Positions 1 through 64,000 of a stretch of 64,000 nt of DNA are shown here, in pieces (the first letter of the stretch is position 1; each line of letters begins with the position of its first letter). The position numbers and the translations under genes were made by a program. The notes below the pieces were generated by a model. That model saw nothing but the letters and a program-made list of their open reading frames with translations, was not told where the DNA came from and made no database searches. This DNA is from Brevibacillus brevis NBRC 100599 (lineage in GTDB: Bacteria; Bacillota; Bacilli; Brevibacillales; Brevibacillaceae). Location: NCBI RefSeq assembly GCF_000010165.1, contig NC_012491.1, positions 3,479,501-3,543,500 of the forward strand, given 5' to 3'.

Positions 1-18
1 TATTCCATTTCTTCATGC

Positions 19-666
19 TTATTTATTCGGCATCTCATTCCAGAATGTAATCTCTTCTACGTCCAGACGAGTAGTCGGATGACCAGGCTCTGCCGCTTTA
101 CCAACTGCAATCAGCATGACCGTTTCATATTGATCCGGGATTTGGAAAGCTTCCTTGAATTTCTCGCTGTTATAGCCTCCCATTGGCACCGTGTCATACC
201 CTCTTGCCTTGGCAACGAGCATCAATTGCATCGAGACGAGACCTCCGTCTACCAAAGCAATTTCCTTGATGATTGCTCGATCCCGATTTTCATAACGCTT
301 GTTGATGTTGTCGATGAGTGTAGCTTTTACTTCCTCTGTCATGTAGCCTGCTTCTACCGCTTTTTTGTAAATGCTCCCGGCTTGCTTGTAGCCCTCATAA
401 TCGGCTAGAACTGCAATGATTGCCGCAGCCTCTACCACCTGCTTTTGGTTAAATGCGATGGGGAGCAACTTCTCTTTCAATGGCTGTTCATCGATAATCA
501 AAAACCGCCATGGTTGGAGGTTAGAGCTGGAAGGTGCCAAGGTTGCTTCCTTCAGCATTTCTTTTAGTTCATCCCGCGAGATTTTTGCTGTTGGATCGTA
601 ATGACGTACGGAACGACGCTCCCGAATGACGTCCTTAAAAGCCTTTTGATCGATGACTTTTTCCAT
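19..666 (-). CDS. Nitroreductase family protein
   Basis: FMN-dependent NAD(P)H oxidoreductase of the nitroreductase fold, 215 aa, a normal length for the family. The N-terminal flavin-binding signature RRSVRHYDP lies at residues 17-25 and the typical LQPWRF segment at about 50-55. The ATG is preceded by GGAGG at good spacing (ctggaggatggaatc). The physiological substrate cannot be told from sequence; family members reduce nitroaromatics, quinones or flavins in the cytoplasm. It is transcribed alone, away from the window, and two adjacent palindromes just upstream suggest a dedicated repressor. A decayed relative is present at 48.9 kb. Confidence 0.9.
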   Translation of the reverse strand: MEKVIDQKAFKDVIRERRSVRHYDPTAKISRDELKEMLKEATLAPSSSNLQPWRFLIIDEQPLKEKLLPIAFNQKQVVEAAAIIAVLADYEGYKQAGSIYKKAVEAGYMTEEVKATLIDNINKRYENRDRAIIKEIALVDGGLVSMQLMLVAKARGYDTVPMGGYNSEKFKEAFQIPDQYETVMLIAVGKAAEPGHPTTRLDVEEITFWNEMPNK

Positions 667-696
667 GATTCCATCCTCCAGTGATATGGTTGCTAT

Positions 697-727
697 TTAG
701 TAAGTTACTAACTTTATTGCGCAATAA
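697..727. promoter_or_regulatory. Two adjacent palindromes upstream of the nitroreductase
   Basis: TTAGTAAGTTACTAA (697-711) is a 7+1+7 palindrome and TTATTGCGCAATAA (714-727) is a perfect 14-bp palindrome. They lie 31-61 bp upstream of the nitroreductase start codon, where a repressor would block transcription. HxlR- and MarR-type regulators of quinone/nitro stress use similar TTAGTAA-type sites; which regulator acts here is not known. Confidence 0.55.
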
Positions 728-781
728 CTTGTGTTCAAACTGTACCACATATTCCAATTCACTGGCAATCTTTTTGTATGC

Positions 782-844
782 AAAAAACGCTTTGGCGAAT
801 CACTCACATCCTGTTATGGATGCAAGCGCGTCACCAAAGCGTTT
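782..844 (-). terminator. Rho-independent terminator after the parE-parC operon
   Basis: An 11-bp perfect stem (AAACGCTTTGG at 785-795 with CCAAAGCGTTT at 834-844) closes a 38-nt internal part. On the minus strand the stem runs into six T residues. It ends the parE-parC-hypothetical transcript. Confidence 0.75.
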
Positions 845-857
845 ATCCGTTTATTTG

Positions 858-1178
858 TTAAACCGGAGAAAAGGCGGATAGAACGGCTGGCTGTCTCACG
901 GTGTCTCCATTCGGGAGCTCGACAACGAGAAAGCCACTCGCTTCGTCCCCAGCTGTTTCCCATCTCAATGAAAAAGCTTTGCGGCTAAATGCTTCCTCTT
1001 CGTCCAAACAACCAAGCATCAACTTCAATGTGTCTGACGTAATCGGCACAGGCACAGCTGCTCCTTGCTCTTGTGGAAGAGAGAGCAGTTTTGGCGCGTC
1101 TTCGAAATATTGCACAGTATCGAGGAGCAGAGAAACCTGCTGCCAGCTTAGCGGTGAAACAAAGGCTTCAAACGCCAT
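858..1178 (-). CDS. Hypothetical protein downstream of parC
   Basis: 106-aa acidic soluble protein with no signal peptide or membrane segment; I do not recognise a family. It begins 16 nt after the parC stop codon and is followed directly by a terminator, so it is the last cistron of the parE-parC operon. Position implies co-expression with topoisomerase IV but gives no function. Confidence 0.7.
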   Translation of the reverse strand: MAFEAFVSPLSWQQVSLLLDTVQYFEDAPKLLSLPQEQGAAVPVPITSDTLKLMLGCLDEEEAFSRKAFSLRWETAGDEASGFLVVELPNGDTVRQPAVLSAFSPV

Positions 1179-1194
1179 CTATTCATCATTCCTT

Positions 1195-3738
1195 TTATTT
1201 ACGATGATCTCCATCGAACAAATTAGCCTGGACATTCGACGTTTTCTGTTGCCCTGCTGTGCCAGATCCGTCTCCTGAGCCTTTTGCCGTCGCTTCGTCC
1301 TTCGGTTCATCTGTCGGCAAAATGGTTTCAAAAGCAACTGCTTTTACCCCACCCTCGATCAGTTGTCGGCCAATACCACCTTGCTCGTTGACGATCACTT
1401 GCTCTGTCTCAACAAGGGTCCATTCGTTCTGCGACGTCCAGGCATAAACCGTTTCCTCGAGGAACATCGCAACAAGCTCATGCGGGTTATTTTTTCGTTT
1501 ACGAATCAACTGTACCCCTTTGCCTGCGCGAGCCTGAAGTGGGATTGCACCAATGGCTGTGCGTTTTACAACCCCTTCAGCCGTCAACAAGCTAAAGGCA
1601 CGCGAATCGACTTCCTCAATCGGAAGCATCGTGATGACATCATCGCCAGGAGCAAGTGCGATCGCTTTTACCCCGCTCGACGCTCTACCCGTTGCGCTGA
1701 CTTCGCTGCGCTGGAATCGGATGCCCATGCCATCTTTCGTCGCACCGAGTATTGCTCCAGCTTCGTCCGCCACGAATACATTCATAAACTCGTCATCGCC
1801 GCCTTTTAGCTTTGCAGCTACCAACGCACTCGAACGATTGGTTTCGTATTCGGACAACGCCGTCTTTTTCATCAAACCATTTTTACTTACATGGTATACA
1901 TACAGCGGTTGTTTGAAGTTTTCTACGATCGTAAAGCCAACGATCCGCTGATTCTTTTCCAACGGGATGATATTGACGAGAGCCGAACCGATATCCTTCC
2001 ACTTATCGTCCGGGAAGGCGTTAACCAGTGTGGCAAAGTATTTACCATCCTGGGTAAAGAAGAGAGCAGTGTGAGACGTATTCGTCTCCATGAAATAACG
2101 GACACGGTCGCCTTCTTTTACCCCACATGTCTCCAGCGTTCCCCCCACTGATTTGAAGGAGCGCGGGCTCGTCCGCTTGATATATCCTTCGTTCGTCAGG
2201 GTTACGATACAATCCTCTGCATTGATTTGCATGGCAATATCGATTTTGATTTCCTCGATCTCGCCCTGGATTTCTGTTAGACGCTCTTCTGCGTATTTTT
2301 TCTTGATCTCGTTCAGCTCGCCTGTAATGACTTGAATCAGCTTTTTCTCGCTTGCCAAAATCGATTTCAGTTCCTCGATTTCTTTTGCTAATGTAGCCAA
2401 TTCTTTTTCCAGCTTGACGATATCCAAGCGTGTCAAAGAAGCGAGCTGAATGCTCAAGATCGCATCGGCTTGGTTGTCGGTGAAGCCGTATTTCTCCATG
2501 ATGTTTTTCTTGGCATCTGCACGGTCTTCCGAATCCATAATCGTATCGACGATCTGACGCAAAATGGACTTGGCGCGAATCAAGCCTTCCACGATATGCT
2601 CGCGGCTTTGCTTTCGATCCAGATCATATTGGCAGCGATTCGTGACGACTTCTTTTTGGTGGTCGATGTACGCCCCCAACAAAGCCTTGAGTCCCATCTG
2701 ACGGATGGTCCCCTCATGAATCACGTTCATGTTGTAATTGTAATAGATTTGCAGATCGGTATTTTTGTACAGGTAGTTGAGAATCGCCTGCTCATCCGCT
2801 TCTTTGCGAATATCCACTACGATGCGTACTTTTTTCTGCTCGGCCTCTTTGCGACCCGTTTCATCGCGAACCGCCAGTGCCCCCTCGATTTTGCGCTCCA
2901 TCACAAGCTCATCGATTTGGCCGACGAGCTTCGACTTGACCACTTCGTAAGGGATTTCGGAAACGACGATTTTTTTGATCTTGCCGCCTTTTGGCTCCTC
3001 TACATGGGTCTTCCCGCGAATGATGAATTGGCCACGGCCTGTCTCAAACGCCTTGCGAATTCCGGACAGCCCTTGAACAATACCGCCAGTTGGAAAATCT
3101 GGACCTTTGACGTGCTGCATCAGCTCATCCAGCGAGATATTCGGGTTCTTCATCTGGGCAACAGCCGCATCGATGACTTCACCCAAATTGTGAGTAGGGA
3201 TGTCTGTTGCAAAACCAACCGCGATCCCAGCAGCGCCATTCACGAGAAGATTGGGAAACCGTGAAGGCAATACTGCCGGTTGTTGAGCGGAGTTGTCGTA
3301 GTTCGGGATGAATGTAACCGTATCCTTTTCAATATCACGCAGTAGCTCATTGGCCAATGCTGACAGTCTTGATTCGGTATAACGCATAGCGGCTGGCGGA
3401 TCTGCATCCAAGCTACCAAAGTTTCCGTGGCCTTGAATGAGCACCTGTCGCATTTTCCACCATTGCGCCATCCGCACCATCGTTTCGTAAATCGCCGAGT
3501 CACCGTGCGGGTGATAGGTACCCATCACGTACCCGACTGTTTTCGCTGATTTCCGGTATGGTTTATCGTTCGTGTTGCCTTCTTGGTACATGGCATACAA
3601 AATACGGCGCTGTACCGGTTTTAGTCCATCGCGAGCATCTGGGATCGCGCGTGAGAGAATAACCAGATTGGCATAGTCCCCAAAGCGCTTTCCCATAATC
3701 TCCGCGAAGCTCTGATTAATAATTTGATTGGACAGCAT
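1195..3738 (-). CDS. parC: DNA topoisomerase IV subunit A
   Basis: Breakage-reunion subunit of topoisomerase IV, which decatenates daughter chromosomes together with ParE. 847 aa, close to the usual length. The catalytic tyrosine is Tyr120 in [11 protein letters not shown]; the quinolone-resistance region reads [10 protein letters not shown] with Ser81 and Glu85, the unmutated, quinolone-sensitive form. The C-terminal half has the GyrA/ParC beta-pinwheel repeats, ending in a low-complexity tail rich in Gly, Lys and Asp (about the last 40 residues). Only 2 nt separate it from parE, so the two are translationally coupled. It is assigned as ParC rather than GyrA by the pairing and by the absence of a GyrA-box like QRRGGKG. 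Confidence 0.95.
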
Positions 3739-3740
3739 GC

Positions 3741-5711
3741 TTACTCATCCTCCCCCACTTCAAAGGTGACGTGGTTCTCAATCCACTCACGCCGTGGTGG
3801 GACTTTATCACCCATCAAAACGGTTACCAGCTTCTCACAGTGAGCGAGGTCTTCCAGTTCAACCTTAATGAGCTTGCGCGTCTCAGGGTCCATGGTTGTT
3901 TCCCAGAGCTGATCGGCGTTCATCTCACCCAATCCTTTGTAGCGCTGCACTTCAGCACCGCGTCCAACCTTTTTCAACGCCTGTTCCAGCTCGTAATCAC
4001 TCCAACAGTAGATCGCCTCAGTCTGCTTACCCTTGCTTTGCTTTTTCACCTGATACAAAGGCGGTTGCGCAATATACAAGTGACCAGCTGCAATCATCGG
4101 GCGCATGTAGCGGAAGAAGAAGGTCAAGAGCAGCGTTTGAATGTGCGAGCCGTCAACGTCCGCGTCAGACATGATGATGACTTTATCAAATGCACAGTTT
4201 TCGATGGAAAACTCTTCGCCAATATCGGTTTCAAGCACCTCGAGGATCGTACGGAACTCTTCATTCGCCAATACCTCGGATAGCTTTGCTTTTTCCGTGT
4301 TCAACGGCTTCCCACGCAGGCTGAACAAAGCTTGGAACTCTGAATTACGCGCCTGCTTTGCAGAGCCACCTGCGGAATCCCCCTCGACGAGGAAGAGCTC
4401 ATTGCGTTTGGAGTCTCTGTATTGCGGCGGAGTGAACTTTTCCGAAATCGATTTGCGCTTTTTCGCGGTTTTGCCTTTCTTGTCGCCGCGCAGGGCTTCG
4501 CGTTGTTTGCGTAGCTCTTCGCGAATTTCAGCAGAACGCACTGCCTTGTCAATCAGCAGCTTGCCTATTTCCGGATTTTCCTCGAGGAAGAAGCCTAGCT
4601 TTTCGGAAACAATCTGTTCTACGATTGCCCGTGCTTCTTCGTTCCCCAGCTTGTCTTTTGTTTGGGACTCAAACTGGACGTCAGCCATTTGCAATGACAA
4701 TACACCGAGGAAACCTTCCCGCAAATCGTTTCCAGTCAAGTTCGGGTCCTTTTCTTTCAAGTACCCTTTTTTCCGGGCAAATTCGTTAAAAATCCGGGTC
4801 GTACCGTTACGGAAGCCTGTGACATGTGTTCCGCCATCCGTTGTTACAATCGAGTTGACATAGGACACCAATGTCTCTGCATAGCCGTCATTGTACTGAA
4901 AAGCCAGCTCCACATAGATATTGTCCTTTTCTCCTTCGAAGTAAACGATCGGATGGAGTGAATTTTTTCCTTCGTTCAAGTAAGAAACGTATGATTTCAA
5001 GCCATCTTCGAAGTAAAACTCTTCCCGTTTCTTTTCAGGTCCACGTTCGTCAATCAGAACCATGCGCAGCTTTTTCAGAAGGAATGCCGTCTCACGAAAA
5101 CGATCACGAATCGTCTCATAGTCAAATCGAGCATTGCCAAACACCGCATCATCCGGCAGAAAACGTACCGTTGTTCCAGTGCGTTTGGTGTTCCCCGTGA
5201 TTTCAAGGCCGGTAACCGGTTTACCGACATGCTCCGTTCCATTTGCATCCACAACATATTCAAAGCGCTGCTTATGAATTTTGCCTTCGCGGTGGATTTC
5301 GACCTCAAGCCATTTGGACAAAGCCACAACGACACTGGAGCCTACCCCGTGCAAGCCACCACTTTTTTTATATCCGCCACCGCCGAATTTCCCACCGGCA
5401 TGGAGCGTCGTAAAAATAACTTCCGGTACAGGTCGGCCAGTCTTGTGCATACCCGTTGGAATTCCGCGTCCATGGTCCTCTACGCTGACACTGCCATCCT
5501 TGTACAAAGTGACGATGATGCTATCATTAACGCCTGCAAGCGCCTCGTCTTTGGCGTTATCTACAATTTCCCACAGCAGATGATGCAGGCCACGCGAGCC
5601 CGTGGAGCCTATGTACATTCCAGGCCGCTTTCGAACAGCAATCAAGCCTTCTAAGACCTGAATATCTTCTTCCGTATACGTTAATGTTTGCTGTGTTTCT
5701 GTTTCCTTCAA
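3741..5711 (-). CDS. parE: DNA topoisomerase IV subunit B
   Basis: ATPase subunit of topoisomerase IV, 656 aa. The GHKL ATP-binding motifs are visible: [24 protein letters not shown] and [14 protein letters not shown] in the first 130 residues. The TOPRIM motifs [17 protein letters not shown] and [17 protein letters not shown] lie in the second half and carry the metal-binding Glu and Asp residues. First gene of the parE-parC operon. Confidence 0.96.
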
Positions 5712-5916
5712 TCGCGCTCTCCCCTCTACTCTTCGGACACGTAGAAAAAACGATCATGCCTTTTTTACTGATGGCTAGCGTCGTATTCACCTTTTTTGAG
5801 AAACGCCGAGATGATTCAATCCCCTTGAGAGGAACGTTTTCCTAATAAAAGCGAACACTTAATCGCTATTGTACCGTATGGTTCCCATAGTATTCAACGC
5901 TAGTAGCAAAATGGGG

Positions 5917-6006
5917 CAAAAAAGCCACCTCGCCCCTAGCGAGATGGCCGATTCTTCTCAGTATTCCTCGTTTCTCATTCGTTCTGTACGTGACAAGCAT
6001 ATTCCA
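5917..6006 (-). ncRNA. Candidate small RNA with its own promoter and terminator
   Basis: On the minus strand a promoter-like pair, TTGACC (6037-6042) and TACACT (6013-6018) with an 18-bp spacer, would start a transcript near 6006. About 85 nt downstream is a strong terminator: GCCATCTCG (5940-5948) and CGAGGTGGC (5924-5932) flanking a 7-nt loop, followed by six T. No convincing ORF with a ribosome-binding site lies between. It fills the gap between parE and the stress-protein gene. Predicted only from signals. Confidence 0.4.
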
Positions 6007-6009
6007 TTA

Positions 6010-6026
6010 ATTAGTGTAGCACTAAT
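6010..6026. promoter_or_regulatory. 17-bp palindrome over the candidate sRNA -10 box
   Basis: ATTAGTGTAGCACTAAT is a perfect 7+3+7 palindrome that overlaps the predicted -10 element of the minus-strand transcript. It looks like a repressor site, or a shared operator for divergent transcription. Confidence 0.4.
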
Positions 6027-6243
6027 GGTGAAGATTGGTCAAAATGAAAAACCAAAACATTTGTTTCCCTTTCTCTATTTCTTCCCCCACTGCGTAAATC
6101 CTGCTACGATCAAGGAAAATATGTCAATGGGTTTCTTTCTTAGCGTTCACCGCCGTGCCTCAGGTATTTCCATTCATTCGCTCATAAGCTTTGGACATCC
6201 TAGTAAGGCATCGATTCCTGAGGCGAAAAAGGGGGGAATACTT

Positions 6244-6621
6244 TTGATCAGTGCTACCAAGCCGTTTGTCAAATTCCATAAGTATGATGCTGAGCTAGCT
6301 TCTGACGTTCATGCACTAAATTCTGCCGGATACAATAGTGATGATATCTGGGTTTTGAAATGGAATCCTGATAAAAATCACTCCAATCAACGAAACAATT
6401 TTTATAAATACAGCACCCATTTTGAAAGTGCCGTCGGTCACATTGACAGCATGGCGCATTTCTTTGACAATGGCGGTAAAGAACTCCGTACCCGTCTCGA
6501 AAAGCTAGGTCTTACGAAAGACGAATGCTCGGCATTGGTTCGGGAACTGCAAGATACCGACTATACATGCCTTCTCGTTGTACGAGACCTTAAGGATAAC
6601 ATTATTAAAATGAATGACTGA
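6244..6621 (+). CDS. General stress protein-like (YflT-type) small protein
   Basis: The open frame extends upstream to 5869, but the only convincing start is TTG at 6244, placed 7-8 nt after AAAAAGGGGGGAA; upstream the frame has no protein-like character. The resulting 125-aa protein has the alternating pattern of the general-stress YflT-type domain: a strand ending in a 'DVHALNSAGYNSDDIWVL' segment. The family is stress-induced in Bacillus; its molecular role is unknown. It faces the DUF1292 gene and shares a terminator with it. The family assignment is moderate. Confidence 0.55.
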   Translation: MISATKPFVKFHKYDAELASDVHALNSAGYNSDDIWVLKWNPDKNHSNQRNNFYKYSTHFESAVGHIDSMAHFFDNGGKELRTRLEKLGLTKDECSALVRELQDTDYTCLLVVRDLKDNIIKMND

Positions 6622-6635
6622 TCGACCGCAAGAAA

Positions 6636-6671
6636 AAGCCACTGCTTGGTTTCTAACGCCAGCAGTGGCTT
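6636..6671. terminator. Bidirectional terminator
   Basis: AAGCCACTGCT (636-646 of 6 kb) pairs perfectly with AGCAGTGGCTT (6661-6671) around a 14-nt loop. T runs are best on the minus side (five T), so it mainly serves the DUF1292 gene and also the convergent stress-protein gene. Confidence 0.75.
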
Positions 6672-6689
6672 GTTTCATTCCTATCGGGA

Positions 6690-6998
6690 TTACTTGTCTT
6701 CTTTAATCAGTTCGATGCCTTCCAGCACTTCGTTCAGCTTCGCGTAAACAGTGCTCTCCTCGTCCTCTTCCAAAGGTACCATTTCGCCGCCGTCCACTTG
6801 GAATACGAAGATATCTACTTCTTCATCTTCTTCGCTTTCTTCATCTTCCACAGCTTCAGCCAAGGCAATATATTCTTTACCGTTCAGGTCGAACATAGCC
6901 AATACTTCGAAATCCCCCAACGGTTCACCATTTTCATCGTCCAATGTAATGATATCGCCCAACTCGAGGTCTTTGTTCTCTTCTGTCAATGTGTTCAC
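6690..6998 (-). CDS. DUF1292 domain-containing protein
   Basis: 102-aa very acidic protein of the DUF1292 (YrzB-like) family, with the core pattern 'ITLDDENGEPLGDFEVLAMFDLNG' split over two beta strands and acidic stretches around residues 50-60 and 80. The start is GTG at 6998, behind AAGGAC. Members are common next to RNA-processing and Holliday-junction genes in Bacilli, but that context is missing here. Function unknown. Confidence 0.85.
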   Translation of the reverse strand: MNTLTEENKDLELGDIITLDDENGEPLGDFEVLAMFDLNGKEYIALAEAVEDEESEEDEEVDIFVFQVDGGEMVPLEEDEESTVYAKLNEVLEGIELIKEDK

Positions 6999-7094
6999 GT
7001 CCTTATGCTGATATTCGTACTCTGTTCCATCATACCGTTTTTTTCCGGGAGAAGCAAACAGGCGAATAACTCTGCGTCTTCCCTGTCCATGAAA

Positions 7095-7122
7095 AACAAC
7101 CTACCACTTGAGGCAGGTTGTT
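7095..7122 (-). terminator. Terminator of the ECF-sigma operon
   Basis: AACAACCT (7095-7102) pairs with AGGTTGTT (7115-7122); on the minus strand the stem runs into TTTTTC. It lies directly behind the small 56-aa gene and closes the operon that begins at the sigma factor. Confidence 0.65.
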
Positions 7123-7128
7123 AGCTGA

Positions 7129-7299
7129 TTACTCACTATACTCTTCAAGAACACCTTTTTCAAGCAAAAATGCTTCTTCTGCCTGAAGAATCGTCACGAT
7201 CGCTTCGCGTTTGACATACATGCCAGCAGATGCCAGACGGCTCTCAATCGCACGAAGCAGTTCTTCAAAATCAATGATCTGCACTTGTTGATCGCTCAC
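7129..7299 (-). CDS. Small hypothetical protein, last gene of the ECF-sigma operon
   Basis: The GTG at 7299 follows AAAAGGGAGG with 8 nt spacing, giving 56 aa (starting VSDQQVQIID). A longer open frame runs to 7458, but it overlaps the permease gene and has no ribosome-binding site. The protein is an amphipathic, mostly helical Glu-rich chain with no signal peptide. It starts 32 nt after the ABC permease stop and is followed by a terminator, so it should be co-transcribed with the sigma factor and ABC genes. Role unknown. Confidence 0.65.
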   Translation of the reverse strand: MSDQQVQIIDFEELLRAIESRLASAGMYVKREAIVTILQAEEAFLLEKGVLEEYSE

Positions 7300-7331
7300 A
7301 AAAAAAACCTCCCTTTTCCCACGCACCTTTT

Positions 7332-8198
7332 TCATTGTACACGAACAGGTCGTTTCTTCCAACTCCACCATTTTCGACGAATTGGTTTTAACAAATAAGC
7401 GCTCCAGATGACGAGCACAAAAGAAAGAACCACGTACACACATGAGAAAAACAACCACGGTGCAAAAGTGATGTCATCGGATTGATCGAACGACTCGCCT
7501 AAAATATCGAACAACACGATGATAGGGTTCATCCCTGCCAACATCTGTAGCTCATACATGCTCCAAACATTCGAATTGACGTACCGTTCCGGATGCGCCT
7601 GTTGCAAGGACTCACCGATAAAAAAGAACAGTAAGCCAGTACCTACCACAAAAAAGAAGGCAATGCCGTATGTGGTGACCGTCGAGATCGACGTTCGTTT
7701 AATCCAAGTAGAACAGAACAATCCCAGCGACCCGAGAAAAAACATATTCACCGCAAGAAAAAGGACAAGCTGGGCCATTTGTTCCGGGGAGACGCTTCCG
7801 TACAGCATCACGATACTGTACAAAGGCATCGAGGCAACCAACAGTAGCGTAGAGAACGCCAAAGACGTAATGAGCTTGCTCAAAATAATCGTGCGCGTCG
7901 ACAATTGGGTCGTCAGCAAAATATGCAAGGTCTGGCGTTCTCTCTCCCCACTGATCGCTCCAGCAGTCAGGGCAGGTGCCACAAAGCAAACCATCGCGTA
8001 GTGTATCCCCGCAGATATCAGAAACAGATCCCGGTTATCCCCTAACGCTTCGGCCTTTAAGGGGTCCATGAGCAAAAAGCCCATCGGTATTCCCCCCATG
8101 ACAAATAAGTAAATCGCTAAAATGAGCATGGTCTTTCTCGAGCGGAATCTTTCCCGCATTTCTTTTACCAAAAGAGGATTGAACAAGAAGTCGCTCAC
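7332..8198 (-). CDS. ABC-2 type transporter permease
   Basis: 288-aa integral membrane protein with about six membrane segments. It begins with the FNPLLVKEMRERFRSRKTM segment typical of ABC-2 permeases, in which the first cytoplasmic stretch (KEMRERFRSR) precedes TM1. GAISGERERQTLHILLTTQ, the usual motif between TM2 and TM3, is present. The start overlaps the stop of the ATPase gene by 4 nt (ATGA), so the two form one exporter. Substrate unknown; the operon places it under an envelope-sensing ECF sigma factor. Confidence 0.88.
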   Translation of the reverse strand: MSDFLFNPLLVKEMRERFRSRKTMLILAIYLFVMGGIPMGFLLMDPLKAEALGDNRDLFLISAGIHYAMVCFVAPALTAGAISGERERQTLHILLTTQLSTRTIILSKLITSLAFSTLLLVASMPLYSIVMLYGSVSPEQMAQLVLFLAVNMFFLGSLGLFCSTWIKRTSISTVTTYGIAFFFVVGTGLLFFFIGESLQQAHPERYVNSNVWSMYELQMLAGMNPIIVLFDILGESFDQSDDITFAPWLFFSCVYVVLSFVLVIWSAYLLKPIRRKWWSWKKRPVRVQ

Positions 8199-9127
8199 TC
8201 CATACCGACTCCTTCCGTAATCGCTAAGAAGACGTCTTCTAAATCTTTCTTGGAATCTCCATAGTAGACGACTGCGACTTGCTCATCCAGCAGTTCTTGA
8301 AGCAATTCAGCTTTTTGTTGCTCCGTCCCTTGAAAGTAGAAGCGAAAGCCTCCCATATAATCCATCAATTGATGCACATACGGAGAGCTCGCTAACAGAA
8401 GTCCCGCTTTGTCCAAATTCCGCAGGGCTCTTAGTTGCATACGACTTTGGCCTGTGTCCCGATTACTGACCTCGTGCACGGAGCCATACGCAATTAATCT
8501 GCCTTTTTCAATGACACCAATATCATCACACAGCTCGGCTAGCTCCGGCAAAACATGGGAGCTGATAATAATCGTCTTACCCATTTCGCGTAGTTGCTTC
8601 ATAATTTCACGCAATTCGATACGAGCACGCGGATCCAGTCCTGACGCCGGTTCATCCAAAATCAGCACGGCCGGATCATGTACGAGACAACGCGCTAACC
8701 CTAGACGCTGTTGCATGCCTCGAGATAATGAGTCGACGAAAGCGTCTGCTTTGTGAGACAAATTCACTAGTTCTAAAAGATCACTTACAAGTGCCCGTCT
8801 TTTGGAGGCAGGAATTTTGTACGCTCCGGCATAAAACTCCAAATACTCCACCGCTGTCAAATTGTCATATACACCAAAAAAATCGGGCATGTATCCCACT
8901 GACTGGCGCACACTGGCAGGGTCTTTTCGTACATTGTAGCCACAGACAAATGCTTCCCCTTCACTCTGTTCCAGAAGGGTAGACAAGATGAGCATCGTGG
9001 TAGATTTTCCAGCGCCATTTGGACCAATAAAGCCAAACACCTTTCCTGGTTCGATGGAAAGGTTCAAATCCGTCAACGCTTGCAAATTGCCGTATCTCTT
9101 TCCTAAATGAACGGTTTCGATTACCAT
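8195..9127 (-). CDS. ABC transporter ATP-binding protein
   Basis: 310-aa ATPase of the drug/antibiotic-export (CcmA-like) type. Walker A is GPNGAGKST (about residues 33-41), the signature LSRGMQQRLGLARCL and Walker B AVLILDEPASGLDPRAR follow, and the C-terminal ~80 residues form the extra domain usual for ABC-2 exporters. It starts behind GAGGGGG and overlaps the upstream gene by 7 nt and the permease gene by 4 nt. Confidence 0.93.
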   Translation of the reverse strand: MVIETVHLGKRYGNLQALTDLNLSIEPGKVFGFIGPNGAGKSTTMLILSTLLEQSEGEAFVCGYNVRKDPASVRQSVGYMPDFFGVYDNLTAVEYLEFYAGAYKIPASKRRALVSDLLELVNLSHKADAFVDSLSRGMQQRLGLARCLVHDPAVLILDEPASGLDPRARIELREIMKQLREMGKTIIISSHVLPELAELCDDIGVIEKGRLIAYGSVHEVSNRDTGQSRMQLRALRNLDKAGLLLASSPYVHQLMDYMGGFRFYFQGTEQQKAELLQELLDEQVAVVYYGDSKKDLEDVFLAITEGVGME

Positions 9128-11349
9128 TTCCGCACCCCCTCTACCTGGAAAATTGGCTCTGGTAGAGCTAATCGTGACGTTCCATTATGGGAAAAACGAA
9201 GCAATAACGATTGATTTGGCGTTAACACTTGTTGGAGTTCTTTGTCGAGGACAAGTCTCGTCCCACGCTCAACAGGTATCCACCTACCACTCTTTTGGTG
9301 GAAGTATTCTATCCGGAAAGGCTTAAATGAACTGTGATTCAGTGGTACCGTAATTCGCTTCATATTGATCGCGGCTTTGTCTGCACGCAGCTCAAACGTA
9401 ATGCTGCCCTTTCCAATCTGCCAAATGTATCCGGTACTATCGAAGTCCCCTGTCGTTTCATACACCTCTGCATCAAGCAAGCCATACGGAAAAGTCACGA
9501 TGCCTTGTTCATTCGGCTGGAATTGAATTGGCTGCTGAATGACATTCCAGTAATGTGCTTGGTGAGGCACCTGCATTGTCATCAGAGGAAGAGGCTCTGT
9601 CGTTGTACCGATGATACTTACCTGATTTCCCTCTTCGTACTCAACGACTCTTTCCCTCATTTCTTTGATTCGCTCTTCCAACGTTTGCAATTCGTTTGAT
9701 GCTTGTGGTTTTCTTGGCATAAACAGGGGCTCAAGCACACTGTCAATCTGTTTTTCTTCTCCCTTTTTCAAAGGACCAAGAGGAATTCGCTGAAAACCAA
9801 TTTCAATATAAGTTTGATCGTAGGCAAACTCCGTATTGTTTTTCACGTGCCCTTGCACACGATTCTCATTGATTCGCAAGGAAGCATCAAAAGCCCCCAT
9901 GTCGTGCTTTACCCCGATACCGATTGCCTGTTTCGGTGTCAAATAGGGTAGATTACGGAAAGAGAGAAGCTCCTCGCCATTCATTAGTCCCTCTGGTCGA
10001 TAATCATTTCGTCCTACTGTCAAGGGCAGAGCAACGATCGAAGGTTCAAGCTGAACATCATAGTCGTTCTGATCCACCCCTAAAAACGTTGCGGCTGAGC
10101 GAACATGAGCCAAAGACTCATCTAATATATCGATCTTGGTTACGGCGTAGCTAGTACTCGTTTTCACAACAGCAGGCTTTCCAATCGCGAATATAGCGAC
10201 GGTCAAGAAAATTCCTCCCAACGGGATGACTCCCCACGCCCATTCAGGTTTTCTCATTCTTCTTAGAATGAAGTATGTCAATGGTGCGAGTACAATTACG
10301 TATCCGCCCCATAACGCTACCATCCAGGTTGGCGGAGGAGTTTGCACTTCAGGAATCTTCTTGCTCAAGTCTAGAAAAGGCCGGGTCATTTGATCCATAA
10401 AAAGCTTCTCTTCAAAAATCTTCTTGGCGCCATGCTGGGTCATTGCATTCTGCCACAGTTGTGGATTGAATTGCCACGATGCCAACGGCTCTGCTGTCAC
10501 ATCATAGTTGACAAATAGTAGCAACCCTCTGCCGTATGGTTTTGACACAAATAAGGGCAAGTCACGGTTGTATACACCAATACTGCCTTTTGGCGCAACT
10601 TTTGCAATGTCATACTCACTTAGTGCTTGCTGCAGATCGATATTACCAGCTTTTCCGGCTTCCACAGGGAGAATATCAGCAAACCGCTGGATCATCCCAT
10701 CTTGATTGGGACCTGCGGAAACAACTACGATCCCTCCCAGCTGGATCCACTCCTTGATCGCAGCCATCTGCTGATCATTTATTGTGGAGCCACTATAGCC
10801 TGCCAGCGCTAACATATCTATGTTTTCGTAAATCCATGATTGGTCAGGTAACATTTGTTCCGTAAGATTTTGTACGGACAAGGGACGATTCATTTTGGAT
10901 TGAGACTGATTGACGGCAAGGAAATGAAACGCATTGCCCTCCTCGCTAATCACCCCAATTGTGCGTCCGTCTGTTGGATATGAGATACGCAGCTTTTCAC
11001 TTTTGACAACTTGACCGTTTTGCGTAACCTGAACGTACCAATCATCAAGCAATATTTGGGTAGGCATATCAAAGTATACGGTTGTACTCTTTCCTTGCTC
11101 GAGCTTTATCGGACGCCGAAGTTTCAATTCATTATTTTTTTTGACTTGTCGCTGCGATAACTCTACAGATCCTGTGAAATCCTTTTCCTGGCTGGTTACC
11201 TTTACGTTTAGTCTCATCCATGATTCATATTTGACGATACCACTTAAGGGTATTTCGAATTGTATGTCTACGTTGCTCTCTGCCATAGCTGGGCGTATCG
11301 AAAAGCTAAGCCATGTGATGACAAAGATTAACACCCATTTCCATCTCAT
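9121..11349 (-). CDS. Large exported or membrane-anchored protein of the ECF operon
   Basis: An ATG at 11367 overlaps the anti-sigma stop, but a second ATG at 11349 sits 7 nt behind GGAGG and opens a good signal peptide (MRWKWVLIFVITWLSFS...AMA), so I take 11349 (742 aa). After a beta-rich extracytoplasmic part and a segment resembling a glutamine-amidotransferase-like domain ('IDMLALAGYSGSTINDQQ'), two membrane helices occur at about residues 345-400. A beta-rich C-terminal part of about 350 residues follows. Family not recognised. Coupled to anti-sigma factor and ABC transporter, it may link surface sensing to export. Confidence 0.75.
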   Translation of the reverse strand: MRWKWVLIFVITWLSFSIRPAMAESNVDIQFEIPLSGIVKYESWMRLNVKVTSQEKDFTGSVELSQRQVKKNNELKLRRPIKLEQGKSTTVYFDMPTQILLDDWYVQVTQNGQVVKSEKLRISYPTDGRTIGVISEEGNAFHFLAVNQSQSKMNRPLSVQNLTEQMLPDQSWIYENIDMLALAGYSGSTINDQQMAAIKEWIQLGGIVVVSAGPNQDGMIQRFADILPVEAGKAGNIDLQQALSEYDIAKVAPKGSIGVYNRDLPLFVSKPYGRGLLLFVNYDVTAEPLASWQFNPQLWQNAMTQHGAKKIFEEKLFMDQMTRPFLDLSKKIPEVQTPPPTWMVALWGGYVIVLAPLTYFILRRMRKPEWAWGVIPLGGIFLTVAIFAIGKPAVVKTSTSYAVTKIDILDESLAHVRSAATFLGVDQNDYDVQLEPSIVALPLTVGRNDYRPEGLMNGEELLSFRNLPYLTPKQAIGIGVKHDMGAFDASLRINENRVQGHVKNNTEFAYDQTYIEIGFQRIPLGPLKKGEEKQIDSVLEPLFMPRKPQASNELQTLEERIKEMRERVVEYEEGNQVSIIGTTTEPLPLMTMQVPHQAHYWNVIQQPIQFQPNEQGIVTFPYGLLDAEVYETTGDFDSTGYIWQIGKGSITFELRADKAAINMKRITVPLNHSSFKPFRIEYFHQKSGRWIPVERGTRLVLDKELQQVLTPNQSLLLRFSHNGTSRLALPEPIFQVEGVRKW

Positions 11350-11363
11350 GCTTGTTCCTCCGC

Positions 11364-12440
11364 TCATTTTCGTGACGCCAAAGAGATAACCAGTTGTTGC
11401 AGTTGATCATGGCGTGAGATAAGCAGTAAGTGCTTACCTTTGTTTGCCCAGTTTCCTTTGATCAGCTCTTCCGAAGACTGGTTTCTCAATGGTAGCTCGC
11501 GTGTCACAAAAGGCTCTACACCCACGTTTACTTCCATCAGTGTTCCATCGGGGTGTGTATAGGTCAATCTCATATCGGAGCTCCACGATGCCCACTGTCC
11601 CACTGCAAGCGAGGTAACTTTCCCTGTTCGCATTTCCATCAGCTGTACTTCACCGGCTTTATTGAAGGCAAGCAAGCTTCCATCTGGTGACCATTCAGGC
11701 TGAGAGCCTTCTACAAGCTTCCACTCTTGGAACGAAACTGTGCTGCTCACCCAAATTTCATCGACGCCATTTTTCGAGCGGGTAAAGGCAAGCGAATCAT
11801 CGTGTTCAGACCAGCTTGGTGAAGAATACAATACCCCTTCTTCTTCCTTCAGCAATCGGCTGCTTCCTATGCTGTAGCTTGTCGGCATCTCCACAATCCA
11901 TATTCGCGATAATTTTTTATCTTGCTCGACGACAGCGATTTTCTTCCCGGAATTAGACCACGCAACCCCCGTGTATTTGCCTTCGGTTGGCGGCAATTTG
12001 ATCGTGACTGGCTTTAGTTCCGCGTCGATTGGAATGGTTTTCAGCTCTGTATTGTTATGGATATACGCGAGCTGTGTGGCTTTGCTATCAATATCAACAA
12101 GCTCCACGGCCGCTTGTGCTGGCAGCGTAAGTACTTCATGCTCTCGAACGGCAAGAGAGGAATTGTTCCACCACACAAATCCACCTATGGCAAGGATGAG
12201 AGCAGCAGCAGCGATTCCGCTCCAAACCAACTTCCCAAACTTTTTAGGAGCGGCATTTGGGGCCTTTGTCTGTTTGGCTTCGAGATCTCTCATTTTCTGG
12301 AGCAATTGTTTTTTCAGGTCTGATTTCAGCTGATAATTGACTGGAACCGATCCGCGCATCTGCTTCAAATGGGCTAGGAGCTGGGTTACGGTCTGATCAT
12401 CCGATTGATTATCCTGGGGGTGCTTCTCCTCTTCTCTCAT
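11364..12440 (-). CDS. Anti-sigma-factor-like membrane protein with TolB-type propeller
   Basis: 358 aa. The first ~70 residues are cytoplasmic and charged, as in anti-sigma factors; one membrane helix follows at about 69-92 (KLVWSGIAAAALILAIGGFV). The extracytoplasmic rest contains repeated 'YSSPSWSEHDDSLAFT', 'PEWSPDGSLLAFN' and 'ASWSSDMRLTYT' blades of a TolB/WD40-like beta-propeller. It overlaps the sigma gene by 4 nt. No HxxxCxxC zinc motif is seen. The inferred role is to hold the ECF sigma factor until an external signal arrives; this rests on gene order and topology. Confidence 0.8.
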   Translation of the reverse strand: MREEEKHPQDNQSDDQTVTQLLAHLKQMRGSVPVNYQLKSDLKKQLLQKMRDLEAKQTKAPNAAPKKFGKLVWSGIAAAALILAIGGFVWWNNSSLAVREHEVLTLPAQAAVELVDIDSKATQLAYIHNNTELKTIPIDAELKPVTIKLPPTEGKYTGVAWSNSGKKIAVVEQDKKLSRIWIVEMPTSYSIGSSRLLKEEEGVLYSSPSWSEHDDSLAFTRSKNGVDEIWVSSTVSFQEWKLVEGSQPEWSPDGSLLAFNKAGEVQLMEMRTGKVTSLAVGQWASWSSDMRLTYTHPDGTLMEVNVGVEPFVTRELPLRNQSSEELIKGNWANKGKHLLLISRHDQLQQLVISLASRK

Positions 12441-12991
12441 TCGGAGTCCCCCCTCTCATACATCTTCTGAAGTTTTTGTAATCCGCGATAAGAAATCATT
12501 TTGATACTCGATTCTGTTTTGCCGAGCACCTCAGCTACCTGACTGATTTTGAGATCAGCAAAGTACCGGAGCATCAACACGTCTCGTTGATCCTGAGACA
12601 ACAAATCCAGACGATCACGAAGCAGACGAATCTCTTCATTCGTCAGCGCCTGTCGTTCCGGCTGCCATGTGTCGTCCGGCTCTGCTCCTAGAAAATCCTC
12701 CTGGTCAACCGGAAACTCCCTGTTTTTCCGCATAAAATCTACATATGTATTGTGAGCAATACGAAAAATCCACGATGCGAAAGGACTTGTTCTGCTATAT
12801 TGCTCGAATTTTTCTAGCGCTTTTAAAAAGACCACGGTGGTCAAATCATCGGCATCCCACGTACTTTGAACCCGGCAGCGTAAATACCGGTTGACGCGAT
12901 CAAAATATTCGTCATATAGTTCCGTAAATGGACGAGATTCATAATAATCTCCGGATGATGGCCCCGATGGTTGCTTCATAGCCATTCCCAT
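12437..12991 (-). CDS. ECF-type RNA polymerase sigma factor
   Basis: 184-aa sigma-70 family protein with region 2 (FTELYDEYFDRVNRYLR... to DFMRKNRE, about 21-95) and region 4 (LLSQDQRDVLMLRYFADL... HTH 'ISQVAEVLGKTESSIKM', about 130-170), with no region 3. It starts behind GAGGAAAAC and is first in a six-gene operon. An ECF-type promoter lies 87-114 nt upstream, which suggests autoregulation. Confidence 0.93.
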   Translation of the reverse strand: MGMAMKQPSGPSSGDYYESRPFTELYDEYFDRVNRYLRCRVQSTWDADDLTTVVFLKALEKFEQYSRTSPFASWIFRIAHNTYVDFMRKNREFPVDQEDFLGAEPDDTWQPERQALTNEEIRLLRDRLDLLSQDQRDVLMLRYFADLKISQVAEVLGKTESSIKMISYRGLQKLQKMYERGDSE

Positions 12992-13028
12992 TTGCGTTTT
13001 CCTCGGTTTCTTCCAGACTGAAGCATGT

Positions 13029-13062
13029 TCTCAGAATGGACTTTCTCCACTGCATTCTGAGA
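13029..13062. repeat. Inverted repeat in the sigma-operon leader
   Basis: TCTCAGAATG (13029-13038) and CATTCTGAGA (13053-13062) form a perfect 10-bp stem with a 14-nt loop. It lies between the ECF promoter and the sigma start codon, without a T run, so it is more likely an RNA structure or operator than a terminator. Confidence 0.5.
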
Positions 13063-13077
13063 CTACTCTAACTAAGT

Positions 13078-13105
13078 AATACGTATTTCTTAGGAAGAAA
13101 GTTTC
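13078..13105 (-). promoter_or_regulatory. ECF-sigma promoter of the sigma operon
   Basis: On the minus strand TGAAAC ends at 13101 and CGTATT runs from 13083 to 13078, with a 17-bp spacer. This matches the GAAAC / CGTA pattern of Bacillus ECF promoters such as those of SigW and SigX. It would start transcription about 80 nt before the sigma gene, implying positive autoregulation. Confidence 0.65.
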
Positions 13106-13128
13106 ATAATGTGGCAAAGTTTTTTGAA

Positions 13129-14286
13129 TTATTTCCCTAATGCGGCATCTAATGCTATCTGAATGTCTTGAACAGCCTCGATTCCGACCGATAACCGTAC
13201 CAGTCCCATCGTGATTCCCGTTTCCTTGCGCTGCTCTTCAGAAAAAGCACGGTGAGACGTCGTAACTGGATGAGATACACTCGTCTCCACACCTGCCAGA
13301 GACGGAGCCAGCTTGATCCAGTCAAGTGCCCGGTAAAAATCGTAAATCTTTGTCTCGTCTGCCAGAGCAAAGGATATCATTGCCCCCTGTTTTTGCCTTG
13401 AAAAAAAGAAGGTCTCCGTAGGACTTGGGTAATACACCCGTGCAACTGCAGGATGATCACGAAGAAACGCAGCAATCTGACTGGCATTATCGCATTGACG
13501 CTCCATTCTCACTGCCAGTGTTTTCAAACCCCGCGATGTCAACCAAGCCTCAAAAGGACTGAGGGACGCACCGTAGTTGACTACGATCTCGGTAGCACGC
13601 TTGATTATCGCCTGTGATCCAACCAAAACACCTGACGTCACATCGCTATGTCCACCTATGTATTTGGTTCCACTGTGCACGACAAGATCTGCTCCGAATG
13701 AAACGGGTTGTACCAAATACGGGGTCGCAAACGTATTATCCACCATGACGGTTAAGCCAAGTCTTTTTGCTTCCTTGATCCAGTATGGCAAATCTACAAC
13801 AGTCAATAGCGGATTGGTGATACTCTCCACGAAAAACAGCCGCGTGGTCGGGCGAACATGATCAGCAAGCTTTGTCGTTTGCCCAAGCTGAATGCATCCA
13901 AGCTCGATTCCAAACCGCGACAGCTCCTTATGCAGTAGAGCATAGGTACCCCCATAAATTTCATGGGATGCCAGAACGTGATCGCCAGGGGAAAGAACGG
14001 CAAGTAAACCCGCCATGATCGCTCCCATACCGGAGGCAGCACTGACACCTGCCTCGGCGCCTTCTAAAGCTGCGATTGCATGAGCTAGCTCAGCCTGGTT
14101 GGGATTTCCATTTCGGGTGTACAAGTATTCACCTTCGCCGACGTAGTATTGTTCTACTTCTTCCAAGCCTTCGAAGGCAAAAACAGAGGTTTGATAAATC
14201 GGTGTCGTTTTGCTCTTTACTCCCTGCAAAGGGTCATGTCCGATATGTACCGTTTTGGTCTCAAATCGCTCTGCCACATTGATCAC
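13129..14286 (-). CDS. Cys/Met metabolism PLP-dependent enzyme (cystathionine gamma-synthase/lyase family)
   Basis: 385-aa enzyme of the trans-sulfuration family. The PLP-binding lysine is Lys208 in HSGTKYIGGHSD; the phosphate-binding segment SGMGAI (85-90) and YxR motif YTRNGNPN (56-63) are present. Family members make or cleave cystathionine, or cleave homocysteine or methionine; the exact reaction cannot be settled here. No S-box or T-box leader was seen upstream. Monocistronic. Confidence 0.88.
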   Translation of the reverse strand: MINVAERFETKTVHIGHDPLQGVKSKTTPIYQTSVFAFEGLEEVEQYYVGEGEYLYTRNGNPNQAELAHAIAALEGAEAGVSAASGMGAIMAGLLAVLSPGDHVLASHEIYGGTYALLHKELSRFGIELGCIQLGQTTKLADHVRPTTRLFFVESITNPLLTVVDLPYWIKEAKRLGLTVMVDNTFATPYLVQPVSFGADLVVHSGTKYIGGHSDVTSGVLVGSQAIIKRATEIVVNYGASLSPFEAWLTSRGLKTLAVRMERQCDNASQIAAFLRDHPAVARVYYPSPTETFFFSRQKQGAMISFALADETKIYDFYRALDWIKLAPSLAGVETSVSHPVTTSHRAFSEEQRKETGITMGLVRLSVGIEAVQDIQIALDAALGK

Positions 14287-14412
14287 CCTTTTCTCCCAAT
14301 CATACCACGCGAGATTGGAAAGGAAACTAGCGGATTGGCAAATGCTCGACGATTTGTGTTATAATTCGAAACCGAACCACCCAACGATATGATACAAAGG
14401 AAGGTGCATAAG

Positions 14413-15108
14413 ATGAGAAAAATGATGACAACTCTGTTCACATGTCTGACGGCAATCGCCTTGGTTACGGGTTGTTCTACAGGAAGCAATCAAGCCGCTC
14501 CTAATCAACCGACTACGCCAGCAGAGAAACCAGCATCCAAAGAGCCAGCTAACCCACCGGGTCCAACCGGAGAGAAGAAATACGAGAAGGCTCCGGCTAT
14601 GCAGATTGACAAAGCAAAAGATTATCAAGCAAAAATATCTACTTCCATGGGAGACATTACAATCGATCTGTTTGAAAAAGATGCCCCCATTGCTGTCAAC
14701 AACTTTGTCTTCCTCGCAAAGGACAAGTTCTATGACGGCATCAAGTTCCACCGCGTGATCAAAGACTTCATGATTCAAACAGGCGATCCATTGGGATCTG
14801 GCATGGGTGGTCCAGGTTACACGTTTGAAGACGAATTGAAAAATGGTCATAAATATGAACCAGGCGTGGTTGCCATGGCGAATTCCGGTAAAAACACGAA
14901 TGGTAGCCAATTCTTCATTGGTTCTGGACCTGACGTGACAGGATTGGACAACTCTCCGAACTACACGATTTTCGGAAAAGTCACGGGTGGCATGGATGTT
15001 GTTCAAAAAATTGCCGGAACAAAAGTAAAGAAAAACCCACAAACGGGTGAACCAAGTGTTCCAGAGCAAACGATTACTATTAAATCCATTGCAATTACAG
15101 AAAAATAA
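14413..15108 (+). CDS. Peptidyl-prolyl cis-trans isomerase, cyclophilin-type lipoprotein
   Basis: The ATG at 14413 follows AAGGAAGGTGCATAAG; an in-frame ATG at 14389 has no ribosome-binding site. The 231-aa product has a lipoprotein signal with lipobox LVTGC, a ~50-residue Pro/Ala/Asn linker, then a cyclophilin domain: FHRVIKDFMIQTGDPLGSG, FEDEL, ANSGKNTNGSQFFI and NYTIFGKVTGGMDVV. It should assist folding of secreted proteins outside the membrane. A terminator follows. Confidence 0.93.
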   Translation: MRKMMTTLFTCLTAIALVTGCSTGSNQAAPNQPTTPAEKPASKEPANPPGPTGEKKYEKAPAMQIDKAKDYQAKISTSMGDITIDLFEKDAPIAVNNFVFLAKDKFYDGIKFHRVIKDFMIQTGDPLGSGMGGPGYTFEDELKNGHKYEPGVVAMANSGKNTNGSQFFIGSGPDVTGLDNSPNYTIFGKVTGGMDVVQKIAGTKVKKNPQTGEPSVPEQTITIKSIAITEK

Positions 15109-15129
15109 GAGCAGCCTAAAGCTGCACAC

Positions 15130-15164
15130 GAAAGCCACTTTCTCAACGGGAAAGTGGCTTTTTT
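15130..15164 (+). terminator. Terminator of the cyclophilin gene
   Basis: AAGCCACTTTC and GAAAGTGGCTT form a perfect 11-bp stem with a 7-nt loop, followed by TTTTTT. Confidence 0.85.
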
Positions 15165-15336
15165 ATCGAGGAAACATCTGGTTCATGAAAACATTTTCAC
15201 ATTAAATGCTGTTTTGTAAATAGTGCTATGGTGCCATTTCCCTCTTGAACCACTCCAGTAAGACCGATAGACTTGCAAAAGACCTGATTCGCTTCCGCAA
15301 TCAAAACGCAAAAAGCGAAAAGGAGTGGTTCACACC

Positions 15337-15960
15337 ATGTTGTCACGAGAAGCGCCAACGCGCTTTTTCTTCTTTTTGAACAGTTTTGGATTGATGCTGT
15401 TATGCTTATTTGTAACACCGACAAGTGCAATGGCACCACAACCGGTACCAATCCTCCCTGTTCTCGATAGTACAACGTCGCCATCGGAACAAGTTTCAAA
15501 GAAGGAAAAGAAACCAACCCTATCTGCTACAGCAGTAAAACGCGAGTCTGTACAGGTTAGTCGTGATAGTCGCCCCAGAGTGGTTCGCAATGGAAAAGTG
15601 AAAGTTTCGGAGAGGGATATGGAACTGCTCGCCCGGTTAGTTTATGCGGAAGGCCGGGGAGAACCGTATGAAGGACAGGTAGCGATTGCTGCCGTTGTAT
15701 TGAATCGGGTTGCTTCAGATGATTTTCCAAATACGGTACGGGAGGTTATTTATGCTCCCAATGCGTTTTCGCCTGTCCATGACGGCAATTTGACACATAA
15801 ATTGAATGAAAGTACGAGAAAAGCGGTCCAGGACGCAATGAATGGAAAGGATCCGAGCAACGGTTCCCTGTACTTCTTTAATCCGGATACAGCTAAATCC
15901 AAGTGGATTTGGTCACGTCCTGTAACGGTTGAGATCGGTAACCATCGTTTTGCTCGTTAA
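15337..15960 (+). CDS. SleB/CwlJ-type cell wall hydrolase
   Basis: The ATG at 15337 lies 9-11 nt after AAAAGGAG; a GTG at 15325 sits inside that site. The 207-aa protein has an N-terminal membrane/signal segment (FFFFLNSFGLMLLCLFV), a basic linker, and a C-terminal Hydrolase_2 domain from about residue 95: LLARLVYAEGRGEPYEGQ with the catalytic Glu, then AAVVLNRV and the NPDTAKSKWIW ending. These are lytic transglycosylases of spore cortex or vegetative wall. It lacks the peptidoglycan-binding repeat of SleB, so it is closer to the CwlJ/YkvT-like group. Confidence 0.85.
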   Translation: MLSREAPTRFFFFLNSFGLMLLCLFVTPTSAMAPQPVPILPVLDSTTSPSEQVSKKEKKPTLSATAVKRESVQVSRDSRPRVVRNGKVKVSERDMELLARLVYAEGRGEPYEGQVAIAAVVLNRVASDDFPNTVREVIYAPNAFSPVHDGNLTHKLNESTRKAVQDAMNGKDPSNGSLYFFNPDTAKSKWIWSRPVTVEIGNHRFAR

Positions 15961-16271
15961 CGCGTTACTCACAAAAAAAGATTTAATAATACTTTATTTT
16001 TATTTAATTGATGTTTTACTTTTGCTTGCTATGTTGTACGTGTAAGCACTTTTTCAACGCATTGAGAAAAAGTTCGATTATCTTCTTTGGATGACTTTTT
16101 AACGTAAGCATGTTTAGATCGATCATTCAATCTGAGTATGCCTACGCTAATAGCTTTGATTGATTGACTGTTTTGGGTGAGAGCAAACCAGTCATAGAAC
16201 AATCAGTCGTTCTTTTTCTCAATCGCCCCCAATAATTAGGCATTCCCAACTGGGAGTGCCCCTTTTTTATT
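15961..16271. other. Non-coding stretch ending in a terminator
   Basis: No gene is seen between the hydrolase and the DUF1811 gene. It holds a weak hairpin (ACTTTTTC / GAAAAAGT near 16050-16075). At 16241-16271 is a strong plus-strand terminator, GGCATTCCC-AACT-GGGAGTGCC followed by CCTTTTTT. It could be a long 3' UTR or a small RNA. Confidence 0.45.
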
Positions 16272-16342
16272 TTCAAACCCGTATACAGACATAACACCTT
16301 GTCTTTTGCTACAATATACCTGTATGGAAAGGGGGCAGTTCG

Positions 16343-16654
16343 TTGCGTTTGTACAGTCAAATGACACTCGCAGAGCTCCAGGAGGAAATGGAGCGCCTGC
16401 ACGTAGAAGCGAAAGAGAAAAAGAAGCTTGGGGATCACTCACAGCTTGCGATCATTACACAAAAGTACTTTATGGCGAAATCGTACTATTTAGGAACAAG
16501 TGAGTTCCGAATCGGCAGCAAATACAGCGTGCCTGATTACGATCAGCCGTTTACAATCGATTATTTCAACGGCGTCTTTGCTTGGGGACGTTTCCCTGAT
16601 TCAGACGAGCAAACAGGTTTTCCAGTAGGAATGCTGGAACTATGGTTCGACTAG
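16343..16654 (+). CDS. DUF1811 (YfhH-like) protein
   Basis: 103 aa with a TTG start behind AAAGGGGG. The N-terminal MTLAELQEEMERLHVEAKEKKKLG helix and the C-terminal 'FAWGRFPDSDEQTGFPVGML' beta part match the DUF1811 family of Bacilli. Function unknown; cytoplasmic. Followed at once by a strong terminator. Confidence 0.82.
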   Translation: MRLYSQMTLAELQEEMERLHVEAKEKKKLGDHSQLAIITQKYFMAKSYYLGTSEFRIGSKYSVPDYDQPFTIDYFNGVFAWGRFPDSDEQTGFPVGMLELWFD

Positions 16655-16702
16655 AAAAAAGAGATCGGCACTCGCACACTTGTGCATGCCGATCTCTTTT
16701 TT
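16655..16702. terminator. Bidirectional-looking terminator
   Basis: GAGATCGGCA (16661-16670) and TGCCGATCTC (16687-16696) are perfectly complementary, flanked by A6 and T6. Confidence 0.88.
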
Positions 16703-16767
16703 CTTGCCCGGGCACATGCCGCAGCAGATGGATATACTAAGAAAAACGAAAGGGAGCCAACCCGCAT

Positions 16768-17217
16768 ATGGACTGGATTTCTATCATCCTTTTGGTACTA
16801 CTTGCGCTCGGTGTTATTGGTAACAACGCAACCGTATCCATTGCCGTTGCGATTCTTCTCTTAATGAGGCTCCTGTCATTGGAACGATATTTTCCTCTAC
16901 TCGAGCAGCATGGATTACAGCTCGGGATCATTATACTGACGATTGGCATCATGACACCGCTGGCAAGCGGCAAAATTAATCCTTCGTCTTTCTTGGAGAT
17001 TTTCACAAATTGGCATTCGCTGCTGGCCGTCGCCGTCGGTATGTTTGTGGCCTACCTGGCGGGAAAAGGAACGGTCTTGATGTCCCAAAATCCATTGATC
17101 GTTACTGGCCTCTTGCTAGGTACAATCGCTGGTGTCACTTTTTTCCGAGGTGTTGCAGTCGGTCCTTTAATTGCAGCAGGGATTCTCGCCTTTATCTTGC
17201 AATTTCTCCCGAAGTGA
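16768..17217 (+). CDS. DUF441 family membrane protein (UPF0756)
   Basis: 149-aa protein with about four membrane helices, starting behind AAAGGGAG. The sequence 'GVIGNNATVSIAVAILLLMRL', 'ILTIGIMTPLASGKI' and 'YLAGKGTVLMSQNPLIVTGLLLGTI' is typical of UPF0756 (YtwI-like) proteins. Role unknown. It converges on the HesB-like gene with stop codons touching. Confidence 0.88.
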   Translation: MDWISIILLVLLALGVIGNNATVSIAVAILLLMRLLSLERYFPLLEQHGLQLGIIILTIGIMTPLASGKINPSSFLEIFTNWHSLLAVAVGMFVAYLAGKGTVLMSQNPLIVTGLLLGTIAGVTFFRGVAVGPLIAAGILAFILQFLPK

Positions 17218-17526
17218 TTAGCTCCAGCGCTCTTTTAGCTGAAGACCATAGGCCAAAATTTGTTGTGGCGTAACCATGCGGAAGCCTTGCTGTGCACGAT
17301 AATCAATCGTAAGCAGATCAGATCCGATATAGGCGATCGTTTCGCGATCTATCAGAAACGTCAAAGAATCGACCTGGTAGACTTCATCCTCGGGACCTTG
17401 GCTATCCCACCACAACGTATACTCTACATTCATCCCGCAGCCACCGACTAGCTCACCGTTGATCCGAATGGGCTTATCTGTACTTGCCATACGTTCTTCG
17501 GCCTCTTTTGTCACTTTTACTATCAT
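17218..17526 (-). CDS. HesB/IscA-like protein with few cysteines
   Basis: The ATG at 17526 gives 102 aa (MIVKVTKEAEERM...); the frame extends to 17625 without support. The beta-rich pattern of the HesB/IscA fold is present, but the three conserved iron-sulfur cysteines are not: only one Cys, in LVGGCGMNV, remains and the C-terminal CGCG is absent. It may bind metal differently or be a scaffold only. Stops abut the DUF441 gene. Confidence 0.7.
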   Translation of the reverse strand: MIVKVTKEAEERMASTDKPIRINGELVGGCGMNVEYTLWWDSQGPEDEVYQVDSLTFLIDRETIAYIGSDLLTIDYRAQQGFRMVTPQQILAYGLQLKERWS

Positions 17527-17627
17527 GTTTGATGCCACCCTTCTCATGATTTTCCAGCATGCTGAATGCATCATCTCTTTCATGATAGCATACAATGCTT
17601 GAAAGGCAGCAGAAAGGACGATCATCT

Positions 17628-17768
17628 ATGAACATCTACGAACAAGATGGGATTTTTGTCGCGGAAACGGAGTTCCAATCGGAGCTCGTTGTCATTTTTG
17701 CGAATACGTGGGAGGAAGCCAAGGAAAAACTACTCGTTCGGCTTCTCGTACTAGAAATGATTGGTTGA
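17628..17768 (+). CDS. 46-aa small protein
   Basis: Too short to stand out, but the ATG at 17628 follows AGAAAGGAC and the frame runs MNIYEQDGIFVAETEFQS with a balanced amino-acid mix (beta strands then a 'TWEEAKEKLL' helix). It ends just before a terminator. Function unknown. Confidence 0.55.
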   Translation: MNIYEQDGIFVAETEFQSELVVIFANTWEEAKEKLLVRLLVLEMIG

Positions 17769-17770
17769 AT

Positions 17771-17803
17771 AAAAAGCGGGTCGCCCAGTGGACCTGCTTT
17801 TTT
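17771..17803 (+). terminator. Terminator after the 46-aa gene
   Basis: AAAGCGGGTC and GACCTGCTTT pair with one G-T over a short loop, with A5 before and T6 after. Confidence 0.6.
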
Positions 17804-17833
17804 CCATGTAAAAAAACAAGGAGCTACCCATAC

Positions 17834-18889
17834 ATGACAGATACGACCGTAACGGAAATTTCCGAGCAGCACCTGGTTGCTCACATCAGACAAGCAACGA
17901 CCAAAGCCAATCGTAACAATGTCACCCGCACACAAGCATACCTCGCCTTTTATCTCGAGCACCAAGAGGTTCACTGGGCGTTATTGGCCCATCTGGTCTC
18001 ACGAAATGGCGGGTGGAACATGACCGATTTAAAAGGAGAATGGCTACCGCTTATTATGGACGCACAAGCAATTGAGCCGTTTTTTTGGTTTTTGGAAAGA
18101 TCTAACTGGCTGATTTTTCACGATGCCTATCCGCAATTGCTTCTGTATGCGGAGATGAAACGAACGGGGACAGATTTAACAAAGCTTTTGGCACCACTTG
18201 GTGTTTCAGTCTTTATGCAATCGTATTGGCAAGAGTTCCTCGCAACCAAAGACAGCGCGCGCCTTACACATGCTCTCATCGTCAATGAACAGCAATATAT
18301 CGAGCAACGTGTCGTACAGAAGCCGTTTACACTAAATCGCATTTTCAGTTCGTTTGCATTCGTTGCTCAATCTGCTCTCTCGATGAATCAAGTGCTCATT
18401 CCCTATAAAGCGCATTCTACTGATCGCCGGCTTAGTTTGATCGGGTTACATGTTCATCATTTTCCCGACATCAGAAACCGCATTCAGATCGGAAAAACGT
18501 TGTATCAGCAATTGTTTGGGGATTCTTTTCGCTTCGAAAAAATGGCCTCCTACTGCTCTCGTATTCCTCATACTGGCTCCCGAGCAGATTATTGGCCGCA
18601 TTTGTTCACCCCTCATCATACTCCTTCTACCAAAGAAGATGCTTATCAACTACGCTTGGATGGACATGAGTTGCTAGAAGGAAGCCCGAAGATATACAGC
18701 CCCCGTCTTCAAGATGCATGGGCTGACTATGGACACGATCCGGCAGATGGGGTAGATTGGTTTCGAGATGAAAAATGGCACAAGGTCGTGAATGAACCCG
18801 CTTCACTGCCTTCCATCGACAGTGATTCTTATGTGCGTTCGCTGCAATGGATCGAATACGGAGTCAAACTCGTCTCAGCAATCATGTAG
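17834..18889 (+). CDS. DUF2515 family protein
   Basis: 351 aa from the ATG at 17834 behind AAGGAG (the frame is open from 17708). The N-terminal 'RQATTKANRNNVTRTQAYLAF' and 'ALLAHLVSRNGGWNMTDLKG' with the C-terminal YSPRLQDAWADYGH match DUF2515 (YppC-like) proteins of Bacilli, mostly helical and soluble. Function unknown. It precedes the alpha-toroid gene by 21 nt and is probably co-transcribed with it. Confidence 0.82.
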   Translation: MTDTTVTEISEQHLVAHIRQATTKANRNNVTRTQAYLAFYLEHQEVHWALLAHLVSRNGGWNMTDLKGEWLPLIMDAQAIEPFFWFLERSNWLIFHDAYPQLLLYAEMKRTGTDLTKLLAPLGVSVFMQSYWQEFLATKDSARLTHALIVNEQQYIEQRVVQKPFTLNRIFSSFAFVAQSALSMNQVLIPYKAHSTDRRLSLIGLHVHHFPDIRNRIQIGKTLYQQLFGDSFRFEKMASYCSRIPHTGSRADYWPHLFTPHHTPSTKEDAYQLRLDGHELLEGSPKIYSPRLQDAWADYGHDPADGVDWFRDEKWHKVVNEPASLPSIDSDSYVRSLQWIEYGVKLVSAIM

Positions 18890-18910
18890 CTTGGAGAGGA
18901 GGTCAGCCTC

Positions 18911-19855
18911 ATGGAAAAATGGATGCAAGAAATGGCGTTGAATCAAACAAGTTTTTTGCTATCCTGCCAATTGCCGAGTGGTACCTTTCGCCTTGGCCCC
19001 CAACGTGACCAAATCAATCCGTACTTTACTAACCTCGGAATTGTTTCCCTCATCCGTATGAAGGAGGTAGAGGCTGTTCGCGGTCATCTCGATTGGTATT
19101 TGCAAAACCTGAATGCGGACGGCTATATCAATGATTTTCGTCTTGAACAGGACAGAGAAATCGATACCGGCACAAATGATAGCGAAGATAGCTACCACAC
19201 CACCTATTTTAGCCTGCTAGCAGAATGGATACGAGCAACGGGGCATACGGACTGGCTGCATTCCAACCACGCTACACTCTTGTCCCTTCTCCGAGCAGTT
19301 GCCCGCCTTCAACAGAAGGACGGTCTGACCTGGGCGAAGCGTTCGTATCGGGTCAAATATTTGATGGACAATTGCGAGGTGGCCAAAGGACTGGCAGATG
19401 CTTCGTATTTATTTTCGTTGATCGGAGATGTGGAGGCTGCCGAGGAAGCGGCTTCACGTGCGAGGGCCTGTGAGCTCGGCATCCGTGGAATGTACAGTCG
19501 GATTCGCAAGTCGTATGCCATGTATGATCGTACGTATCCCGGCTGGCGAAAATGGTACCCGGACGTCACTTCCCAAGCGTTTCCCATTGTCTACAGCATG
19601 ACAGATGCCAATACGGCTTCGCTACTCTACCAAAGGATCACAGACGCTTTCCCGCACTTTGATACGTTTCAGACTGGTGATTTATACCCTTGGATGACGA
19701 TGGGGGTATGCGCGCAGTTGATGGGTGATAAAACACGGGTGAGGACCATGCTCGTGACCGCTACAGATTTGTACATACACGGTCTGAGGTACCCGTACTG
19801 GCTGCTTCAAGATTCCGGACGCTATATCGAGTTACTACTTGAAGTGGATTCATGA
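18911..19855 (+). CDS. Alpha/alpha-toroid, six-hairpin glycosidase-like protein
   Basis: 314 aa, no signal peptide. Paired helices with Trp-rich loops (LDWYLQNLNADGYINDF, YHTTYFSLLAEWIRATGH, RAVARLQQKDGLTWAKRS) suggest a six-hairpin glycosidase or related alpha-toroid fold acting in the cytoplasm. DTGTNDSEDSYHT holds an acidic cluster that could be catalytic. Family not recognised. It overlaps the convergent TIM-barrel gene by 34 bp, so the two 3' ends are antisense to each other. Confidence 0.65.
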   Translation: MEKWMQEMALNQTSFLLSCQLPSGTFRLGPQRDQINPYFTNLGIVSLIRMKEVEAVRGHLDWYLQNLNADGYINDFRLEQDREIDTGTNDSEDSYHTTYFSLLAEWIRATGHTDWLHSNHATLLSLLRAVARLQQKDGLTWAKRSYRVKYLMDNCEVAKGLADASYLFSLIGDVEAAEEAASRARACELGIRGMYSRIRKSYAMYDRTYPGWRKWYPDVTSQAFPIVYSMTDANTASLLYQRITDAFPHFDTFQTGDLYPWMTMGVCAQLMGDKTRVRTMLVTATDLYIHGLRYPYWLLQDSGRYIELLLEVDS

Positions 19856-20751
19856 GGTTCAGATAGGAGGTCCTTTACCCAACGATAGCAACGCTCGAGC
19901 TGTTCTTCTGTAACTTGGTCGGAACGATGCTCGAACATGATCTTTACGTGTGGGTTTTCCTTCCGGATGATTGTCAGGTAGTCCTCAATCGGTGCCCACC
20001 CTTCTTCTGGTTTCCATTCAGGAAGAACGGGAAAGTGAACGAATTCTACCCCACTCGCGGTCACCTTCATACTCTTCAAATGAATGCTAAACGCATATTT
20101 CGTATACGTTTGGATGACCTGACGCGCATCGAAACACGGGTCGATTTTTTCTTGCAGGAATAATCGACCCATATCGAGACAGAGCTTGATCGTTGGATAT
20201 TTCTGCAGCAAGTCCTCTAAAAATTTTGTCCCATACACATATCGGTTGAGTGCATCGAATTCAAGGACTGGTGTGAAGTGAAACTCCTTGCCTTTCTCAG
20301 CTAACCACGCAAACACCTGCTCACTACGTGATTGAAACTCTGCTTCTGTGTAGACTTGCTCCCAAACAAAGTCTCGCGAATCATGAAAACGCCAAACATT
20401 CCAGTCGACGCGCTCATCCAAAATGACAGGCTTCGGATAGTGGAATAAGACATAGGTTGGCGAAAGGAATGCCATATACGCCAGTTCCCTCTCTATCCTT
20501 TGAAACGCCTCTGCTCTCGTCTGATCATGAGCATCCATGAATAAAGCATCCCGCAGCTTGGATTGACATGCACGCAGCGGAAAATGAACACCAACAGCAA
20601 ATCCTTTTGCTTGTGATTCGCGCTGCAAAATTCGGATATCCTCCTCCGACTCAAATAAGCATGCCTCTATTCCGTAAAAGCCCTCTTTAAAATCTCGTGC
20701 GTATTTTGCCTGATCAAAACCTCCGTATTGACCAATCATGAAATTTTTCAT
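19822..20751 (-). CDS. Sugar phosphate isomerase/epimerase-like TIM barrel (AP endonuclease 2 family)
   Basis: 309 aa with the TIM-barrel pattern of this superfamily: 'FAVGVHFPLRACQ' (strand 2), 'YVLFHYPKP' (strand 3), 'FTPVLEFDALNRYVYG' (strand 4), 'IKLCLDMGRLFLQ' (strand 5), 'AFSIHLKSMK' (strand 6) and 'VKIMFEHRSD' (strand 8). The metal ligands Glu, Asp/His and Glu are in place. Substrate unknown. Good ATG behind GAGGAAACC. 34 bp convergent overlap with the toroid gene. Confidence 0.78.
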   Translation of the reverse strand: MKNFMIGQYGGFDQAKYARDFKEGFYGIEACLFESEEDIRILQRESQAKGFAVGVHFPLRACQSKLRDALFMDAHDQTRAEAFQRIERELAYMAFLSPTYVLFHYPKPVILDERVDWNVWRFHDSRDFVWEQVYTEAEFQSRSEQVFAWLAEKGKEFHFTPVLEFDALNRYVYGTKFLEDLLQKYPTIKLCLDMGRLFLQEKIDPCFDARQVIQTYTKYAFSIHLKSMKVTASGVEFVHFPVLPEWKPEEGWAPIEDYLTIIRKENPHVKIMFEHRSDQVTEEQLERCYRWVKDLLSEPHESTSSSNSI

Positions 20752-20814
20752 TCGAGGGTTTCCTCCGATTTTCCACCGTATAGCAAACGCGGGAAGTCTA
20801 TCCCCGCGCTTGCT

Positions 20815-21411
20815 CTACTTTCTTTCAATTTTCGTACCCGAGTCGTGCGTCACCACAAGAAATGGGATCAATTCCCCTTCCTCCCAATAAAAAGGCAAGA
20901 CAGAAATCGGCACTTGCCCTTTGGATGCAAAATCATAAGTAAGTCGAGCTAACAGATGGGCTCCAGCTTCTCCTGCCATATCCGCCACAATCAGCACATC
21001 CTGATGCGGAATCGCGACTCCAAGCGAGTCTCCTTGCTTTTTCTGATCCATCTCCGCCAGAAATGAATCCAGCAAAATTCGGCTTGCCGCATAGCCGTCT
21101 GTCGGACTAATAAAATGGATGTGCTGGCCCCCTACCTCTTGTGACTTCACTGAAAAGGGGAGCTTTCGCAAGTTTTCCATTGCGTATGCATGAAGCTGCT
21201 CGCTCGTCCAGCCTGCTTCCTGCAACATCGGCTTCTCAATCAATGCGTAGCCTTCCCCTTGATCTAGCGCGTACAGGACGTACGTATCTGCTGTATGTTC
21301 CTTCACAACCCAACGCTCCGGGTACTTGTTGATCATCGAGGCATGGCGCAAAACCGGATAAATGTTAGGCTCTTGACCGATTACTTTCAGTTGTCGATCC
21401 AATTTACTCAC
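20815..21411 (-). CDS. DUF1444 family protein
   Basis: 198 aa resembling the DUF1444 (YtpQ-like) family by PVLRHASMINKYPERWVVKEHTA and 'VLIVADMAGEAGAHLLARLTY'. It is shorter than YtpQ (about 270 aa), lacking much of the N-terminal part. The GTG at 21411 lies close to GAGGAAGGGA; the TTG at 21402 has better spacing and is an alternative. Starts 15 nt after the DUF3900 stop, so same operon. Confidence 0.72.
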   Translation of the reverse strand: MSKLDRQLKVIGQEPNIYPVLRHASMINKYPERWVVKEHTADTYVLYALDQGEGYALIEKPMLQEAGWTSEQLHAYAMENLRKLPFSVKSQEVGGQHIHFISPTDGYAASRILLDSFLAEMDQKKQGDSLGVAIPHQDVLIVADMAGEAGAHLLARLTYDFASKGQVPISVLPFYWEEGELIPFLVVTHDSGTKIERK

Positions 21412-21426
21412 TCCCTTCCTCGTTTA

Positions 21427-22542
21427 TTACCAAGGTGGATTATCGTCGTCCTCCGTTGGCGTGCTCATTGGGGTATACGCTACGTTTTGGCTTCGCTCTT
21501 CGATTTCTTTCACGATATCCGTCAATGCCTTTGGCTTTAAAAACTCAACAGGGGACATGCCACGCTCGAACTGTAGCTGCTCGCCTTCTAACAATACCAA
21601 ATAACGCCCGTTTACTTTCGCGATATGCAGGTTGGTACCGTAATCGGCCAATAATGTGCGGATCTGCATATGATCCAGCTTGAACTTCAGCTCGACCTCT
21701 GGTTGGCGATCTGTAATGATTTGCATCGCTTCCATCACAGTCTCATGCTCCCATTTTTCTGCGAGCTCCCGCTTCGGACTTGCGGCAATGAGTTCGATGG
21801 CTTCCTCTTCCCTTACCCGTTCTTCCGACTCTTCGGGATACGTATATTCAATGTGCTGTCTTGCCAATGAAATGACTTCTTCAGAGACGATCTGCGTCAT
21901 CGTTTGCGGATACTCGATAAAACGCAGAAACTCCTCGAAATACCGTGCGTGGGAGAACTGATGAATTTTCACGTGATAAGGATCATTCATTCCCGATTCG
22001 ATCATATACGGATACATCAGCGATTTCATGTTTTTGGCGTTAATCGCCATGCGCACATTCGATATGAGGCTCTTCTCGTCTGTGATGACTGCTGTTTTTT
22101 GTTCGAAATCGCATTTTAAAATAAAGACATAGCGCTCATCAATCAGATCGAGCCTCGTCCGGACCACAATCATGACCCCGCCTCTCACCTGAGAGGTTCG
22201 TAAATATGACTGAATCAACTCCTGGCAGGGCTCCTTGCTCTCCCCTGGTGTCTCCGCTGCCAACAATCGATTCAAGAGGGCATAGTTAGGGTTCGAGTCC
22301 AATGGATGTCCAGGTTCCAGCACAAATTGACCCAGTTTTGTCGGCGTGCCTTCTGTCTTCGGATTCATCTCGACTTTTCTTTTCGCAATCCGGGCGAATT
22401 CCCCATCGAGAAAATCTTTCAGTTCGCTTTTCTGATATTCATCATGGCCCAAATAGCGCGTCATCCGCACTTGTTTTATGCCATCCTCTTCTTCAGGTTG
22501 TTCCATCAGATAAAAGGATAACCAATCAATTGTAAAATTCAT
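21427..22542 (-). CDS. DUF3900 family protein
   Basis: 371 aa from the ATG at 22542, 8 nt behind ACAGGAGC; an upstream in-frame ATG (22563) is less well placed. It begins MNFTIDWLSFYLMEQ and is a mixed alpha/beta soluble protein ending in an acidic DDDNPPW tail. I assign it to the Bacillus-specific DUF3900 family with moderate certainty. Function unknown. First gene of the operon with DUF1444, divergent from the kinase gene. Confidence 0.68.
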   Translation of the reverse strand: MNFTIDWLSFYLMEQPEEEDGIKQVRMTRYLGHDEYQKSELKDFLDGEFARIAKRKVEMNPKTEGTPTKLGQFVLEPGHPLDSNPNYALLNRLLAAETPGESKEPCQELIQSYLRTSQVRGGVMIVVRTRLDLIDERYVFILKCDFEQKTAVITDEKSLISNVRMAINAKNMKSLMYPYMIESGMNDPYHVKIHQFSHARYFEEFLRFIEYPQTMTQIVSEEVISLARQHIEYTYPEESEERVREEEAIELIAASPKRELAEKWEHETVMEAMQIITDRQPEVELKFKLDHMQIRTLLADYGTNLHIAKVNGRYLVLLEGEQLQFERGMSPVEFLKPKALTDIVKEIEERSQNVAYTPMSTPTEDDDNPPW

Positions 22543-22652
22543 ACCCTTCGCTCCTGTCTGCATGTAACGAACTGATTATAGCAAACCTATTGAAAAAAAG
22601 GTCAGCTTTTTCAAATCATGATAAGATGAAGGGAGGAGGGGAAAATCAGACA

Positions 22653-23495
22653 ATGTGGACTCGTATGAAGTCATGGTGGAACGAAATAATACGCGATAAA
22701 CCATATCGGCCCGGCCACCTGGCAGGACACTATGAAATAACAAAAGTACTGGGGATGGGGAGCTACGGGATCGCATATCTCGCAACGCACAACCCTACAG
22801 GTAATCAGGTTGTGCTGAAGCAAGTGAAACCCAGCCTGCGTCACACACCAAAAGGAGAAGCCATGCAGGCGTATGAAAAAAAGGTGCTGATGTCCCTCTC
22901 GCATCCGCAATTCCCTCGCTGTCTGGATTCCTTTACTTACCGGCAAGACTCGTTTATAGTCATGACTTATCTAGCAGGCCCGACACTCGAAGACATGTTG
23001 TTTGATCAAAACATCGTGGCTGATGAGCAAAAATGCGCCCAATGGATCCGCCAAATCGGGGAGCTCGTGGCCTACCTCCATATGCAAAATGTGATTCACC
23101 GCGACGTACGGATTCCCAACGTCATCTGGAAAGGGGACAAGCCGTACTTGATTGATTTTGGCCTCGCCAGGTTCGTTGGTGATCGACCGACATACACGGC
23201 TGATACCTTGTCCGCCTACCCGTCTGAAAAACAATTGAAGCGTGAAGTCGCTCCTTCCAGTGATTTGTACGCATTGGGACATTTCTTTTTATTTTTGCTC
23301 TATTCCGGATACGAATCGGAACCAGACGCACCAGAAAAAAGCTGGGAAGAGGAGCTTTCTTTATCTCCTCCGATTCGCACGATGATTCGGCGTTTGTTAC
23401 AAATGGACGCCCCTTATGAGAGCGTTCAGGACTGGCTAGAAGAGCTAGATCGCTATTTGATCCACTCCCATAAAAAAAGAGCAGGGCATCCGTAG
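22653..23495 (+). CDS. Serine/threonine protein kinase
   Basis: 280 aa from the ATG at 22653 behind GGGAGGAGGGG. Hanks-type kinase: glycine loop GMGSYGIAYLA (34-44), catalytic Lys56 (VVLKQVK), catalytic loop HRDVRIPN (149-156) with Asp151 and Asn156, DFG at 168-170. The Lys usually found in HRDLKxxN is Arg here. No PASTA repeats or membrane segment, so it is a soluble kinase, unlike PrkC. Substrate unknown. Confidence 0.9.
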   Translation: MWTRMKSWWNEIIRDKPYRPGHLAGHYEITKVLGMGSYGIAYLATHNPTGNQVVLKQVKPSLRHTPKGEAMQAYEKKVLMSLSHPQFPRCLDSFTYRQDSFIVMTYLAGPTLEDMLFDQNIVADEQKCAQWIRQIGELVAYLHMQNVIHRDVRIPNVIWKGDKPYLIDFGLARFVGDRPTYTADTLSAYPSEKQLKREVAPSSDLYALGHFFLFLLYSGYESEPDAPEKSWEEELSLSPPIRTMIRRLLQMDAPYESVQDWLEELDRYLIHSHKKRAGHP

Positions 23496-23522
23496 ACCTC
23501 ACGGATTCTCCCTGCTCTTCTT
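23472..23522. terminator. Bidirectional terminator between the kinase and a small gene
   Basis: AAGAGCAGGG and CCCTGCTCTT form a 10-bp stem, extended inward by ATCCGT/ACGGAT, with A7 on one side. It serves both convergent genes and overlaps the end of the kinase CDS. Confidence 0.82.
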
Positions 23523-23528
23523 CGTCCT

Positions 23529-23684
23529 TCATTCGGCAATCGGTTCTTGTCTCGCCTGTTCCATCTTTTCCTTCAGTTCCCCTGCTTCCTGGCGCAGCAC
23601 TTGTCGTTCGTGTTTCGTCAGAACTTCTCCACCAACTGTGCCGTTTACCAGCAAATCCTCTTCATATAACCGATCTTTGCGCAT
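23529..23684 (-). CDS. 51-aa small charged protein
   Basis: Strong TGCAGGAGG ribosome-binding site 5 nt before the ATG at 23684. The product begins MRKDRLYEEDLLVNGTVGGE and continues with a Glu/Gln/Arg-rich helix; soluble. The start lies 37 nt after the stop of the DEAD helicase gene, so they form one transcript closed by the bidirectional terminator. Function unknown. Confidence 0.72.
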   Translation of the reverse strand: MRKDRLYEEDLLVNGTVGGEVLTKHERQVLRQEAGELKEKMEQARQEPIAE

Positions 23685-23720
23685 GGAAACCTCCTGCAGA
23701 CAAGTTGTGTGCTTCTTGTC

Positions 23721-24965
23721 CTACTTTGTTCCAAAGCTGCCCTTCTTATGTGCACGATTTTGATTCCGCTTGGCAGGGCTCGCATTTTTAGCTGGAGCTC
23801 CTGGCTTTTGTGCTGGCGCGGGCTTTCGTACAGGACGCGGATCTTCCAGCGCTCCGTGGGTCATGAATTTTTCAGCGATAGGCAAGCCTGTTTGCTTGGA
23901 AAATTTTTGGATGATGAACTGTTCCTGTGGCGTAACGATCGAAAATACCAGTCCGGCACGCCCCATTCGCCCAGTTCGACCACTGCGATGAATGTACGTA
24001 TCCGCATCCGATGCAGGATCATAATGCACAATACATTCCACACCTGGAATATCAATGCCACGTGCCGATACATCTGTCGTAATCAACACGGGGAATACTC
24101 CGTCCCGGAATTGTTGCAGGGTGCGGGCACGCTCTTCTTTCGTAGCATCACGGTGCAAGAGTCTGCACGGCAAATTGTGGTAATTGAGCTTCGATACAAT
24201 CTCGTCCACTTTTTCGATTTGGTTGACAAAAACAATGGAGGAGCGAACATTGACGAGGCGCAGTAAACGACGGAGCGTATCCACCTTTTTGCGTGGATCG
24301 GTGACCAAATACATGTGTGCTACTCCTGCGGCCCCTTCTGGTGCCGCTGCACGAATAACGGCAGCGTCTTTTGTAAAAATCTCAGCCGTATGTACGACTT
24401 CCTCTGCGATTGTCGCTGAGAATAACAGTCGTTGCGTATCACGCAGTGTTTTTTTCATAACCTCTTGGACTGGCTTGCCAAAGCCTGCATCCAGCATACG
24501 GTCTGCCTCGTCGACAACAACTGTCTTCACTTCATGGACCTTTAGCTTGCGCTGCTCAATCAGCTCCAACAGTCTTCCTGGTGTTGCTACGATCAATACA
24601 GGCTTCTTTTTCAGTTTCTCGATTTGGCGTTTCACATCGACACCGCCAATAATAGACATCACAGCCGTGTCCTTCCCTGGCAGAAGGCTTTCTGCTTCCC
24701 GCGCAATCTGAACAACGAGCTCATGCGTCGGTGCAAGTACAATGGCCTGTACATCTTTTTGCTCCATATTGACTTTCGATAAAATCGGCAATAGATAAGC
24801 AAACGTCTTGCCTGTCCCTGTCGGTGACTCAACCAAGGCATCTCGACCAGCCATAATCAACGGAATGGCTTCACTCTGTACCGGTGTCGGTGTTTCCATT
24901 TTTCGCTCTCGCAATATAGTCAACAGCGGTGCGCTAATTTGTAAATCTGCAAACGTGGTGCTCAC
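23721..24965 (-). CDS. DEAD-box RNA helicase
   Basis: 414 aa from GTG 24965 behind AGGAGGG (the frame is open to 25055 without a site). Motifs in order: Q-motif PTPVQSEAIP, motif I SPTGTGKT, Ia APTHELV, Ib TPGRLLE, II VVDEADRML, III SATI, IV-V STDVSARGIDI, VI HRSGRTGRMGRAG. The C-terminus is a short basic Pro/Ala/Lys tail that probably contacts RNA. CshB-like by size; the specific role (ribosome assembly, mRNA decay, cold growth) cannot be told. Confidence 0.93.
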   Translation of the reverse strand: MSTTFADLQISAPLLTILRERKMETPTPVQSEAIPLIMAGRDALVESPTGTGKTFAYLLPILSKVNMEQKDVQAIVLAPTHELVVQIAREAESLLPGKDTAVMSIIGGVDVKRQIEKLKKKPVLIVATPGRLLELIEQRKLKVHEVKTVVVDEADRMLDAGFGKPVQEVMKKTLRDTQRLLFSATIAEEVVHTAEIFTKDAAVIRAAAPEGAAGVAHMYLVTDPRKKVDTLRRLLRLVNVRSSIVFVNQIEKVDEIVSKLNYHNLPCRLLHRDATKEERARTLQQFRDGVFPVLITTDVSARGIDIPGVECIVHYDPASDADTYIHRSGRTGRMGRAGLVFSIVTPQEQFIIQKFSKQTGLPIAEKFMTHGALEDPRPVRKPAPAQKPGAPAKNASPAKRNQNRAHKKGSFGTK

Positions 24966-25070
24966 AAAAACCCTCCTGGCATAAAGTCGTGCATTGGGTA
25001 AGCTTACCACACTTTGCAGGTAGAATACAGAGGTAAGCCAGTCCTCGTGAGTCAAGGTCCTTTTCGAGAT

Positions 25071-25107
25071 AAAAAAACAGGCGAAATCCGCATTGGACTT
25101 CGCCTGA
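25071..25107 (-). terminator. Terminator of the 47-aa gene
   Basis: CAGGCGAA and TTCGCCTG pair over a 13-nt loop; on the minus strand it runs into seven T. It lies just downstream of the small gene at 25.1-25.3 kb. Confidence 0.65.
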
Positions 25108-25115
25108 CCTTCCTT

Positions 25116-25259
25116 CTACCCGTTATTGGAATCGAAACGGGTTTCCTGCTTCTCACCCTGGTCTTGACGGTCCCGGCTGGTGGTTTGGTTACGTGTCCCT
25201 TTTGGACTTTCCATGTACTCCTCTACTTCCTTTTGAAACTCCGCATCATAGTCACGCAC
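25116..25259 (-). CDS. 47-aa hydrophilic small protein
   Basis: GTG at 25259 (or 25268, in frame) follows AGTAGGGGG. The product starts VRDYDAEFQKEVEEYMESPKG and ends in a Gln/Arg/Asn-rich tail; it has the look of small hydrophilic spore or stress proteins but no family was recognised. It has its own terminator. Confidence 0.5.
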   Translation of the reverse strand: MRDYDAEFQKEVEEYMESPKGTRNQTTSRDRQDQGEKQETRFDSNNG

Positions 25260-25393
25260 ACCTATCACCCCCTACTCTTATTTTGACCAGGCTGATCACA
25301 TATTATTTTCCTGAAACCTTTTTCCCGGTCATGCGTCTCTTCATATAGGAATGATAACTCTAGTACAATTTGTTAGATGGATGTGAATCATGA

Positions 25394-26464
25394 ATGGAGA
25401 CGTTGTCTCGGACTCGCTCACGCAAGCGAGCCAACCGCAAAAGACCATGGCGTTGGATTAAGAAATGGATGCTTGGCATAGCCTTAACCTTTACAACCTT
25501 GGCTCTACTGGGAATTATTTTTTTATTTGGAACGAAAAACGGCGTAGAATTACGCGAGTGGGCGGCAGGTACTTTGCTGACAACCCAGCACGATTACTGG
25601 GCTCCTTATACATTTTTACCCGATGAAAAACTGAAAGAACTTAAGCAGCAAATTACACATCCCACTGTTATCAATTCTGAGGATACAGGCTCAGCCACGA
25701 CAGGACCTGCTATTCCGCCGAGATCGAATCTGGTAACCGTCACACTTCCAGAGAAACCAAAAGAACTAATCGAGGTCGAGGATATTGACGTCTCGAAAGG
25801 CAGTTATTACTTTAAAGGAAAAATCATGTACATTAGCGACCCGAGCAGAGTACGGCTCGTCGTCACGAATCGCAAGGACCGTGGAGATTTGCTCGATGAG
25901 TTTGTAAACAAAACAGGAGCCATCGGGATCGTCAATGCGAGTGGATTCGCCGACCCAGACGGCTACGGCAAAGGAGCACGAGCTTACGGCGTCGTCATCC
26001 ACGAAGGAAAGATTTTGCAGGGCTACAACCCGAGAAGCGGAGAAACTGCGTTAGGGCTTACCTATGACGGTAAACTGATTACAGGCAGCTACTCGGCTGA
26101 ACAACTCGTGAAGATGGGCGTGCGTGACGCTGTGAGCTTCCGTCCGCAGTTAATTGTAAACGGGAAAAATATGTTTGAAGGAAAGCCTGCCAAGAGCTGG
26201 GGTATTCAGCCGCGTACCGCGATTGGACAAAAAGAAGATGGGACAATTGTATTTGCAGTCATTGACGGTCGCCAACCCGGGCATTCCATCGGGGCGAGCA
26301 TGAACGACATGGCGGAGCTATTGGCTGAGCGAGGTGTTGTTACGGCAATGGCTATGGACGGAGGTTCCAGCTCCATGATGCTGCACAATGGTGAGGCCAT
26401 CACGAAGACGTCTTCTCCCTATCATCGAGGCCGCTATTTGCCAAATGCGTGGGCAGTTTTTTAG
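25394..26464 (+). CDS. Phosphodiester glycosidase (NAGPA domain) membrane protein
   Basis: 356 aa. A basic N-terminus (RTRSRKRANRKRPWRW) precedes one membrane helix at about 29-50, after which the protein is outside the cell. The C-terminal ~220 residues are the NAGPA domain: 'GIVNASGFADPDGYGKG', GIQPRTAIGQ and AMAMDGGSSSMMLHNG. Family members cleave sugar phosphodiesters in exopolysaccharide or wall teichoic material. Confidence 0.88.
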   Translation: METLSRTRSRKRANRKRPWRWIKKWMLGIALTFTTLALLGIIFLFGTKNGVELREWAAGTLLTTQHDYWAPYTFLPDEKLKELKQQITHPTVINSEDTGSATTGPAIPPRSNLVTVTLPEKPKELIEVEDIDVSKGSYYFKGKIMYISDPSRVRLVVTNRKDRGDLLDEFVNKTGAIGIVNASGFADPDGYGKGARAYGVVIHEGKILQGYNPRSGETALGLTYDGKLITGSYSAEQLVKMGVRDAVSFRPQLIVNGKNMFEGKPAKSWGIQPRTAIGQKEDGTIVFAVIDGRQPGHSIGASMNDMAELLAERGVVTAMAMDGGSSSMMLHNGEAITKTSSPYHRGRYLPNAWAVF

Positions 26465-26501
26465 AAAACGGCGGGGTTGATTTTGAGGAGGTTACAAATT
26501 C

Positions 26502-27017
26502 TTGGACAAATTGTTTCACTATAGTGAAGACCCGGCCATTACGATTTTTCAGCCTCGCGCACATCCCTCTCACCCCACACTTGCTCCGGCTGTATGGGCG
26601 ATTGATGCAGAACGAGCTCCGATGTATTATTTACCGCGGGATTGCCCGAGGATTTGCTTCTACAAAAAAGCAAATTCTGAGCCAGCAGACGTCGAGCGCT
26701 TTCTTGGCTTGACGAGCGCCAAAATGGTTATTGCGATCGAAAGCAAATGGTATCCCGCGCTTACACAAACAACGCTGTATGAATATACCTTCTCTCCAGA
26801 ATCTTTTTATAGCTGGGACGAAGGTGCAGGCTACTATTTGTCAGAGGAAACTGTTTCGCCACTAGACGTAAGGCCATTAGATGACCTTGTACACTGTCTT
26901 AGCCGATCGGATATTGAATTGCGAATCACCCCTTCGCTGATGCCGCTCCGAGATTCATTGCTACAAAGCAGTCTGCACTTTTCCATGATCCGTATGCGGA
27001 ATGCGTCGCTCACATAA
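26502..27017 (+). CDS. DUF6886-like protein
   Basis: 171 aa with TTG start 8 nt behind TTGAGGAGG. The start LFHYSEDPAITIFQPR is the pattern of the DUF6886 family, small proteins related in look to RNA/NAD-modifying folds (HYSE, FxPR). 'ERAPMYYLPRDCPRICFY' and 'YEYTFSPESF' support a soluble enzyme-like fold. Function unknown. Confidence 0.65.
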   Translation: MDKLFHYSEDPAITIFQPRAHPSHPTLAPAVWAIDAERAPMYYLPRDCPRICFYKKANSEPADVERFLGLTSAKMVIAIESKWYPALTQTTLYEYTFSPESFYSWDEGAGYYLSEETVSPLDVRPLDDLVHCLSRSDIELRITPSLMPLRDSLLQSSLHFSMIRMRNASLT

Positions 27018-27058
27018 AAAAAACAGGCAGTCTCACCCAATGATGGCTGCCTGTTTTT
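27016..27058. terminator. Bidirectional terminator
   Basis: AAACAGGCAG and CTGCCTGTTT form a 10-bp stem with a 16-nt loop, with A runs and T runs on both sides; shared by the DUF6886-like gene and the ABC-F gene. Confidence 0.88.
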
Positions 27059-27062
27059 GCTT

Positions 27063-28634
27063 TTACAATTTAATCGGTGTTTTTGCCTGCTCCAAGCTCC
27101 ATTTCTCAACATCCCACGTCTGTGTAACCCAATCCTCATAAAATTCAGGTTCGTGGCATACGAGAAGGACGGTCCCCTTGAACTCCTTCAAGGAGCGTTT
27201 GAGCTCTTCCTTGGCGACGACATCCAAGTGGTTCGTCGGCTCGTCAAATACCAGCCAGTTGCTTTCGCGCTGCAGTAATTTACAGAGACGAACCTTTGCT
27301 TGCTCGCCCCCGGACAGAGCGTTCATGTTACGATTGATATGCTCATTTTTCAAGCCACAACGTGCCAGCGCTCCGCGAACCTCATGGTTATTCATGGAAG
27401 GGAATTCATTCCATACGTCATCGAGTGCAGTAATTGGCTTCGCCTTCACTTCTTGCTCGAAGTAAGCAGGATGGAGGAAATCGCCTTTCTCCAGCTTTCC
27501 ACCCAGCGGAGGAATCACACCCAGCAACGTTTTCAGCAGAGTAGACTTACCGACACCGTTCATGCCAACAATCGCTACTTTTTCACCGCGCTCCAGCTTC
27601 ACACTAAGCTTTGGCAGCAATGCATGCGAATATCCGATCTCCAGGTTTTCAGCCTCAATGACAAAACGGCTACTTGCCCGGGATTCTTTAAAGATAAACG
27701 AAGGTTTCGCAGCCGTTTCCGGCTTGTCGATGCGATCCATTTTATCGAGCTGCTTTTGACGGCTCTTCGCGCGGCCGGTAGTAGACGCACGTGCCTTATT
27801 GCGCGCAATAAAGTCTTCCATTTTAGCGATTTCTTCCTGCTGCTTCTCAAATGCGTCAAAGTGCTGACTGCGTTTTGTCTCAGACTGTGCCAGGAAGGAT
27901 TCGTAGTTCCCTGTGTAACGATTCAACTTGGTAAATTCCAAATGATAAATCACATTCACGACTTCGTTCATGAAGGTCGTGTCATGGGAAATCAGCATGA
28001 AAGCGTAAGGGTATTCCTTCAAGTAGTTTTTCAACCACACGATATGCTCTTCGTCCAAGTAGTTTGTCGGCTCATCCAGCAACAGAACAGTTGGTTGTTC
28101 CAGCAGCAATTTTGCCAAAAGAACCTTGGTACGCTGACCACCGGAGAGAGATGCAACATCGCGCTCCAAACCGATTGCACTCAAACCCAAAGCGTTGGCG
28201 ATTTCATCGACTTTTGCATCGATCAAATAAAAGCCGCTAGTTTCCAGCTTGTCTTGAATTTCGCCCATGCGCTCCAGCAATTCTTCCAGTTCTTCTGGAG
28301 ATGCCTCAGCCATCTTTTCACCAATCGTCATCAGTTCAGACTCTTGCTCCAACAACGGAAGGAAGGCATCCTTGAGTACGTCACGAATCGTTTTACCAGC
28401 TTGCAGCTTGGTATGCTGATCCAAATATCCGTATTCGATTTTGGGCATCCATTCAATACGACCGTTATCAGGCAAGTTTTGGCCTGTCAAAATCCCCATC
28501 ATCGTTGATTTTCCGGTACCATTTGCGCCTACGAGTCCTACACGGTCATTCGGTTGCAAACGGAAAGATACATCGCGAAACAAAACACGGTCCCCAAAAC
28601 CATGGGACAAATTCTCTACGATCAAAACACTCAT
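27063..28634 (-). CDS. ABC-F family ATPase
   Basis: 523-aa protein with two ABC domains and no membrane part. Walker A motifs GANGTGKST (about 36-44) and GMNGVGKST, signatures LSGGQRTKVLLAK and LSGGEQAKVRLCK, Walker B LLLDEPTNYLD and LVFDEPTNHLD. The inter-domain linker is charged and helical ('RNKARASTTGRAKSRQKQLDK'), as in translation factors that bind the ribosomal E site. Closest in build to the YbiT group; antibiotic-protection members also exist. It follows the HEPN gene by 38 nt with a strong AGGAGG. Confidence 0.93.
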   Translation of the reverse strand: MSVLIVENLSHGFGDRVLFRDVSFRLQPNDRVGLVGANGTGKSTMMGILTGQNLPDNGRIEWMPKIEYGYLDQHTKLQAGKTIRDVLKDAFLPLLEQESELMTIGEKMAEASPEELEELLERMGEIQDKLETSGFYLIDAKVDEIANALGLSAIGLERDVASLSGGQRTKVLLAKLLLEQPTVLLLDEPTNYLDEEHIVWLKNYLKEYPYAFMLISHDTTFMNEVVNVIYHLEFTKLNRYTGNYESFLAQSETKRSQHFDAFEKQQEEIAKMEDFIARNKARASTTGRAKSRQKQLDKMDRIDKPETAAKPSFIFKESRASSRFVIEAENLEIGYSHALLPKLSVKLERGEKVAIVGMNGVGKSTLLKTLLGVIPPLGGKLEKGDFLHPAYFEQEVKAKPITALDDVWNEFPSMNNHEVRGALARCGLKNEHINRNMNALSGGEQAKVRLCKLLQRESNWLVFDEPTNHLDVVAKEELKRSLKEFKGTVLLVCHEPEFYEDWVTQTWDVEKWSLEQAKTPIKL

Positions 28635-28672
28635 GCTCTATTCTTCCTCCTGATCTGTTTCCTCTATGAGGC

Positions 28673-29530
28673 TTACAACAAAATTCTTTCAAAAAAAGTA
28701 GGAGCGTACCTTGCCACATAAGATTCGCCCATAAATGCCAATTCGTCCAGCCTGACACGCATATCCTGAAGGTTGATGCTTTCCCCGGCGATATTCAAAA
28801 TCGCGGCTCTTGTCATCGCCCTCAGAATCGTGACTTCTTTTGCCAACTTGTCTCCAAACAGCTTTCCGCTATGCACAATCTCTGAGCGATGATTGTACGA
28901 TTTTTTTACAAACTGTGCAATCTGTTCACGCTGCAAGGCAGTTTCTCCAAAATAGTACGCCATTCGGACACGCAATTTATAGGTAATCTCGCCTTTTTTG
29001 CCATCGGGAACGAACAAAGATTCTAATGCAATCCACAGATCCAACAACTGATCCTCGTAGTTTTTCTTCTCCAGCGAGAGCGCATAGCGACGAAAAGCAA
29101 GGGATGGCAGCTTCTGTTCCACTAATGAAGTAAAAATACCCGCCGTTTCATCATCAAATGAGTACTTGTCACCATCAAGCGATCGCTTCAAATACGTAAT
29201 ACCATACATATTGCCATTGACGGTGATGATGTAAGGAATCGAACAAGTCCCCGTTGTGCACGCTAGATTCAGCTTATTTTCGATTTCTTCAATCCACACC
29301 CGATCATCCGTTACTTTCATCTCTTCGTGATCCCCAACTAAAAATAAACTGCTAGGATCTACACGCAAATCAAAGGTTCGCTTGTTCTCGTCCATCTCAT
29401 TGCGTAAAAAACGAGACGCGATCTCATATGGCCTTTTTGCGCCGGATATGAGCGTGTACGAATTAGGCAAATCGATCCGAACGGGCTGTGCTGTTGTTGA
29501 ATTGAATACGGGGGCGATTAAGACTGGCAT
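28673..29530 (-). CDS. HEPN-domain (ApeA-like) protein
   Basis: 285 aa. The N-terminal ~130 residues are beta-rich and not recognised. The C-terminal part matches the Apea-like HEPN pattern: 'LLDLWIALESLFVPDGKKGEI', then 'KLRVRMAYYFG', then SYNHRSEIVHSGK with the RNase motif Arg215-x4-His220. Such domains are ribonucleases in toxin and anti-phage systems. It is translationally coupled to an upstream 62-aa frame (stop overlaps the start by 13 nt, with AAGGAG inside) and followed by ABC-F. Confidence 0.75.
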   Translation of the reverse strand: MPVLIAPVFNSTTAQPVRIDLPNSYTLISGAKRPYEIASRFLRNEMDENKRTFDLRVDPSSLFLVGDHEEMKVTDDRVWIEEIENKLNLACTTGTCSIPYIITVNGNMYGITYLKRSLDGDKYSFDDETAGIFTSLVEQKLPSLAFRRYALSLEKKNYEDQLLDLWIALESLFVPDGKKGEITYKLRVRMAYYFGETALQREQIAQFVKKSYNHRSEIVHSGKLFGDKLAKEVTILRAMTRAAILNIAGESINLQDMRVRLDELAFMGESYVARYAPTFFERILL

Positions 29531-29706
29531 AGTTCTCGCTCCTTCCAGACCAGCAGAGCTCGTTTATTGTTTACATAATAAATATTATGTTCTATAAACA
29601 GTATCGTGCCATTCTGTAATTTTGACAACATATCAATTCCTTCTAAATGTGGACATGCTTCCTTACCATACGAGTTTGCAACAACCTCATTATAGAATAC
29701 CAGCAT
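29518..29706 (-). CDS. Small protein overlapping the HEPN gene
   Basis: The frame gives 62 aa from ATG 29706 (poor site) or 37 aa from ATG 29631, which follows AGAAGGA at 5 nt and may be the true start. 'LQNGTILFIEHNIYYVNNK' looks like real beta-hairpin protein. Its stop overlaps the HEPN start by 13 nt, the arrangement of toxin-antitoxin or effector-partner pairs. Function unknown. Confidence 0.45.
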   Translation of the reverse strand: MLVFYNEVVANSYGKEACPHLEGIDMLSKLQNGTILFIEHNIYYVNNKRALLVWKERELCQS

Positions 29707-29764
29707 TTCCTATGATTCGTCATCATGTGTTTACGCCAAACTAGGTAAAGAAGGAGTTGATTTT

Positions 29765-29914
29765 ATGGAAAAGGACCATATTCTAGATGAAAATCCGCAT
29801 CAAACTTACAATAATGTAGCCCGCCCGCTAGAACAGACTGGCGAACCCCAGCCTGGGTCTAAAAAAGTGAAGCAGCAAAATCATTCTCGCTCCATTCAAA
29901 CACGCGAAGGATAA
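29765..29914 (+). CDS. 49-aa hydrophilic small protein
   Basis: GAAGGAG is 7-8 nt before the ATG. The product, beginning MEKDHILDENPHQTYNNVAR, is rich in Asn, Gln, Lys and lacks hydrophobic segments, like small spore or stress proteins. A terminator follows within 6 nt. No family recognised. Confidence 0.65.
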   Translation: MEKDHILDENPHQTYNNVARPLEQTGEPQPGSKKVKQQNHSRSIQTREG

Positions 29915-29919
29915 GTAAT

Positions 29920-29968
29920 GGCACCTGGCTCCATTGCAGTCAGGTGCCTCTATCCTTCCTTTTTTTAC
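29920..29968 (+). terminator. Terminator after the 49-aa gene
   Basis: GGCACCTG (29920-29927) and CAGGTGCC (29941-29948) pair over a 13-nt loop; a pyrimidine-rich tract with T7 follows. Confidence 0.6.
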
Positions 29969-30042
29969 ATCAAAAATGATTGAATTGTCCCACAAGGATG
30001 CACTATGATAAATTTAGTATCCTTGATGGAGGTTAAGTGAAG

Positions 30043-30798
30043 ATGATCACCATTCCACTTCCGGGCAACCATAGCCCTCTTTCCAATTTGATCAGCTATA
30101 GTGTTTCTCCGCTGTACGAGATGGCTGCTAGTTTGTATACACTTGCCCAAGAGACACCTCCCGAGCGATTTGCGCATTGGACGGAAGAAAAAGTAGAGCA
30201 GTTTGAGTCTGCCCGTCTTTTAAAAGAATGGGGCTATTTTGTCCCCCTCTTTCGATATGGGATCCCTGACTCATTTGACCCCTTACATACAAAAGGTGTA
30301 ATGGCTGTCGATGATCAATATGAGTACTTCGTAACACTTCCCACCGATCATTTTGTGCGTAGTATAAAACCGATCTTGGAGGAGTGGATATTGCATCACG
30401 ATGCTCCTGTAGTTGCCTTCGATTTAGAAGAAGATGCCGATTATGTGAAAGGCCGTTTTAGCCTGTTCGTTTCATCTTATTGGCAGCTATTTTTTGAGGC
30501 GAATTGGGAGGCGATTGCTCCAAAATTTGTTCGTGAAGCTGAACGGATTTATTACTCTTTACAAGGAATCAAATCCCTTACTACCTATCTGCAATCCATT
30601 TCTCCCACAATTACTTATGAGACAGAAACCCATCGGCTTACCTGTCCGAGTAATGGTCCTAGCTATGATGCGCAGCATTTGATTTTATATCCTAGCTATT
30701 ATTATGCACAAGAGCCCACGCTTACGAAAAAAGGCTGGAATGCCCATTTGCTTTATTCCATCTCGGAAGTACCCACTCAACCAAAAACGCCCTCATGA
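30043..30798 (+). CDS. Hypothetical protein, possibly DUF5937-like
   Basis: 251 aa from ATG 30043 behind TGGAGG (GTG 30037 is the alternative). Predicted soluble, mixed alpha/beta. The order 'SPLYEMAASLYTLAQ', 'WQLFFEANWEAIAPKFVREAERI' and the C-terminal 'HLILYPSYYYAQEP' resembles the N-terminal part of ArsR regulators with a DUF5937 domain, but the DNA-binding HTH is missing. Uncertain. Its stop codon lies in a shared hairpin with the Spo0E-like gene. Confidence 0.55.
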   Translation: MITIPLPGNHSPLSNLISYSVSPLYEMAASLYTLAQETPPERFAHWTEEKVEQFESARLLKEWGYFVPLFRYGIPDSFDPLHTKGVMAVDDQYEYFVTLPTDHFVRSIKPILEEWILHHDAPVVAFDLEEDADYVKGRFSLFVSSYWQLFFEANWEAIAPKFVREAERIYYSLQGIKSLTTYLQSISPTITYETETHRLTCPSNGPSYDAQHLILYPSYYYAQEPTLTKKGWNAHLLYSISEVPTQPKTPS

Positions 30799-30809
30799 AG
30801 GGCGTTTTT
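30783..30809. terminator. Bidirectional terminator containing both stop codons
   Basis: AAAAACGCCCT and AAGGGCGTTTTT form the stem; the 4-nt loop region carries the TCA/TGA stops of the two convergent genes (30793-30795 minus, 30796-30798 plus). Five A and five T flank it, so it works in both directions. Confidence 0.85.
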
Positions 30810-30954
30810 CATGTTGCATATGTGCGACAATTAATTTATCTAATTGTTGGCTGATTCTCACGATTTCAGGGTCAAGAAAATTGTAACCTGCATCTTTTGC
30901 TGCGCGCTCTAGTTTTAGTCGCAAGTCATCAATCATCCGACTCGTAATTTCCAT
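30793..30954 (-). CDS. Spo0E family aspartyl-phosphate phosphatase
   Basis: 53 aa, ATG 30954 behind GGTGGAGG. The Spo0E signature is clear: ISQQLDKLIV at about 34-43, after an N-terminal helix (MIDDLRLKLERAA). These proteins dephosphorylate Spo0A~P and so delay sporulation. The short length is normal for the family. Its last codons lie in the shared terminator. Confidence 0.85.
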   Translation of the reverse strand: MEITSRMIDDLRLKLERAAKDAGYNFLDPEIVRISQQLDKLIVAHMQHEKRPS

Positions 30955-31032
30955 GCTGCAGACCTCCACCTAACGTTGTCTCCCACTATTTTACATTATT
31001 TAAGATCAGGTGGAAAGGGGAAGATGTGGAAG

Positions 31033-31068
31033 AAAAAGCCTTGCACCCATTTCCGGCACAAGGCTTTT
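31033..31068 (-). terminator. Terminator of the pdh operon
   Basis: AAAGCCTTG and CAAGGCTTTT pair over a 15-nt loop; the minus strand continues with TTTTTC. It lies 8 nt downstream of the pdhD stop. Confidence 0.8.
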
Positions 31069-31076
31069 CCCACTTC

Positions 31077-32486
31077 TTATTTCATGACGTGGATCGGACG
31101 ACCCAAAGCCAATTCAGCAGCTTCCATTGTTACTTCACCCAGTGTTGGATGTGCGTGGATGGTCAGCTCGATGTCTTCGAGTGTTGCGCCCATTTCAATC
31201 GCCAATCCGATCTCTGCGATGATGTTGGATGCTTCTGGACCAACGATTTGCGCACCCAATACGAGATTCGTTTCTTTTTCTGCAATCAGCTTCACATAAC
31301 CTTCGCCTGCATTTACAGACAGAGCGCGACCGTTTGCTGCGAATGGGAACCGACCTACAATGTAGTCGATGCCTTTTTCTTTTGCTTCTTTCTCATTGAT
31401 TCCAACGCTTGCGATTTCTGGATCGCAGAATACAACCGCTGGAATCGCCTTGTAGTCAACTTCTGCAGGATGGCCAGCAATCGCCTCAGCAGCAACCTTA
31501 CCTTCGTAGGAAGCTTTATGAGCCAATGCAGGACCTGCTACGATATCTCCGATCGCGTACACGTTAGGAATGCTCGTGCGGCCTTGCTTGTCGACAACGA
31601 TCAACCCACGGTCAGTCATGTTCATGCCGATATCGCGAATACCGAGTTCATCTGTATTCGGACGACGCCCAACAGTAACAAGTACGTATTCCGCCTCGAT
31701 TTTTTGTTGCTCGCCTTTTACTTCTGCAGTTACGATCACGCCGTTTTCTGTCTCTTCCATTCCTTGTGCCAATGCTTTTGTATGGATGGTAACGTCGAGC
31801 TTTTTCAGCTTGCGTTCCACCAAACGTGGCATGTCTGGCTCAAATCCTGGCAAGATTTGATCGGAACCTTCCAAAATCGTAACTTTTGTACCAAACTTCG
31901 CGAACACAGTACCAAGCTCGATACCGATGTATCCGCCGCCGATTACCACAAGGCTCTTCGGCAGTTCAGTCATGGACAACGCTTCAGTAGAAGACATTAC
32001 GCGTTTGCCAAACGGGAATGCAGGCAACTCGATTGGACGCGAACCAGTTGCAATGATGCAATGCTGGAAGCGATAACGGTTGACATCATAACCGTGGAAT
32101 ACACGCACTTCATTTTCACTTACGAACAGCGCTTCACCAGGGATTACCTGGATTTTGTGGCCTTTGAAGAGGGAGCCTACGCCGCCAGTCAGTTGCTTCA
32201 CGATGCCGCTTTTCCACTCTTGTACTTTGGCAAAATCCACTTTTACATTTTCCATGGTGATACCCATGGATTCTGTATGTTGTGTGTGCTCATATGTGTG
32301 TGCAGCGTGGATCATCGCTTTGGAAGGGATGCAACCTACGTTCAGGCACACACCGCCCAGCTCAGCTTTTTCCACGACAGCTACTGTTTTACCAAGTTGA
32401 GCTGCACGAATCGCTGCAACATATCCACCTGGACCGGCACCGATTACGAGTACGTCAACCTCTGTAGTAAATTCACCTACTACCAT
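31077..32486 (-). CDS. pdhD: Dihydrolipoyl dehydrogenase (E3)
   Basis: 469-aa flavoprotein that reoxidises dihydrolipoamide, passing electrons to NAD+. FAD motif [10 protein letters not shown] (17-26), redox-active Cys47 and Cys52 in [16 protein letters not shown] motif [10 protein letters not shown], and the C-terminal dimer segment HAHPTLGE with the catalytic His. Starts 6 nt after pdhC stops; last gene of the operon, shared by other 2-oxoacid dehydrogenases. Confidence 0.97.
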
Positions 32487-32492
32487 TGTCTC

Positions 32493-33887
32493 TTATCCCT
32501 CCATGACGAGCAGCGTTGGGTTTTCAAGGAGCTGCTTCACGTAGTTGACGAAACGCTGTGCAGGTTCGCCATCAACCAAACGGTGGTCAAAGCTCAAGGA
32601 CAGGTGCAACATTTGACCTACCGCGATTTCTCCATTTTTCACAATCGGTTTTTCGCTAATGCGGCCAACACCCAGAATAGCTACTTCTGGATAGTTAATG
32701 ATAGGCGTGAAGAACATACCACCCGCAGAACCGATGTTTGTGATGCTGAAAGTAGAACCTTTCAGCTCGTCAGCAGTCGCTTTGCGGTCGCGTGCTTTCT
32801 TCGCCAGCTCGCCGATTTCGCCTGCGATTTGGAAGATGGATTTGCTGTCAGCGGATTTCACAACTGGAACGAGCAAGCCTTCTTCTGTCGAGGTAGCGAT
32901 ACCGATGTTGTAGTACTTTTTGAAGATGATTTCTTGTTTCTCATCGTCGATAGAAGCGTTGAGTTCTGGGAATTTCTTCAGACCAGCTACAACTGCTTTC
33001 ACGATCATAGGCAAGTAAGTCAGCTTCACACCGCGCTCTTCAGCAAGTGGCTTCGCATCTTTACGCATAGCGACAAGCGCTGTAACATCCACTTCGTCGA
33101 AGATGGTAACGTGTGGTGCTGTGTAAGCAGATTTCACCATTGCTTTCGCGATTGCTTTACGCATACCTTTCATCGGAACGCGCTCTTCCAGCTCGCCTGC
33201 TGTAGGTGCGTGGTGAACAGTTGGAGCCGCTGCTGCTTGTGCTACACCTGTAGCTGCTGCAGGAGCTTCAGTAGCTACTGGAGCTGCCGCTGCTTGTGCA
33301 GTTGGTGTTGGTGCTGCTGCTCCGCCAGATACGAAGCGATCTACGTCTTCGCGTGTGATGCGACCCAATTTGCCTGTACCAGGTACGTTAGCCAATTGAA
33401 CGCCTTTTTCGCGAGCGTATTTACGAACGGAAGGTGTAGCCAGCACATGCTTACGGTCAATTGGTGCCGCTACTGCTGTTGCAGTTGCTTGTGCCATTGG
33501 CGTTTCCAAAGTTTGATTCGCATTTGCGCTCACTTGGGAACCGATGTCGCAGCCTGGCTCCATTTTGTCTGCAGCTTGAGGCGCTGGTGCCGCTTCAGCA
33601 GCGTGGGAATCGCCATGACCATGGTCTGGCAGGTTCGGAATTTCGCCTTCTACGTCAAACTCGATCAGTGGATCGCCGACTACGGAAACCGTACCCTCGG
33701 TTACTTTCAGCTCGATAACTTTCCCTTTAACAGGCGACGGTACTTCTACAACCGCCTTGTCATTTTGTACTTCCATGATTACTTGGTCTTCTTCTACGGA
33801 ATCTCCTGGCTGTACGTGCCATTTGACGATTTCGCCTTCATGGATACCCTCGCCGAGCTCCGGGAGTCTGAATGTAAAACGACTCAC
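32493..33887 (-). CDS. pdhC: Dihydrolipoamide acetyltransferase (E2)
   Basis: 464 aa with one lipoyl domain (attachment Lys44 in [11 protein letters not shown]), an Ala/Pro/Thr-rich linker, the E1/E3-binding domain ([19 protein letters not shown]... LGRITREDV, about 150-185), a second Ala-rich linker and the catalytic domain ending in [15 protein letters not shown] with the active-site His. It forms the core of the pyruvate dehydrogenase complex. Confidence 0.97.
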
Positions 33888-33942
33888 AGTATCTCCTCCT
33901 TATAACACTTCGCCATAGTAGTAAGCCTATATTTCCCAAAAG

Positions 33943-33971
33943 AAGGCGGAAAGCTTTCAACTTTTCCGCCA
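33943..33971 (-). terminator. Hairpin between pdhB and pdhC
   Basis: GGCGGAAA and TTTTCCGCC pair over a short loop in the 101-nt gap after pdhB. On the minus strand it runs into TTCTTTT, so it may end part of the transcripts and lower pdhCD relative to pdhAB, or stabilise the pdhAB mRNA. Confidence 0.55.
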
Positions 33972-33988
33972 TTATGTCTGTTTCTCAA

Positions 33989-34969
33989 TTAAAAATCGAG
34001 GACTTGTGTCAGCCCATCTACTACGCGTTTTACGTCAGGCAGCCATACATCTTCTGCTTGAGCAAACGGGTAAACGGTATCTGGTGCTGTAATACGCAGT
34101 ACTGGTGCTTCGAGGTGCAGGATCGCACGCTCGTTGATTTGCGTGATGATTTCAGCCGCAACACCAGACGTTTTTTGTGCTTCTTGAACCACGATCGCAC
34201 GGTTTGTTTTCTTCACAGAAGCTACGATGGTATCGATATCGAGTGGGCTGATGGTGCGCAGGTCGATTACTTCTACTTTTGCTCCACGCGCTTTCTCGAT
34301 TTCTTCTGCTGCTTTCAGGCTGGTATGCACCATCGCACCATAGGTGATGATGGTAACATCGCTACCTTCTTTTACTACGTTTGCCTTGCCAAGTGGAATC
34401 GTGTACTCTCCTTCTGGAACTTCTTGACGGAAGGAACGGTACAGCTTCATGTGCTCCAGGAATACAACTGGATCGTTATCGCGAATCGCGGAGATCAGCA
34501 GTCCTTTTGCATCATATGGGTTGGAAGGGATAACCACTTTCAGTCCCGGAGTTTGCAGCATCAAACCTTCCAAAGAGTCCGCATGCAGTTCAGGCGTTTT
34601 TACACCGCCACCAAATGGGGAGCGGAATGTAATTGGGCTCGAGAAGCGACCACCAGAACGGTAGCGCATACGGGAAGATTGGGATGCTACAGCATCAAAC
34701 GTTTCAAATACGAAACCGAAGAACTGAATTTCTGCTACTGGGCGGAAGCCGTTGATGGAAAGACCGACAGCCAAACCGCCGATTCCGGACTCAGCGAGTG
34801 GCGTATCGAATACGCGCTGCTCACCGAACTCAGCTTGCAGACCTTCTGTTGCACGGAACACCCCGCCGTTGTTACCTACGTCTTCACCGAAGACAAGAAC
34901 GGTTTCATCGCGCTTCAACTCTACGCGCATTGCATCCGTAATGGCTTGAACCATTGTCATTTGTGCCAT
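33989..34969 (-). CDS. pdhB: Pyruvate dehydrogenase E1 beta subunit
   Basis: 326 aa, thiamine-dependent alpha2beta2 E1 partner. Typical blocks: '[19 protein letters not shown]', '[18 protein letters not shown]', '[20 protein letters not shown]' and C-terminal EDVWLPD. Starts 3 nt after the pdhA stop, and is followed by a 101-nt gap with a hairpin. Confidence 0.97.
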
Positions 34970-34972
34970 GGC

Positions 34973-36115
<1,143 letters not shown>

Positions 36116-36231
36116 CTATCTGAGCATCTGCTCGATAAGCGACGAATGCCATTCGCGGGCGGAAGTGACCCTGATAAAATCCAGAAGAAAGTTGCATGGT
36201 GCAAGAAAGGGCTTACAGCGCCGTTTGCAAC

Positions 36232-36292
36232 ACCCTGTTATATTGCAGTCAAAATACCTGTTTAATGTGTTACAGTATTGATATTACAGGGT
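36232..36292. promoter_or_regulatory. Inverted repeats upstream of pdhA
   Basis: ACCCTGTTATAT (36232-36243) is the near-complement (one mismatch) of ATATTACAGGGT (36281-36292). Between them lie further CTGTTTAAT and TTACAG half-sites. The array sits 175-235 bp upstream of pdhA and could bind a regulator of pyruvate oxidation. It also lies upstream of the divergent esterase gene. Confidence 0.4.
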
Positions 36293-36384
36293 TTATTTCC
36301 TCTCTGTTATCATTTACTATATAAGCTGTATCAGTTTTTTTCAAGGCTTAGTTTTTTATTTGAGCAATCAGGGAGTGTGAATCG

Positions 36385-37119
36385 ATGTCTGATTATGTAA
36401 AGCGAACCATCATGAAAGAAGAAGTGCCTAGCATCCACGTGGACACTCCCCGCTCGGTCAAAGTATACCTACCGCCGGGGTACAATGAGCTTCTTTCTTA
36501 CCCTGTTGTGTACTGCCAGGATGGGAATGACTTTTTTACGATGGGACGAATCGCGACCATCTCCAATCAACTGATTCTGGAAGAAGGTATCGAACCCTAC
36601 ATCGTTGTCGGTGTCTCCGTCGATCGCAACAAGCGCACAAGCGAGTATTCTCCATCGGGGTCGAGAAATGCAGCCTATCAGCGCTTTTTCACCGAAGAAC
36701 TGATTCCTTACATAGAGGAGCGCTATCCTGTGCGCCGTGATCCTGGTTCACGCATACTGGCAGGAGATTCTTTGGGTGGAACTGTTTCTTTGCATCTCGC
36801 ATTGAAACATCCCGATCTCTTTCCACAAGTACTCGCGTTGTCCGGGGCGTTTTTCCAAACAACACTCGATCCACTTTTGAATCAGGCCAGTCTCTCCTGG
36901 CTGCGAATCTGGATGGTTGTCGGCCTCGATGAGACTGCTGTAGAAACAAGCGCGGGTACCTTCGATTTCGTGCACTGGAATCGCGAGGCAAAACAGATTC
37001 TTGAGGACAAGCAAGCAACCTTGTCCTATCGAGAAAAACCAGGGAATCACGTCTGGGGTTTGTGGCAAAAAGAGCTACCAGATGCCTTGCGCTACTTCTT
37101 CCCACCTCCCCGTCTGTAA
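36385..37119 (+). CDS. Alpha/beta hydrolase esterase (enterochelin-esterase-like fold)
   Basis: 244 aa of the Esterase_D group. Nucleophile Ser129 in AGDSLGGTVS, Asp in VGLDETAVE and His in GNHVWGLW make the triad; 'KVYLPPGYNELLSYPVVYCQDG' is the usual N-terminal block. No signal peptide. The substrate is unknown. Divergent from pdhA. Confidence 0.9.
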   Translation: MSDYVKRTIMKEEVPSIHVDTPRSVKVYLPPGYNELLSYPVVYCQDGNDFFTMGRIATISNQLILEEGIEPYIVVGVSVDRNKRTSEYSPSGSRNAAYQRFFTEELIPYIEERYPVRRDPGSRILAGDSLGGTVSLHLALKHPDLFPQVLALSGAFFQTTLDPLLNQASLSWLRIWMVVGLDETAVETSAGTFDFVHWNREAKQILEDKQATLSYREKPGNHVWGLWQKELPDALRYFFPPPRL

Positions 37120-37122
37120 CCA

Positions 37123-37320
37123 TTACGAGCCATTGATTTCTTTGATGTCCTCGTATCCGTAGTACCGGCCATCCACCAGGAAAATGCCTTGGTGGTTGGC
37201 TTTTTCAATTTCGCCCGCAACCTGATTGGCGTCGTTTAGGACGATGTTGACAATCTTGCTCTCGTCCCGTTTCATTTGATTGAGAATGCGTTCTCGCTCT
37301 TTAGCCGAGATCATATCCAT
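37123..37320 (-). CDS. 65-aa hypothetical protein
   Basis: The first ATG (37320) directly abuts GAGGG, so the in-frame ATG at 37314 (63 aa) may be used. A charged helix (SAKERERILNQMKRDE) is followed by 'QGIFLVDGRYYGYEDIKEI', a beta-hairpin. Soluble, convergent with the esterase gene. Family unknown. Confidence 0.65.
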   Translation of the reverse strand: MDMISAKERERILNQMKRDESKIVNIVLNDANQVAGEIEKANHQGIFLVDGRYYGYEDIKEINGS

Positions 37321-37404
37321 CCCTCTTTTCCCCTATGTTGGATAGCTATAGTATTTCATTGGCGGCTCTGAATTACACACAAGTGAGTTTGCCGAGTGGA
37401 ACCA

Positions 37405-37455
37405 AAAAAAGCCTTGCCGCTCTCCATGTTTCCGAATACGGCAAGACTCTTTTTT
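37405..37455 (-). terminator. Terminator of the OppA-like gene
   Basis: CTTGCCG and CGGCAAG pair; A and T runs of seven flank it on both sides. It lies 3 nt after the substrate-binding protein gene stop. Confidence 0.75.
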
Positions 37456-37457
37456 TA

Positions 37458-39098
37458 TTATTCGATGGTTGTATATTTAAAATCTCTACCACCAAACGGA
37501 TTGTTCAAAAATCCTTTGACTTTGTCATTTTTTATATACGGTCTTACGCCATAATACACAGGGGCAATCGGCATTTCCTCCATTAAGATGCTCTCTGCCT
37601 CACGCATGATCGCATTACGCTTCGTCGGATCTTTTTCCAAGTAACTCTGGACGATTAGCTCCCGGTATCTGTCGTTTTCCCAAGCAGCGTCGTTCGTCCC
37701 CACTGTTTTGTCCTTGAAAATTTCCAGGAAATTGATGGGGTCGTTAAAATCAGCACCCCAATTTCGGTAGGCAAACTGATAGTTTTTGGAGCGCTTGTTT
37801 TGTAAAAATACTTTTTCCTCCAAGCCACTGATTTTTACATCAACACCCAAGCTTCTTTTCCACTGATCTTGAAGCACTTCAGCCAGCTTTTTCTGACGAT
37901 CGTCACCTGAACCATACGTGAATGTCACGATAGGCATCGTCGAAAGCCCCAGCTCCTTTAACCCTTCAGCCAATAACTGTTTCGCTTTCTCTACATCCTC
38001 TTGAAAATAGTCATTTCCGCTAAGTTGCATGGAAGGCGGAACCCATGCAAAAGCCGCTGGCACCCCTGTCTGCACAATTCCGTCTACCAGAGGCTGCCGT
38101 TGGATCGAATACGAGAAGGCTTGTCGAATCTTTTTATTCGTAAATGGAGACACGGTTGTATTAAAGGTAACGGCAACTGTGTTCGGATACGGCGCCATTA
38201 CGATTTTTCCTTCGTCCTGCAAGGCGGGAATCACGTCGACGGGCAACACATAGCTTGGATGCCCTCCCCAATCCAAATCACCAGAATCAAACAACGCTTG
38301 AGCTGTGTTGGTATCAGTAATCATGCTCCAGACGATCTTGTCGAGCTTCACAGCTTCTTTGTCATGATAATTCTCGTTTTTCACAAGAACCAATTTGTTT
38401 TTATGCTCCCACAGCTCCATTTTGAATGGGCCGTTGCCTACGTAGTTGTCTGGAGACGCTGCCCAATCCGGATGTGCCTCCAAGGTCTTTTTATGTAAAG
38501 GAAACAATGTCGGGAAAGCCGTCAATTCATAAAAAAACGGGGCTGGCGAATTGAGCTTGACCTCTAATGTAAAATCATCTAGTGCTTTAACCCCTACGCC
38601 TTCATGCGATCCTTTCCCTGTGTTAAATTCCTCTGCCCCTTTAATGAAATAAAGCATATAGGCATATTCGGACGCTGTCTTCGGGTCGAGATTTCTTTTC
38701 CAGGCGAACTCAAAGTCATGGGCGGTTACCGGATCTCCGTTGCTCCATAACGCATTCGTTTTCAATTTGAATGTGTACGTCGTCAAATCCGCGGAAACCG
38801 TATAACTGTCGGCGATAGCGTTAGCTATTTTCCCATCCGGTCCATAGCGAGTCAGTCCTTCAAAACAGGCAGTAATGACATCAAAGGAGGTACCATCGGA
38901 AGCAAGTCCGGGATCCGCTGTCGGAGGCTCTCCACCGTCTGCGTTCCAATTCAATACCATCTCTTTTCCCGTTGGCTGCACTGTTTGAGATGCCTGATCA
39001 TTCGGTTTGTTCGTTACCGCCGTTTCACTTGTACTACATCCCGTAATAACTTGAAGCAGCAAGAAACAACTCAAAATGAAGCTCTTTCTCTTTCTCAT
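37458..39098 (-). CDS. Oligopeptide ABC transporter substrate-binding lipoprotein
   Basis: 546 aa from ATG 39098, behind AAGGGGGATGGTCTCG. Lipobox VITGC near residue 20, then an SBP_bac_5 domain with 'LTTYTFKLKTNALWSNGDPVTAHDFEFAWKR'-type segment in parts, 'YVGNGPFKMELWEHK' and 'ESILMEEMPIAPVYYG'. OppA/DppE-like peptide binding outside the membrane. No permease or ATPase genes are adjacent, so it is an orphan binding protein. Confidence 0.93.
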   Translation of the reverse strand: MRKRKSFILSCFLLLQVITGCSTSETAVTNKPNDQASQTVQPTGKEMVLNWNADGGEPPTADPGLASDGTSFDVITACFEGLTRYGPDGKIANAIADSYTVSADLTTYTFKLKTNALWSNGDPVTAHDFEFAWKRNLDPKTASEYAYMLYFIKGAEEFNTGKGSHEGVGVKALDDFTLEVKLNSPAPFFYELTAFPTLFPLHKKTLEAHPDWAASPDNYVGNGPFKMELWEHKNKLVLVKNENYHDKEAVKLDKIVWSMITDTNTAQALFDSGDLDWGGHPSYVLPVDVIPALQDEGKIVMAPYPNTVAVTFNTTVSPFTNKKIRQAFSYSIQRQPLVDGIVQTGVPAAFAWVPPSMQLSGNDYFQEDVEKAKQLLAEGLKELGLSTMPIVTFTYGSGDDRQKKLAEVLQDQWKRSLGVDVKISGLEEKVFLQNKRSKNYQFAYRNWGADFNDPINFLEIFKDKTVGTNDAAWENDRYRELIVQSYLEKDPTKRNAIMREAESILMEEMPIAPVYYGVRPYIKNDKVKGFLNNPFGGRDFKYTTIE

Positions 39099-39282
39099 CG
39101 AGACCATCCCCCTTGATTCCATTCGATTCCATACACCAGTAAATACTATTGCTTTATCACACTACTATGATAACGCAAGTGTAGGAGAAACAAATCAGAC
39201 GGTATGGCGAAAAACAGATCGTGTATAGAGTCTTGTTTTGTACAAATTGTCTAACTATTTCGAATTGATGGTTGAAGCAAAG

Positions 39283-39311
39283 AAAAAAGCCAGTCTTCCC
39301 TTCGACTGGCT
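39283..39311 (-). terminator. Terminator of the threonine aldolase gene
   Basis: AGCCAGTC and GACTGGCT pair over an 8-nt loop; the minus strand ends in six T. Confidence 0.78.
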
Positions 39312-39328
39312 ACAAGCGTTTGATTCAA

Positions 39329-40354
39329 TTACACTGTTACCAATAATTCCTCTACTGCTTCCACCACGGTCTTGATATGTTGATCGCTAATGTGTCGATG
39401 CGTCGTAAAGCGAATGACATACTCGTCAAAATCGACCGCGAGCACTCCTTTTTCCTCCAAACGTTCCAAGAAGGCGACAGCTGTTTGTCCAATCGAGTCC
39501 GTATTCACCAGCACGATATTCGTCTCGACTTGCTCCACCTGAAGCGATAGCTGGCGCAAGCCTTTTGCCAATTGCTGTGCCCGTTCATGGTCTTCTGCCA
39601 ATCGATCGGTCATTTGTGTCAGAGCGATGATGCCCGGCGCTGCCAAATACCCTGCCTGACGCAATCCACCGCCTAATTTTTTTCTCCACCATCTCGCTTC
39701 TTCGATAAACGCACGTTCACCAGCCAAAATGGAACCAACTGGAGCACTCAGCCCTTTGGACAAGCAAATCTGAACGGTATCGGCATAAACGCTTAGCTCA
39801 CTGACTGCAACACCTAGTGCCACAGCCGCATTGAAGAGACGAGCACCGTCCAAATGAACGGGAACACCGTGTTTTTGCGCGATATCATAGACGTTCTTCA
39901 TTTGCTCAACAGAGATTACCGCCCCGCCCGCGCGATTATGTGTATTTTCGAGACAGATCAATTTTGTCCGAGGAAAATGGATATTGTTGCCCCGAATCGC
40001 CCTCTCTACCTCTTCTGCACGCAGAGCACCGCGTTCACCAACCAGCGTCCGTGTTTGCACGCCAGCCAATGCCGACATTGCGCCGCCTTCATAGTAAAAA
40101 ATGTGCGAATCCGCTTCCGCAATGACTTCGTCTCCGTTGACACAATGCGTCAAAACAGCGACCTGATTACCTTGCGTGCCACTTGTTACGAACAGCGCAG
40201 CTTCCTTTCCGAGTATTTCAGCCGCGATCGCTTCCAAACGATTGACAGTTGGGTCCTCCCGGTAAACATCATCCCCAACCTCCGCTTCCGCCATTGCTCG
40301 AAGCATCTCCTCGGTTGGCTTCGTAACGGTATCACTTCGCAAATCGATTTTCAT
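39329..40354 (-). CDS. ltaE: Low-specificity L-threonine aldolase
   Basis: 341-aa PLP enzyme cleaving L-threonine to glycine and acetaldehyde. Start MKIDLRSDTVTKPTEEM is diagnostic; PLP Lys lies in CLSKGLSAPVGS, and 'HLDGARLFNAAVALG' contains the cofactor Asp. Monocistronic; the ATG follows GGGGGAGAG. Confidence 0.93.
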   Translation of the reverse strand: MKIDLRSDTVTKPTEEMLRAMAEAEVGDDVYREDPTVNRLEAIAAEILGKEAALFVTSGTQGNQVAVLTHCVNGDEVIAEADSHIFYYEGGAMSALAGVQTRTLVGERGALRAEEVERAIRGNNIHFPRTKLICLENTHNRAGGAVISVEQMKNVYDIAQKHGVPVHLDGARLFNAAVALGVAVSELSVYADTVQICLSKGLSAPVGSILAGERAFIEEARWWRKKLGGGLRQAGYLAAPGIIALTQMTDRLAEDHERAQQLAKGLRQLSLQVEQVETNIVLVNTDSIGQTAVAFLERLEEKGVLAVDFDEYVIRFTTHRHISDQHIKTVVEAVEELLVTV

Positions 40355-40477
40355 AAATGACTCTCCCCCACCCTGTTGTCATTCTCTAGTCATATCGTAA
40401 CACTTTCAACATTGCATCCTGATTTCCCTCTTGCTAAGATGGAGGGGTAACTTACATACAGTTAGGGGATTTGACCT

Positions 40478-40780
40478 GTGAAACTAAAAATCACTCGTAA
40501 CGCTGCCAAGCAATTGGCTCCAATCATCGAGCAAGAAGAAGACAAAGAATTGAAACTGCGCGTTTATATTACGCACGCTCACGGTGATCATGCACATTAC
40601 GGACTCGCTCTGGACAAGCCAACAGAAGAAGATGTTGTGATCTCTACCGACAAAGAGATCGATGTGATCGTGAAAAAGGATGAGCCTTTGCTGGATGGCG
40701 TCGTCATTGATTACCTCTTCTTGCCACAAGAAGGTTTTGTGATTACGAACCCTTCTAAAGGTAACACAGGCGACCACTAA
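40478..40780 (+). CDS. HesB-like (A-type fold) protein without cluster cysteines
   Basis: 100 aa, GTG start 9 nt behind AGGGG. The fold pattern is of HesB/IscA, but the cysteines are replaced: the middle site reads THAHGDHAHYG, and the C-terminal site is ITNPSKGNTGDH rather than CGCG. A His-rich loop (THAHGDHAH) could bind metal. It is therefore not a classical iron-sulfur carrier. Function unknown. Confidence 0.78.
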   Translation: MKLKITRNAAKQLAPIIEQEEDKELKLRVYITHAHGDHAHYGLALDKPTEEDVVISTDKEIDVIVKKDEPLLDGVVIDYLFLPQEGFVITNPSKGNTGDH

Positions 40781-40793
40781 GCATGATACAGAT

Positions 40794-40826
40794 AAACCCT
40801 CTGTTTTTTTACAAGCAGAGGGTTTT
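40794..40826. terminator. Bidirectional terminator
   Basis: AAACCCTCTG and CAGAGGGTTT form a 10-bp stem; shared by the HesB-like gene and helD. Confidence 0.8.
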
Positions 40827-40843
40827 CTTTGATGAGTCGATTC

Positions 40844-43093
40844 TTATTCGTCAGTAGCCATGGTGTAGAGCGCTGTTGGTAAATCTATTAGCAACGGTGA
40901 AGAAACGTCATCAACCTGCGTCATAACAAGCCGATGGACTGGACGTGTCATCGCGACATACAATAGCTTCGCGTCCCATTCATTATTTTGATAGGCGTCC
41001 ACATCCAGCAAAATGACCACATCAAACTGCAAGCCTTTTGTTAAAAAAGCAGGCATGACGGTTACGCCACCTGGAAATTGGTTATCCTTGCTGCCTAACA
41101 GAGTCAGATCAGCTATCTTGTCTTGCAGGCCTTTATGTGCTTTTTTACTCGCTAGGATCGTTTTCGCTACGATCGCAATCGTTTTGAAGCCTTCCGACTG
41201 GTAGTCTGCCACACGCGAAGAGATGTCCTCCCACAGTTGCGCTCGTGAACGAGCCTTGACCATGATTGGTTTTTCACCATGACGCAAAACCGGTTTTGCC
41301 AATACCGTCTCGGGCAATTCAATTTGCCGCAACACTTCGTTAGCACAGCGCATAATCTCAATTGTCGAACGATAGCTTTGCGACAACGTATAATAGGAAG
41401 GAAACAGCTGCGCAAATATCCCCTTGGTCAACTCTTCCCAAGCATGAATTCCTCGGTAGCTATGAATGCCTTGCGCAATATCTCCCACGATCGTGAGCGA
41501 GTTTCGCTTGGTTGCCAATGCAATGACAGCTATTTCTAACGCACTCAAGTCTTGTGCTTCATCCACGACCGTATGATCAAAATGCTCCGCCTTATTCATT
41601 CCTTCCACAATATGCTGCAAGTATAGCAATGGCGCGATATCTTCGGGCTCCAATCGCTCCTCTGCAAACAGCGCAGCACTTGACTGAGTCACATCACGCA
41701 CAACTTCGTCTGAAATGTCAGCAGGTGCGAGTTTGCGCAGCAATTCCTCATCAGCAATCAGCTCGCGATAAGCTGTGAAGATTTCCAGTCTTGGAAACGA
41801 AGTCAGGTACGTATCCAGGATTTGCTCCAGCATTTTCTCGAATTTGTACAAGCCTTCTTTGTCCAAATCGACTTTTCGTTCTCGTAAATGGGCAAATAAT
41901 TGCTTGTTCATTTCTTGTTTTAAATGCTTGCGAAGCGCTTCTACTCGACGATGATACGGCATATTGGCGAATTGCTCCAAGAAGCATTGGCGAATAAAAT
42001 CACCCGGAATGGAAAAGACTTGCTTTGTTTTGTTGTATAAAAAGCTGAGTTTCTTAAAAGGGATTCTCGTTTCGACGATATGCCGAATGTATTGCTCCAG
42101 CGCCTCCCGACAAGCGAGCGATCCTTTGAAGCGAAGCCTGTTTCGCGTCATTTCTTGCTGGCGCTCGTCCTGCCCTTCTTCGAAGAACAATTGAAGAGGC
42201 TTATCGGGACTCACGATTCTCCACCCTTTTGGCAGCAGAGGCTTCACAAGACGCGCTGCCCAATCTACAAAGGTAGACTGTTGAACGTCATCGACTCCCA
42301 ACTCCGGCAAAACCTCGGATATATAGGTAAGAAACATCCGGTTTGGCGCAAACACCATGAATTTTTTGGACATCATGGAATCCTGGAAGTTATAAATCAA
42401 ATAGGAGAGCCGGTGCAGCGCAATCGTCGTTTTTCCGCTCCCCGCTACACCTTGCACGACAATGGGCCGTTCTTTTTCCGCCCGAATAATATCATTTTGC
42501 TCGGATTGAATGGTAGCGACGATGTCTTTTAGTCTGCTATCGTTCGCCTGATTTAAATTGGCTGCCAAAAATTCATCGATGAAGCCCTCCTGCAAAAACT
42601 CGTCAGGATGCCCCATTTCGCGGTTAATTGTTTCTTTTACCGCTCCATCATAGATACCGACGATCTTCCCGTCTTCAATCGCAAAATTACGCTTTAATCG
42701 AACTTCTCCACGCACGATCTCGCGTCCCATCCGATAAAACGCGTCTTTGCTCTCACCAGAATAATAAAGACTGGCGATAGGCGCACGCCAATCCACGACG
42801 ACAGAATCAAATGTATCGCTGCGTACAATTCCCCGTTTTCCTATGTAGACCTGATCCAGCTCGTAGATTTCATCCTTCAAGAAGTCCACTCTGCCGAAAT
42901 AAGGCTTCTCTCGCCCCTGATCTTCCAGGTAGCGCAAATCCTTTGCCTTTTTAGAGTTAACGACCTGTTTCACATAGTCATCGGTTGCCTCGCGAATTTC
43001 ATTGCGAAGCTGCTCCATTTCTTCATCAATAGCTGAAATGGTTTCATCCAGCTTTTTTTGTTCCCATTCATAATCACGATGCTGTGTACTCAC
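40844..43093 (-). CDS. helD: HelD-type UvrD/Rep family helicase
   Basis: 749 aa from GTG 43093, 7-8 nt behind GAGGGGG (an ATG at 43099 lies too close). An N-terminal coiled coil (residues 10-60) precedes Walker A QGVAGSGKTTIALHR at about 215-230, 'FDHTVVDEAQDLSALE' (motif II) and the C-terminal 'LLYVAMTRPVHRLVM'. HelD enters RNA polymerase channels and recycles stalled enzyme; rifampicin-resistance forms exist. Length fits HelD. Confidence 0.9.
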   Translation of the reverse strand: MSTQHRDYEWEQKKLDETISAIDEEMEQLRNEIREATDDYVKQVVNSKKAKDLRYLEDQGREKPYFGRVDFLKDEIYELDQVYIGKRGIVRSDTFDSVVVDWRAPIASLYYSGESKDAFYRMGREIVRGEVRLKRNFAIEDGKIVGIYDGAVKETINREMGHPDEFLQEGFIDEFLAANLNQANDSRLKDIVATIQSEQNDIIRAEKERPIVVQGVAGSGKTTIALHRLSYLIYNFQDSMMSKKFMVFAPNRMFLTYISEVLPELGVDDVQQSTFVDWAARLVKPLLPKGWRIVSPDKPLQLFFEEGQDERQQEMTRNRLRFKGSLACREALEQYIRHIVETRIPFKKLSFLYNKTKQVFSIPGDFIRQCFLEQFANMPYHRRVEALRKHLKQEMNKQLFAHLRERKVDLDKEGLYKFEKMLEQILDTYLTSFPRLEIFTAYRELIADEELLRKLAPADISDEVVRDVTQSSAALFAEERLEPEDIAPLLYLQHIVEGMNKAEHFDHTVVDEAQDLSALEIAVIALATKRNSLTIVGDIAQGIHSYRGIHAWEELTKGIFAQLFPSYYTLSQSYRSTIEIMRCANEVLRQIELPETVLAKPVLRHGEKPIMVKARSRAQLWEDISSRVADYQSEGFKTIAIVAKTILASKKAHKGLQDKIADLTLLGSKDNQFPGGVTVMPAFLTKGLQFDVVILLDVDAYQNNEWDAKLLYVAMTRPVHRLVMTQVDDVSSPLLIDLPTALYTMATDE

Positions 43094-43125
43094 CTTCATT
43101 CCCCCTCACATGTATCGTGTACGTA

Positions 43126-43491
43126 TCAGGACCATTGCCTAGCCAGCCATATTCCAACCGCACATGAAAGTAGACCGACTCCCAAACTGAGAAGAGCATA
43201 TAATGTGCCCCGCAACAGATGTCCTTCTCCCCAAAAAGTGACCACTTCCAAGGAGAAGCTAGAGAAAGTCGTAAATCCTCCCATGACACCCGTTGCAAAT
43301 AAGAGATAGAGTGTTGGAGATAAAATGCCACGTTCTTTCCCCAGCACGAACAAGATGCCAATGATCAAGGATCCACAAACATTGGCGATCCAGGTTCCCC
43401 ACGGCCATTCCGGCTGATTTGCGAGTAAAGACAATAGGTAGCGCACAAGAGAGCCAACTGCTCCGCCAACCGCCACAGCTATCCACGCCAT
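43126..43491 (-). CDS. crcB: Fluoride ion transporter CrcB
   Basis: 121-aa four-helix membrane protein. GGAVGSLVRYLLS near the N-terminus and the Na+/fluoride signature GFTTFSSFSLE are present. Normally two Fluc monomers of opposite topology assemble; a second crcB is not in this window. No fluoride riboswitch was found upstream. Confidence 0.92.
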   Translation of the reverse strand: MAWIAVAVGGAVGSLVRYLLSLLANQPEWPWGTWIANVCGSLIIGILFVLGKERGILSPTLYLLFATGVMGGFTTFSSFSLEVVTFWGEGHLLRGTLYALLSLGVGLLSCAVGIWLARQWS

Positions 43492-43529
43492 CGCTTTCCC
43501 TCCCTGGCTATCAAAGCGTTATGTATGTC

Positions 43530-43560
43530 ACAGAAAAAGACACCCTAGCGTCAAGCGAGG
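43530..43560 (-). terminator. Terminator between DUF896 and crcB
   Basis: GACATCCTCGC and GCTAGGGTGTC pair with one bulge over TTGA/TCAA; the minus strand then reads TTTTTC. It lies about 30 nt after the DUF896 gene. Confidence 0.68.
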
Positions 43561-43587
43561 ATGTCTGTCGTATCAGTAATTGTTATC

Positions 43588-43785
43588 TTACTGTTTTGGC
43601 TTATTTTCTTCAAGGTCTTCCACATAACGGATGGAATCCAAATTTGCTCTCAGTGAAAGCTTAACGGCGTCAATGTACTTTTGGCGCAATGCTTTTTGCT
43701 CGAGCTTTTCCTCTTCGGTTAAACCTTCTTCGCGAGATTTTTTGACCAATTCGTTAATGCGTTTAATTTCTGCGTCAGATACCAC
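43588..43785 (-). CDS. DUF896 family protein (YnzC-like)
   Basis: 65 aa; GTG start behind GGGAGG. The helical hairpin IKRINELVKKSREEGLTEEEKLEQKALRQKY is the DUF896 hallmark. In Bacillus the ynzC gene lies next to yneA and lexA, as here, and is part of the SOS region. Function unclear. Confidence 0.9.
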   Translation of the reverse strand: MVSDAEIKRINELVKKSREEGLTEEEKLEQKALRQKYIDAVKLSLRANLDSIRYVEDLEENKPKQ

Positions 43786-43861
43786 TGCTGGTTCCTCCCA
43801 CTCTGTAGTAGTGCCGCTTCATTATACCACATTCGAGTGATCCCGCAAGACAGCCGAACAC

Positions 43862-44197
43862 TTACGGCATATCAGGCATGATCAGAGTCTGACCCGGGTA
43901 AATCCAGTTGCTATCCAAGCCGTTCGCTTCCTTAATTTCTATGATATAGTCACGAACATCCGTATGCTGATCTGAGTAGCGAACAGCTAACGACCATAGA
44001 CTATCTCCGGATTGTACGGTTACTTCTATGCCTTGTGGCTCGTCCATTGGTGAAGCAGCAAACACTAGTTCGGTCAACAAGTAAAAAAAGAGAGTAAATG
44101 TAATAAGAAACAAGAGTGCTTGACCTCTCGTGATACCAAAACGAACACGACGTTCTTCTTTTTTCTCGAAACGATTACGTACTGTCGATGAATTCAT
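43862..44197 (-). CDS. yneA: LysM cell-division suppressor YneA
   Basis: 111 aa from ATG 44197 behind AAGGAGG. A single membrane helix (ALLFLITFTLFFYLLTELV, about 27-45) is followed by an extracellular LysM domain (TVQSGDSLWSLAVRYSD ... YPGQTLIMP). YneA delays septation during the SOS response. It is divergent from lexA and carries SOS boxes in its promoter. Confidence 0.92.
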   Translation of the reverse strand: MNSSTVRNRFEKKEERRVRFGITRGQALLFLITFTLFFYLLTELVFAASPMDEPQGIEVTVQSGDSLWSLAVRYSDQHTDVRDYIIEIKEANGLDSNWIYPGQTLIMPDMP

Positions 44198-44213
44198 GAT
44201 AATGGCCTCCTTA

Positions 44214-44227
44214 CAAACATACGTTCT
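44214..44227. promoter_or_regulatory. SOS box A
   Basis: CAAACATACGTTCT is a degenerate LexA box (consensus CGAAC-N4-GTTCG) in the yneA 5' leader, between its promoter and ribosome-binding site. Confidence 0.6.
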
Positions 44228-44239
44228 GTTCTCTTGTAA

Positions 44240-44276
44240 GCTCATAATAAATGAGAACATATGTTCATGTCAACAA
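44240..44276 (-). promoter_or_regulatory. yneA promoter with SOS box B
   Basis: Minus strand: TTGACA (-35) and TATTAT (-10) with an 18-bp spacer. The spacer contains AGAACATATGTTCA (44254-44267), a perfect-core LexA box, so LexA directly blocks RNA polymerase. Confidence 0.8.
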
Positions 44277-44281
44277 CGAAA

Positions 44282-44338
44282 CGAACTTATGTTTGTCGAA
44301 CGCAAGCTCCCATGGTATAATATAGGAAAATATGTTCG
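44282..44338 (+). promoter_or_regulatory. lexA promoter with SOS boxes C and D
   Basis: Box C CGAACTTATGTTTG (44282-44295) overlaps the -35 TTGTCG (44293-44298); -10 TATAAT is at 44316-44321, spacer 17. Box D GGAAAATATGTTCG (44325-44338) lies right after the -10. LexA can thus shut off its own gene from both sides. Confidence 0.75.
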
Positions 44339-44359
44339 AGAAATCAGGGGTGTCTTTCT

Positions 44360-44983
44360 ATGTCAAAATTATCGAGTAGACAACAAGCCATCATCGAGTT
44401 CATACGAAAGGAAGTTCGTGATAAAGGATATCCGCCTTCTGTACGTGAAATTGGAGAGGCAGTTGGCCTCGCTTCCAGCTCAACGGTACATGGTCATTTG
44501 GCACGCTTAGAGAAAAAAGGCCTCATTCGTCGAGATCCTACCAAACCTCGCGCCATCGAATTGCTTTCAGATGAAGATCGTTTTCAAGACAATTTCGAAG
44601 ACTCTGTCGTCCGTGTGCCAGTAATCGGAAAAGTAACCGCTGGACAACCCATTACAGCCATTGAGGATGTGGAAGAATACTTCCCGCTTCCAGACAATAT
44701 CGTGACTTCCGACAAGGTCTACATGCTGCGCGTCTCCGGGAATAGCATGATTGATGCCGGGATTCTCGACGGAGACTACGTCATTGTTCGCCAACAGCAC
44801 GTAGCGAACAATGGTGACATTGTCGTAGCTATGACAGAAGAAGATGAAGCGACCGTCAAAAGATTTTTCAAAGAAAAGAACCACTTCCGTCTCCAACCGG
44901 AAAATGCCACGATGGAACCGATCATTCTGGAGCATGTCACCATTCTCGGTAAAGTCATTGGTGTCTATCGCCTCATTCACTAG
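44360..44983 (+). CDS. lexA: SOS transcriptional repressor LexA
   Basis: 207 aa: N-terminal winged HTH (residues 1-65, '[20 protein letters not shown]') and C-terminal self-cleavage domain with scissile Ala94-Gly95, nucleophile Ser129 and Lys167. Represses SOS genes until RecA-induced cleavage. Divergent from yneA. Confidence 0.98.
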
Positions 44984-44992
44984 TTTCCACGT

Positions 44993-45021
44993 AAAAAAGG
45001 ACAGCCTCGGCTGTCCTTTTT
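44993..45021. terminator. Bidirectional terminator after lexA
   Basis: AAAAGGACAGCC and GGCTGTCCTTTT form a 12-bp stem around TC, with T runs on both ends; shared with the convergent DUF456 gene. Confidence 0.9.
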
Positions 45022-45033
45022 GTTTTCTATATG

Positions 45034-45519
45034 TTATCTGGCGATAAAAAACCAGATGATCATCGTAACTTGCAAGATGACTTTTACGACCGCACTGCCC
45101 AAAAATCCAATTAGTGAGCCTACCCCCGCTTTCACTGCTCGCTCCATTGACTGCTTCTGTACCATCAACTCTACGAGAACGACGAATACGAACGGCAAGA
45201 TCAGCATACCAAACGGTGGGAAAACGAAAATCCCGAGGATAATTCCGGCGGCAGCAGCTATGGACGACCACTTGGACCCCCCGTACTTTTTCACAAAGTA
45301 CATGTTCGTCAGCAAGTCAGCACCGTAAAGCAGAATGCTTAGAACGACCATTCCCCACCAAAAGGATGCCGGCAATCCCGCTCCAGGATCTGCAATGAAA
45401 AAGTGATAGAGCAAAAAGCCCCCCCACAACAAGATCGTATCAGGTAAAACGGGCAAGAAAATTCCTGCGATGCTTAGCAGGAACAATAACACAACCACGA
45501 CCCACAAAAATATTTCCAT
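45034..45519 (-). CDS. DUF456 family membrane protein
   Basis: 161 aa with about four membrane helices and Gly-rich loops: 'VLLFLLSIAGIFLPVLPDTI', 'GADLLTNMYFVKKYGGSKWS', 'VGSLIGFLGSAVVKVILQ'. This repeat of GxxG-type hydrophobic segments is the DUF456 pattern. Function unknown. Confidence 0.9.
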   Translation of the reverse strand: MEIFLWVVVVLLFLLSIAGIFLPVLPDTILLWGGFLLYHFFIADPGAGLPASFWWGMVVLSILLYGADLLTNMYFVKKYGGSKWSSIAAAAGIILGIFVFPPFGMLILPFVFVVLVELMVQKQSMERAVKAGVGSLIGFLGSAVVKVILQVTMIIWFFIAR

Positions 45520-45627
45520 CCACTACACTCCCTTCATTTAGGTATACGAGTGATTACCAATTTCGTTGCGCGTTTATTCACTTTTGTCTACACTATTTTA
45601 AAAGAAAGTAGACATGGGGGTAGTTTC

Positions 45628-46203
45628 ATGAAAAATTGGCATGATCTCTCTTACCTGGGCAGAGGAACGATGCGCCAAAAAGCGGCGTGGAAAGCGATTC
45701 AACAGACGCATATCATGGAAGTACTAGCCGATTACCGTCCAGTGCTTGCCGGAACCATCCCATTGGACATTGATGTTGAGCAAAGCGATCTGGATATTAT
45801 TTGTGAGAGTCGTGATCTGGATCAGTTTGAGCAGGTTGTCCGTAAAGCGTTTGGCTGCTTAACCAGCTTTGAAGTGACAAAACTCGATCTAAAAGGGATT
45901 CCCACGTGCGTTATTTCGTTTTTCACAGCTGGCTTTTGGTTTGAATTGTTTGCTCAACCGGTTGCAGTCGAAAAGCAAAACGCCTATCGTCATATGGACA
46001 TCGAAGCACGATTATTACATATAGGGGGCTTGGATGCGTGTATACATATCAGGGCTCTGAAGCAAGACGGCCTCAAAACAGAACCTGCATTTGCTCGATA
46101 CTTTCATATTCCGGGTGATGATCCGTATGAGGCCTTGTTGCAATTGGAGTCGTTGACCGAACAGGAATTACGCCAAAGAGTTCAGCCCCTACGAAAGGAT
46201 TAA
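45628..46203 (+). CDS. DUF4269 domain-containing protein
   Basis: 191 aa from ATG 45628 behind GGGGG; the frame extends to 45550 without a site. 'YLGRGTMRQKAAWKAIQQ', 'GTIPLDIDVEQSDLDIICE' (a nucleotidyltransferase-like DxD) and 'RHMDIEARLLHIGG' match DUF4269, a minimal nucleotidyltransferase relative. A GTCTAC/GTAGAC inverted repeat precedes the start. Function unknown. Confidence 0.82.
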   Translation: MKNWHDLSYLGRGTMRQKAAWKAIQQTHIMEVLADYRPVLAGTIPLDIDVEQSDLDIICESRDLDQFEQVVRKAFGCLTSFEVTKLDLKGIPTCVISFFTAGFWFELFAQPVAVEKQNAYRHMDIEARLLHIGGLDACIHIRALKQDGLKTEPAFARYFHIPGDDPYEALLQLESLTEQELRQRVQPLRKD

Positions 46204-46290
46204 TCTGCTAGCAAATCTATCAACTTGCTGGGATCATAAGGGGTAAACAGTGACTGGCGTTGCAACCGATCATTAAGGAGGACATACTAT

Positions 46291-46971
46291 ATGGATTGGC
46301 TGATAGAGCTACCGCTCCTCACTGGAGAGAATCGGGTAGAAACAAACGTCGACTTCTCATTTAAGAGATTCGAGTCAAGTGGGCTTCAGGAGCCCCCAGA
46401 TTTTATCCATGATATCGTCCTGCAATGGGCCATCGCCCCTTTTGTTGTTCATGAACATACTGCTTATCGGATTCCGGCCCACAACGATCCCGAGATAGAA
46501 GCGTATGCTTCCGTCAATTTCACAAGCCTGTTTACGAAAGTACGGGGAATATGCACAAATGGAAAGATGGAGGAAATTAGGCTGGAGGATTTAAAGCCGA
46601 ATATAAAGCGTTCTTTTATCGAATCGGTCATACATACAAGTAAGATTAATCCTCTGGTAAGCGATTTTTATCTACAGGGAGAATGTGAACGTAGTAATCT
46701 CCTAAGCATAAAGCTGTTCCAAATAGACAGGGATTCCTTTATCAAGCAGACTACCTACCTTCCCCAACCGGATCACAAAAGGCTCTGGGACTTTATGAAT
46801 AGACCATTCAAAACGTGTGACGAGGTCTCCATATCCCCCACGAACTGGGTGCTCAGTGACTACCTGCTAGAATCCCCCTTTCTCCTATTTCTCTCACGCT
46901 ATGCAAGTGAGGTTGTTTTAACGGTGAACGAAAAAGATCAGAATGTTACTATGGTTTCATTTAAAGAGTAA
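46291..46971 (+). CDS. Hypothetical protein
   Basis: 226 aa with an excellent AAGGAGG. Predicted soluble, mixed alpha/beta with no recognised motif; 'PPDFIHDIVLQWAIAPFVVHEH' is the most compact block. Lies between DUF4269 and a GNAT gene; the flanking A+T-rich DNA marks the start of the accessory part. Confidence 0.65.
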   Translation: MDWLIELPLLTGENRVETNVDFSFKRFESSGLQEPPDFIHDIVLQWAIAPFVVHEHTAYRIPAHNDPEIEAYASVNFTSLFTKVRGICTNGKMEEIRLEDLKPNIKRSFIESVIHTSKINPLVSDFYLQGECERSNLLSIKLFQIDRDSFIKQTTYLPQPDHKRLWDFMNRPFKTCDEVSISPTNWVLSDYLLESPFLLFLSRYASEVVLTVNEKDQNVTMVSFKE

Positions 46972-47058
46972 TCAGGGCACTCAGCTGGCCGACGTAACCA
47001 GCTTCCTGTTCTCAGGATTACCGACTTTTTGTTTTTTGTATTCAGCTTTCGTCTCTCG

Positions 47059-47532
47059 TTAGCGTAAACTTTTCTTCATTCTAAAATTCATCAGCTTAGT
47101 GCTATTGCGTTCAACGATTTGCGATTTTACTACGATGTACCCTTTTCTTTCAAAAAAGGGTCTAGCGGTAATACTCGAATCGGTTTCTATTTCGGTTAGA
47201 CCTAATTTTTTGGCTTCAGATTCAAGTGTGTCTACCAATGCTGAAGCAATTCCTTGCCCCTGATGCTCTTTATGAACAAATAATCTATCCAGGTAACCTT
47301 GTACACTCATGTCAGAAAAGCCCACGATATAACCATTCATTTCAGCAACATAGGAAATATTACTCGTCAGAGCTTTCAACCAGACCTCTTTCCTCTGCTT
47401 CAAATCCGCTAGGGAAGCCCAAGCATTTACTTGTTCTTGCGTGTAGTCTTGCTTATTTATGGTATGTACGGTCTCATAAAATAAAGTGATGATCTGGTCA
47501 ATATCCGTCTCATGAAATCTTCGAAGTAGCAT
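47059..47532 (-). CDS. GNAT family N-acetyltransferase
   Basis: 157 aa. The acetyl-CoA-binding motif VHKEHQGQGIASALVDTLE (around 95-112) is typical, with 'MLLRRFHETDIDQIITLFYETV' at the N-terminus. Substrate unknown. A GGCTACCG/CGGTAGCC hairpin lies just upstream (47551-47583). Confidence 0.85.
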   Translation of the reverse strand: MLLRRFHETDIDQIITLFYETVHTINKQDYTQEQVNAWASLADLKQRKEVWLKALTSNISYVAEMNGYIVGFSDMSVQGYLDRLFVHKEHQGQGIASALVDTLESEAKKLGLTEIETDSSITARPFFERKGYIVVKSQIVERNSTKLMNFRMKKSLR

Positions 47533-47748
47533 GGAAACTCCCCCTAGAGTATAACGTGGCTACCGAATCATGCCGGTAGCCGCGTCTCGTTTGTTTATTG
47601 TAGCATCGTTCCCCCGATAGTTTACGCTCATTTATTCACATGGATATGTACTTTTCGTTACCTTAACAACCACACCGCATTGTTGCGTCCAACAATTGGG
47701 GGCCGTTCATTTGCGGTCTGCTTTTTTGTGAAGAACTGAAAGATCACC

Positions 47749-48924
47749 TTACTCCACTGATTGAACCACCGAATGCCGTGATGCCATTCTGGATAATACA
47801 AACACAGCAATGATGGCGATGAGTACGCCGAGTACGCCGAACCAGGTAATGGATGCTAAAGAAACACGGTTAACGATCAGCCCGCCAATTCCTGCGCCGA
47901 CAGCCATGGCAAGCTGCATCATGGAACTGTTCAAGCTCAGCATGACGCCCGTGGATTCAGGAACAAGCGAAACTAGGTTAAATTGCTGCGCGGGAGCAGA
48001 TGACCATGCGGCAAAAGACCAGAGGATCAAAATGGCGAATACGGCAATGACCGACTGTCCGACTAAAGATAGCAAAATCAACGAAATGACGTGAAGCACC
48101 ATCCCAGAAACGAGCGTGTATTTGATGCCATGTTTATCCGCACTGTAGCCGCCGACTTTCGAGCCAATCAAACTGGCAACGCCGAACACGAACAGAGCTG
48201 CGCTAATCAATGATTCATGTAAATGAGTTACCTCTAGCAGAAAAGGGGATAAGTAAGTATAGACGAGGGAATATCCTCCCAACCAGAAAAAAGTAATCGC
48301 TAAAGCAACCAAAACCTGACGTTTTTTTAACAAAGCAAATTGTTTGATCAGAGGGATAGGCTTGTCGCCCTGCATACGTGGTATAACTCCAGCAATGACA
48401 AGCATGGCCAAGCCCGCGACAATCGCAATGGCCAGAAATACCGCTTTCCAGCCAAAAGCAGAGGCTATCATTCTGCCCAGCGGGACGCCGATGATGAGCG
48501 ATGCGGTAATGCCCATGGTGACGTTCGCGATGGCGCTGGCCTGCTTACCTGGCGGAGCAATTTTGGCGGCGATACTTAGCGCGTTAACTGTGACCACCCC
48601 GGCGCCTAACGCCGTAATGATTCTCGCGGTAATGAAGAAACCAAAGTCAGACATTATAAATGTCAGCAGGTTTGCGGCAATAAAGAGGCCCAGCGAATAA
48701 AGTAGGAGCTTAAGCCGGTCCATTTTGGCCGTCAGCGCCATCAAAATAGGAGTGCCGACCGCATAGGCCAGGGAATAAACCGTAATGAGCTGACCTGCTG
48801 CCGCAACGTTTGTTCCCAATGTTTCTGCAATTCGGTCTAATATTCCAGAAACGATGTAATTGGATGTTCCAACTAAAAAGCTGATCAAGGCTAGAACGTA
48901 AACTTTCCAAGTGCTCTTCATCAT
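47749..48924 (-). CDS. MFS transporter, AraJ/chloramphenicol-efflux type
   Basis: 391 aa, 12 membrane helices; 'TAKMDRLKLLLYSLGLFIAANLL' is the loop-2 segment and 'GSKVGGYSADKHGIKY' its C-terminal repeat. Such DHA1 pumps export sugars or drugs. Behind a TetR divergon with two operators, it is likely an inducible efflux pump. Two start codons overlap (48924 and 48921) behind AGGAG. Confidence 0.9.
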   Translation of the reverse strand: MMKSTWKVYVLALISFLVGTSNYIVSGILDRIAETLGTNVAAAGQLITVYSLAYAVGTPILMALTAKMDRLKLLLYSLGLFIAANLLTFIMSDFGFFITARIITALGAGVVTVNALSIAAKIAPPGKQASAIANVTMGITASLIIGVPLGRMIASAFGWKAVFLAIAIVAGLAMLVIAGVIPRMQGDKPIPLIKQFALLKKRQVLVALAITFFWLGGYSLVYTYLSPFLLEVTHLHESLISAALFVFGVASLIGSKVGGYSADKHGIKYTLVSGMVLHVISLILLSLVGQSVIAVFAILILWSFAAWSSAPAQQFNLVSLVPESTGVMLSLNSSMMQLAMAVGAGIGGLIVNRVSLASITWFGVLGVLIAIIAVFVLSRMASRHSVVQSVE

Positions 48925-48942
48925 TCACACTCCTGATGTGTT

Positions 48943-49088
48943 TTATATAACTATCTTTTTGTCGATAACGAAAAAACGCCACGGCTGCATGGTAGTAGCT
49001 AAAAGAGCCAGCGCGGAGCTTGCCGTAATGTTTCGGTCTATTCCTCCCTCAAAATCTTGATCTCGGGATCATAGTTACAAACCGACAT
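48943..49088 (-). pseudogene. Decayed nitroreductase fragment
   Basis: On the minus strand a strong AAAGGAGGAGGG site precedes ATG 49088; the frame reads MSVCNYDPEIK..REE then stops. After a frameshift the text resumes with ATTMQPWRFFVIDKK. These match the NYDPxxKISRxE and NxQPWRFxVID blocks of nitroreductases (compare the intact one at 19-666). Only the N-terminal ~45 residues remain, next to the MFS gene. Confidence 0.65.
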
Positions 49089-49154
49089 GGTTCCCTCCTC
49101 CTTTTGAAAAAACGGCATTCAGCATTTTGTGTCAATACAACATCAGTTGCTTGA

Positions 49155-49237
49155 ACAACACTTGTTGTATTTGTATGCTATAATAGCAACCGAATGGTAC
49201 GCAATCAGCAATAACCATAAACCGTTGTATAGACAAC
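49155..49237. promoter_or_regulatory. Putative TetR operators between MFS and TetR genes
   Basis: ACAACACTTGTTGT (49155-49168) and GTTGTATAGACAAC (49224-49237) are dyads with GTTGT/ACAAC arms. A -10-like TATAAT lies between at about 49179. They sit upstream of the TetR gene and behind the MFS promoter. Confidence 0.5.
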
Positions 49238-49277
49238 ACCATTTCTATAATGTCGTTTTACTGGGGAGATCTTAACC

Positions 49278-49868
49278 ATGACCATTAGAAAGAATGAAGC
49301 TGATCCTCGTGTGATACGTACACGGCGACTCCTTCAAGACGCTTTTGCTTCATTAATTCAAGAAAAAGACTTTGAATCGATAACCGTTAGGGATATTGCA
49401 GAGCGAGCTACTGTTAACAGAGCGACTTTTTATGCGCACTTTGTAGATAAATTCGAAATTCTTGAGGCCAGACTAATGGAATCATTTATGACAATCATGA
49501 ATCATAGAATAAGCGGTCACGAAGGATTGAATGAAGAAACAATTCAGAGTATCTTTCTCGGGGTGTGCGAATTTCACATGGGTCTAAGCACTATGTGCAA
49601 AAGAAGAAATACATCGCTTGTACCTGTATTCGAAATTCGAATAAAGGAAAAAATTCAAACGATACTTCTTTCCTTTATAGATAAAGACAAGATGCTATCG
49701 ACTCCAAACCAGCAATTCTTAATAAATACAGCTTCTGTCATGTTAAGTTGGGGGATGTATGGGGCTGCTTACGTTTGGAACAATGAAGGGCGTCTAATAA
49801 GTGCGGAATCATTTGTTAAACAGTCTTTGCCCTTAGTCATGAACGGAGCCAAAGAACTGCTGGGATAG
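49278..49868 (+). CDS. TetR/AcrR family transcriptional regulator
   Basis: 196 aa; HTH 'ITVRDIAERATVNRATFYAHFVDKFEIL' at about 35-62. The C-terminal TetR_C-like part ends in a helix-rich ligand domain. It is divergent from the MFS pump and presumably represses it. Confidence 0.9.
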   Translation: MTIRKNEADPRVIRTRRLLQDAFASLIQEKDFESITVRDIAERATVNRATFYAHFVDKFEILEARLMESFMTIMNHRISGHEGLNEETIQSIFLGVCEFHMGLSTMCKRRNTSLVPVFEIRIKEKIQTILLSFIDKDKMLSTPNQQFLINTASVMLSWGMYGAAYVWNNEGRLISAESFVKQSLPLVMNGAKELLG

Positions 49869-50016
49869 GTCATTTTGTTGTGTATCACAATGAATCGCCC
49901 CGCCATTCTTGTGTGCTGTACGACGATCTGGCCTCAATCTGTTGATCATCCTTCCCGATCGTCGACTTGATGTGACCATCTGGGTGGATTCGTACATCCA
50001 CCCTTCAGAAGGGGGA

Positions 50017-50048
50017 TTAAAAAACTACCAGTCTTTATAAACTGGTAG
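50017..50048 (-). terminator. Terminator of the leader-controlled GNAT gene
   Basis: ACTACCAGT and ACTGGTAG pair over an 8-9-nt loop; the minus strand has six T after the stem. It lies about 100 nt after the GNAT stop. A second palindrome (GGGTGGAT/ATCCACCC, 49982-50003) is next to it. Confidence 0.6.
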
Positions 50049-50152
50049 CACATAACTCATATATTGTAATAATCACATTTGATCATTTTTCGGCAACCCC
50101 CGATGGCACGAAGCTATTTTACTGTTTCACCTACTGTGTCTTTTCAAACCTT

Positions 50153-51043
50153 TTATGCGTGGGAAGTAAGCGGAAAACGAAAATGTTCTGTCTCCATTTT
50201 TAACGAGGGGCGAACAAATAAGACATCATCGGTTGTTGTCATCCATGCAGATTGGATCTTTTCATTCTCACTATCCGGCATAAAGTGAAAATGAATGATC
50301 GTTGTCTCAGCGGTTATCAAATGAGAAATGACCATTTCTATATCAACTGGTTTTTTACTTACAACATCAAATACATGCAGTTGTCCATCTTCTCGTTCAA
50401 ATAAGACAATCACATCCGCCTCTTCGAGATAATAGATCGCATCCCGAAAAACAAGCAAAAAGTAAAACATCAACAGATGCTCGCTATCTTTGATGCCTAG
50501 TCTCGTTGAAACGGGGATTCTTTTCGCAGCAAATTCCTTCATAATATCAAAATCAGCCTCATTATCAACATCCAGCTTACGCAAGACCGATTTTTGTTCC
50601 ACGTGCTTTTTCAAATCGGTTGCCAATAAACGAAAACTACTTTCAGGTACTCTCTCAAATCCAAACTTCGGATAAAAATCGAGCACGGTATCATTGGCAT
50701 ACAAATAGATAAAATCGTATTCCTTCTCGCATATTTCAAGAATATGGTTCATCAATTTCGCTGCCAGCCCCTGGTTGCGATAGGCAGGATGCGTCATGAC
50801 CGTTCCGATCTGAAGTGCCTTGTAGTCTTTTCCATTGGATGTCACGATCATCTTACTGGCAGAAGCGTTCGCAATAACCTGATCCCCATCCAAATAGGAA
50901 TAGCAGACATAGTTGTCATTCCAAAAGCCCTTGTTATCCCATTCTCTAAAATCGAGCTGAAAGATCTGCTTGGCGAGGTCATTAAAGCTTTCCTTGTATG
51001 TTTCGATATGCTTGTAGTCACTAATCAATCGATATTCACGCAT
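50153..51043 (-). CDS. GNAT family N-acetyltransferase with an extra C-terminal domain
   Basis: 296 aa from ATG 51043 behind GGGAGG. The GNAT motif is IGTVMTHPAYRNQGLAAKLM (about 83-102), followed by 'FYPKFGFERVPESS' and a ~140-residue C-terminal domain not recognised in detail. The frame is open 165 nt further upstream with no site, across a terminator hairpin in the leader (51124-51155). Possibly an antibiotic or small-molecule acetyltransferase; inference. Confidence 0.8.
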   Translation of the reverse strand: MREYRLISDYKHIETYKESFNDLAKQIFQLDFREWDNKGFWNDNYVCYSYLDGDQVIANASASKMIVTSNGKDYKALQIGTVMTHPAYRNQGLAAKLMNHILEICEKEYDFIYLYANDTVLDFYPKFGFERVPESSFRLLATDLKKHVEQKSVLRKLDVDNEADFDIMKEFAAKRIPVSTRLGIKDSEHLLMFYFLLVFRDAIYYLEEADVIVLFEREDGQLHVFDVVSKKPVDIEMVISHLITAETTIIHFHFMPDSENEKIQSAWMTTTDDVLFVRPSLKMETEHFRFPLTSHA

Positions 51044-51119
51044 ATAAAAACCTCCCGTTCTATTTTTTGTGCGGTTTGTCATCATCCATTCCTTTTTCGC
51101 AATCCCTTCTTTCCAAATA

Positions 51120-51155
51120 AAAAAGACCACAAGAAGAATTCTCTTCTCATGGTCA
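51120..51155 (-). promoter_or_regulatory. Terminator-like hairpin in the GNAT leader
   Basis: Minus strand: GACCATGAGAAGA pairs with TCTTCTTGTGGTC around GAAT, then six T. It lies 75-110 nt before the GNAT start codon, in the position of a transcription attenuator. No known riboswitch pattern was recognised in the leader. Confidence 0.55.
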
Positions 51156-51271
51156 AATTTATCGTTGTGATGAAGATACCTATCCCGAACTGAATAGATA
51201 TCATGCACAAACGTGAAATTTGTTTGAATGAGATATAATGCCTTCTAATCGCTTTTGAAAAAAGGAATAAA

Positions 51272-51290
51272 AAAGAAACCAAGGGCACGC
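51272..51290 (-). terminator. Short hairpin and T run further upstream in the GNAT leader
   Basis: AAGGG-CGTG-CCCTT on the minus strand, followed by GGTTTCTTTTTT. It could be a second attenuator or the terminator of an upstream transcript. Confidence 0.4.
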
Positions 51291-51477
51291 CCTTCATTTA
51301 ACCTTTTCCCATATAAAATTCATTCGAATTTTACTTAGCGATTATCAGTTTCATCATACTCAATCAAAACCTCTTTTCACATTCGATACCATTACTATAT
51401 TTGACTTTCAAAAGGTTGTAAATGAACATTCAAAATCCACTCACATTTTTGTAAGTATCGTTATACAAAAAAGCCAT

Positions 51478-51489
51478 TTTCTTATATAA
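51478..51489 (+). promoter_or_regulatory. Promoter-like -10 of the HTH leader
   Basis: TATAAT ends at about 51489 with a weak TTATAC -35 about 18 nt upstream. It would start a leader RNA of about 245 nt before the HTH gene. Confidence 0.4.
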
Positions 51490-51497
51490 TTCAAATA

Positions 51498-51518
51498 CCC
51501 CCTTTTTAAAAAAGGGGG
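51498..51518 (+). repeat. C5T5A6G5 palindrome in the leader
   Basis: An almost perfect palindrome of runs: five C, five T, six A, five G. As RNA it forms a stem at the start of the leader; its C-run could alternatively pair with the AGGGGGG ribosome-binding site of the leader ORF. Confidence 0.6.
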
Positions 51519-51556
51519 ACACCGTTTTCAAAATGGACCTCGAGGGGGGTGTACCA

Positions 51557-51652
51557 ATGGCGAATGCTCTCAATTTGCCACATACCGCAGCGGCTCATGC
51601 AAAGCCTAGAAATAGTGAGGCGATACTTTGCATGAGGTGGTCTTCCGTTTAA
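51557..51652 (+). CDS. 31-aa leader peptide
   Basis: ATG 51557 lies 6-7 nt behind CGAGGGGGG, a strong site. The peptide begins MANALNLPHTAAAHAKPRN and ends with CMRWSSV; it has no signal or membrane segment. A 10-bp perfect stem (TCATGCAAAG 51595-51604 with CTTTGCATGA 51626-51635) lies inside the ORF, so translation must melt it. Its purpose is more likely regulatory than catalytic. Confidence 0.5.
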   Translation: MANALNLPHTAAAHAKPRNSEAILCMRWSSV

Positions 51653-51704
51653 ACGAATCATCGCCTTCATTTGCGTATCTCATTTCCTATTTCTTGGCTT
51701 TGCC

Positions 51705-51730
51705 CCTTATTTGCCTATCTATAAATAAGG
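51705..51730 (+). promoter_or_regulatory. Hairpin covering the ribosome-binding site of the HTH gene
   Basis: CCTTATTT (51705-51712) and AAATAAGG (51723-51730) form a perfect 8-bp stem with a 10-nt loop; the AAGGAG of the next gene starts inside the stem (51727-51732). This is the layout of a translational attenuator. Confidence 0.55.
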
Positions 51731-51741
51731 AGCGAGCAGAA

Positions 51742-52005
51742 ATGAAATGTGTGAAAGCAAATTTAATCCTTCCTGAATCGTTACTCGCGGAAATTCAAAA
51801 GTACGTGCAAGGAGAAACCATTTATATTCCGAAGACAAAAGTAACCCATCAAAAATGGGGGACGCGCACTGGCGGAAGAAAACTCCTGGATGAGCGGAAT
51901 ACAGCTATTAAAAGCAGTTTTCGGGCCGGGACGGCTATTTCTCAGTTAGCGGAGGAATACTTTTTGTCTACAGAGACGATTAAAAAAATCGTGTATACCA
52001 AATAG
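51742..52005 (+). CDS. CD3324-like helix-turn-helix protein
   Basis: 87 aa from ATG 51742. 'MKCVKANLILPESLLAEIQKYVQGETIYIPK' with 'RNTAIKSSFRAGTAISQLAEEYFLSTETIKKIV' is the CD3324 family pattern, related to the Mor activator HTH. A DNA-binding regulator is inferred. The preceding 240-nt structured leader suggests that its translation is controlled. Confidence 0.8.
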   Translation: MKCVKANLILPESLLAEIQKYVQGETIYIPKTKVTHQKWGTRTGGRKLLDERNTAIKSSFRAGTAISQLAEEYFLSTETIKKIVYTK

Positions 52006-52162
52006 ACGTTTATAAAGCACTGAAGACCTTTTCATTAGGTTGTCAGTGCTTTTTTATGGCGAGTTTTTTTTGGAAATGTCCTTTCCCTTTCTCCTCACCT
52101 GCAAACACGCTAAAGTTAAAGAAGAACCCACCTTACAAGACAGAAACAGGAGGAACCGCAAC

Positions 52163-52801
52163 ATGGAACCTTTTATCCATACGCATCAATATCACTTCAT
52201 TAAATCACGCGTTCAAGCAATCATGAACGCCTATGCGACCAGTACAGATGTCAACGTGATTCGTGCTCGAAAAGAAATCGCTCATGAAGAAGTCTTTCAA
52301 TTGTTCCCAAACATGACGGAAGAACAAAAAGAGATTTTGCATCCGATTGACTCGATAAAAGAAAAGGCAGAAGGAAAGCAGTTTTTGAATCAGCTTTCAC
52401 CGTTTGTAATTCCATTCCCTGCTATCACAGAGTCTTCCATTAAGAAGCTCTTTCCAAAAGTAAAGAAGCTAAAGGTATCGAATTTAGCTGAGATCGATTT
52501 TTCAGAAATCTCTTATCTGAGCTGGCTAGACACTGCGACGGAAAAGAAATTTATTGTTGCTTACCACGAAGGAAAACTGATTGGCATACACGGACAGTTT
52601 ACAAATGTAAACAAAAAAGGCGTTTGTGCGCTCTGTAATCGCTTTGAGGAGATCGGCATGTTCATCCTTGAAGCCAAAGGTTCCGGGGATGGAACGTATT
52701 TGAAAAAAGGAAACTACATTTGCCAAGACAGCGTGTCATGCAATCAAAATATCATTTCGCTGGATAAGCTGAACGATTTTATTGCGCTAATGGTGAAATA
52801 A
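52163..52801 (+). CDS. FusB/FBP-type elongation factor G-binding protein
   Basis: 212 aa from ATG 52163 behind CAGGAGG; the frame is open from 52040. Two-domain layout: N-terminal helical domain and C-terminal zinc finger with C155, C158, C187 and C193 (CALC...CQDSVSC), the hallmark of FusB/FusC/FBP. These bind EF-G and free it from ribosomes stalled by fusidic acid; chromosomal homologues occur in many Bacilli. Confidence 0.85.
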   Translation: MEPFIHTHQYHFIKSRVQAIMNAYATSTDVNVIRARKEIAHEEVFQLFPNMTEEQKEILHPIDSIKEKAEGKQFLNQLSPFVIPFPAITESSIKKLFPKVKKLKVSNLAEIDFSEISYLSWLDTATEKKFIVAYHEGKLIGIHGQFTNVNKKGVCALCNRFEEIGMFILEAKGSGDGTYLKKGNYICQDSVSCNQNIISLDKLNDFIALMVK

Positions 52802-52862
52802 ATCTGCTACTAAAAAGAAAAAGCCGCCGGGTCTTCATACCAGGCGGCCTTTCCTATTTCGC

Positions 52863-53378
52863 TTACTTGATCTCGTTCAGACTCTCTTCCAAACGATCCC
52901 ACGTTTGGGTGATCCCCTCTAGCATCCCCATGTCCATGACAGTTTTGAGAGCTTCCGCAGATACATATTCAGATCGGCTGACCAGCTTCGTCTTGCCACC
53001 CAAATCGATGAATTCCATCATAACCTCTGTCGAAGGCATCGCATCGTTTGTGTTGCCTTCTGCATCTGAAAAGTAATCGGTATAGATGATTTTCTCGGGC
53101 TCAACTATTTCCTTATAAACACCTTTGCCCCAAGATTCCATGCCGTAAAAATCACCTTGATTCTTATCCACGCACTTCATGCAGTAGTGCCAAACACCAC
53201 CTGGGCGGAAATCAACATGACAAACTGGGAGTTCCCAGCCTTTCGGTCCCCACCAGCGCTTGAGATGCTCAGACTCCTTAAACATCTTGAACACGAGATC
53301 TCTAGGCGCGTCGAATACACGCTCCAGTACCAGCACTCGCTCGTTCTCTACCCTTGAAACCATTGCGTTTCTTGACAT
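52863..53378 (-). CDS. SRPBCC/AHSA1-like protein
   Basis: 171 aa of the START-like ATPase-activator family: 'LVLERVFDAPRDLVFKMFKESEHLKRWWGPKGW' at the N-terminus and 'GMLEGITQTWDRLEESL' at the end. These bind small hydrophobic molecules; with an ArsR partner they make a common two-gene cassette. Starts 31 nt after the ArsR stop. Confidence 0.9.
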   Translation of the reverse strand: MSRNAMVSRVENERVLVLERVFDAPRDLVFKMFKESEHLKRWWGPKGWELPVCHVDFRPGGVWHYCMKCVDKNQGDFYGMESWGKGVYKEIVEPEKIIYTDYFSDAEGNTNDAMPSTEVMMEFIDLGGKTKLVSRSEYVSAEALKTVMDMGMLEGITQTWDRLEESLNEIK

Positions 53379-53409
53379 AGTAATTCCTCCTCATTCTTTT
53401 GAATGAATC

Positions 53410-53763
53410 TCAAGCTTTTTCCTTGTTTTGCAGTTCCCGCAAATAGTCTTCCAGGTTATCAAATCTTTCTTCCATAACACGCTGGAATGACCTCACCCAT
53501 GAATCCAACGCTCGGAAGGGCTCGGGCCTGAGTTTGTAAAATCGGCGGTTGGCTTCGGCCTTCACATCCACGATCCCATTGTCACTAAGCACCTTCAAAT
53601 GCTTCGAGGCTTGGGGCTGGCGAAGCCCCAGTTGGTCAGCGATTTCCCCTACTGTCAGAGGACCGTCGCGCAAAAGTTCGACGATTTTCATACGATTTGG
53701 TTCAGCCAAAGCACTCAGCGTCGCCATGTCCATGCCCGGATTCATCCCTGACATGTCACTCAC
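53410..53763 (-). CDS. ArsR family transcriptional regulator
   Basis: 117 aa; winged HTH 'LTVGEIADQLGLRQPQASKHLKVLSDNGIVDVK'. No cysteine metal site (the ELCVCDL motif is absent), so it belongs to the AHSA1-linked ArsR type. Operator copy 1 lies 134 bp upstream of its start. Confidence 0.9.
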   Translation of the reverse strand: MSDMSGMNPGMDMATLSALAEPNRMKIVELLRDGPLTVGEIADQLGLRQPQASKHLKVLSDNGIVDVKAEANRRFYKLRPEPFRALDSWVRSFQRVMEERFDNLEDYLRELQNKEKA

Positions 53764-53896
53764 CTCGTTACATGATGGATTCTACGCTCATCTCATCCCC
53801 TTCAGCGTTATTGTGATCGTTTTGTTAGGTAAAATATACACCAAAGGGAATATTCCTGTAAAGGAATATTTAAAGAAATTCCGACGTGTCATTGTA

Positions 53897-53918
53897 AGTG
53901 ATTAATCAATAACTGATT
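53897..53918. promoter_or_regulatory. Operator copy 1
   Basis: A dyad close to TTAGT-n-ATT-4nt-AAT-n-ACTAA: AGTGATTAATCAATAACTGA. It lies between the SDR stop codon and the ArsR start, where it would control the ArsR/SRPBCC pair. Confidence 0.55.
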
Positions 53919-53926
53919 GCTATTAT

Positions 53927-54892
53927 TTATTTCATAGAAGTACGATTCTGCAAATGTTGGATCGTTGCCGTTATACCCTCCTCGAAATTCGTCGCAGGAA
54001 TCGGCCCAATAAGCCGTTTATATTTTTCTCCACTAAGAATCAACGGTTTTTCGGTTAAGTACAGCATCTCGACAACCTCCTTCATCACCGGGACGAACAT
54101 CCCCAGCAAAGACAAACCCATTTTCCCAAGAGGAATGACAGGCTTCACGGTGCCACTTGCTTTTTGAGCAATTCGCACAATGTCTCGACCGGAAATGATG
54201 CCTCCACCTGGAATGTGCCAATTTTGTCCATAAGCAAACTCGCGGCAGGCCAACTCTACAATCATCTTCGCTGCATCAGGCAAATAAACAAACTCGCGAG
54301 GAACATGCATATTCCCAATAAAAATCCCAGGTTTTCCAGCCGCAATTGCTTCCAGTGTGGCCCCCAGATACGATGCTTGGTTAGCAGTAGGTCCGTAATA
54401 ATCCGGTAGTCTGACAATCATCGTTCGATTATGATCCCAGCGATTGCTAAACAGCATTTGTTCAAATGCCAACCTGATTTTTCCTTTCTTCGTATGCGGT
54501 TGCTTTGGATGCTCCTCCGTCACTGGTTCCATCTGCTTTCTTCCGTATGGATAGATGCCGTCTACCGCAACTACTTTCATTCCTCTCTTGTTGGCGGCTT
54601 CCATGATCGCTTCGCCAAGTGGGATCAGCTTATTCACCATCTCGTGATAAGGAACGTTTGCACAATGAAATAGTACATCCGCTCCTTCCGATGCTGCTAC
54701 GATGTCTGGAGACCGGAATGCATCCCCGACTGCTAATGACAAATGTGTTGGATTCCCCAATTCTGACGCCATTTGCTCTAGCTTTTGTAGAGAACGCCCA
54801 AAAGCAATCGTTTCAATCCCTCGATTGATCAGCTCTGTCAAAATTGCCGCTCCCGTTCCGCCTGTTGCCCCGACTACAATCGCTTTATTCAT
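53927..54892 (-). CDS. NAD(P)-dependent epimerase/dehydratase-like protein
   Basis: 321 aa from ATG 54892 behind AGTGGAG (upstream ATG at 54907 has no site). Rossmann motif GATGGTGAAI at 8-17, 'ADVLFHCANVPYHE', 'VAVDGIYPYGRK' and 'REFVYLPDAAKMIVEL' place it in the atypical/extended SDR group. Substrate unknown. Next to a TetR gene. Confidence 0.88.
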   Translation of the reverse strand: MNKAIVVGATGGTGAAILTELINRGIETIAFGRSLQKLEQMASELGNPTHLSLAVGDAFRSPDIVAASEGADVLFHCANVPYHEMVNKLIPLGEAIMEAANKRGMKVVAVDGIYPYGRKQMEPVTEEHPKQPHTKKGKIRLAFEQMLFSNRWDHNRTMIVRLPDYYGPTANQASYLGATLEAIAAGKPGIFIGNMHVPREFVYLPDAAKMIVELACREFAYGQNWHIPGGGIISGRDIVRIAQKASGTVKPVIPLGKMGLSLLGMFVPVMKEVVEMLYLTEKPLILSGEKYKRLIGPIPATNFEEGITATIQHLQNRTSMK

Positions 54893-54917
54893 TCGAATCA
54901 TCTCCACTTGTTTTATT

Positions 54918-54985
54918 TGTGATTGATCAATTACTAACTCATTTGAAGAATAACGCTTTAGTTAGTGATTAGTCAATAACTAATT
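54918..54985. promoter_or_regulatory. Operator copies 2 and 3
   Basis: Copy 2 (54918-54939) reads TGATTGATCAATTACTAACT; copy 3 (54962-54983) is the perfect dyad TTAGT-G-ATT-AGTC-AAT-A-ACTAA. Both lie in the SDR promoter and share arms with copies 1 and 4. Confidence 0.6.
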
Positions 54986-55003
54986 ATCTCAATTTTCCCT
55001 CCG

Positions 55004-55510
55004 TTATTCCTCCATCAATTCTGGCATGTCCAAAGCCACTGAAATATTACACAGCATTCCTCTTGCCAAGAAAATAAGCGTTCTCTCTTCCGGATTCGCG
55101 ATGCCCGCTTCACGAAAAGCTGTTAGGACGATCTGACGAACCCCCCGAAATGCTTCGCGCATTGCCTCACGAATCAAAGGCTCTTGAATCGTCTGGGCTT
55201 GCATTTGAAGCAGTATTTCATTTTGATGCGAAGCCAAAATCTTTTCATATGCCTTAATTAAATCTGTTTCCAATTGCTCTTTGGATGCGGACTCCACAAC
55301 GAGACGGAAAGAGTCGATGATCCGCTCCCACGATGCCTCTAATGCTGCCAGTAACAAAGCTTCCTTCGATGCAAAAAACTTGAAAATATATGGCTGAGAA
55401 ATCTTTGCACGCTCTGCCACTTGCGCTGTCGTTGCCCGGAAATATCCGATTTCAGCAAAGACTTCAATGGCAGCAGAAATGATTTCCGTTTTACGATTGA
55501 CCGACGCCAT
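55004..55510 (-). CDS. TetR family transcriptional regulator
   Basis: 168 aa; HTH 'FRATTAQVAERAKISQPYIFKFFASKEALLL' at about 24-54. It is transcribed in the same direction just upstream of the SDR gene; operator copies at both sides suggest it governs itself, the SDR and the ArsR/SRPBCC pair. Starts behind AAAGGGAG. Confidence 0.9.
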   Translation of the reverse strand: MASVNRKTEIISAAIEVFAEIGYFRATTAQVAERAKISQPYIFKFFASKEALLLAALEASWERIIDSFRLVVESASKEQLETDLIKAYEKILASHQNEILLQMQAQTIQEPLIREAMREAFRGVRQIVLTAFREAGIANPEERTLIFLARGMLCNISVALDMPELMEE

Positions 55511-55530
55511 TTCTAGATCGTCTCCCTTTT

Positions 55531-55555
55531 AGTGACTCATCAATAATACCTGATT
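55531..55555. promoter_or_regulatory. Operator copy 4
   Basis: AGTGACTCATCAATAATACC plus TGATT, a degenerate copy with a 3-nt insertion, 20 nt upstream of the TetR start. Likely for autoregulation. Confidence 0.45.
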
Positions 55556-55782
55556 ATACGTCAGTTTGTGGTGGGTTTCAAATGACGTGCAAAACTCCCA
55601 TACAGGCTTGCCATGAACTTCGCGATTGATGATGATGGGCCAGAATGACTGGAATGCTGATAATTTACTTTACGGTAGATTACATTTTTCCGAATTTTCC
55701 ATATTCTATATATTAAATTGAGTTTGTGTGTGCTATCATTGAAATGAAAGTTATATTATCCCATTTAAGGAGGTGAATAACA

Positions 55783-55881
55783 ATGTTGAAGAAACTACTT
55801 CAAAAAATGGGTGCTAACTCCATCATTCCATGCCCTCGGGGGTGCATACCAGCAGGTAAACATTGTCTGTGTGCCAATTAA
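55783..55881 (+). CDS. Cys-rich 32-aa peptide
   Basis: TAAGGAGGTGAATAAC, one of the strongest sites in the window, precedes the ATG by 5-7 nt. The peptide has a short amphipathic basic start (MLKKLLQKMGANSII) and a compact Cys/Pro/Gly end (CPRGCIPAGKHCLCAN), with spacing C-x3-C-x6-C-x-C. No signal peptide, no modification genes nearby. A strong terminator follows. Bacteriocin-like or metal-binding; function unknown. Confidence 0.6.
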   Translation: MLKKLLQKMGANSIIPCPRGCIPAGKHCLCAN

Positions 55882-55896
55882 TGTTAGATAGTAATT

Positions 55897-55943
55897 AAAG
55901 ACCGTCCCAACAGCTATGTGCGTGGCAGAGGGATGGTCTTTTT
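55897..55943 (+). terminator. Terminator of the Cys-rich peptide gene
   Basis: AAAGACCGTCCC and GGGATGGTCTTT pair around a 21-nt loop, followed by T5. Confidence 0.8.
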
Positions 55944-56048
55944 GCGTCAACTTTTCTAGCTCACCAGCTACTCGATTTATTTTCGAAATATATGTTGTGC
56001 CCGGTCGTATACTTTTTGAAAAATGAAACTTGTATAGGGGGAAGATTT

Positions 56049-56186
56049 ATGAAAAAAATTGCTCTGTTTGGTATTGCTGCTGCACTATTTCTATCGCTTT
56101 CATTTCCTAGTGTTAGCAGCGCAAAAGAACAACGTATACCTTGTGAAGTTGACGGGTATTGCGGATGGCCAACCTATAGCGTTTAA
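56049..56186 (+). CDS. Secreted 45-aa peptide with a two-Cys mature part
   Basis: ATG 56049 follows TAGGGGGAAG. Classical signal peptide (MKKIALFGIAAALFLSLS...VSSA) of about 25 residues, then a mature 20-residue peptide KEQRIPCEVDGYCGWPTYSV with two Cys five apart. The size and layout resemble secreted signal or toxin peptides. Followed by a terminator. Confidence 0.6.
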   Translation: MKKIALFGIAAALFLSLSFPSVSSAKEQRIPCEVDGYCGWPTYSV

Positions 56187-56220
56187 CGCCAATACTTACC
56201 CTCGACAAAATCGTACCAAC

Positions 56221-56268
56221 AAGGCTGTCCCAAATGCCATAAATAGGGCTAGGGGATAGCCTTTTTTT
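56221..56268 (+). terminator. Terminator of the secreted two-Cys peptide gene
   Basis: AAGGCTGTCCC and GGGGATAGCCTT pair with one G-T and one mismatch over a ~20-nt loop, followed by seven T. Confidence 0.75.
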
Positions 56269-56438
56269 GTCGTATATCCCCGGCTGATTTGACATTTTTG
56301 AGCGGTTGGACATGACAGGTAACTGTTTGTTATATGCCCAAATTTTTCGCCTACTGTGATATCGCCCTTACATAGCTCCGCAATTTGCATAGCTTGAGTT
56401 TGAGGTTCTTCCTCATACTTTTCAAAGGGGTGATATCG

Positions 56439-56525
56439 ATGGGATTCTTTGACGACAATTTTGCTTTGGTCTTGGTTCTTTTCGTTTTATTAACAATTGT
56501 TGCTTGCAGTTGTGATGAGTGCTAA
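56439..56525 (+). CDS. YjcZ-type small membrane peptide
   Basis: 28 aa with AAAGGGG site. MGFFDDNFALVLVLFVLLTI, then VACSCDEC, matches the YjcZ-like sporulation peptide family: Gly/Phe-rich start, one membrane helix, Cys end. Such peptides are common in Bacilli and expressed late in sporulation. Confidence 0.7.
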   Translation: MGFFDDNFALVLVLFVLLTIVACSCDEC

Positions 56526-56962
56526 TATACCTGTCCAATGTTATGGGCGGCTAAGCTGCCCTCTTCCTCCCTCTTCGAAATCATTGAGCTTTGAGCCCTT
56601 CTTTGTCCAATCCTCCCACGGTACGCTTTCGTAGAAAGAGGATTAGTATTATGGAGAGGATAGCTGAGGACACCCTGTCAGACGACAAAACCTACCATTT
56701 CACCAAAAAGAGCCGCCCGGTTCTTTTCCGAGCGGCTTAACGTCTTCATGTCAGGAGTCTAACGACTTGCGACTACATACTTCCAGAGTATTATATATTT
56801 TACGCCTTTCACTTGCGACTTGCTTTGCATCTGTCATTGCATCAAATGAAAGGTTAAGTTACAATGTGTAAATATTTGCCATTTTATTGAAATTTAGTAT
56901 AATTACCTTTGGTTTATGGATTTAGAATTTGGTCAGAATTGATCAAAAGGAGTGTTCTAGGT
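56526..56962. other. Gap with a minus-strand terminator and one weak ORF
   Basis: A minus-strand terminator (AGCCGCCCGG 56711-56720, CCGAGCGGCT 56728-56737, then T5 on the minus strand) has no convincing gene before it. The only candidate is a 28-aa frame at 56751-56837 (minus; MTDAKQVASERRKIYN...), lacking a ribosome-binding site. It may be a small RNA or a remnant. Confidence 0.35.
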
Positions 56963-57367
56963 ATGAAAAAACAGCTTCTCTCTATTTCACTGTTCGCTTT
57001 ACTCCTCTCTGGCGCACCTGCATATGCTTCCGCTTCTACCAGTGCTCACGTACAAAGTGAACCAAACACAGTCTCCGTTGAGCAACAAAAACAAGCACAA
57101 TCATTCACCAAATATTACTACCTTACTCCTGGGCAGTTAAGTCCAAAAGAAGCGATTTATCTCAAGAAAGGGCAGGAGCTCCGTATCCGTGCAAATGGTA
57201 GCTTTGCTAATTACACCGTTTATAATGCTCAAAATAAACAGATTTGGAGCGGTACGACAGGTATCATTATTAAGGCTGATGAGGACGGGGATCGCTACGT
57301 ACAATTTCAAGCGCCGTATTCTTATCAGGATCAAAATGTAATCGTAGCTACTTATACGATTCAGTAA
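56963..57367 (+). CDS. Secreted hypothetical protein
   Basis: 134 aa from ATG 56963 behind AAAGGAG. Signal peptide MKKQLLSISLFALLLSG..AYA; mature ~110 residues beta-rich with no Cys: 'FTKYYYLTPGQLSPKEAIYLKKGQEL' and 'YVQFQAPYSYQDQNVIVATYTI'. It resembles small secreted cyt-like or calycin-like proteins but no family is recognised. Confidence 0.7.
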   Translation: MKKQLLSISLFALLLSGAPAYASASTSAHVQSEPNTVSVEQQKQAQSFTKYYYLTPGQLSPKEAIYLKKGQELRIRANGSFANYTVYNAQNKQIWSGTTGIIIKADEDGDRYVQFQAPYSYQDQNVIVATYTIQ

Positions 57368-57380
57368 AGCTTGAATAGAT

Positions 57381-57414
57381 TTTAGCCCGTCTTGATAGTG
57401 AAGACGGGCTTTAT
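57381..57414 (+). terminator. Terminator of the secreted protein gene
   Basis: AGCCCGTC and GACGGGCT pair over an 11-nt loop (57384-57410), then TTTAT. Confidence 0.72.
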
Positions 57415-57510
57415 AACGTTTTGCATCACTCTTCCATATAAGCCTTCCACTGAAGAGTGTTACAAGCGTTGACGTTGTTTACCCCTTGTATGAATAAAGA
57501 GGAAACCAAC

Positions 57511-57614
57511 ATGAATTTCAAAAAACCGTCATAGTGATCCGCATCATCGCCCTATCTTTTGTGTCAATTGCATGGTTATTGCTTTTTCAGCAACATGTTA
57601 CCAATCTCCTCTAG
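57511..57614 (+). pseudogene. Possible frameshifted minigene MNFKK...
   Basis: ATG 57511 behind AGAGGAAA gives MNFKKPS and stops. One extra A in the A6 run would open a frame TVIVIRIIALSFVSIAWLLL, a plausible membrane helix. Its 3' part overlaps the FecB gene antisense. Weak. Confidence 0.25.
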
Positions 57615-58523
57615 GAGCATTTCCTTTCCAATTGGGCCAAAGGCTTTGGTATTGAATGTTTCATTGGTAATCTCATAGAGATGGCCTTGTTGAACTGCCT
57701 TGTTGCTTTTCCATACTGGGCTATTCTTCAGTTCTGCGTAAACATCATCCGCTTTCCCTCCGAAATTGACGAGGAACATATGGTCTGCCTGAAAATTCGT
57801 CAGTCCTTCTAGCTCGATCATTTCCATTGTTTTATCTGTAGGTGTTCCAGCTGCCGGCTTTAGGCCGAGGTCAGTGAACAAGATATCTGCATAGCCATAG
57901 TTCCCGTACACACGGAACAATTTTGGCGTTACGGCCAGGAACATAAAGGTCTCGTCGCCGTACGCTTGCTTGAGTTGCTCGCGCATTTCTTTCGTCTTCT
58001 CGTCATACCCAGCCAGCCATTTGTTCACGTCCTCTTCTTGTCCAAACAGGCGACCAATTTCTTTAAACTTATCACGCCATTTGTCCATGTCTGTCTCCAG
58101 AACGACAGTCGGCGCGATTTTGGACAGCTGCTCGTACATCTTTTGCTGGCGGTTATTCATAATAATTAGGTCTGGCTTTGTTTCTACCACAGCTTCTAAA
58201 TTGATAGAGTCATCCCACATCCAGCCAACTGGTTTTACATCTGTCAGCTTATCCGCCACGTGGGACATGATTTTTGTCTTGTATGTATTGGCCGTAGCAA
58301 CCGGCTTGTGTCCCAAAATGAGAAGCTCCTCCGCTGCTCCTGATACGTCAGCAATTCGCTTTGGTTCCGCTGGGATCGTCACTTCCCCCATCAGGTGCTT
58401 GACTACGCGTGTCTCAGGCTTCTTCGGCGCTTCAGCAGCCGTTTGGCTGGTTCCACAACCCGCCGACACGGCAGTAACTACTGCGACCAAGCAGGCCAGT
58501 ACGATTTGTGTTCCTTTTTTCAT
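57576..58523 (-). CDS. Iron-siderophore ABC transporter substrate-binding lipoprotein
   Basis: 315 aa from ATG 58523 behind GAGGAGAAATG. Lipobox VSAGC, then a periplasmic-binding (FecB/FhuD class) domain: 'RIADVSGAAEELLILGHKPVAT' and 'FQADHMFLVNFGG'. Delivers ferric siderophore to a membrane permease that is not in this window. A Fur box lies in the promoter. Confidence 0.92.
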   Translation of the reverse strand: MKKGTQIVLACLVAVVTAVSAGCGTSQTAAEAPKKPETRVVKHLMGEVTIPAEPKRIADVSGAAEELLILGHKPVATANTYKTKIMSHVADKLTDVKPVGWMWDDSINLEAVVETKPDLIIMNNRQQKMYEQLSKIAPTVVLETDMDKWRDKFKEIGRLFGQEEDVNKWLAGYDEKTKEMREQLKQAYGDETFMFLAVTPKLFRVYGNYGYADILFTDLGLKPAAGTPTDKTMEMIELEGLTNFQADHMFLVNFGGKADDVYAELKNSPVWKSNKAVQQGHLYEITNETFNTKAFGPIGKEMLLEEIGNMLLKKQ

Positions 58524-58569
58524 GTGCTCATTTCTCCTCGTCACGTGGTGTTTAGTGTGAAATATCATT

Positions 58570-58587
58570 TGATAATGATTATCATTA
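58570..58587. promoter_or_regulatory. Fur box
   Basis: TGATAATGATTATCATTA fits the classical GATAATGATTATCATTATC box at almost every position. It lies 47-64 bp upstream of the start codon of the siderophore-binding lipoprotein gene, so the gene should be iron-repressed. Confidence 0.9.
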
Positions 58588-58724
58588 TAAGTGACAGAGT
58601 AGATAATCACATATTTGAACTCTTATGTCAATGATTTTTATATTTTTTGTGTATATATAAAAAAGAGCTTGTCCCATTGTCTCTCGACTTTTAGGACAGC
58701 CCCTTCCAACCTAAGGCCAAGTTG

Positions 58725-58895
58725 ATGCATAAAAAGCATGTTACAGATTGGGAATTTCTCCGCATCCTCTTGCTTTTTAATGTCATCGTAGCAATACTAC
58801 TTTGGTTCATAGTTGCCGTCGTGCTCGATTCAACTGTTCTTGATCACGCAACCCTGGATTACCCTATTCCCCTTTTCTTAAGTAATTTCGAGTAA
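58725..58895 (+). CDS. 56-aa small membrane protein
   Basis: ATG 58725 (or TTG 58722) with a weak AAGG site. A basic start (MHKKHVTDWEFLR) precedes one membrane helix (ILLLFNVIVAILLWFIVAVV); the tail is acidic and polar. Stands alone between the Fur-regulated gene and the flavin reductase. Family unknown. Confidence 0.45.
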   Translation: MHKKHVTDWEFLRILLLFNVIVAILLWFIVAVVLDSTVLDHATLDYPIPLFLSNFE

Positions 58896-59013
58896 AGTTC
58901 AATCGAAATGAAACAGCAAAATAACGAAACGAATACTGATTATAATTTGAACTAGGTCTCTTATCTGAGACGAGTATGATAACCTTTCTTTTCTTAGTGG
59001 AGGGAGCGCGATT

Positions 59014-59652
59014 ATGCATAAGGTAGTTGAGCCAAAAATTCTTTACTTTGGGACGCCAGTTGTACTCATCAGCACATTAAATGAAGACGATTCTGTCAAC
59101 TTGGCACCTATGTCTTCTGCATGGTGGCTGAATCAATCATGCATGCTTGGAATGAGTAGTTCATCTCAAACCGTTGCCAATTTATTGCGTGAGCGTGAAT
59201 GTGTTTTAAATCTTCCTTCGTCTGATCTTGCTCATGCGGTAGACCGTCTAGCTCTCCTAACTGGGCGAAATCCTGTCCCGGAACGTAAGGCTAATGTGGG
59301 ATACCGATTTGAACCAGATAAATTCAAAACGGCTAGGCTCACCCCCAAAGATTCGGACCTGATTCGTCCACCACGCGTTGCCGAGTGTCCAGTTCAATTA
59401 GAGGCAATCGTAGAGCAGGTCCATAATTTTGAACTGCCCAGCTCTTTAAAAGCTATTGAAGTGAAGATAATACGCGTTCATATTGATGAACAAATCCTAA
59501 TGACTGGCGAGGAGAACTACATCGATCCTGAGAAGTGGAGCCCACTAATTATGAACTTCTGCGAATTTTTTGGCCTTAGCCCCAAGGTGCACCCGTCAAG
59601 ATTAGCCCCAGTTTTTGGACCTTCTCCAGGTTCCATTGGTAAATCGAATTAA
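59014..59652 (+). CDS. Flavin reductase-like (FMN-binding split barrel) protein
   Basis: 212 aa with GGAGGG site. 'TPVVLISTLNEDDSVNLAPMSSAWWL' and 'LGMSSSSQTVANLLRERECVLNLPS' are the flavin-reductase domain blocks; the C-terminus 'GLSPKVHPSRLAPVFG' is typical of the DUF447-like flavoprotein branch. NAD(P)H:FMN reductase is inferred. Confidence 0.85.
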   Translation: MHKVVEPKILYFGTPVVLISTLNEDDSVNLAPMSSAWWLNQSCMLGMSSSSQTVANLLRERECVLNLPSSDLAHAVDRLALLTGRNPVPERKANVGYRFEPDKFKTARLTPKDSDLIRPPRVAECPVQLEAIVEQVHNFELPSSLKAIEVKIIRVHIDEQILMTGEENYIDPEKWSPLIMNFCEFFGLSPKVHPSRLAPVFGPSPGSIGKSN

Positions 59653-59662
59653 GCATCATTGG

Positions 59663-60129
59663 GTGCTTTTGAGCGCCCTTTCTTTTCGAACATTTTTACC
59701 AGAAGTTAGCGATGAAGCGGAGCGTTTTGGCTTAGGAATTGGAATTGTAGCGTATGCCTCCGAACATACTGAGACAGCCGCTATCTTTTCACTGAGCCAA
59801 AGCAAATAGAAAAATACACGATTACTGCCCGAAGTTATAGAGATGATGTGATAAAAGAATGGCCCAAAGATTGGACTTTTGAAGGCTATGACCAGAATCT
59901 ATCGGAATGGATCATCTTAGATAAACTTCTTGTAATTAAAATGATCAGTGGTCTCGAGAAGGAATTTGAATTACCTTCATCCGAAGTCCAAGATTTCATC
60001 GACTGGTACAATAGCCGTGCAGATGGGCGTGGCAAAGAAACATATATATTCGATAAGGACTTTAACAAGGGGCCTTCTACTTCTAGAAAAGATTATGTTG
60101 CATCAGTAAGATTCAATCGATTGAAGTGA
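59663..60129 (+). pseudogene. Frameshifted hypothetical gene
   Basis: One frame encodes LSFRTFLPEVSDEAERFGLG...TETAAIF and stops at 59807-59809. The other frame, open from 59773, encodes TEPKQIEKYTITARSYRDDV... and ends in VASVRFNRLK at 60129. Joining them by one base at the T4C run near 59785-59790 gives a continuous ~150-aa protein. Family not recognised. A sequencing error cannot be excluded. Confidence 0.45.
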
Positions 60130-60152
60130 TGGAGTATACCAAATAACACGAC

Positions 60153-60191
60153 GAGGCACCTCCTATCGAACAGGAAGGTGCCTCAAGTTTT
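60153..60191 (+). terminator. Terminator of the frameshifted gene
   Basis: GAGGCACCT and AGGTGCCTC form a 9-bp stem with a 14-nt loop, followed by AAGTTTTT. Confidence 0.72.
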
Positions 60192-60309
60192 TGAAGACGC
60201 TGGACTATACAGAAAAGAATAGATGCAACAAATACTAGTGAACGAAGCACAGCTTCTTACAGTGTCTCAATGTCGAATAGCTCACATGGTAAAACTAACT
60301 CCGGTGAGT

Positions 60310-60642
60310 TCATATGAAGGGGCGGTCCGATTCCTCAAATTGGTGGGCGAAGGCATCGATTGAGTCCGGATCGGCAAGATCAAGCTCGCCTAGTTCCGCT
60401 TCAGGAACGGCCTCCATTACAACTTTGGCTTTGTCCAGCGAACGGGCAGGAACGATTACTTGTGCGCCTGCCTTCGCGAGTACCCTCGATACCTCCAAGC
60501 CAATACCAGAATATCCGCCAGTCACAATGGCAACCTTACCGGCCAAATCTACTCCTTGCATGATATCTTCGGCAGTTGTACGTGGTCCGTAACCGGTGTG
60601 CAGCGGTTGTTGCGGTATCCGTTGGTTTGCTTCAATCGTCAT
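60310..60642 (-). pseudogene. Truncated SDR oxidoreductase
   Basis: 110 aa from ATG 60642, inside the end of the MerR gene. Cofactor motif VTGGYSGIGLEVSR (about 39-52) and PARSLDKAK are normal for an SDR of about 320 aa, but the frame stops at DRPFI, just where the usual DRPLHILINNAG begins. A missing base would restore LH, but the rest of the gene is gone. Operon partner of MerR. Confidence 0.7.
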
Positions 60643-61030
60643 AATCTTTTTCCTCCATTTGATGCCCATCCTTGATCTCTTGAAAATACTTGAGCTTGTA
60701 TCGAATGATTTCAGCGGTTGCGCTCAATTCGGATATGCGTTGCTCGATCGCCTCCCGGTGCGCGTCCAACAACGCATAACAGTGCGCATCGTCTTTTAGT
60801 GAGTAGTGCTCTACGTACTCTTTGATTTTCTTCAGTGGCATGTCTGTTCTTCTGAGATGGTTCAAAAAACGGATACGACCGATATCTCCCTCGTCGTACA
60901 TTCGTTTTTGTCCGCCGCCTCTCGTCGGCGAAGCAAGTAGTCCGATTTTCTCGTAATAACGAAGGGTATCCGTAGAAAGCCCTGTCTGCTCTGCAACTTC
61001 GGAAATCGAATACGTCCGTTCTTCGTTCAT
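60632..61030 (-). CDS. MerR family transcriptional regulator
   Basis: 132 aa; HTH 'YSISEVAEQTGLSTDTLRYYEKIGLL' at 6-31, coiled coil 'HREAIEQRISELSATAEIIRYKLKYF'. No Cys metal ligands typical of CueR; resembles the redox/aldehyde-sensing MerR-SDR cassettes (AdhR, YraB types). Promoter with 19-bp spacer upstream; the regulated SDR is broken. Confidence 0.9.
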   Translation of the reverse strand: MNEERTYSISEVAEQTGLSTDTLRYYEKIGLLASPTRGGGQKRMYDEGDIGRIRFLNHLRRTDMPLKKIKEYVEHYSLKDDAHCYALLDAHREAIEQRISELSATAEIIRYKLKYFQEIKDGHQMEEKDYDD

Positions 61031-61069
61031 GAATGCCTCCTTACTTGCTCAACTTTCTCTTGCGTTATA

Positions 61070-61100
61070 ACCTTACTCCTTGGAGTAAGCTCCAAGTCAA
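61070..61100 (-). promoter_or_regulatory. MerR-type promoter
   Basis: Minus strand: TTGACT (-35) and TAAGGT (-10) with a 19-bp spacer, the unusual length that MerR proteins untwist. CTTACTCC-AA-GGAGTAAG (61072-61089) is a perfect dyad inside. The -10 is identical to that of the classical mer promoter. Confidence 0.8.
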
Positions 61101-61152
61101 GGTCTTCCTTGCTCTTTTTCTTATGGGGAGTTAAGGAGGAACTTTAAAAAAA

Positions 61153-61192
61153 CTGTACAAAAATAGCTGCTTACACAGACTATTTTGTACAG
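61153..61192. repeat. Inverted repeat with TGTACA
   Basis: CTGTACAAAAATAG (61153-61166) and CTATTTTGTACAG (61180-61192) are reverse complements but for one A. Three more GTACA motifs follow to about 61270. No gene lies here. Likely an operator array or a structured RNA. Confidence 0.5.
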
Positions 61193-61362
61193 CATGATAC
61201 TTATGTACAGATCCAATTTTGCTTGTCATGTATGGTACAAAAGAATTGAGATTGGTTTTTATGATGTACAAATTTTTTTATAGAGAGACTTTAGGTTCGA
61301 AATGTAAAGGACGTCAGATAACTTTATCTACCTGTTCGAGCAGCTTCGTAGGTCACTTCGAT

Positions 61363-61400
61363 AAAAAAAGCCCCCAACTGCTTTAAGCAAATTGGGGGTT
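61363..61400 (-). terminator. Orphan terminator
   Basis: AGCCCCCAA and TTGGGGGTT pair over a 14-nt loop; on the minus strand T7 follows. It lies about 225 nt after the PH-domain gene with no gene in between, and may close that gene's transcript. Confidence 0.6.
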
Positions 61401-61625
61401 ACAAGAAGTAATACGTGAATAAAAAAGTAGTCTTTAATATAGTAGGATATCAGCTCTATATTTACTACAAGTATATATTAGTATGCATACCTTCTCTTGC
61501 CAAAAAAATAGCTCAGACTAAGTCGTACGCCTTATCCCCAAGAGAATGCCCGCTGATAATGCTTCTATGAAATCGATTCATTCCAGGGGCATTCCATTTG
61601 AATGAGGACGTCTAATCAAGCGAAA

Positions 61626-62003
61626 TTAACCCAAAATGTACTCGGCCAATACGCTCTGTATCTGGTAAATATTCAAGTTCTTGTTAAATTGTTTTTGGAT
61701 CGGTACTGCACTTCCTGAAACCCAAATTTTCAATTCCGCATCCAAGTCAAAATTTCCGGCTGTTTCAATGCTAAAATGATGAATACTTTTATAAGGAATG
61801 GAATGGTACTCTATCTTTCTGCCAGTAATACCTTGCTTATCAACTAATATTAACCGCTTGTTGGTGAAGATGAACATATCGCGAATTAATTTGTACGCCT
61901 TTTCTATTCTTTCATTGTTCGCTAAGATTTGAGCATACTCCTGTTGAACCTCTGCAATGTTAACTTCCGAAGCATTACCCATTAGACCATCTAATAAGCC
62001 CAC
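61626..62003 (-). CDS. PH-like domain protein
   Basis: 125 aa, GTG start behind AGGGGG. 'YKLIRDMFIFTNKRLILVDKQGITGRKIEYHSIPYKSI' is the bacterial PH (bPH_1/DUF1696) pattern; family members bind membranes or peptides. Function unknown. Confidence 0.85.
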   Translation of the reverse strand: MGLLDGLMGNASEVNIAEVQQEYAQILANNERIEKAYKLIRDMFIFTNKRLILVDKQGITGRKIEYHSIPYKSIHHFSIETAGNFDLDAELKIWVSGSAVPIQKQFNKNLNIYQIQSVLAEYILG

Positions 62004-62286
62004 ATTAACGTCCCCCTATTCAACTAATTGATAAATCATATTCTCCAAGCAGCTTAAAATTCCTACTGAAGTAGTTACTTTTTCCTCAAGGAGAGTGATT
62101 ACCTTGAAATTCAGGATATAGAAGCCTATGCTGTTAGACTCCCGAAATATTGTGTTAAATCACTTAAAAAGTGGAATGCTTCAGTCAATTTCTTGTGTGA
62201 CAAGGTATTTCGCACCGAAAAATATTGTAAGTAATTGGGTTTATTTGTAACATTTAGTAGAATCTAAAAATTAGGAGATGATAGAA

Positions 62287-62727
62287 TTGAAATGGTTTGG
62301 TAAAGTTGCTTTAGTTACACTACTTTCTGCTTCCGTTTTTCTACCATCAGAAACATTTGCTGCCGGCTTCCAGCAGTCTTCGACCAAAGAAGCAGCACCT
62401 GCTGCGACTGAAACAAAAGTATTAAGCTTTGAGCAAGGAACTAGAGGATATTCTGACTCTGCAGATATTTATATTAATTCTCCTACTGTTCTTACTGTTA
62501 AGGTGACTCAAAGTGGAATAAATGTTGATAATCCGTTAGTAGAGTACGCGATATATAGACAAGACGGAACTGATTATAACCCAAACTTTGGACATTTTCT
62601 GTTTCCTGGGACAGGTTCATTTAGTTTTCAAAGTACTAAAGTGTTACCAATAGGCCAATATTATATTAGAGTTAAGAACAATGGAGCCGGGAAAGTTCGT
62701 GGAACTGTGTCAGTCATCACTCCATAA
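62287..62727 (+). CDS. Secreted hypothetical protein
   Basis: TTG 62287 is 9 nt behind AGGAG; the ATG at 62278 abuts it directly. Signal peptide of about 25 residues (LKWFGKVALVTLLSASVFL...FA), then a beta-rich mature part: 'ILTVKVTQSGINVDNPLVEYAIY'-like blocks and 'YYIRVKNNGAGKVRG', resembling a carbohydrate-binding or pre-peptidase domain. No Cys. Confidence 0.65.
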   Translation: MKWFGKVALVTLLSASVFLPSETFAAGFQQSSTKEAAPAATETKVLSFEQGTRGYSDSADIYINSPTVLTVKVTQSGINVDNPLVEYAIYRQDGTDYNPNFGHFLFPGTGSFSFQSTKVLPIGQYYIRVKNNGAGKVRGTVSVITP

Positions 62728-62746
62728 ATACCCTTTCTTATTTTAT

Positions 62747-62775
62747 GGAGGCTTTCTACTGAAGGCCTCCTTGCT
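62747..62775 (+). terminator. Terminator of the secreted protein gene
   Basis: GGAGGC and GCCTCC pair with an A-rich flank; short but placed 20 nt after the stop. Confidence 0.5.
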
Positions 62776-63029
62776 AGAAGGGTATCCATAGCGTGCTTTT
62801 TAATATGCTCGTGTTGTTCGTCTGTGATATTCCCCAATATATCCCATTGCGTAAAAGCTACCTTGACCCTACACCCCCTCAAAAACTAACTACGGGATTA
62901 AATTTCTGCAATGGCCCTTTTTGCAAAGTAGGCTAATGCCCAGAGCGTTTTCATCTCCGCAAATGTACACTAAATTAAATACTTTTGGAGGAGATATTTT
63001 CGATGGCCATCGATCCACTTTGCAGGTAA

Positions 63030-63317
63030 TTTGGTGATATACTTGAAATTCCGCCCCAGATAATTAATGGCGTATGTACCTTAATGACAGTTAGGAATAT
63101 TCCCGTAACTATTTTAGGGCGTCTTTCTCGTTCAGCTCTAACGGTACCAATGATGTTTTCATTTGAATCCGTGGATCAAAATGGGAAGGCGCTTTGTTTG
63201 GGTGAAACTGTAATTCTCCCAGAAGAAATTAACCCATGCATTTCAGTTCTTCGGCATTACGATATACTCGTTATTGCCCTTCACAACCATTGGCTTTTTA
63301 ACAACCTTGTGATGTAA
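63030..63317 (+). pseudogene. Remnant of a DUF1259 (LppY/LpqO-like) gene
   Basis: The frame 63084-63317 reads VRNIPVTILGRLSRSALTV, FSFESVDQNGKALCLGE and ETVILPEEINPC..LHNHWLF. The last fits the DUF1259 block 'xGxLVLxExEVxPVxxxLxxxGIxVTALHNH'. Upstream, in frame, ILEIPPQIINGVCTL continues the protein before a stop. The rest of the gene is lost. Clear decay. Confidence 0.65.
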
Positions 63318-63447
63318 AAATAAATTCTACGAAGCCAGTCAAAAATCACCTTAGATTATAAGAATGACTAACATGCAACTTGTTTCAAGTGCCACATCAT
63401 CAAAAGTGCCATTACAAGGCCAACACTGGCGGTCGAGTGGAGACTTT

Positions 63448-63528
63448 TCAACATCATAGCAGACGGGACTGCTAATGAGGACAAAGTTATGTTTAATCTA
63501 GCGGAAACGCCCAGTCAAACTTTGTGAT
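63448..63528 (+). pseudogene. Protein fragment FNIIADGTANEDKV...
   Basis: 26 codons without a start that read FNIIADGTANEDKVMF and NLAETPSQTL, then TGA. The regular pattern looks like the tail of a secreted or cell-surface protein. No start codon or ribosome-binding site. A terminator 35 nt further on may have belonged to it. Confidence 0.35.
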
Positions 63529-63562
63529 CAACATGTATACGGTATATAGATATATACAGAGA

Positions 63563-63587
63563 GACGTCCTAATTTGGACGTCTTTTT
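63563..63587 (+). terminator. Terminator
   Basis: GACGTCC and GGACGTC pair around TAATTT, followed by T5. Confidence 0.7.
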
Positions 63588-63765
63588 GACGCGCCTTAGA
63601 CCGTCAAAATTGCATTTTAGTTTCGTTATGTTCAATCTGTCATTCAATAGCCCTGTGCTTCCTAATAGGCACGAATCAAAATGGTTGATAGATCAATATT
63701 TTACAAAAATTTGAAATTGAGTTACGCTATTATTACTAGAATTTTCTGTAAAGGGGGTGATCCTT

Positions 63766-63930
63766 ATGAAAAAGCTTTTTGCTTTTGCCCTAGCAGTCGT
63801 TATGGTAATGTCAGTCTCTACGGCTGCTTTTGCATACAGTAAACCGAATTGTAGTAGCAGTGGCGGCGGTGGCGGCAGTTGGGGTGGTGGTGGCAAAAAA
63901 CCCCTTGAACACCATTGTACACCATATTAA
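63766..63930 (+). CDS. Secreted glycine-rich 54-aa peptide
   Basis: ATG 63766 behind AAAGGGGGTGA. Signal peptide of about 23 residues (MKKLFAFALAVVMVMSVST..AFA), mature ~31 residues: YSKPNCSSSGGGGGSWGGGG then KKPLEHHCTPY, with two Cys and a His pair. Structural, antimicrobial or metal-binding roles are possible. A terminator follows. Confidence 0.65.
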   Translation: MKKLFAFALAVVMVMSVSTAAFAYSKPNCSSSGGGGGSWGGGGKKPLEHHCTPY

Positions 63931-63947
63931 TCCCAGATAATTTGAGT

Positions 63948-63968
63948 AAGCCTCCAATTGGGGGCTTT
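63948..63968 (+). terminator. Terminator of the glycine-rich peptide gene
   Basis: AAGCCTCC and GGGGGCTT pair with one G-T around AATT, then TTAT. Confidence 0.65.
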
Positions 63969-64000
63969 ATTCAATTACCGTTTTGTTACATACTATCGAG

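Follow-up and report, generated by a model that had tools for sequence, protein, structure and literature searches.

The window, a 64,000-nucleotide stretch of the 6.3 Mb genome of Brevibacillus brevis NBRC 100599, carries a small helix-turn-helix (HTH) gene of the CD3324 family, a structured leader upstream of it and a gene for a FusB-type EF-G-binding protein downstream. As a whole, the leader (51490-51760) has a predicted folding energy of -90.7 kcal/mol (z -4.8), with none of 200 shuffled sequences equally stable. It includes a short open reading frame (sORF) and several pairing strands, the last of which enclose the Shine-Dalgarno (SD) site of the HTH gene. The features of the region are as follows.

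51462-51490, + strand: promoter-like hexamers TATACA-17-TATAAT, 10 of 12 matches
51498-51518, + strand: C5T5A6G5 hairpin, predicted 5' end of the transcript (-13.2 kcal/mol, z -2.4)
51542-51551, + strand: ribosome-binding site of the sORF, GAGGGGGGTG, 5 nt before the ATG
51557-51652, + strand: 31-codon leader ORF, MANALNLPHTAAAHAKPRNSEAILCMRWSSV, with an sORF in 66 of 66 aligned leaders
51594-51606, + strand: switch strand 1, CTCATGCAAAGCC, forming stem A with strand 2 or, alternatively, stem B with strand 4
51619-51624, + strand: GGCGAT, 5' strand of helix C, pairing with 51660-51665
51626-51636, + strand: switch strand 2, CTTTGCATGAG, forming stem A with 51594-51604
51660-51665, + strand: ATCGCC, 3' strand of helix C, with covariation in the 66-leader alignment
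51696-51703, + strand: switch strand 4, GGCTTTGC, forming stem B with 51599-51606
51705-51730, + strand: SD hairpin, CCTTATTT/AAATAAGG, with the main site AAGGAG (51727-51732)
51742-52005, + strand: small HTH gene of the CD3324 family, 87 aa (NF040785, E 2.3e-32)
52014-52058, + strand: terminator-like repeat with inverted arms at 52014-52029/52037-52052 and trailing T, between the HTH and FusB-type genes
52056-52080, + strand: ATGGCGAGTTTTTTTTGGAAATGTC box, a candidate operator, conserved between CD3324 and FusB-type genes
52163-52801, + strand: gene for a FusB-type EF-G-binding protein (PF07299, E 2.8e-30, and PF16571)

An earlier note on this DNA had pointed out several of the leader elements, and each of them was found where the note places it, give or take one base pair. 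The promoter-like -10 belongs to a full pair of hexamers, the palindrome forms the hairpin at 51498-51518, the 31-aa ORF does have a very strong site upstream, and the 8-bp stem around the AAGGAG of the HTH gene (51705-51712/51723-51730) is as described, containing the AAGG of that site and directly preceded by strand 4. The perfect stem within the ORF is real, although it spans 11 bp rather than 10 (51594-51604/51626-51636). Inverted-repeat analysis also revealed a second pair of arms that had been overlooked (51599-51615/51687-51703; 17 nt, 94% complementary). Because stem A and this arm pair use the same 5' strand, they are mutually exclusive. By eye, relatives too have a TATAAT-like -10 ahead of their sORF. 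The hairpin at the 5' end is kept, with varying letters, only in the nearest relatives of the window (L001-L010) and was absent by eye in L011-L021.

Conservation and covariation of two competing stems

The earlier note would have given up its reading had the ORF and stems lacked conservation in relatives; both are kept far beyond the genus, with covariation. Our conservation search was seeded with the HTH protein rather than the RNA and yielded 51 related loci. Within the genus, leader DNA was matched in 20 of 26 genomes and the protein likewise in 20 of 26. Three loci (L053-L055) are near-copies of the window, and all 37 of the CD3324 loci L056-L092, in which protein identity is 58-72%, carry the leader blocks upstream; their hosts include Bacillus, Priestia, Cytobacillus, Neobacillus, Paenibacillus and Brevibacillus, among others. 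Among distant MAG loci (L093-L101 and L103), the sole model match was L093, from a Clostridiales MAG (E 3.5e-9). Stem A is fully (100%) paired across the 46 closer leaders but, like stem B, hardly varies among them, so that covariation is not obtainable there and the test has to come from diverged leaders.

We therefore used an alignment (A2) of 66 hand-picked diverged leaders from Bacilli, drawn from 62 non-redundant leaders, 40 extra loci and diverged CD3324 leaders. Near-duplicates were dropped, as were the paralogous leaders L128-L130, the incomplete L195 and L203, a false positive. Stem A is complete in 58 of the 66 leaders, stem B in 62 and both in 54. In stem A, 98.8% of cells are paired and 35 double-change cells fall in four pairs; with kinship ignored, neither this pairing nor this number of double-change cells was reached by any of 500 shuffles, and the number of double-change pairs was matched by 5 of 500. 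Stem B has 98.7% of its cells paired and two pairs that show double changes; for helix C the values are 93.9% and four. The SD hairpin is 81.5% paired in A2, with five double-change pairs, and 94.0% paired in alignment A1. Taken as one structure, stem B, helix C and the SD hairpin hold 40 double-change cells, a count as high in 0 of 500 shuffles (kinship again ignored).

The core shared by stems A and B, GCAAAG, is altered in seven rows of A2, always from A to G, a substitution that allows both partners to be kept through G-U pairing. Six of these rows keep every core pair to both partners; the seventh (L112) loses one stem A pair, at an unchanged position. Brevibacillus also has a paralogous leader of unrelated letters in which, by eye, the same two alternative pairings are formed, and where the variants GAGC, GGGC and AAGC of strand 1 are matched by changes in both strands 2 and 4. 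This leader belongs to a second CD3324 paralog of the genus (L128, L129, L130, L022 and L026-L031). One RNA strand is here held under two competing pairing constraints across a wide phylogenetic range. By comparison of sequences, the leader is a real, conserved and structurally well-supported feature, and two of its properties are those of an attenuator: conserved helices that exclude each other, since A and B share strand 1, and a main SD held in a helix.

Translation of the leader ORF and a modelled ribosome

A third such property is a short leader ORF with a strong SD of its own. In all 66 leaders of A2 a script found a start codon, an SD-like site and a frame that stays open into strand 1. 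An SD score of 14 or more was reached by 61 of the 66 leaders and by 7% of 1320 shuffles; with the threshold set at 18, the figures are 43 of 66 and 0.8%. Across strand 1, about 40 leaders encode xHAKP, 19 encode x-C/R-K/R-A-stop or something similar, and about 7 an SMQS-like form, a split that is approximate because the start codons were chosen by script and those of L011 and L102 look mis-assigned (in L011 a better start is visible in the common frame). Reading in three frames means that at strand 1 it is the RNA, not the peptide, that is conserved. Conservation of the peptide alone is ruled out by these three frames and by the Cytobacillus-type leaders, which shift frame after HAKP. Among the 19 x-C/R-K/R-A-stop leaders, 16 have their stop codon immediately after strand 1, and common-type sORFs keep an L-P-x-T/S motif upstream of strand 1. 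The synonymous share of single-base codon differences, 0.379 in the sORF frame versus 0.273 and 0.085, lends modest support to translation of the sORF.

These properties of the ORF bear on whether the leader might be a ligand-binding riboswitch in which the SD hairpin is the expression platform and the sORF incidental. Two covarying alternative folds joined to an SD hairpin would suit such an element, and a pseudoknot of helix C with stem A is possible. Against it stand the sORF, which is present in 66 of 66 leaders and enters the switch strand in three frames, the low conservation of the unpaired segments, which is not what an aptamer pocket would show, and the lack of a match at the gathering score in the 14 loci compared with Rfam 15; we consider this reading very unlikely.

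We modelled a ribosome on the sORF as a 29-nt footprint kept unpaired during equilibrium folding and computed the cost of opening the main SD. Opening became easier, by about 2 kcal/mol, only with the P-site about 10-13 nt upstream of the switch strand. For the common type of leader (n = 38) with the P-site at -10 to strand 1, the mean change was -1.81 kcal/mol, with 66% below -1; for the SMQS-like type (n = 7) it was -2.19 kcal/mol with the P-site at -12. Ribosome position had no clear effect on SD opening in the FusB type (n = 17). A ribosome sitting on strand 1 raised the cost by +1 to +3.5 kcal/mol. In the window the SD costs 7.5 kcal/mol to open in the free leader and 6.0 at best; with the ribosome on strand 1 it costs 13.3, so the earlier proposal that a ribosome on the inner stem simply opens the masking hairpin was not borne out in that form.

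Folding the leader with and without a ribosome, as the earlier note had suggested, hence yields a gain of about 2 kcal/mol at the best stall site but no clean opening of the SD. The SD hairpin keeps a mean probability of 0.71-0.78 in every state of the commonest type, and because it is mostly formed throughout, equilibrium folding does not prove a switch. A simple SD release of the ermC type is only partly supported by the model, the hairpin staying largely formed, and the ermC-type pairing of strand 2 with the SD hairpin is weak (76.7% paired). A P-site at -10 places the T/S of L-P-x-T/S in the P-site, a coincidence that is independent of the model and favours arrest there.

The same calculations could be taken to mean that translation of the sORF as such, through mRNA stability or as a gauge of general translational load, is what matters, with no specific stall. 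Since ribosomes modelled on strand 1 close the SD of the window, ordinary traffic alone would repress, and the modest conservation of the peptide fits this account as well. It is set against the conservation of L-P-x-T/S exactly where the model predicts SD release, and against a target that is an EF-G rescue family for which the fusB precedent is a stall. We judge this account improbable.

Genes behind the leader and its distribution

The HTH protein scores well above the NF040785 cut-off (110.9 versus 65 bits), which places it in the CD3324 family, and its named near relatives come from Brevibacillus species. It has a weak Pfam match to Mor. Its structure model (mean pLDDT 87.5) shows a C-terminal helix pair of HTH type, and the best fold matches in the PDB are mostly HTH DNA-binding proteins, none of them below E 0.1. 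We found no publication on the CD3324 family in the open-licence literature. The other gene, which the earlier note had named as a FusB-type EF-G-binding neighbour, is exactly that, and it proved central, as in relatives the leader directly precedes FusB-type genes.

A covariance model of the leader (R1; cut-off E <= 0.01) was scanned against 398 genomes of the class and matched 113 sites in 96 of them. In a phylum-wide sample, R1 occurred in 10 of 398 genomes, every one in the same class. A FusB-type (PF07299) gene lies immediately downstream of 41 of the 113 sites. At least 50 sites lie directly before a CD3324 gene, and 31 of those 50 have a FusB-type gene within 1.5 kb. Eight further sites have CD3324 next and a FusB-type gene 430-750 nt down, and three have a FusB-type gene 402-580 nt down with another gene between. 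CD3324 also lies downstream of the site in genome G009, and five more sites are followed by a CD3324-like product (by eye). Other sites comprise one CD3324 fragment, two that stayed unresolved, one before a beta-lactamase-like gene (L194) and an apparent false positive (L203).

Several of these loci are unusual in themselves. In L194 (G020:C9:251419-251553), the N-terminus encoded by the beta-lactamase-like gene, TNPFSRKRQN, resembles the start of a FusB-type protein, as if the original gene had been replaced. L221 (G379:C1:2733070-2733870) appears to be a natural deletion: its leader has no sORF or strands 1 and 2, keeps the 3' strand of helix C, strand 4 and the SD hairpin, and precedes a FusB-type gene whose open frame is only 112 aa. 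In genome G245, leader and CD3324 gene form a tandem duplication (C4:174763-174903 and 175528-175668).

The leader and the FusB-type family tend to occur together: PF07299 is present in 89 of the 96 RNA-bearing genomes versus 158 of 398 overall, kinship being ignored in this comparison. Because seven of the 96 have no PF07299 match, the CD3324 regulon must be wider than the FusB-type gene. The search for CD3324 covered 299 genomes of the class and returned at least 97 genes; among the matches listed, 47 of 97 have no such RNA nearby. Among the FusB-type matches listed, the RNA lies within 1.5 kb of 82 of 150 and is absent for 68. Both genes therefore occur without the RNA, and their association with it is no universal rule. 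Five of 30 CD3324 loci examined by eye (L118, L119, L122, L124 and L126) showed no A/B leader. In all five an sORF overlaps the start of the HTH gene, and in L118, L119, L124 and L126 CAGGTG/CACCTG-like repeats surround both ribosome-binding sites (both by eye).

Assignment to an Rfam 15 family was discarded, as 14 loci gave no match at the gathering score; positions 51001-52400 of the window, searched at E <= 5, likewise gave no Rfam 15 match above gathering. No report of this leader RNA was found in the open-licence literature, and it is apparently a widespread, undescribed RNA family.

So close a tie of the leader to the FusB-type and CD3324 families could reflect autoregulation, with one of the two proteins binding the leader and repressing translation and the sORF being secondary. 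The FusB-type protein has a treble-clef zinc finger, and nucleic-acid binding by FusB and control of its own synthesis are raised as possibilities in a passage of an earlier paper (PMC3352095). However, with seven of 96 RNA-bearing genomes devoid of a PF07299 match and 41 leaders standing before FusB-type genes with no intervening CD3324, neither of the proteins can account for every case by itself, and an sORF with a strong SD is universal. Autoregulation is in our view unlikely.

Of the 40 CD3324 loci L053-L092, 25 have a FusB-type motif within 1.2 kb downstream. Most of these CD3324-FusB intervals contain, by eye, a terminator-like GCACTGA...TCAGTGC-TTTT repeat, behind which an ATGSCRAGTTT-NTTTCC-like box precedes the next gene. 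With up to 3 mismatches allowed, the genome of the window has a single copy of this box, the one described here. The terminator that follows the HTH gene speaks against the FusB-type gene simply being transcribed together with it. CD3324 may bind the conserved box.

Proposed mechanism and relation to known attenuators

Taken together, we think it probable that the leader is a leader-peptide translational attenuator that senses arrest of the ribosome or EF-G and governs a CD3324/FusB-type regulon. A ribosome-sensing mechanism is likely: production of the proteins that release jammed ribosomes is probably controlled by a ribosome translating the very small ORF upstream. Of the attenuator that the earlier note had pictured, the conserved ORF and stems and the link to FusB stand, but the simple opening of the hairpin does not. 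In the attenuator as we picture it, smooth translation of the sORF would keep the main site closed. Arrest early in the sORF, with the P-site on the T/S of L-P-x-T/S, would change the pairing and raise translation of the main gene; in most FusB-type leaders, arrest at the stop codon that ends strand 1 would have the same outcome. The natural signal would probably be ribosome or EF-G arrest of the kind that FusB-type proteins relieve; this is the inducer, and the above the direction of switching, that we infer. In species with CD3324, the HTH protein may in turn switch on the FusB-type gene, acting at the conserved box that lies beyond the terminator.

A fuller version of this scheme, which we offer tentatively and regard as doubtful in its entirety, is that a Bacillales-wide RNA reads EF-G-arrested ribosomes in the middle of the sORF where the leader is of CD3324 type and at the stop codon, upon failed recycling, where it is of FusB type, and that the circuit runs from attenuator to CD3324 activator to a FusB-type rescue gene controlled from the box. 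The regulation of FusB homologs is called unknown in part of a 2025 review (PMC12493156), and a passage of a 2025 structural paper (PMC12008383) suggests that the homologs on chromosomes may have housekeeping roles and confer resistance only incidentally. A conserved attenuator before many FusB homologs predicts inducible control; if this is true, the chromosomal homologs would constitute an inducible response to ribosome jams rather than housekeeping genes with chance resistance. CD3324, a common HTH family, would gain its first physiological context.

Among described elements, uORFC-6-1 is a uORF motif upstream of hflX in Bacillales (PMC8632094). Going by that part of its description, it resembles our leader in joining a uORF to a covarying RNA ahead of a ribosome-rescue gene, again in Bacillales, and is set apart from it by preceding hflX.

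Other Bacilli families have sORF leaders of their own, unrelated in sequence, before FusB-type genes (L224:395-545, L225, L226, L231, L228, L230 and L229). Strands 1 and 3 are alike in L230 and the staphylococcus-like loci, which lets strand 2 pair with either of them. An sORF and the 2:3 pairing are found in the staphylococcus-like L224, L225, L226 and L231, most of which also have 1:2 and 3:4; in pUB101, 2:3 is the only clear pairing.

In ermC and cat-86, an antibiotic-stalled ribosome on the leader peptide opens a stem that masks the next site. Our leader has in common with them a leader ORF, mutually exclusive hairpins and a hidden SD, whereas sequences and downstream genes are unrelated and our model gives no clean release of the SD strand. 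For proteins that free jammed ribosomes, we know of such control so far in only one staphylococcal antibiotic-resistance gene. That gene, fusB of pUB101, is described in parts of three papers (PMC12493156, PMC12008383 and PMC3352095) as controlled by translational attenuation via fusidic-acid-stalled ribosomes. As far as those descriptions go, its attenuator and our leader share an sORF with a strong SD, and in each the SD of a gene for an EF-G-binding protein lies among alternative pairings. A FusB-type gene is the one directly behind our leader at the 41 R1 sites noted above, and lies one gene further down in the window. The pairings differ, being 1:2, 2:3 and 3:4 in fusB, whereas here strand 1 switches between strands 2 and 4, and R1 matched neither the staphylococcus-like L224-L226 and L231 nor L227 or pUB101 itself (L232). 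The leader would work like the fusB and ermC attenuators, and no homology to the fusB leader is detectable in its sequence.
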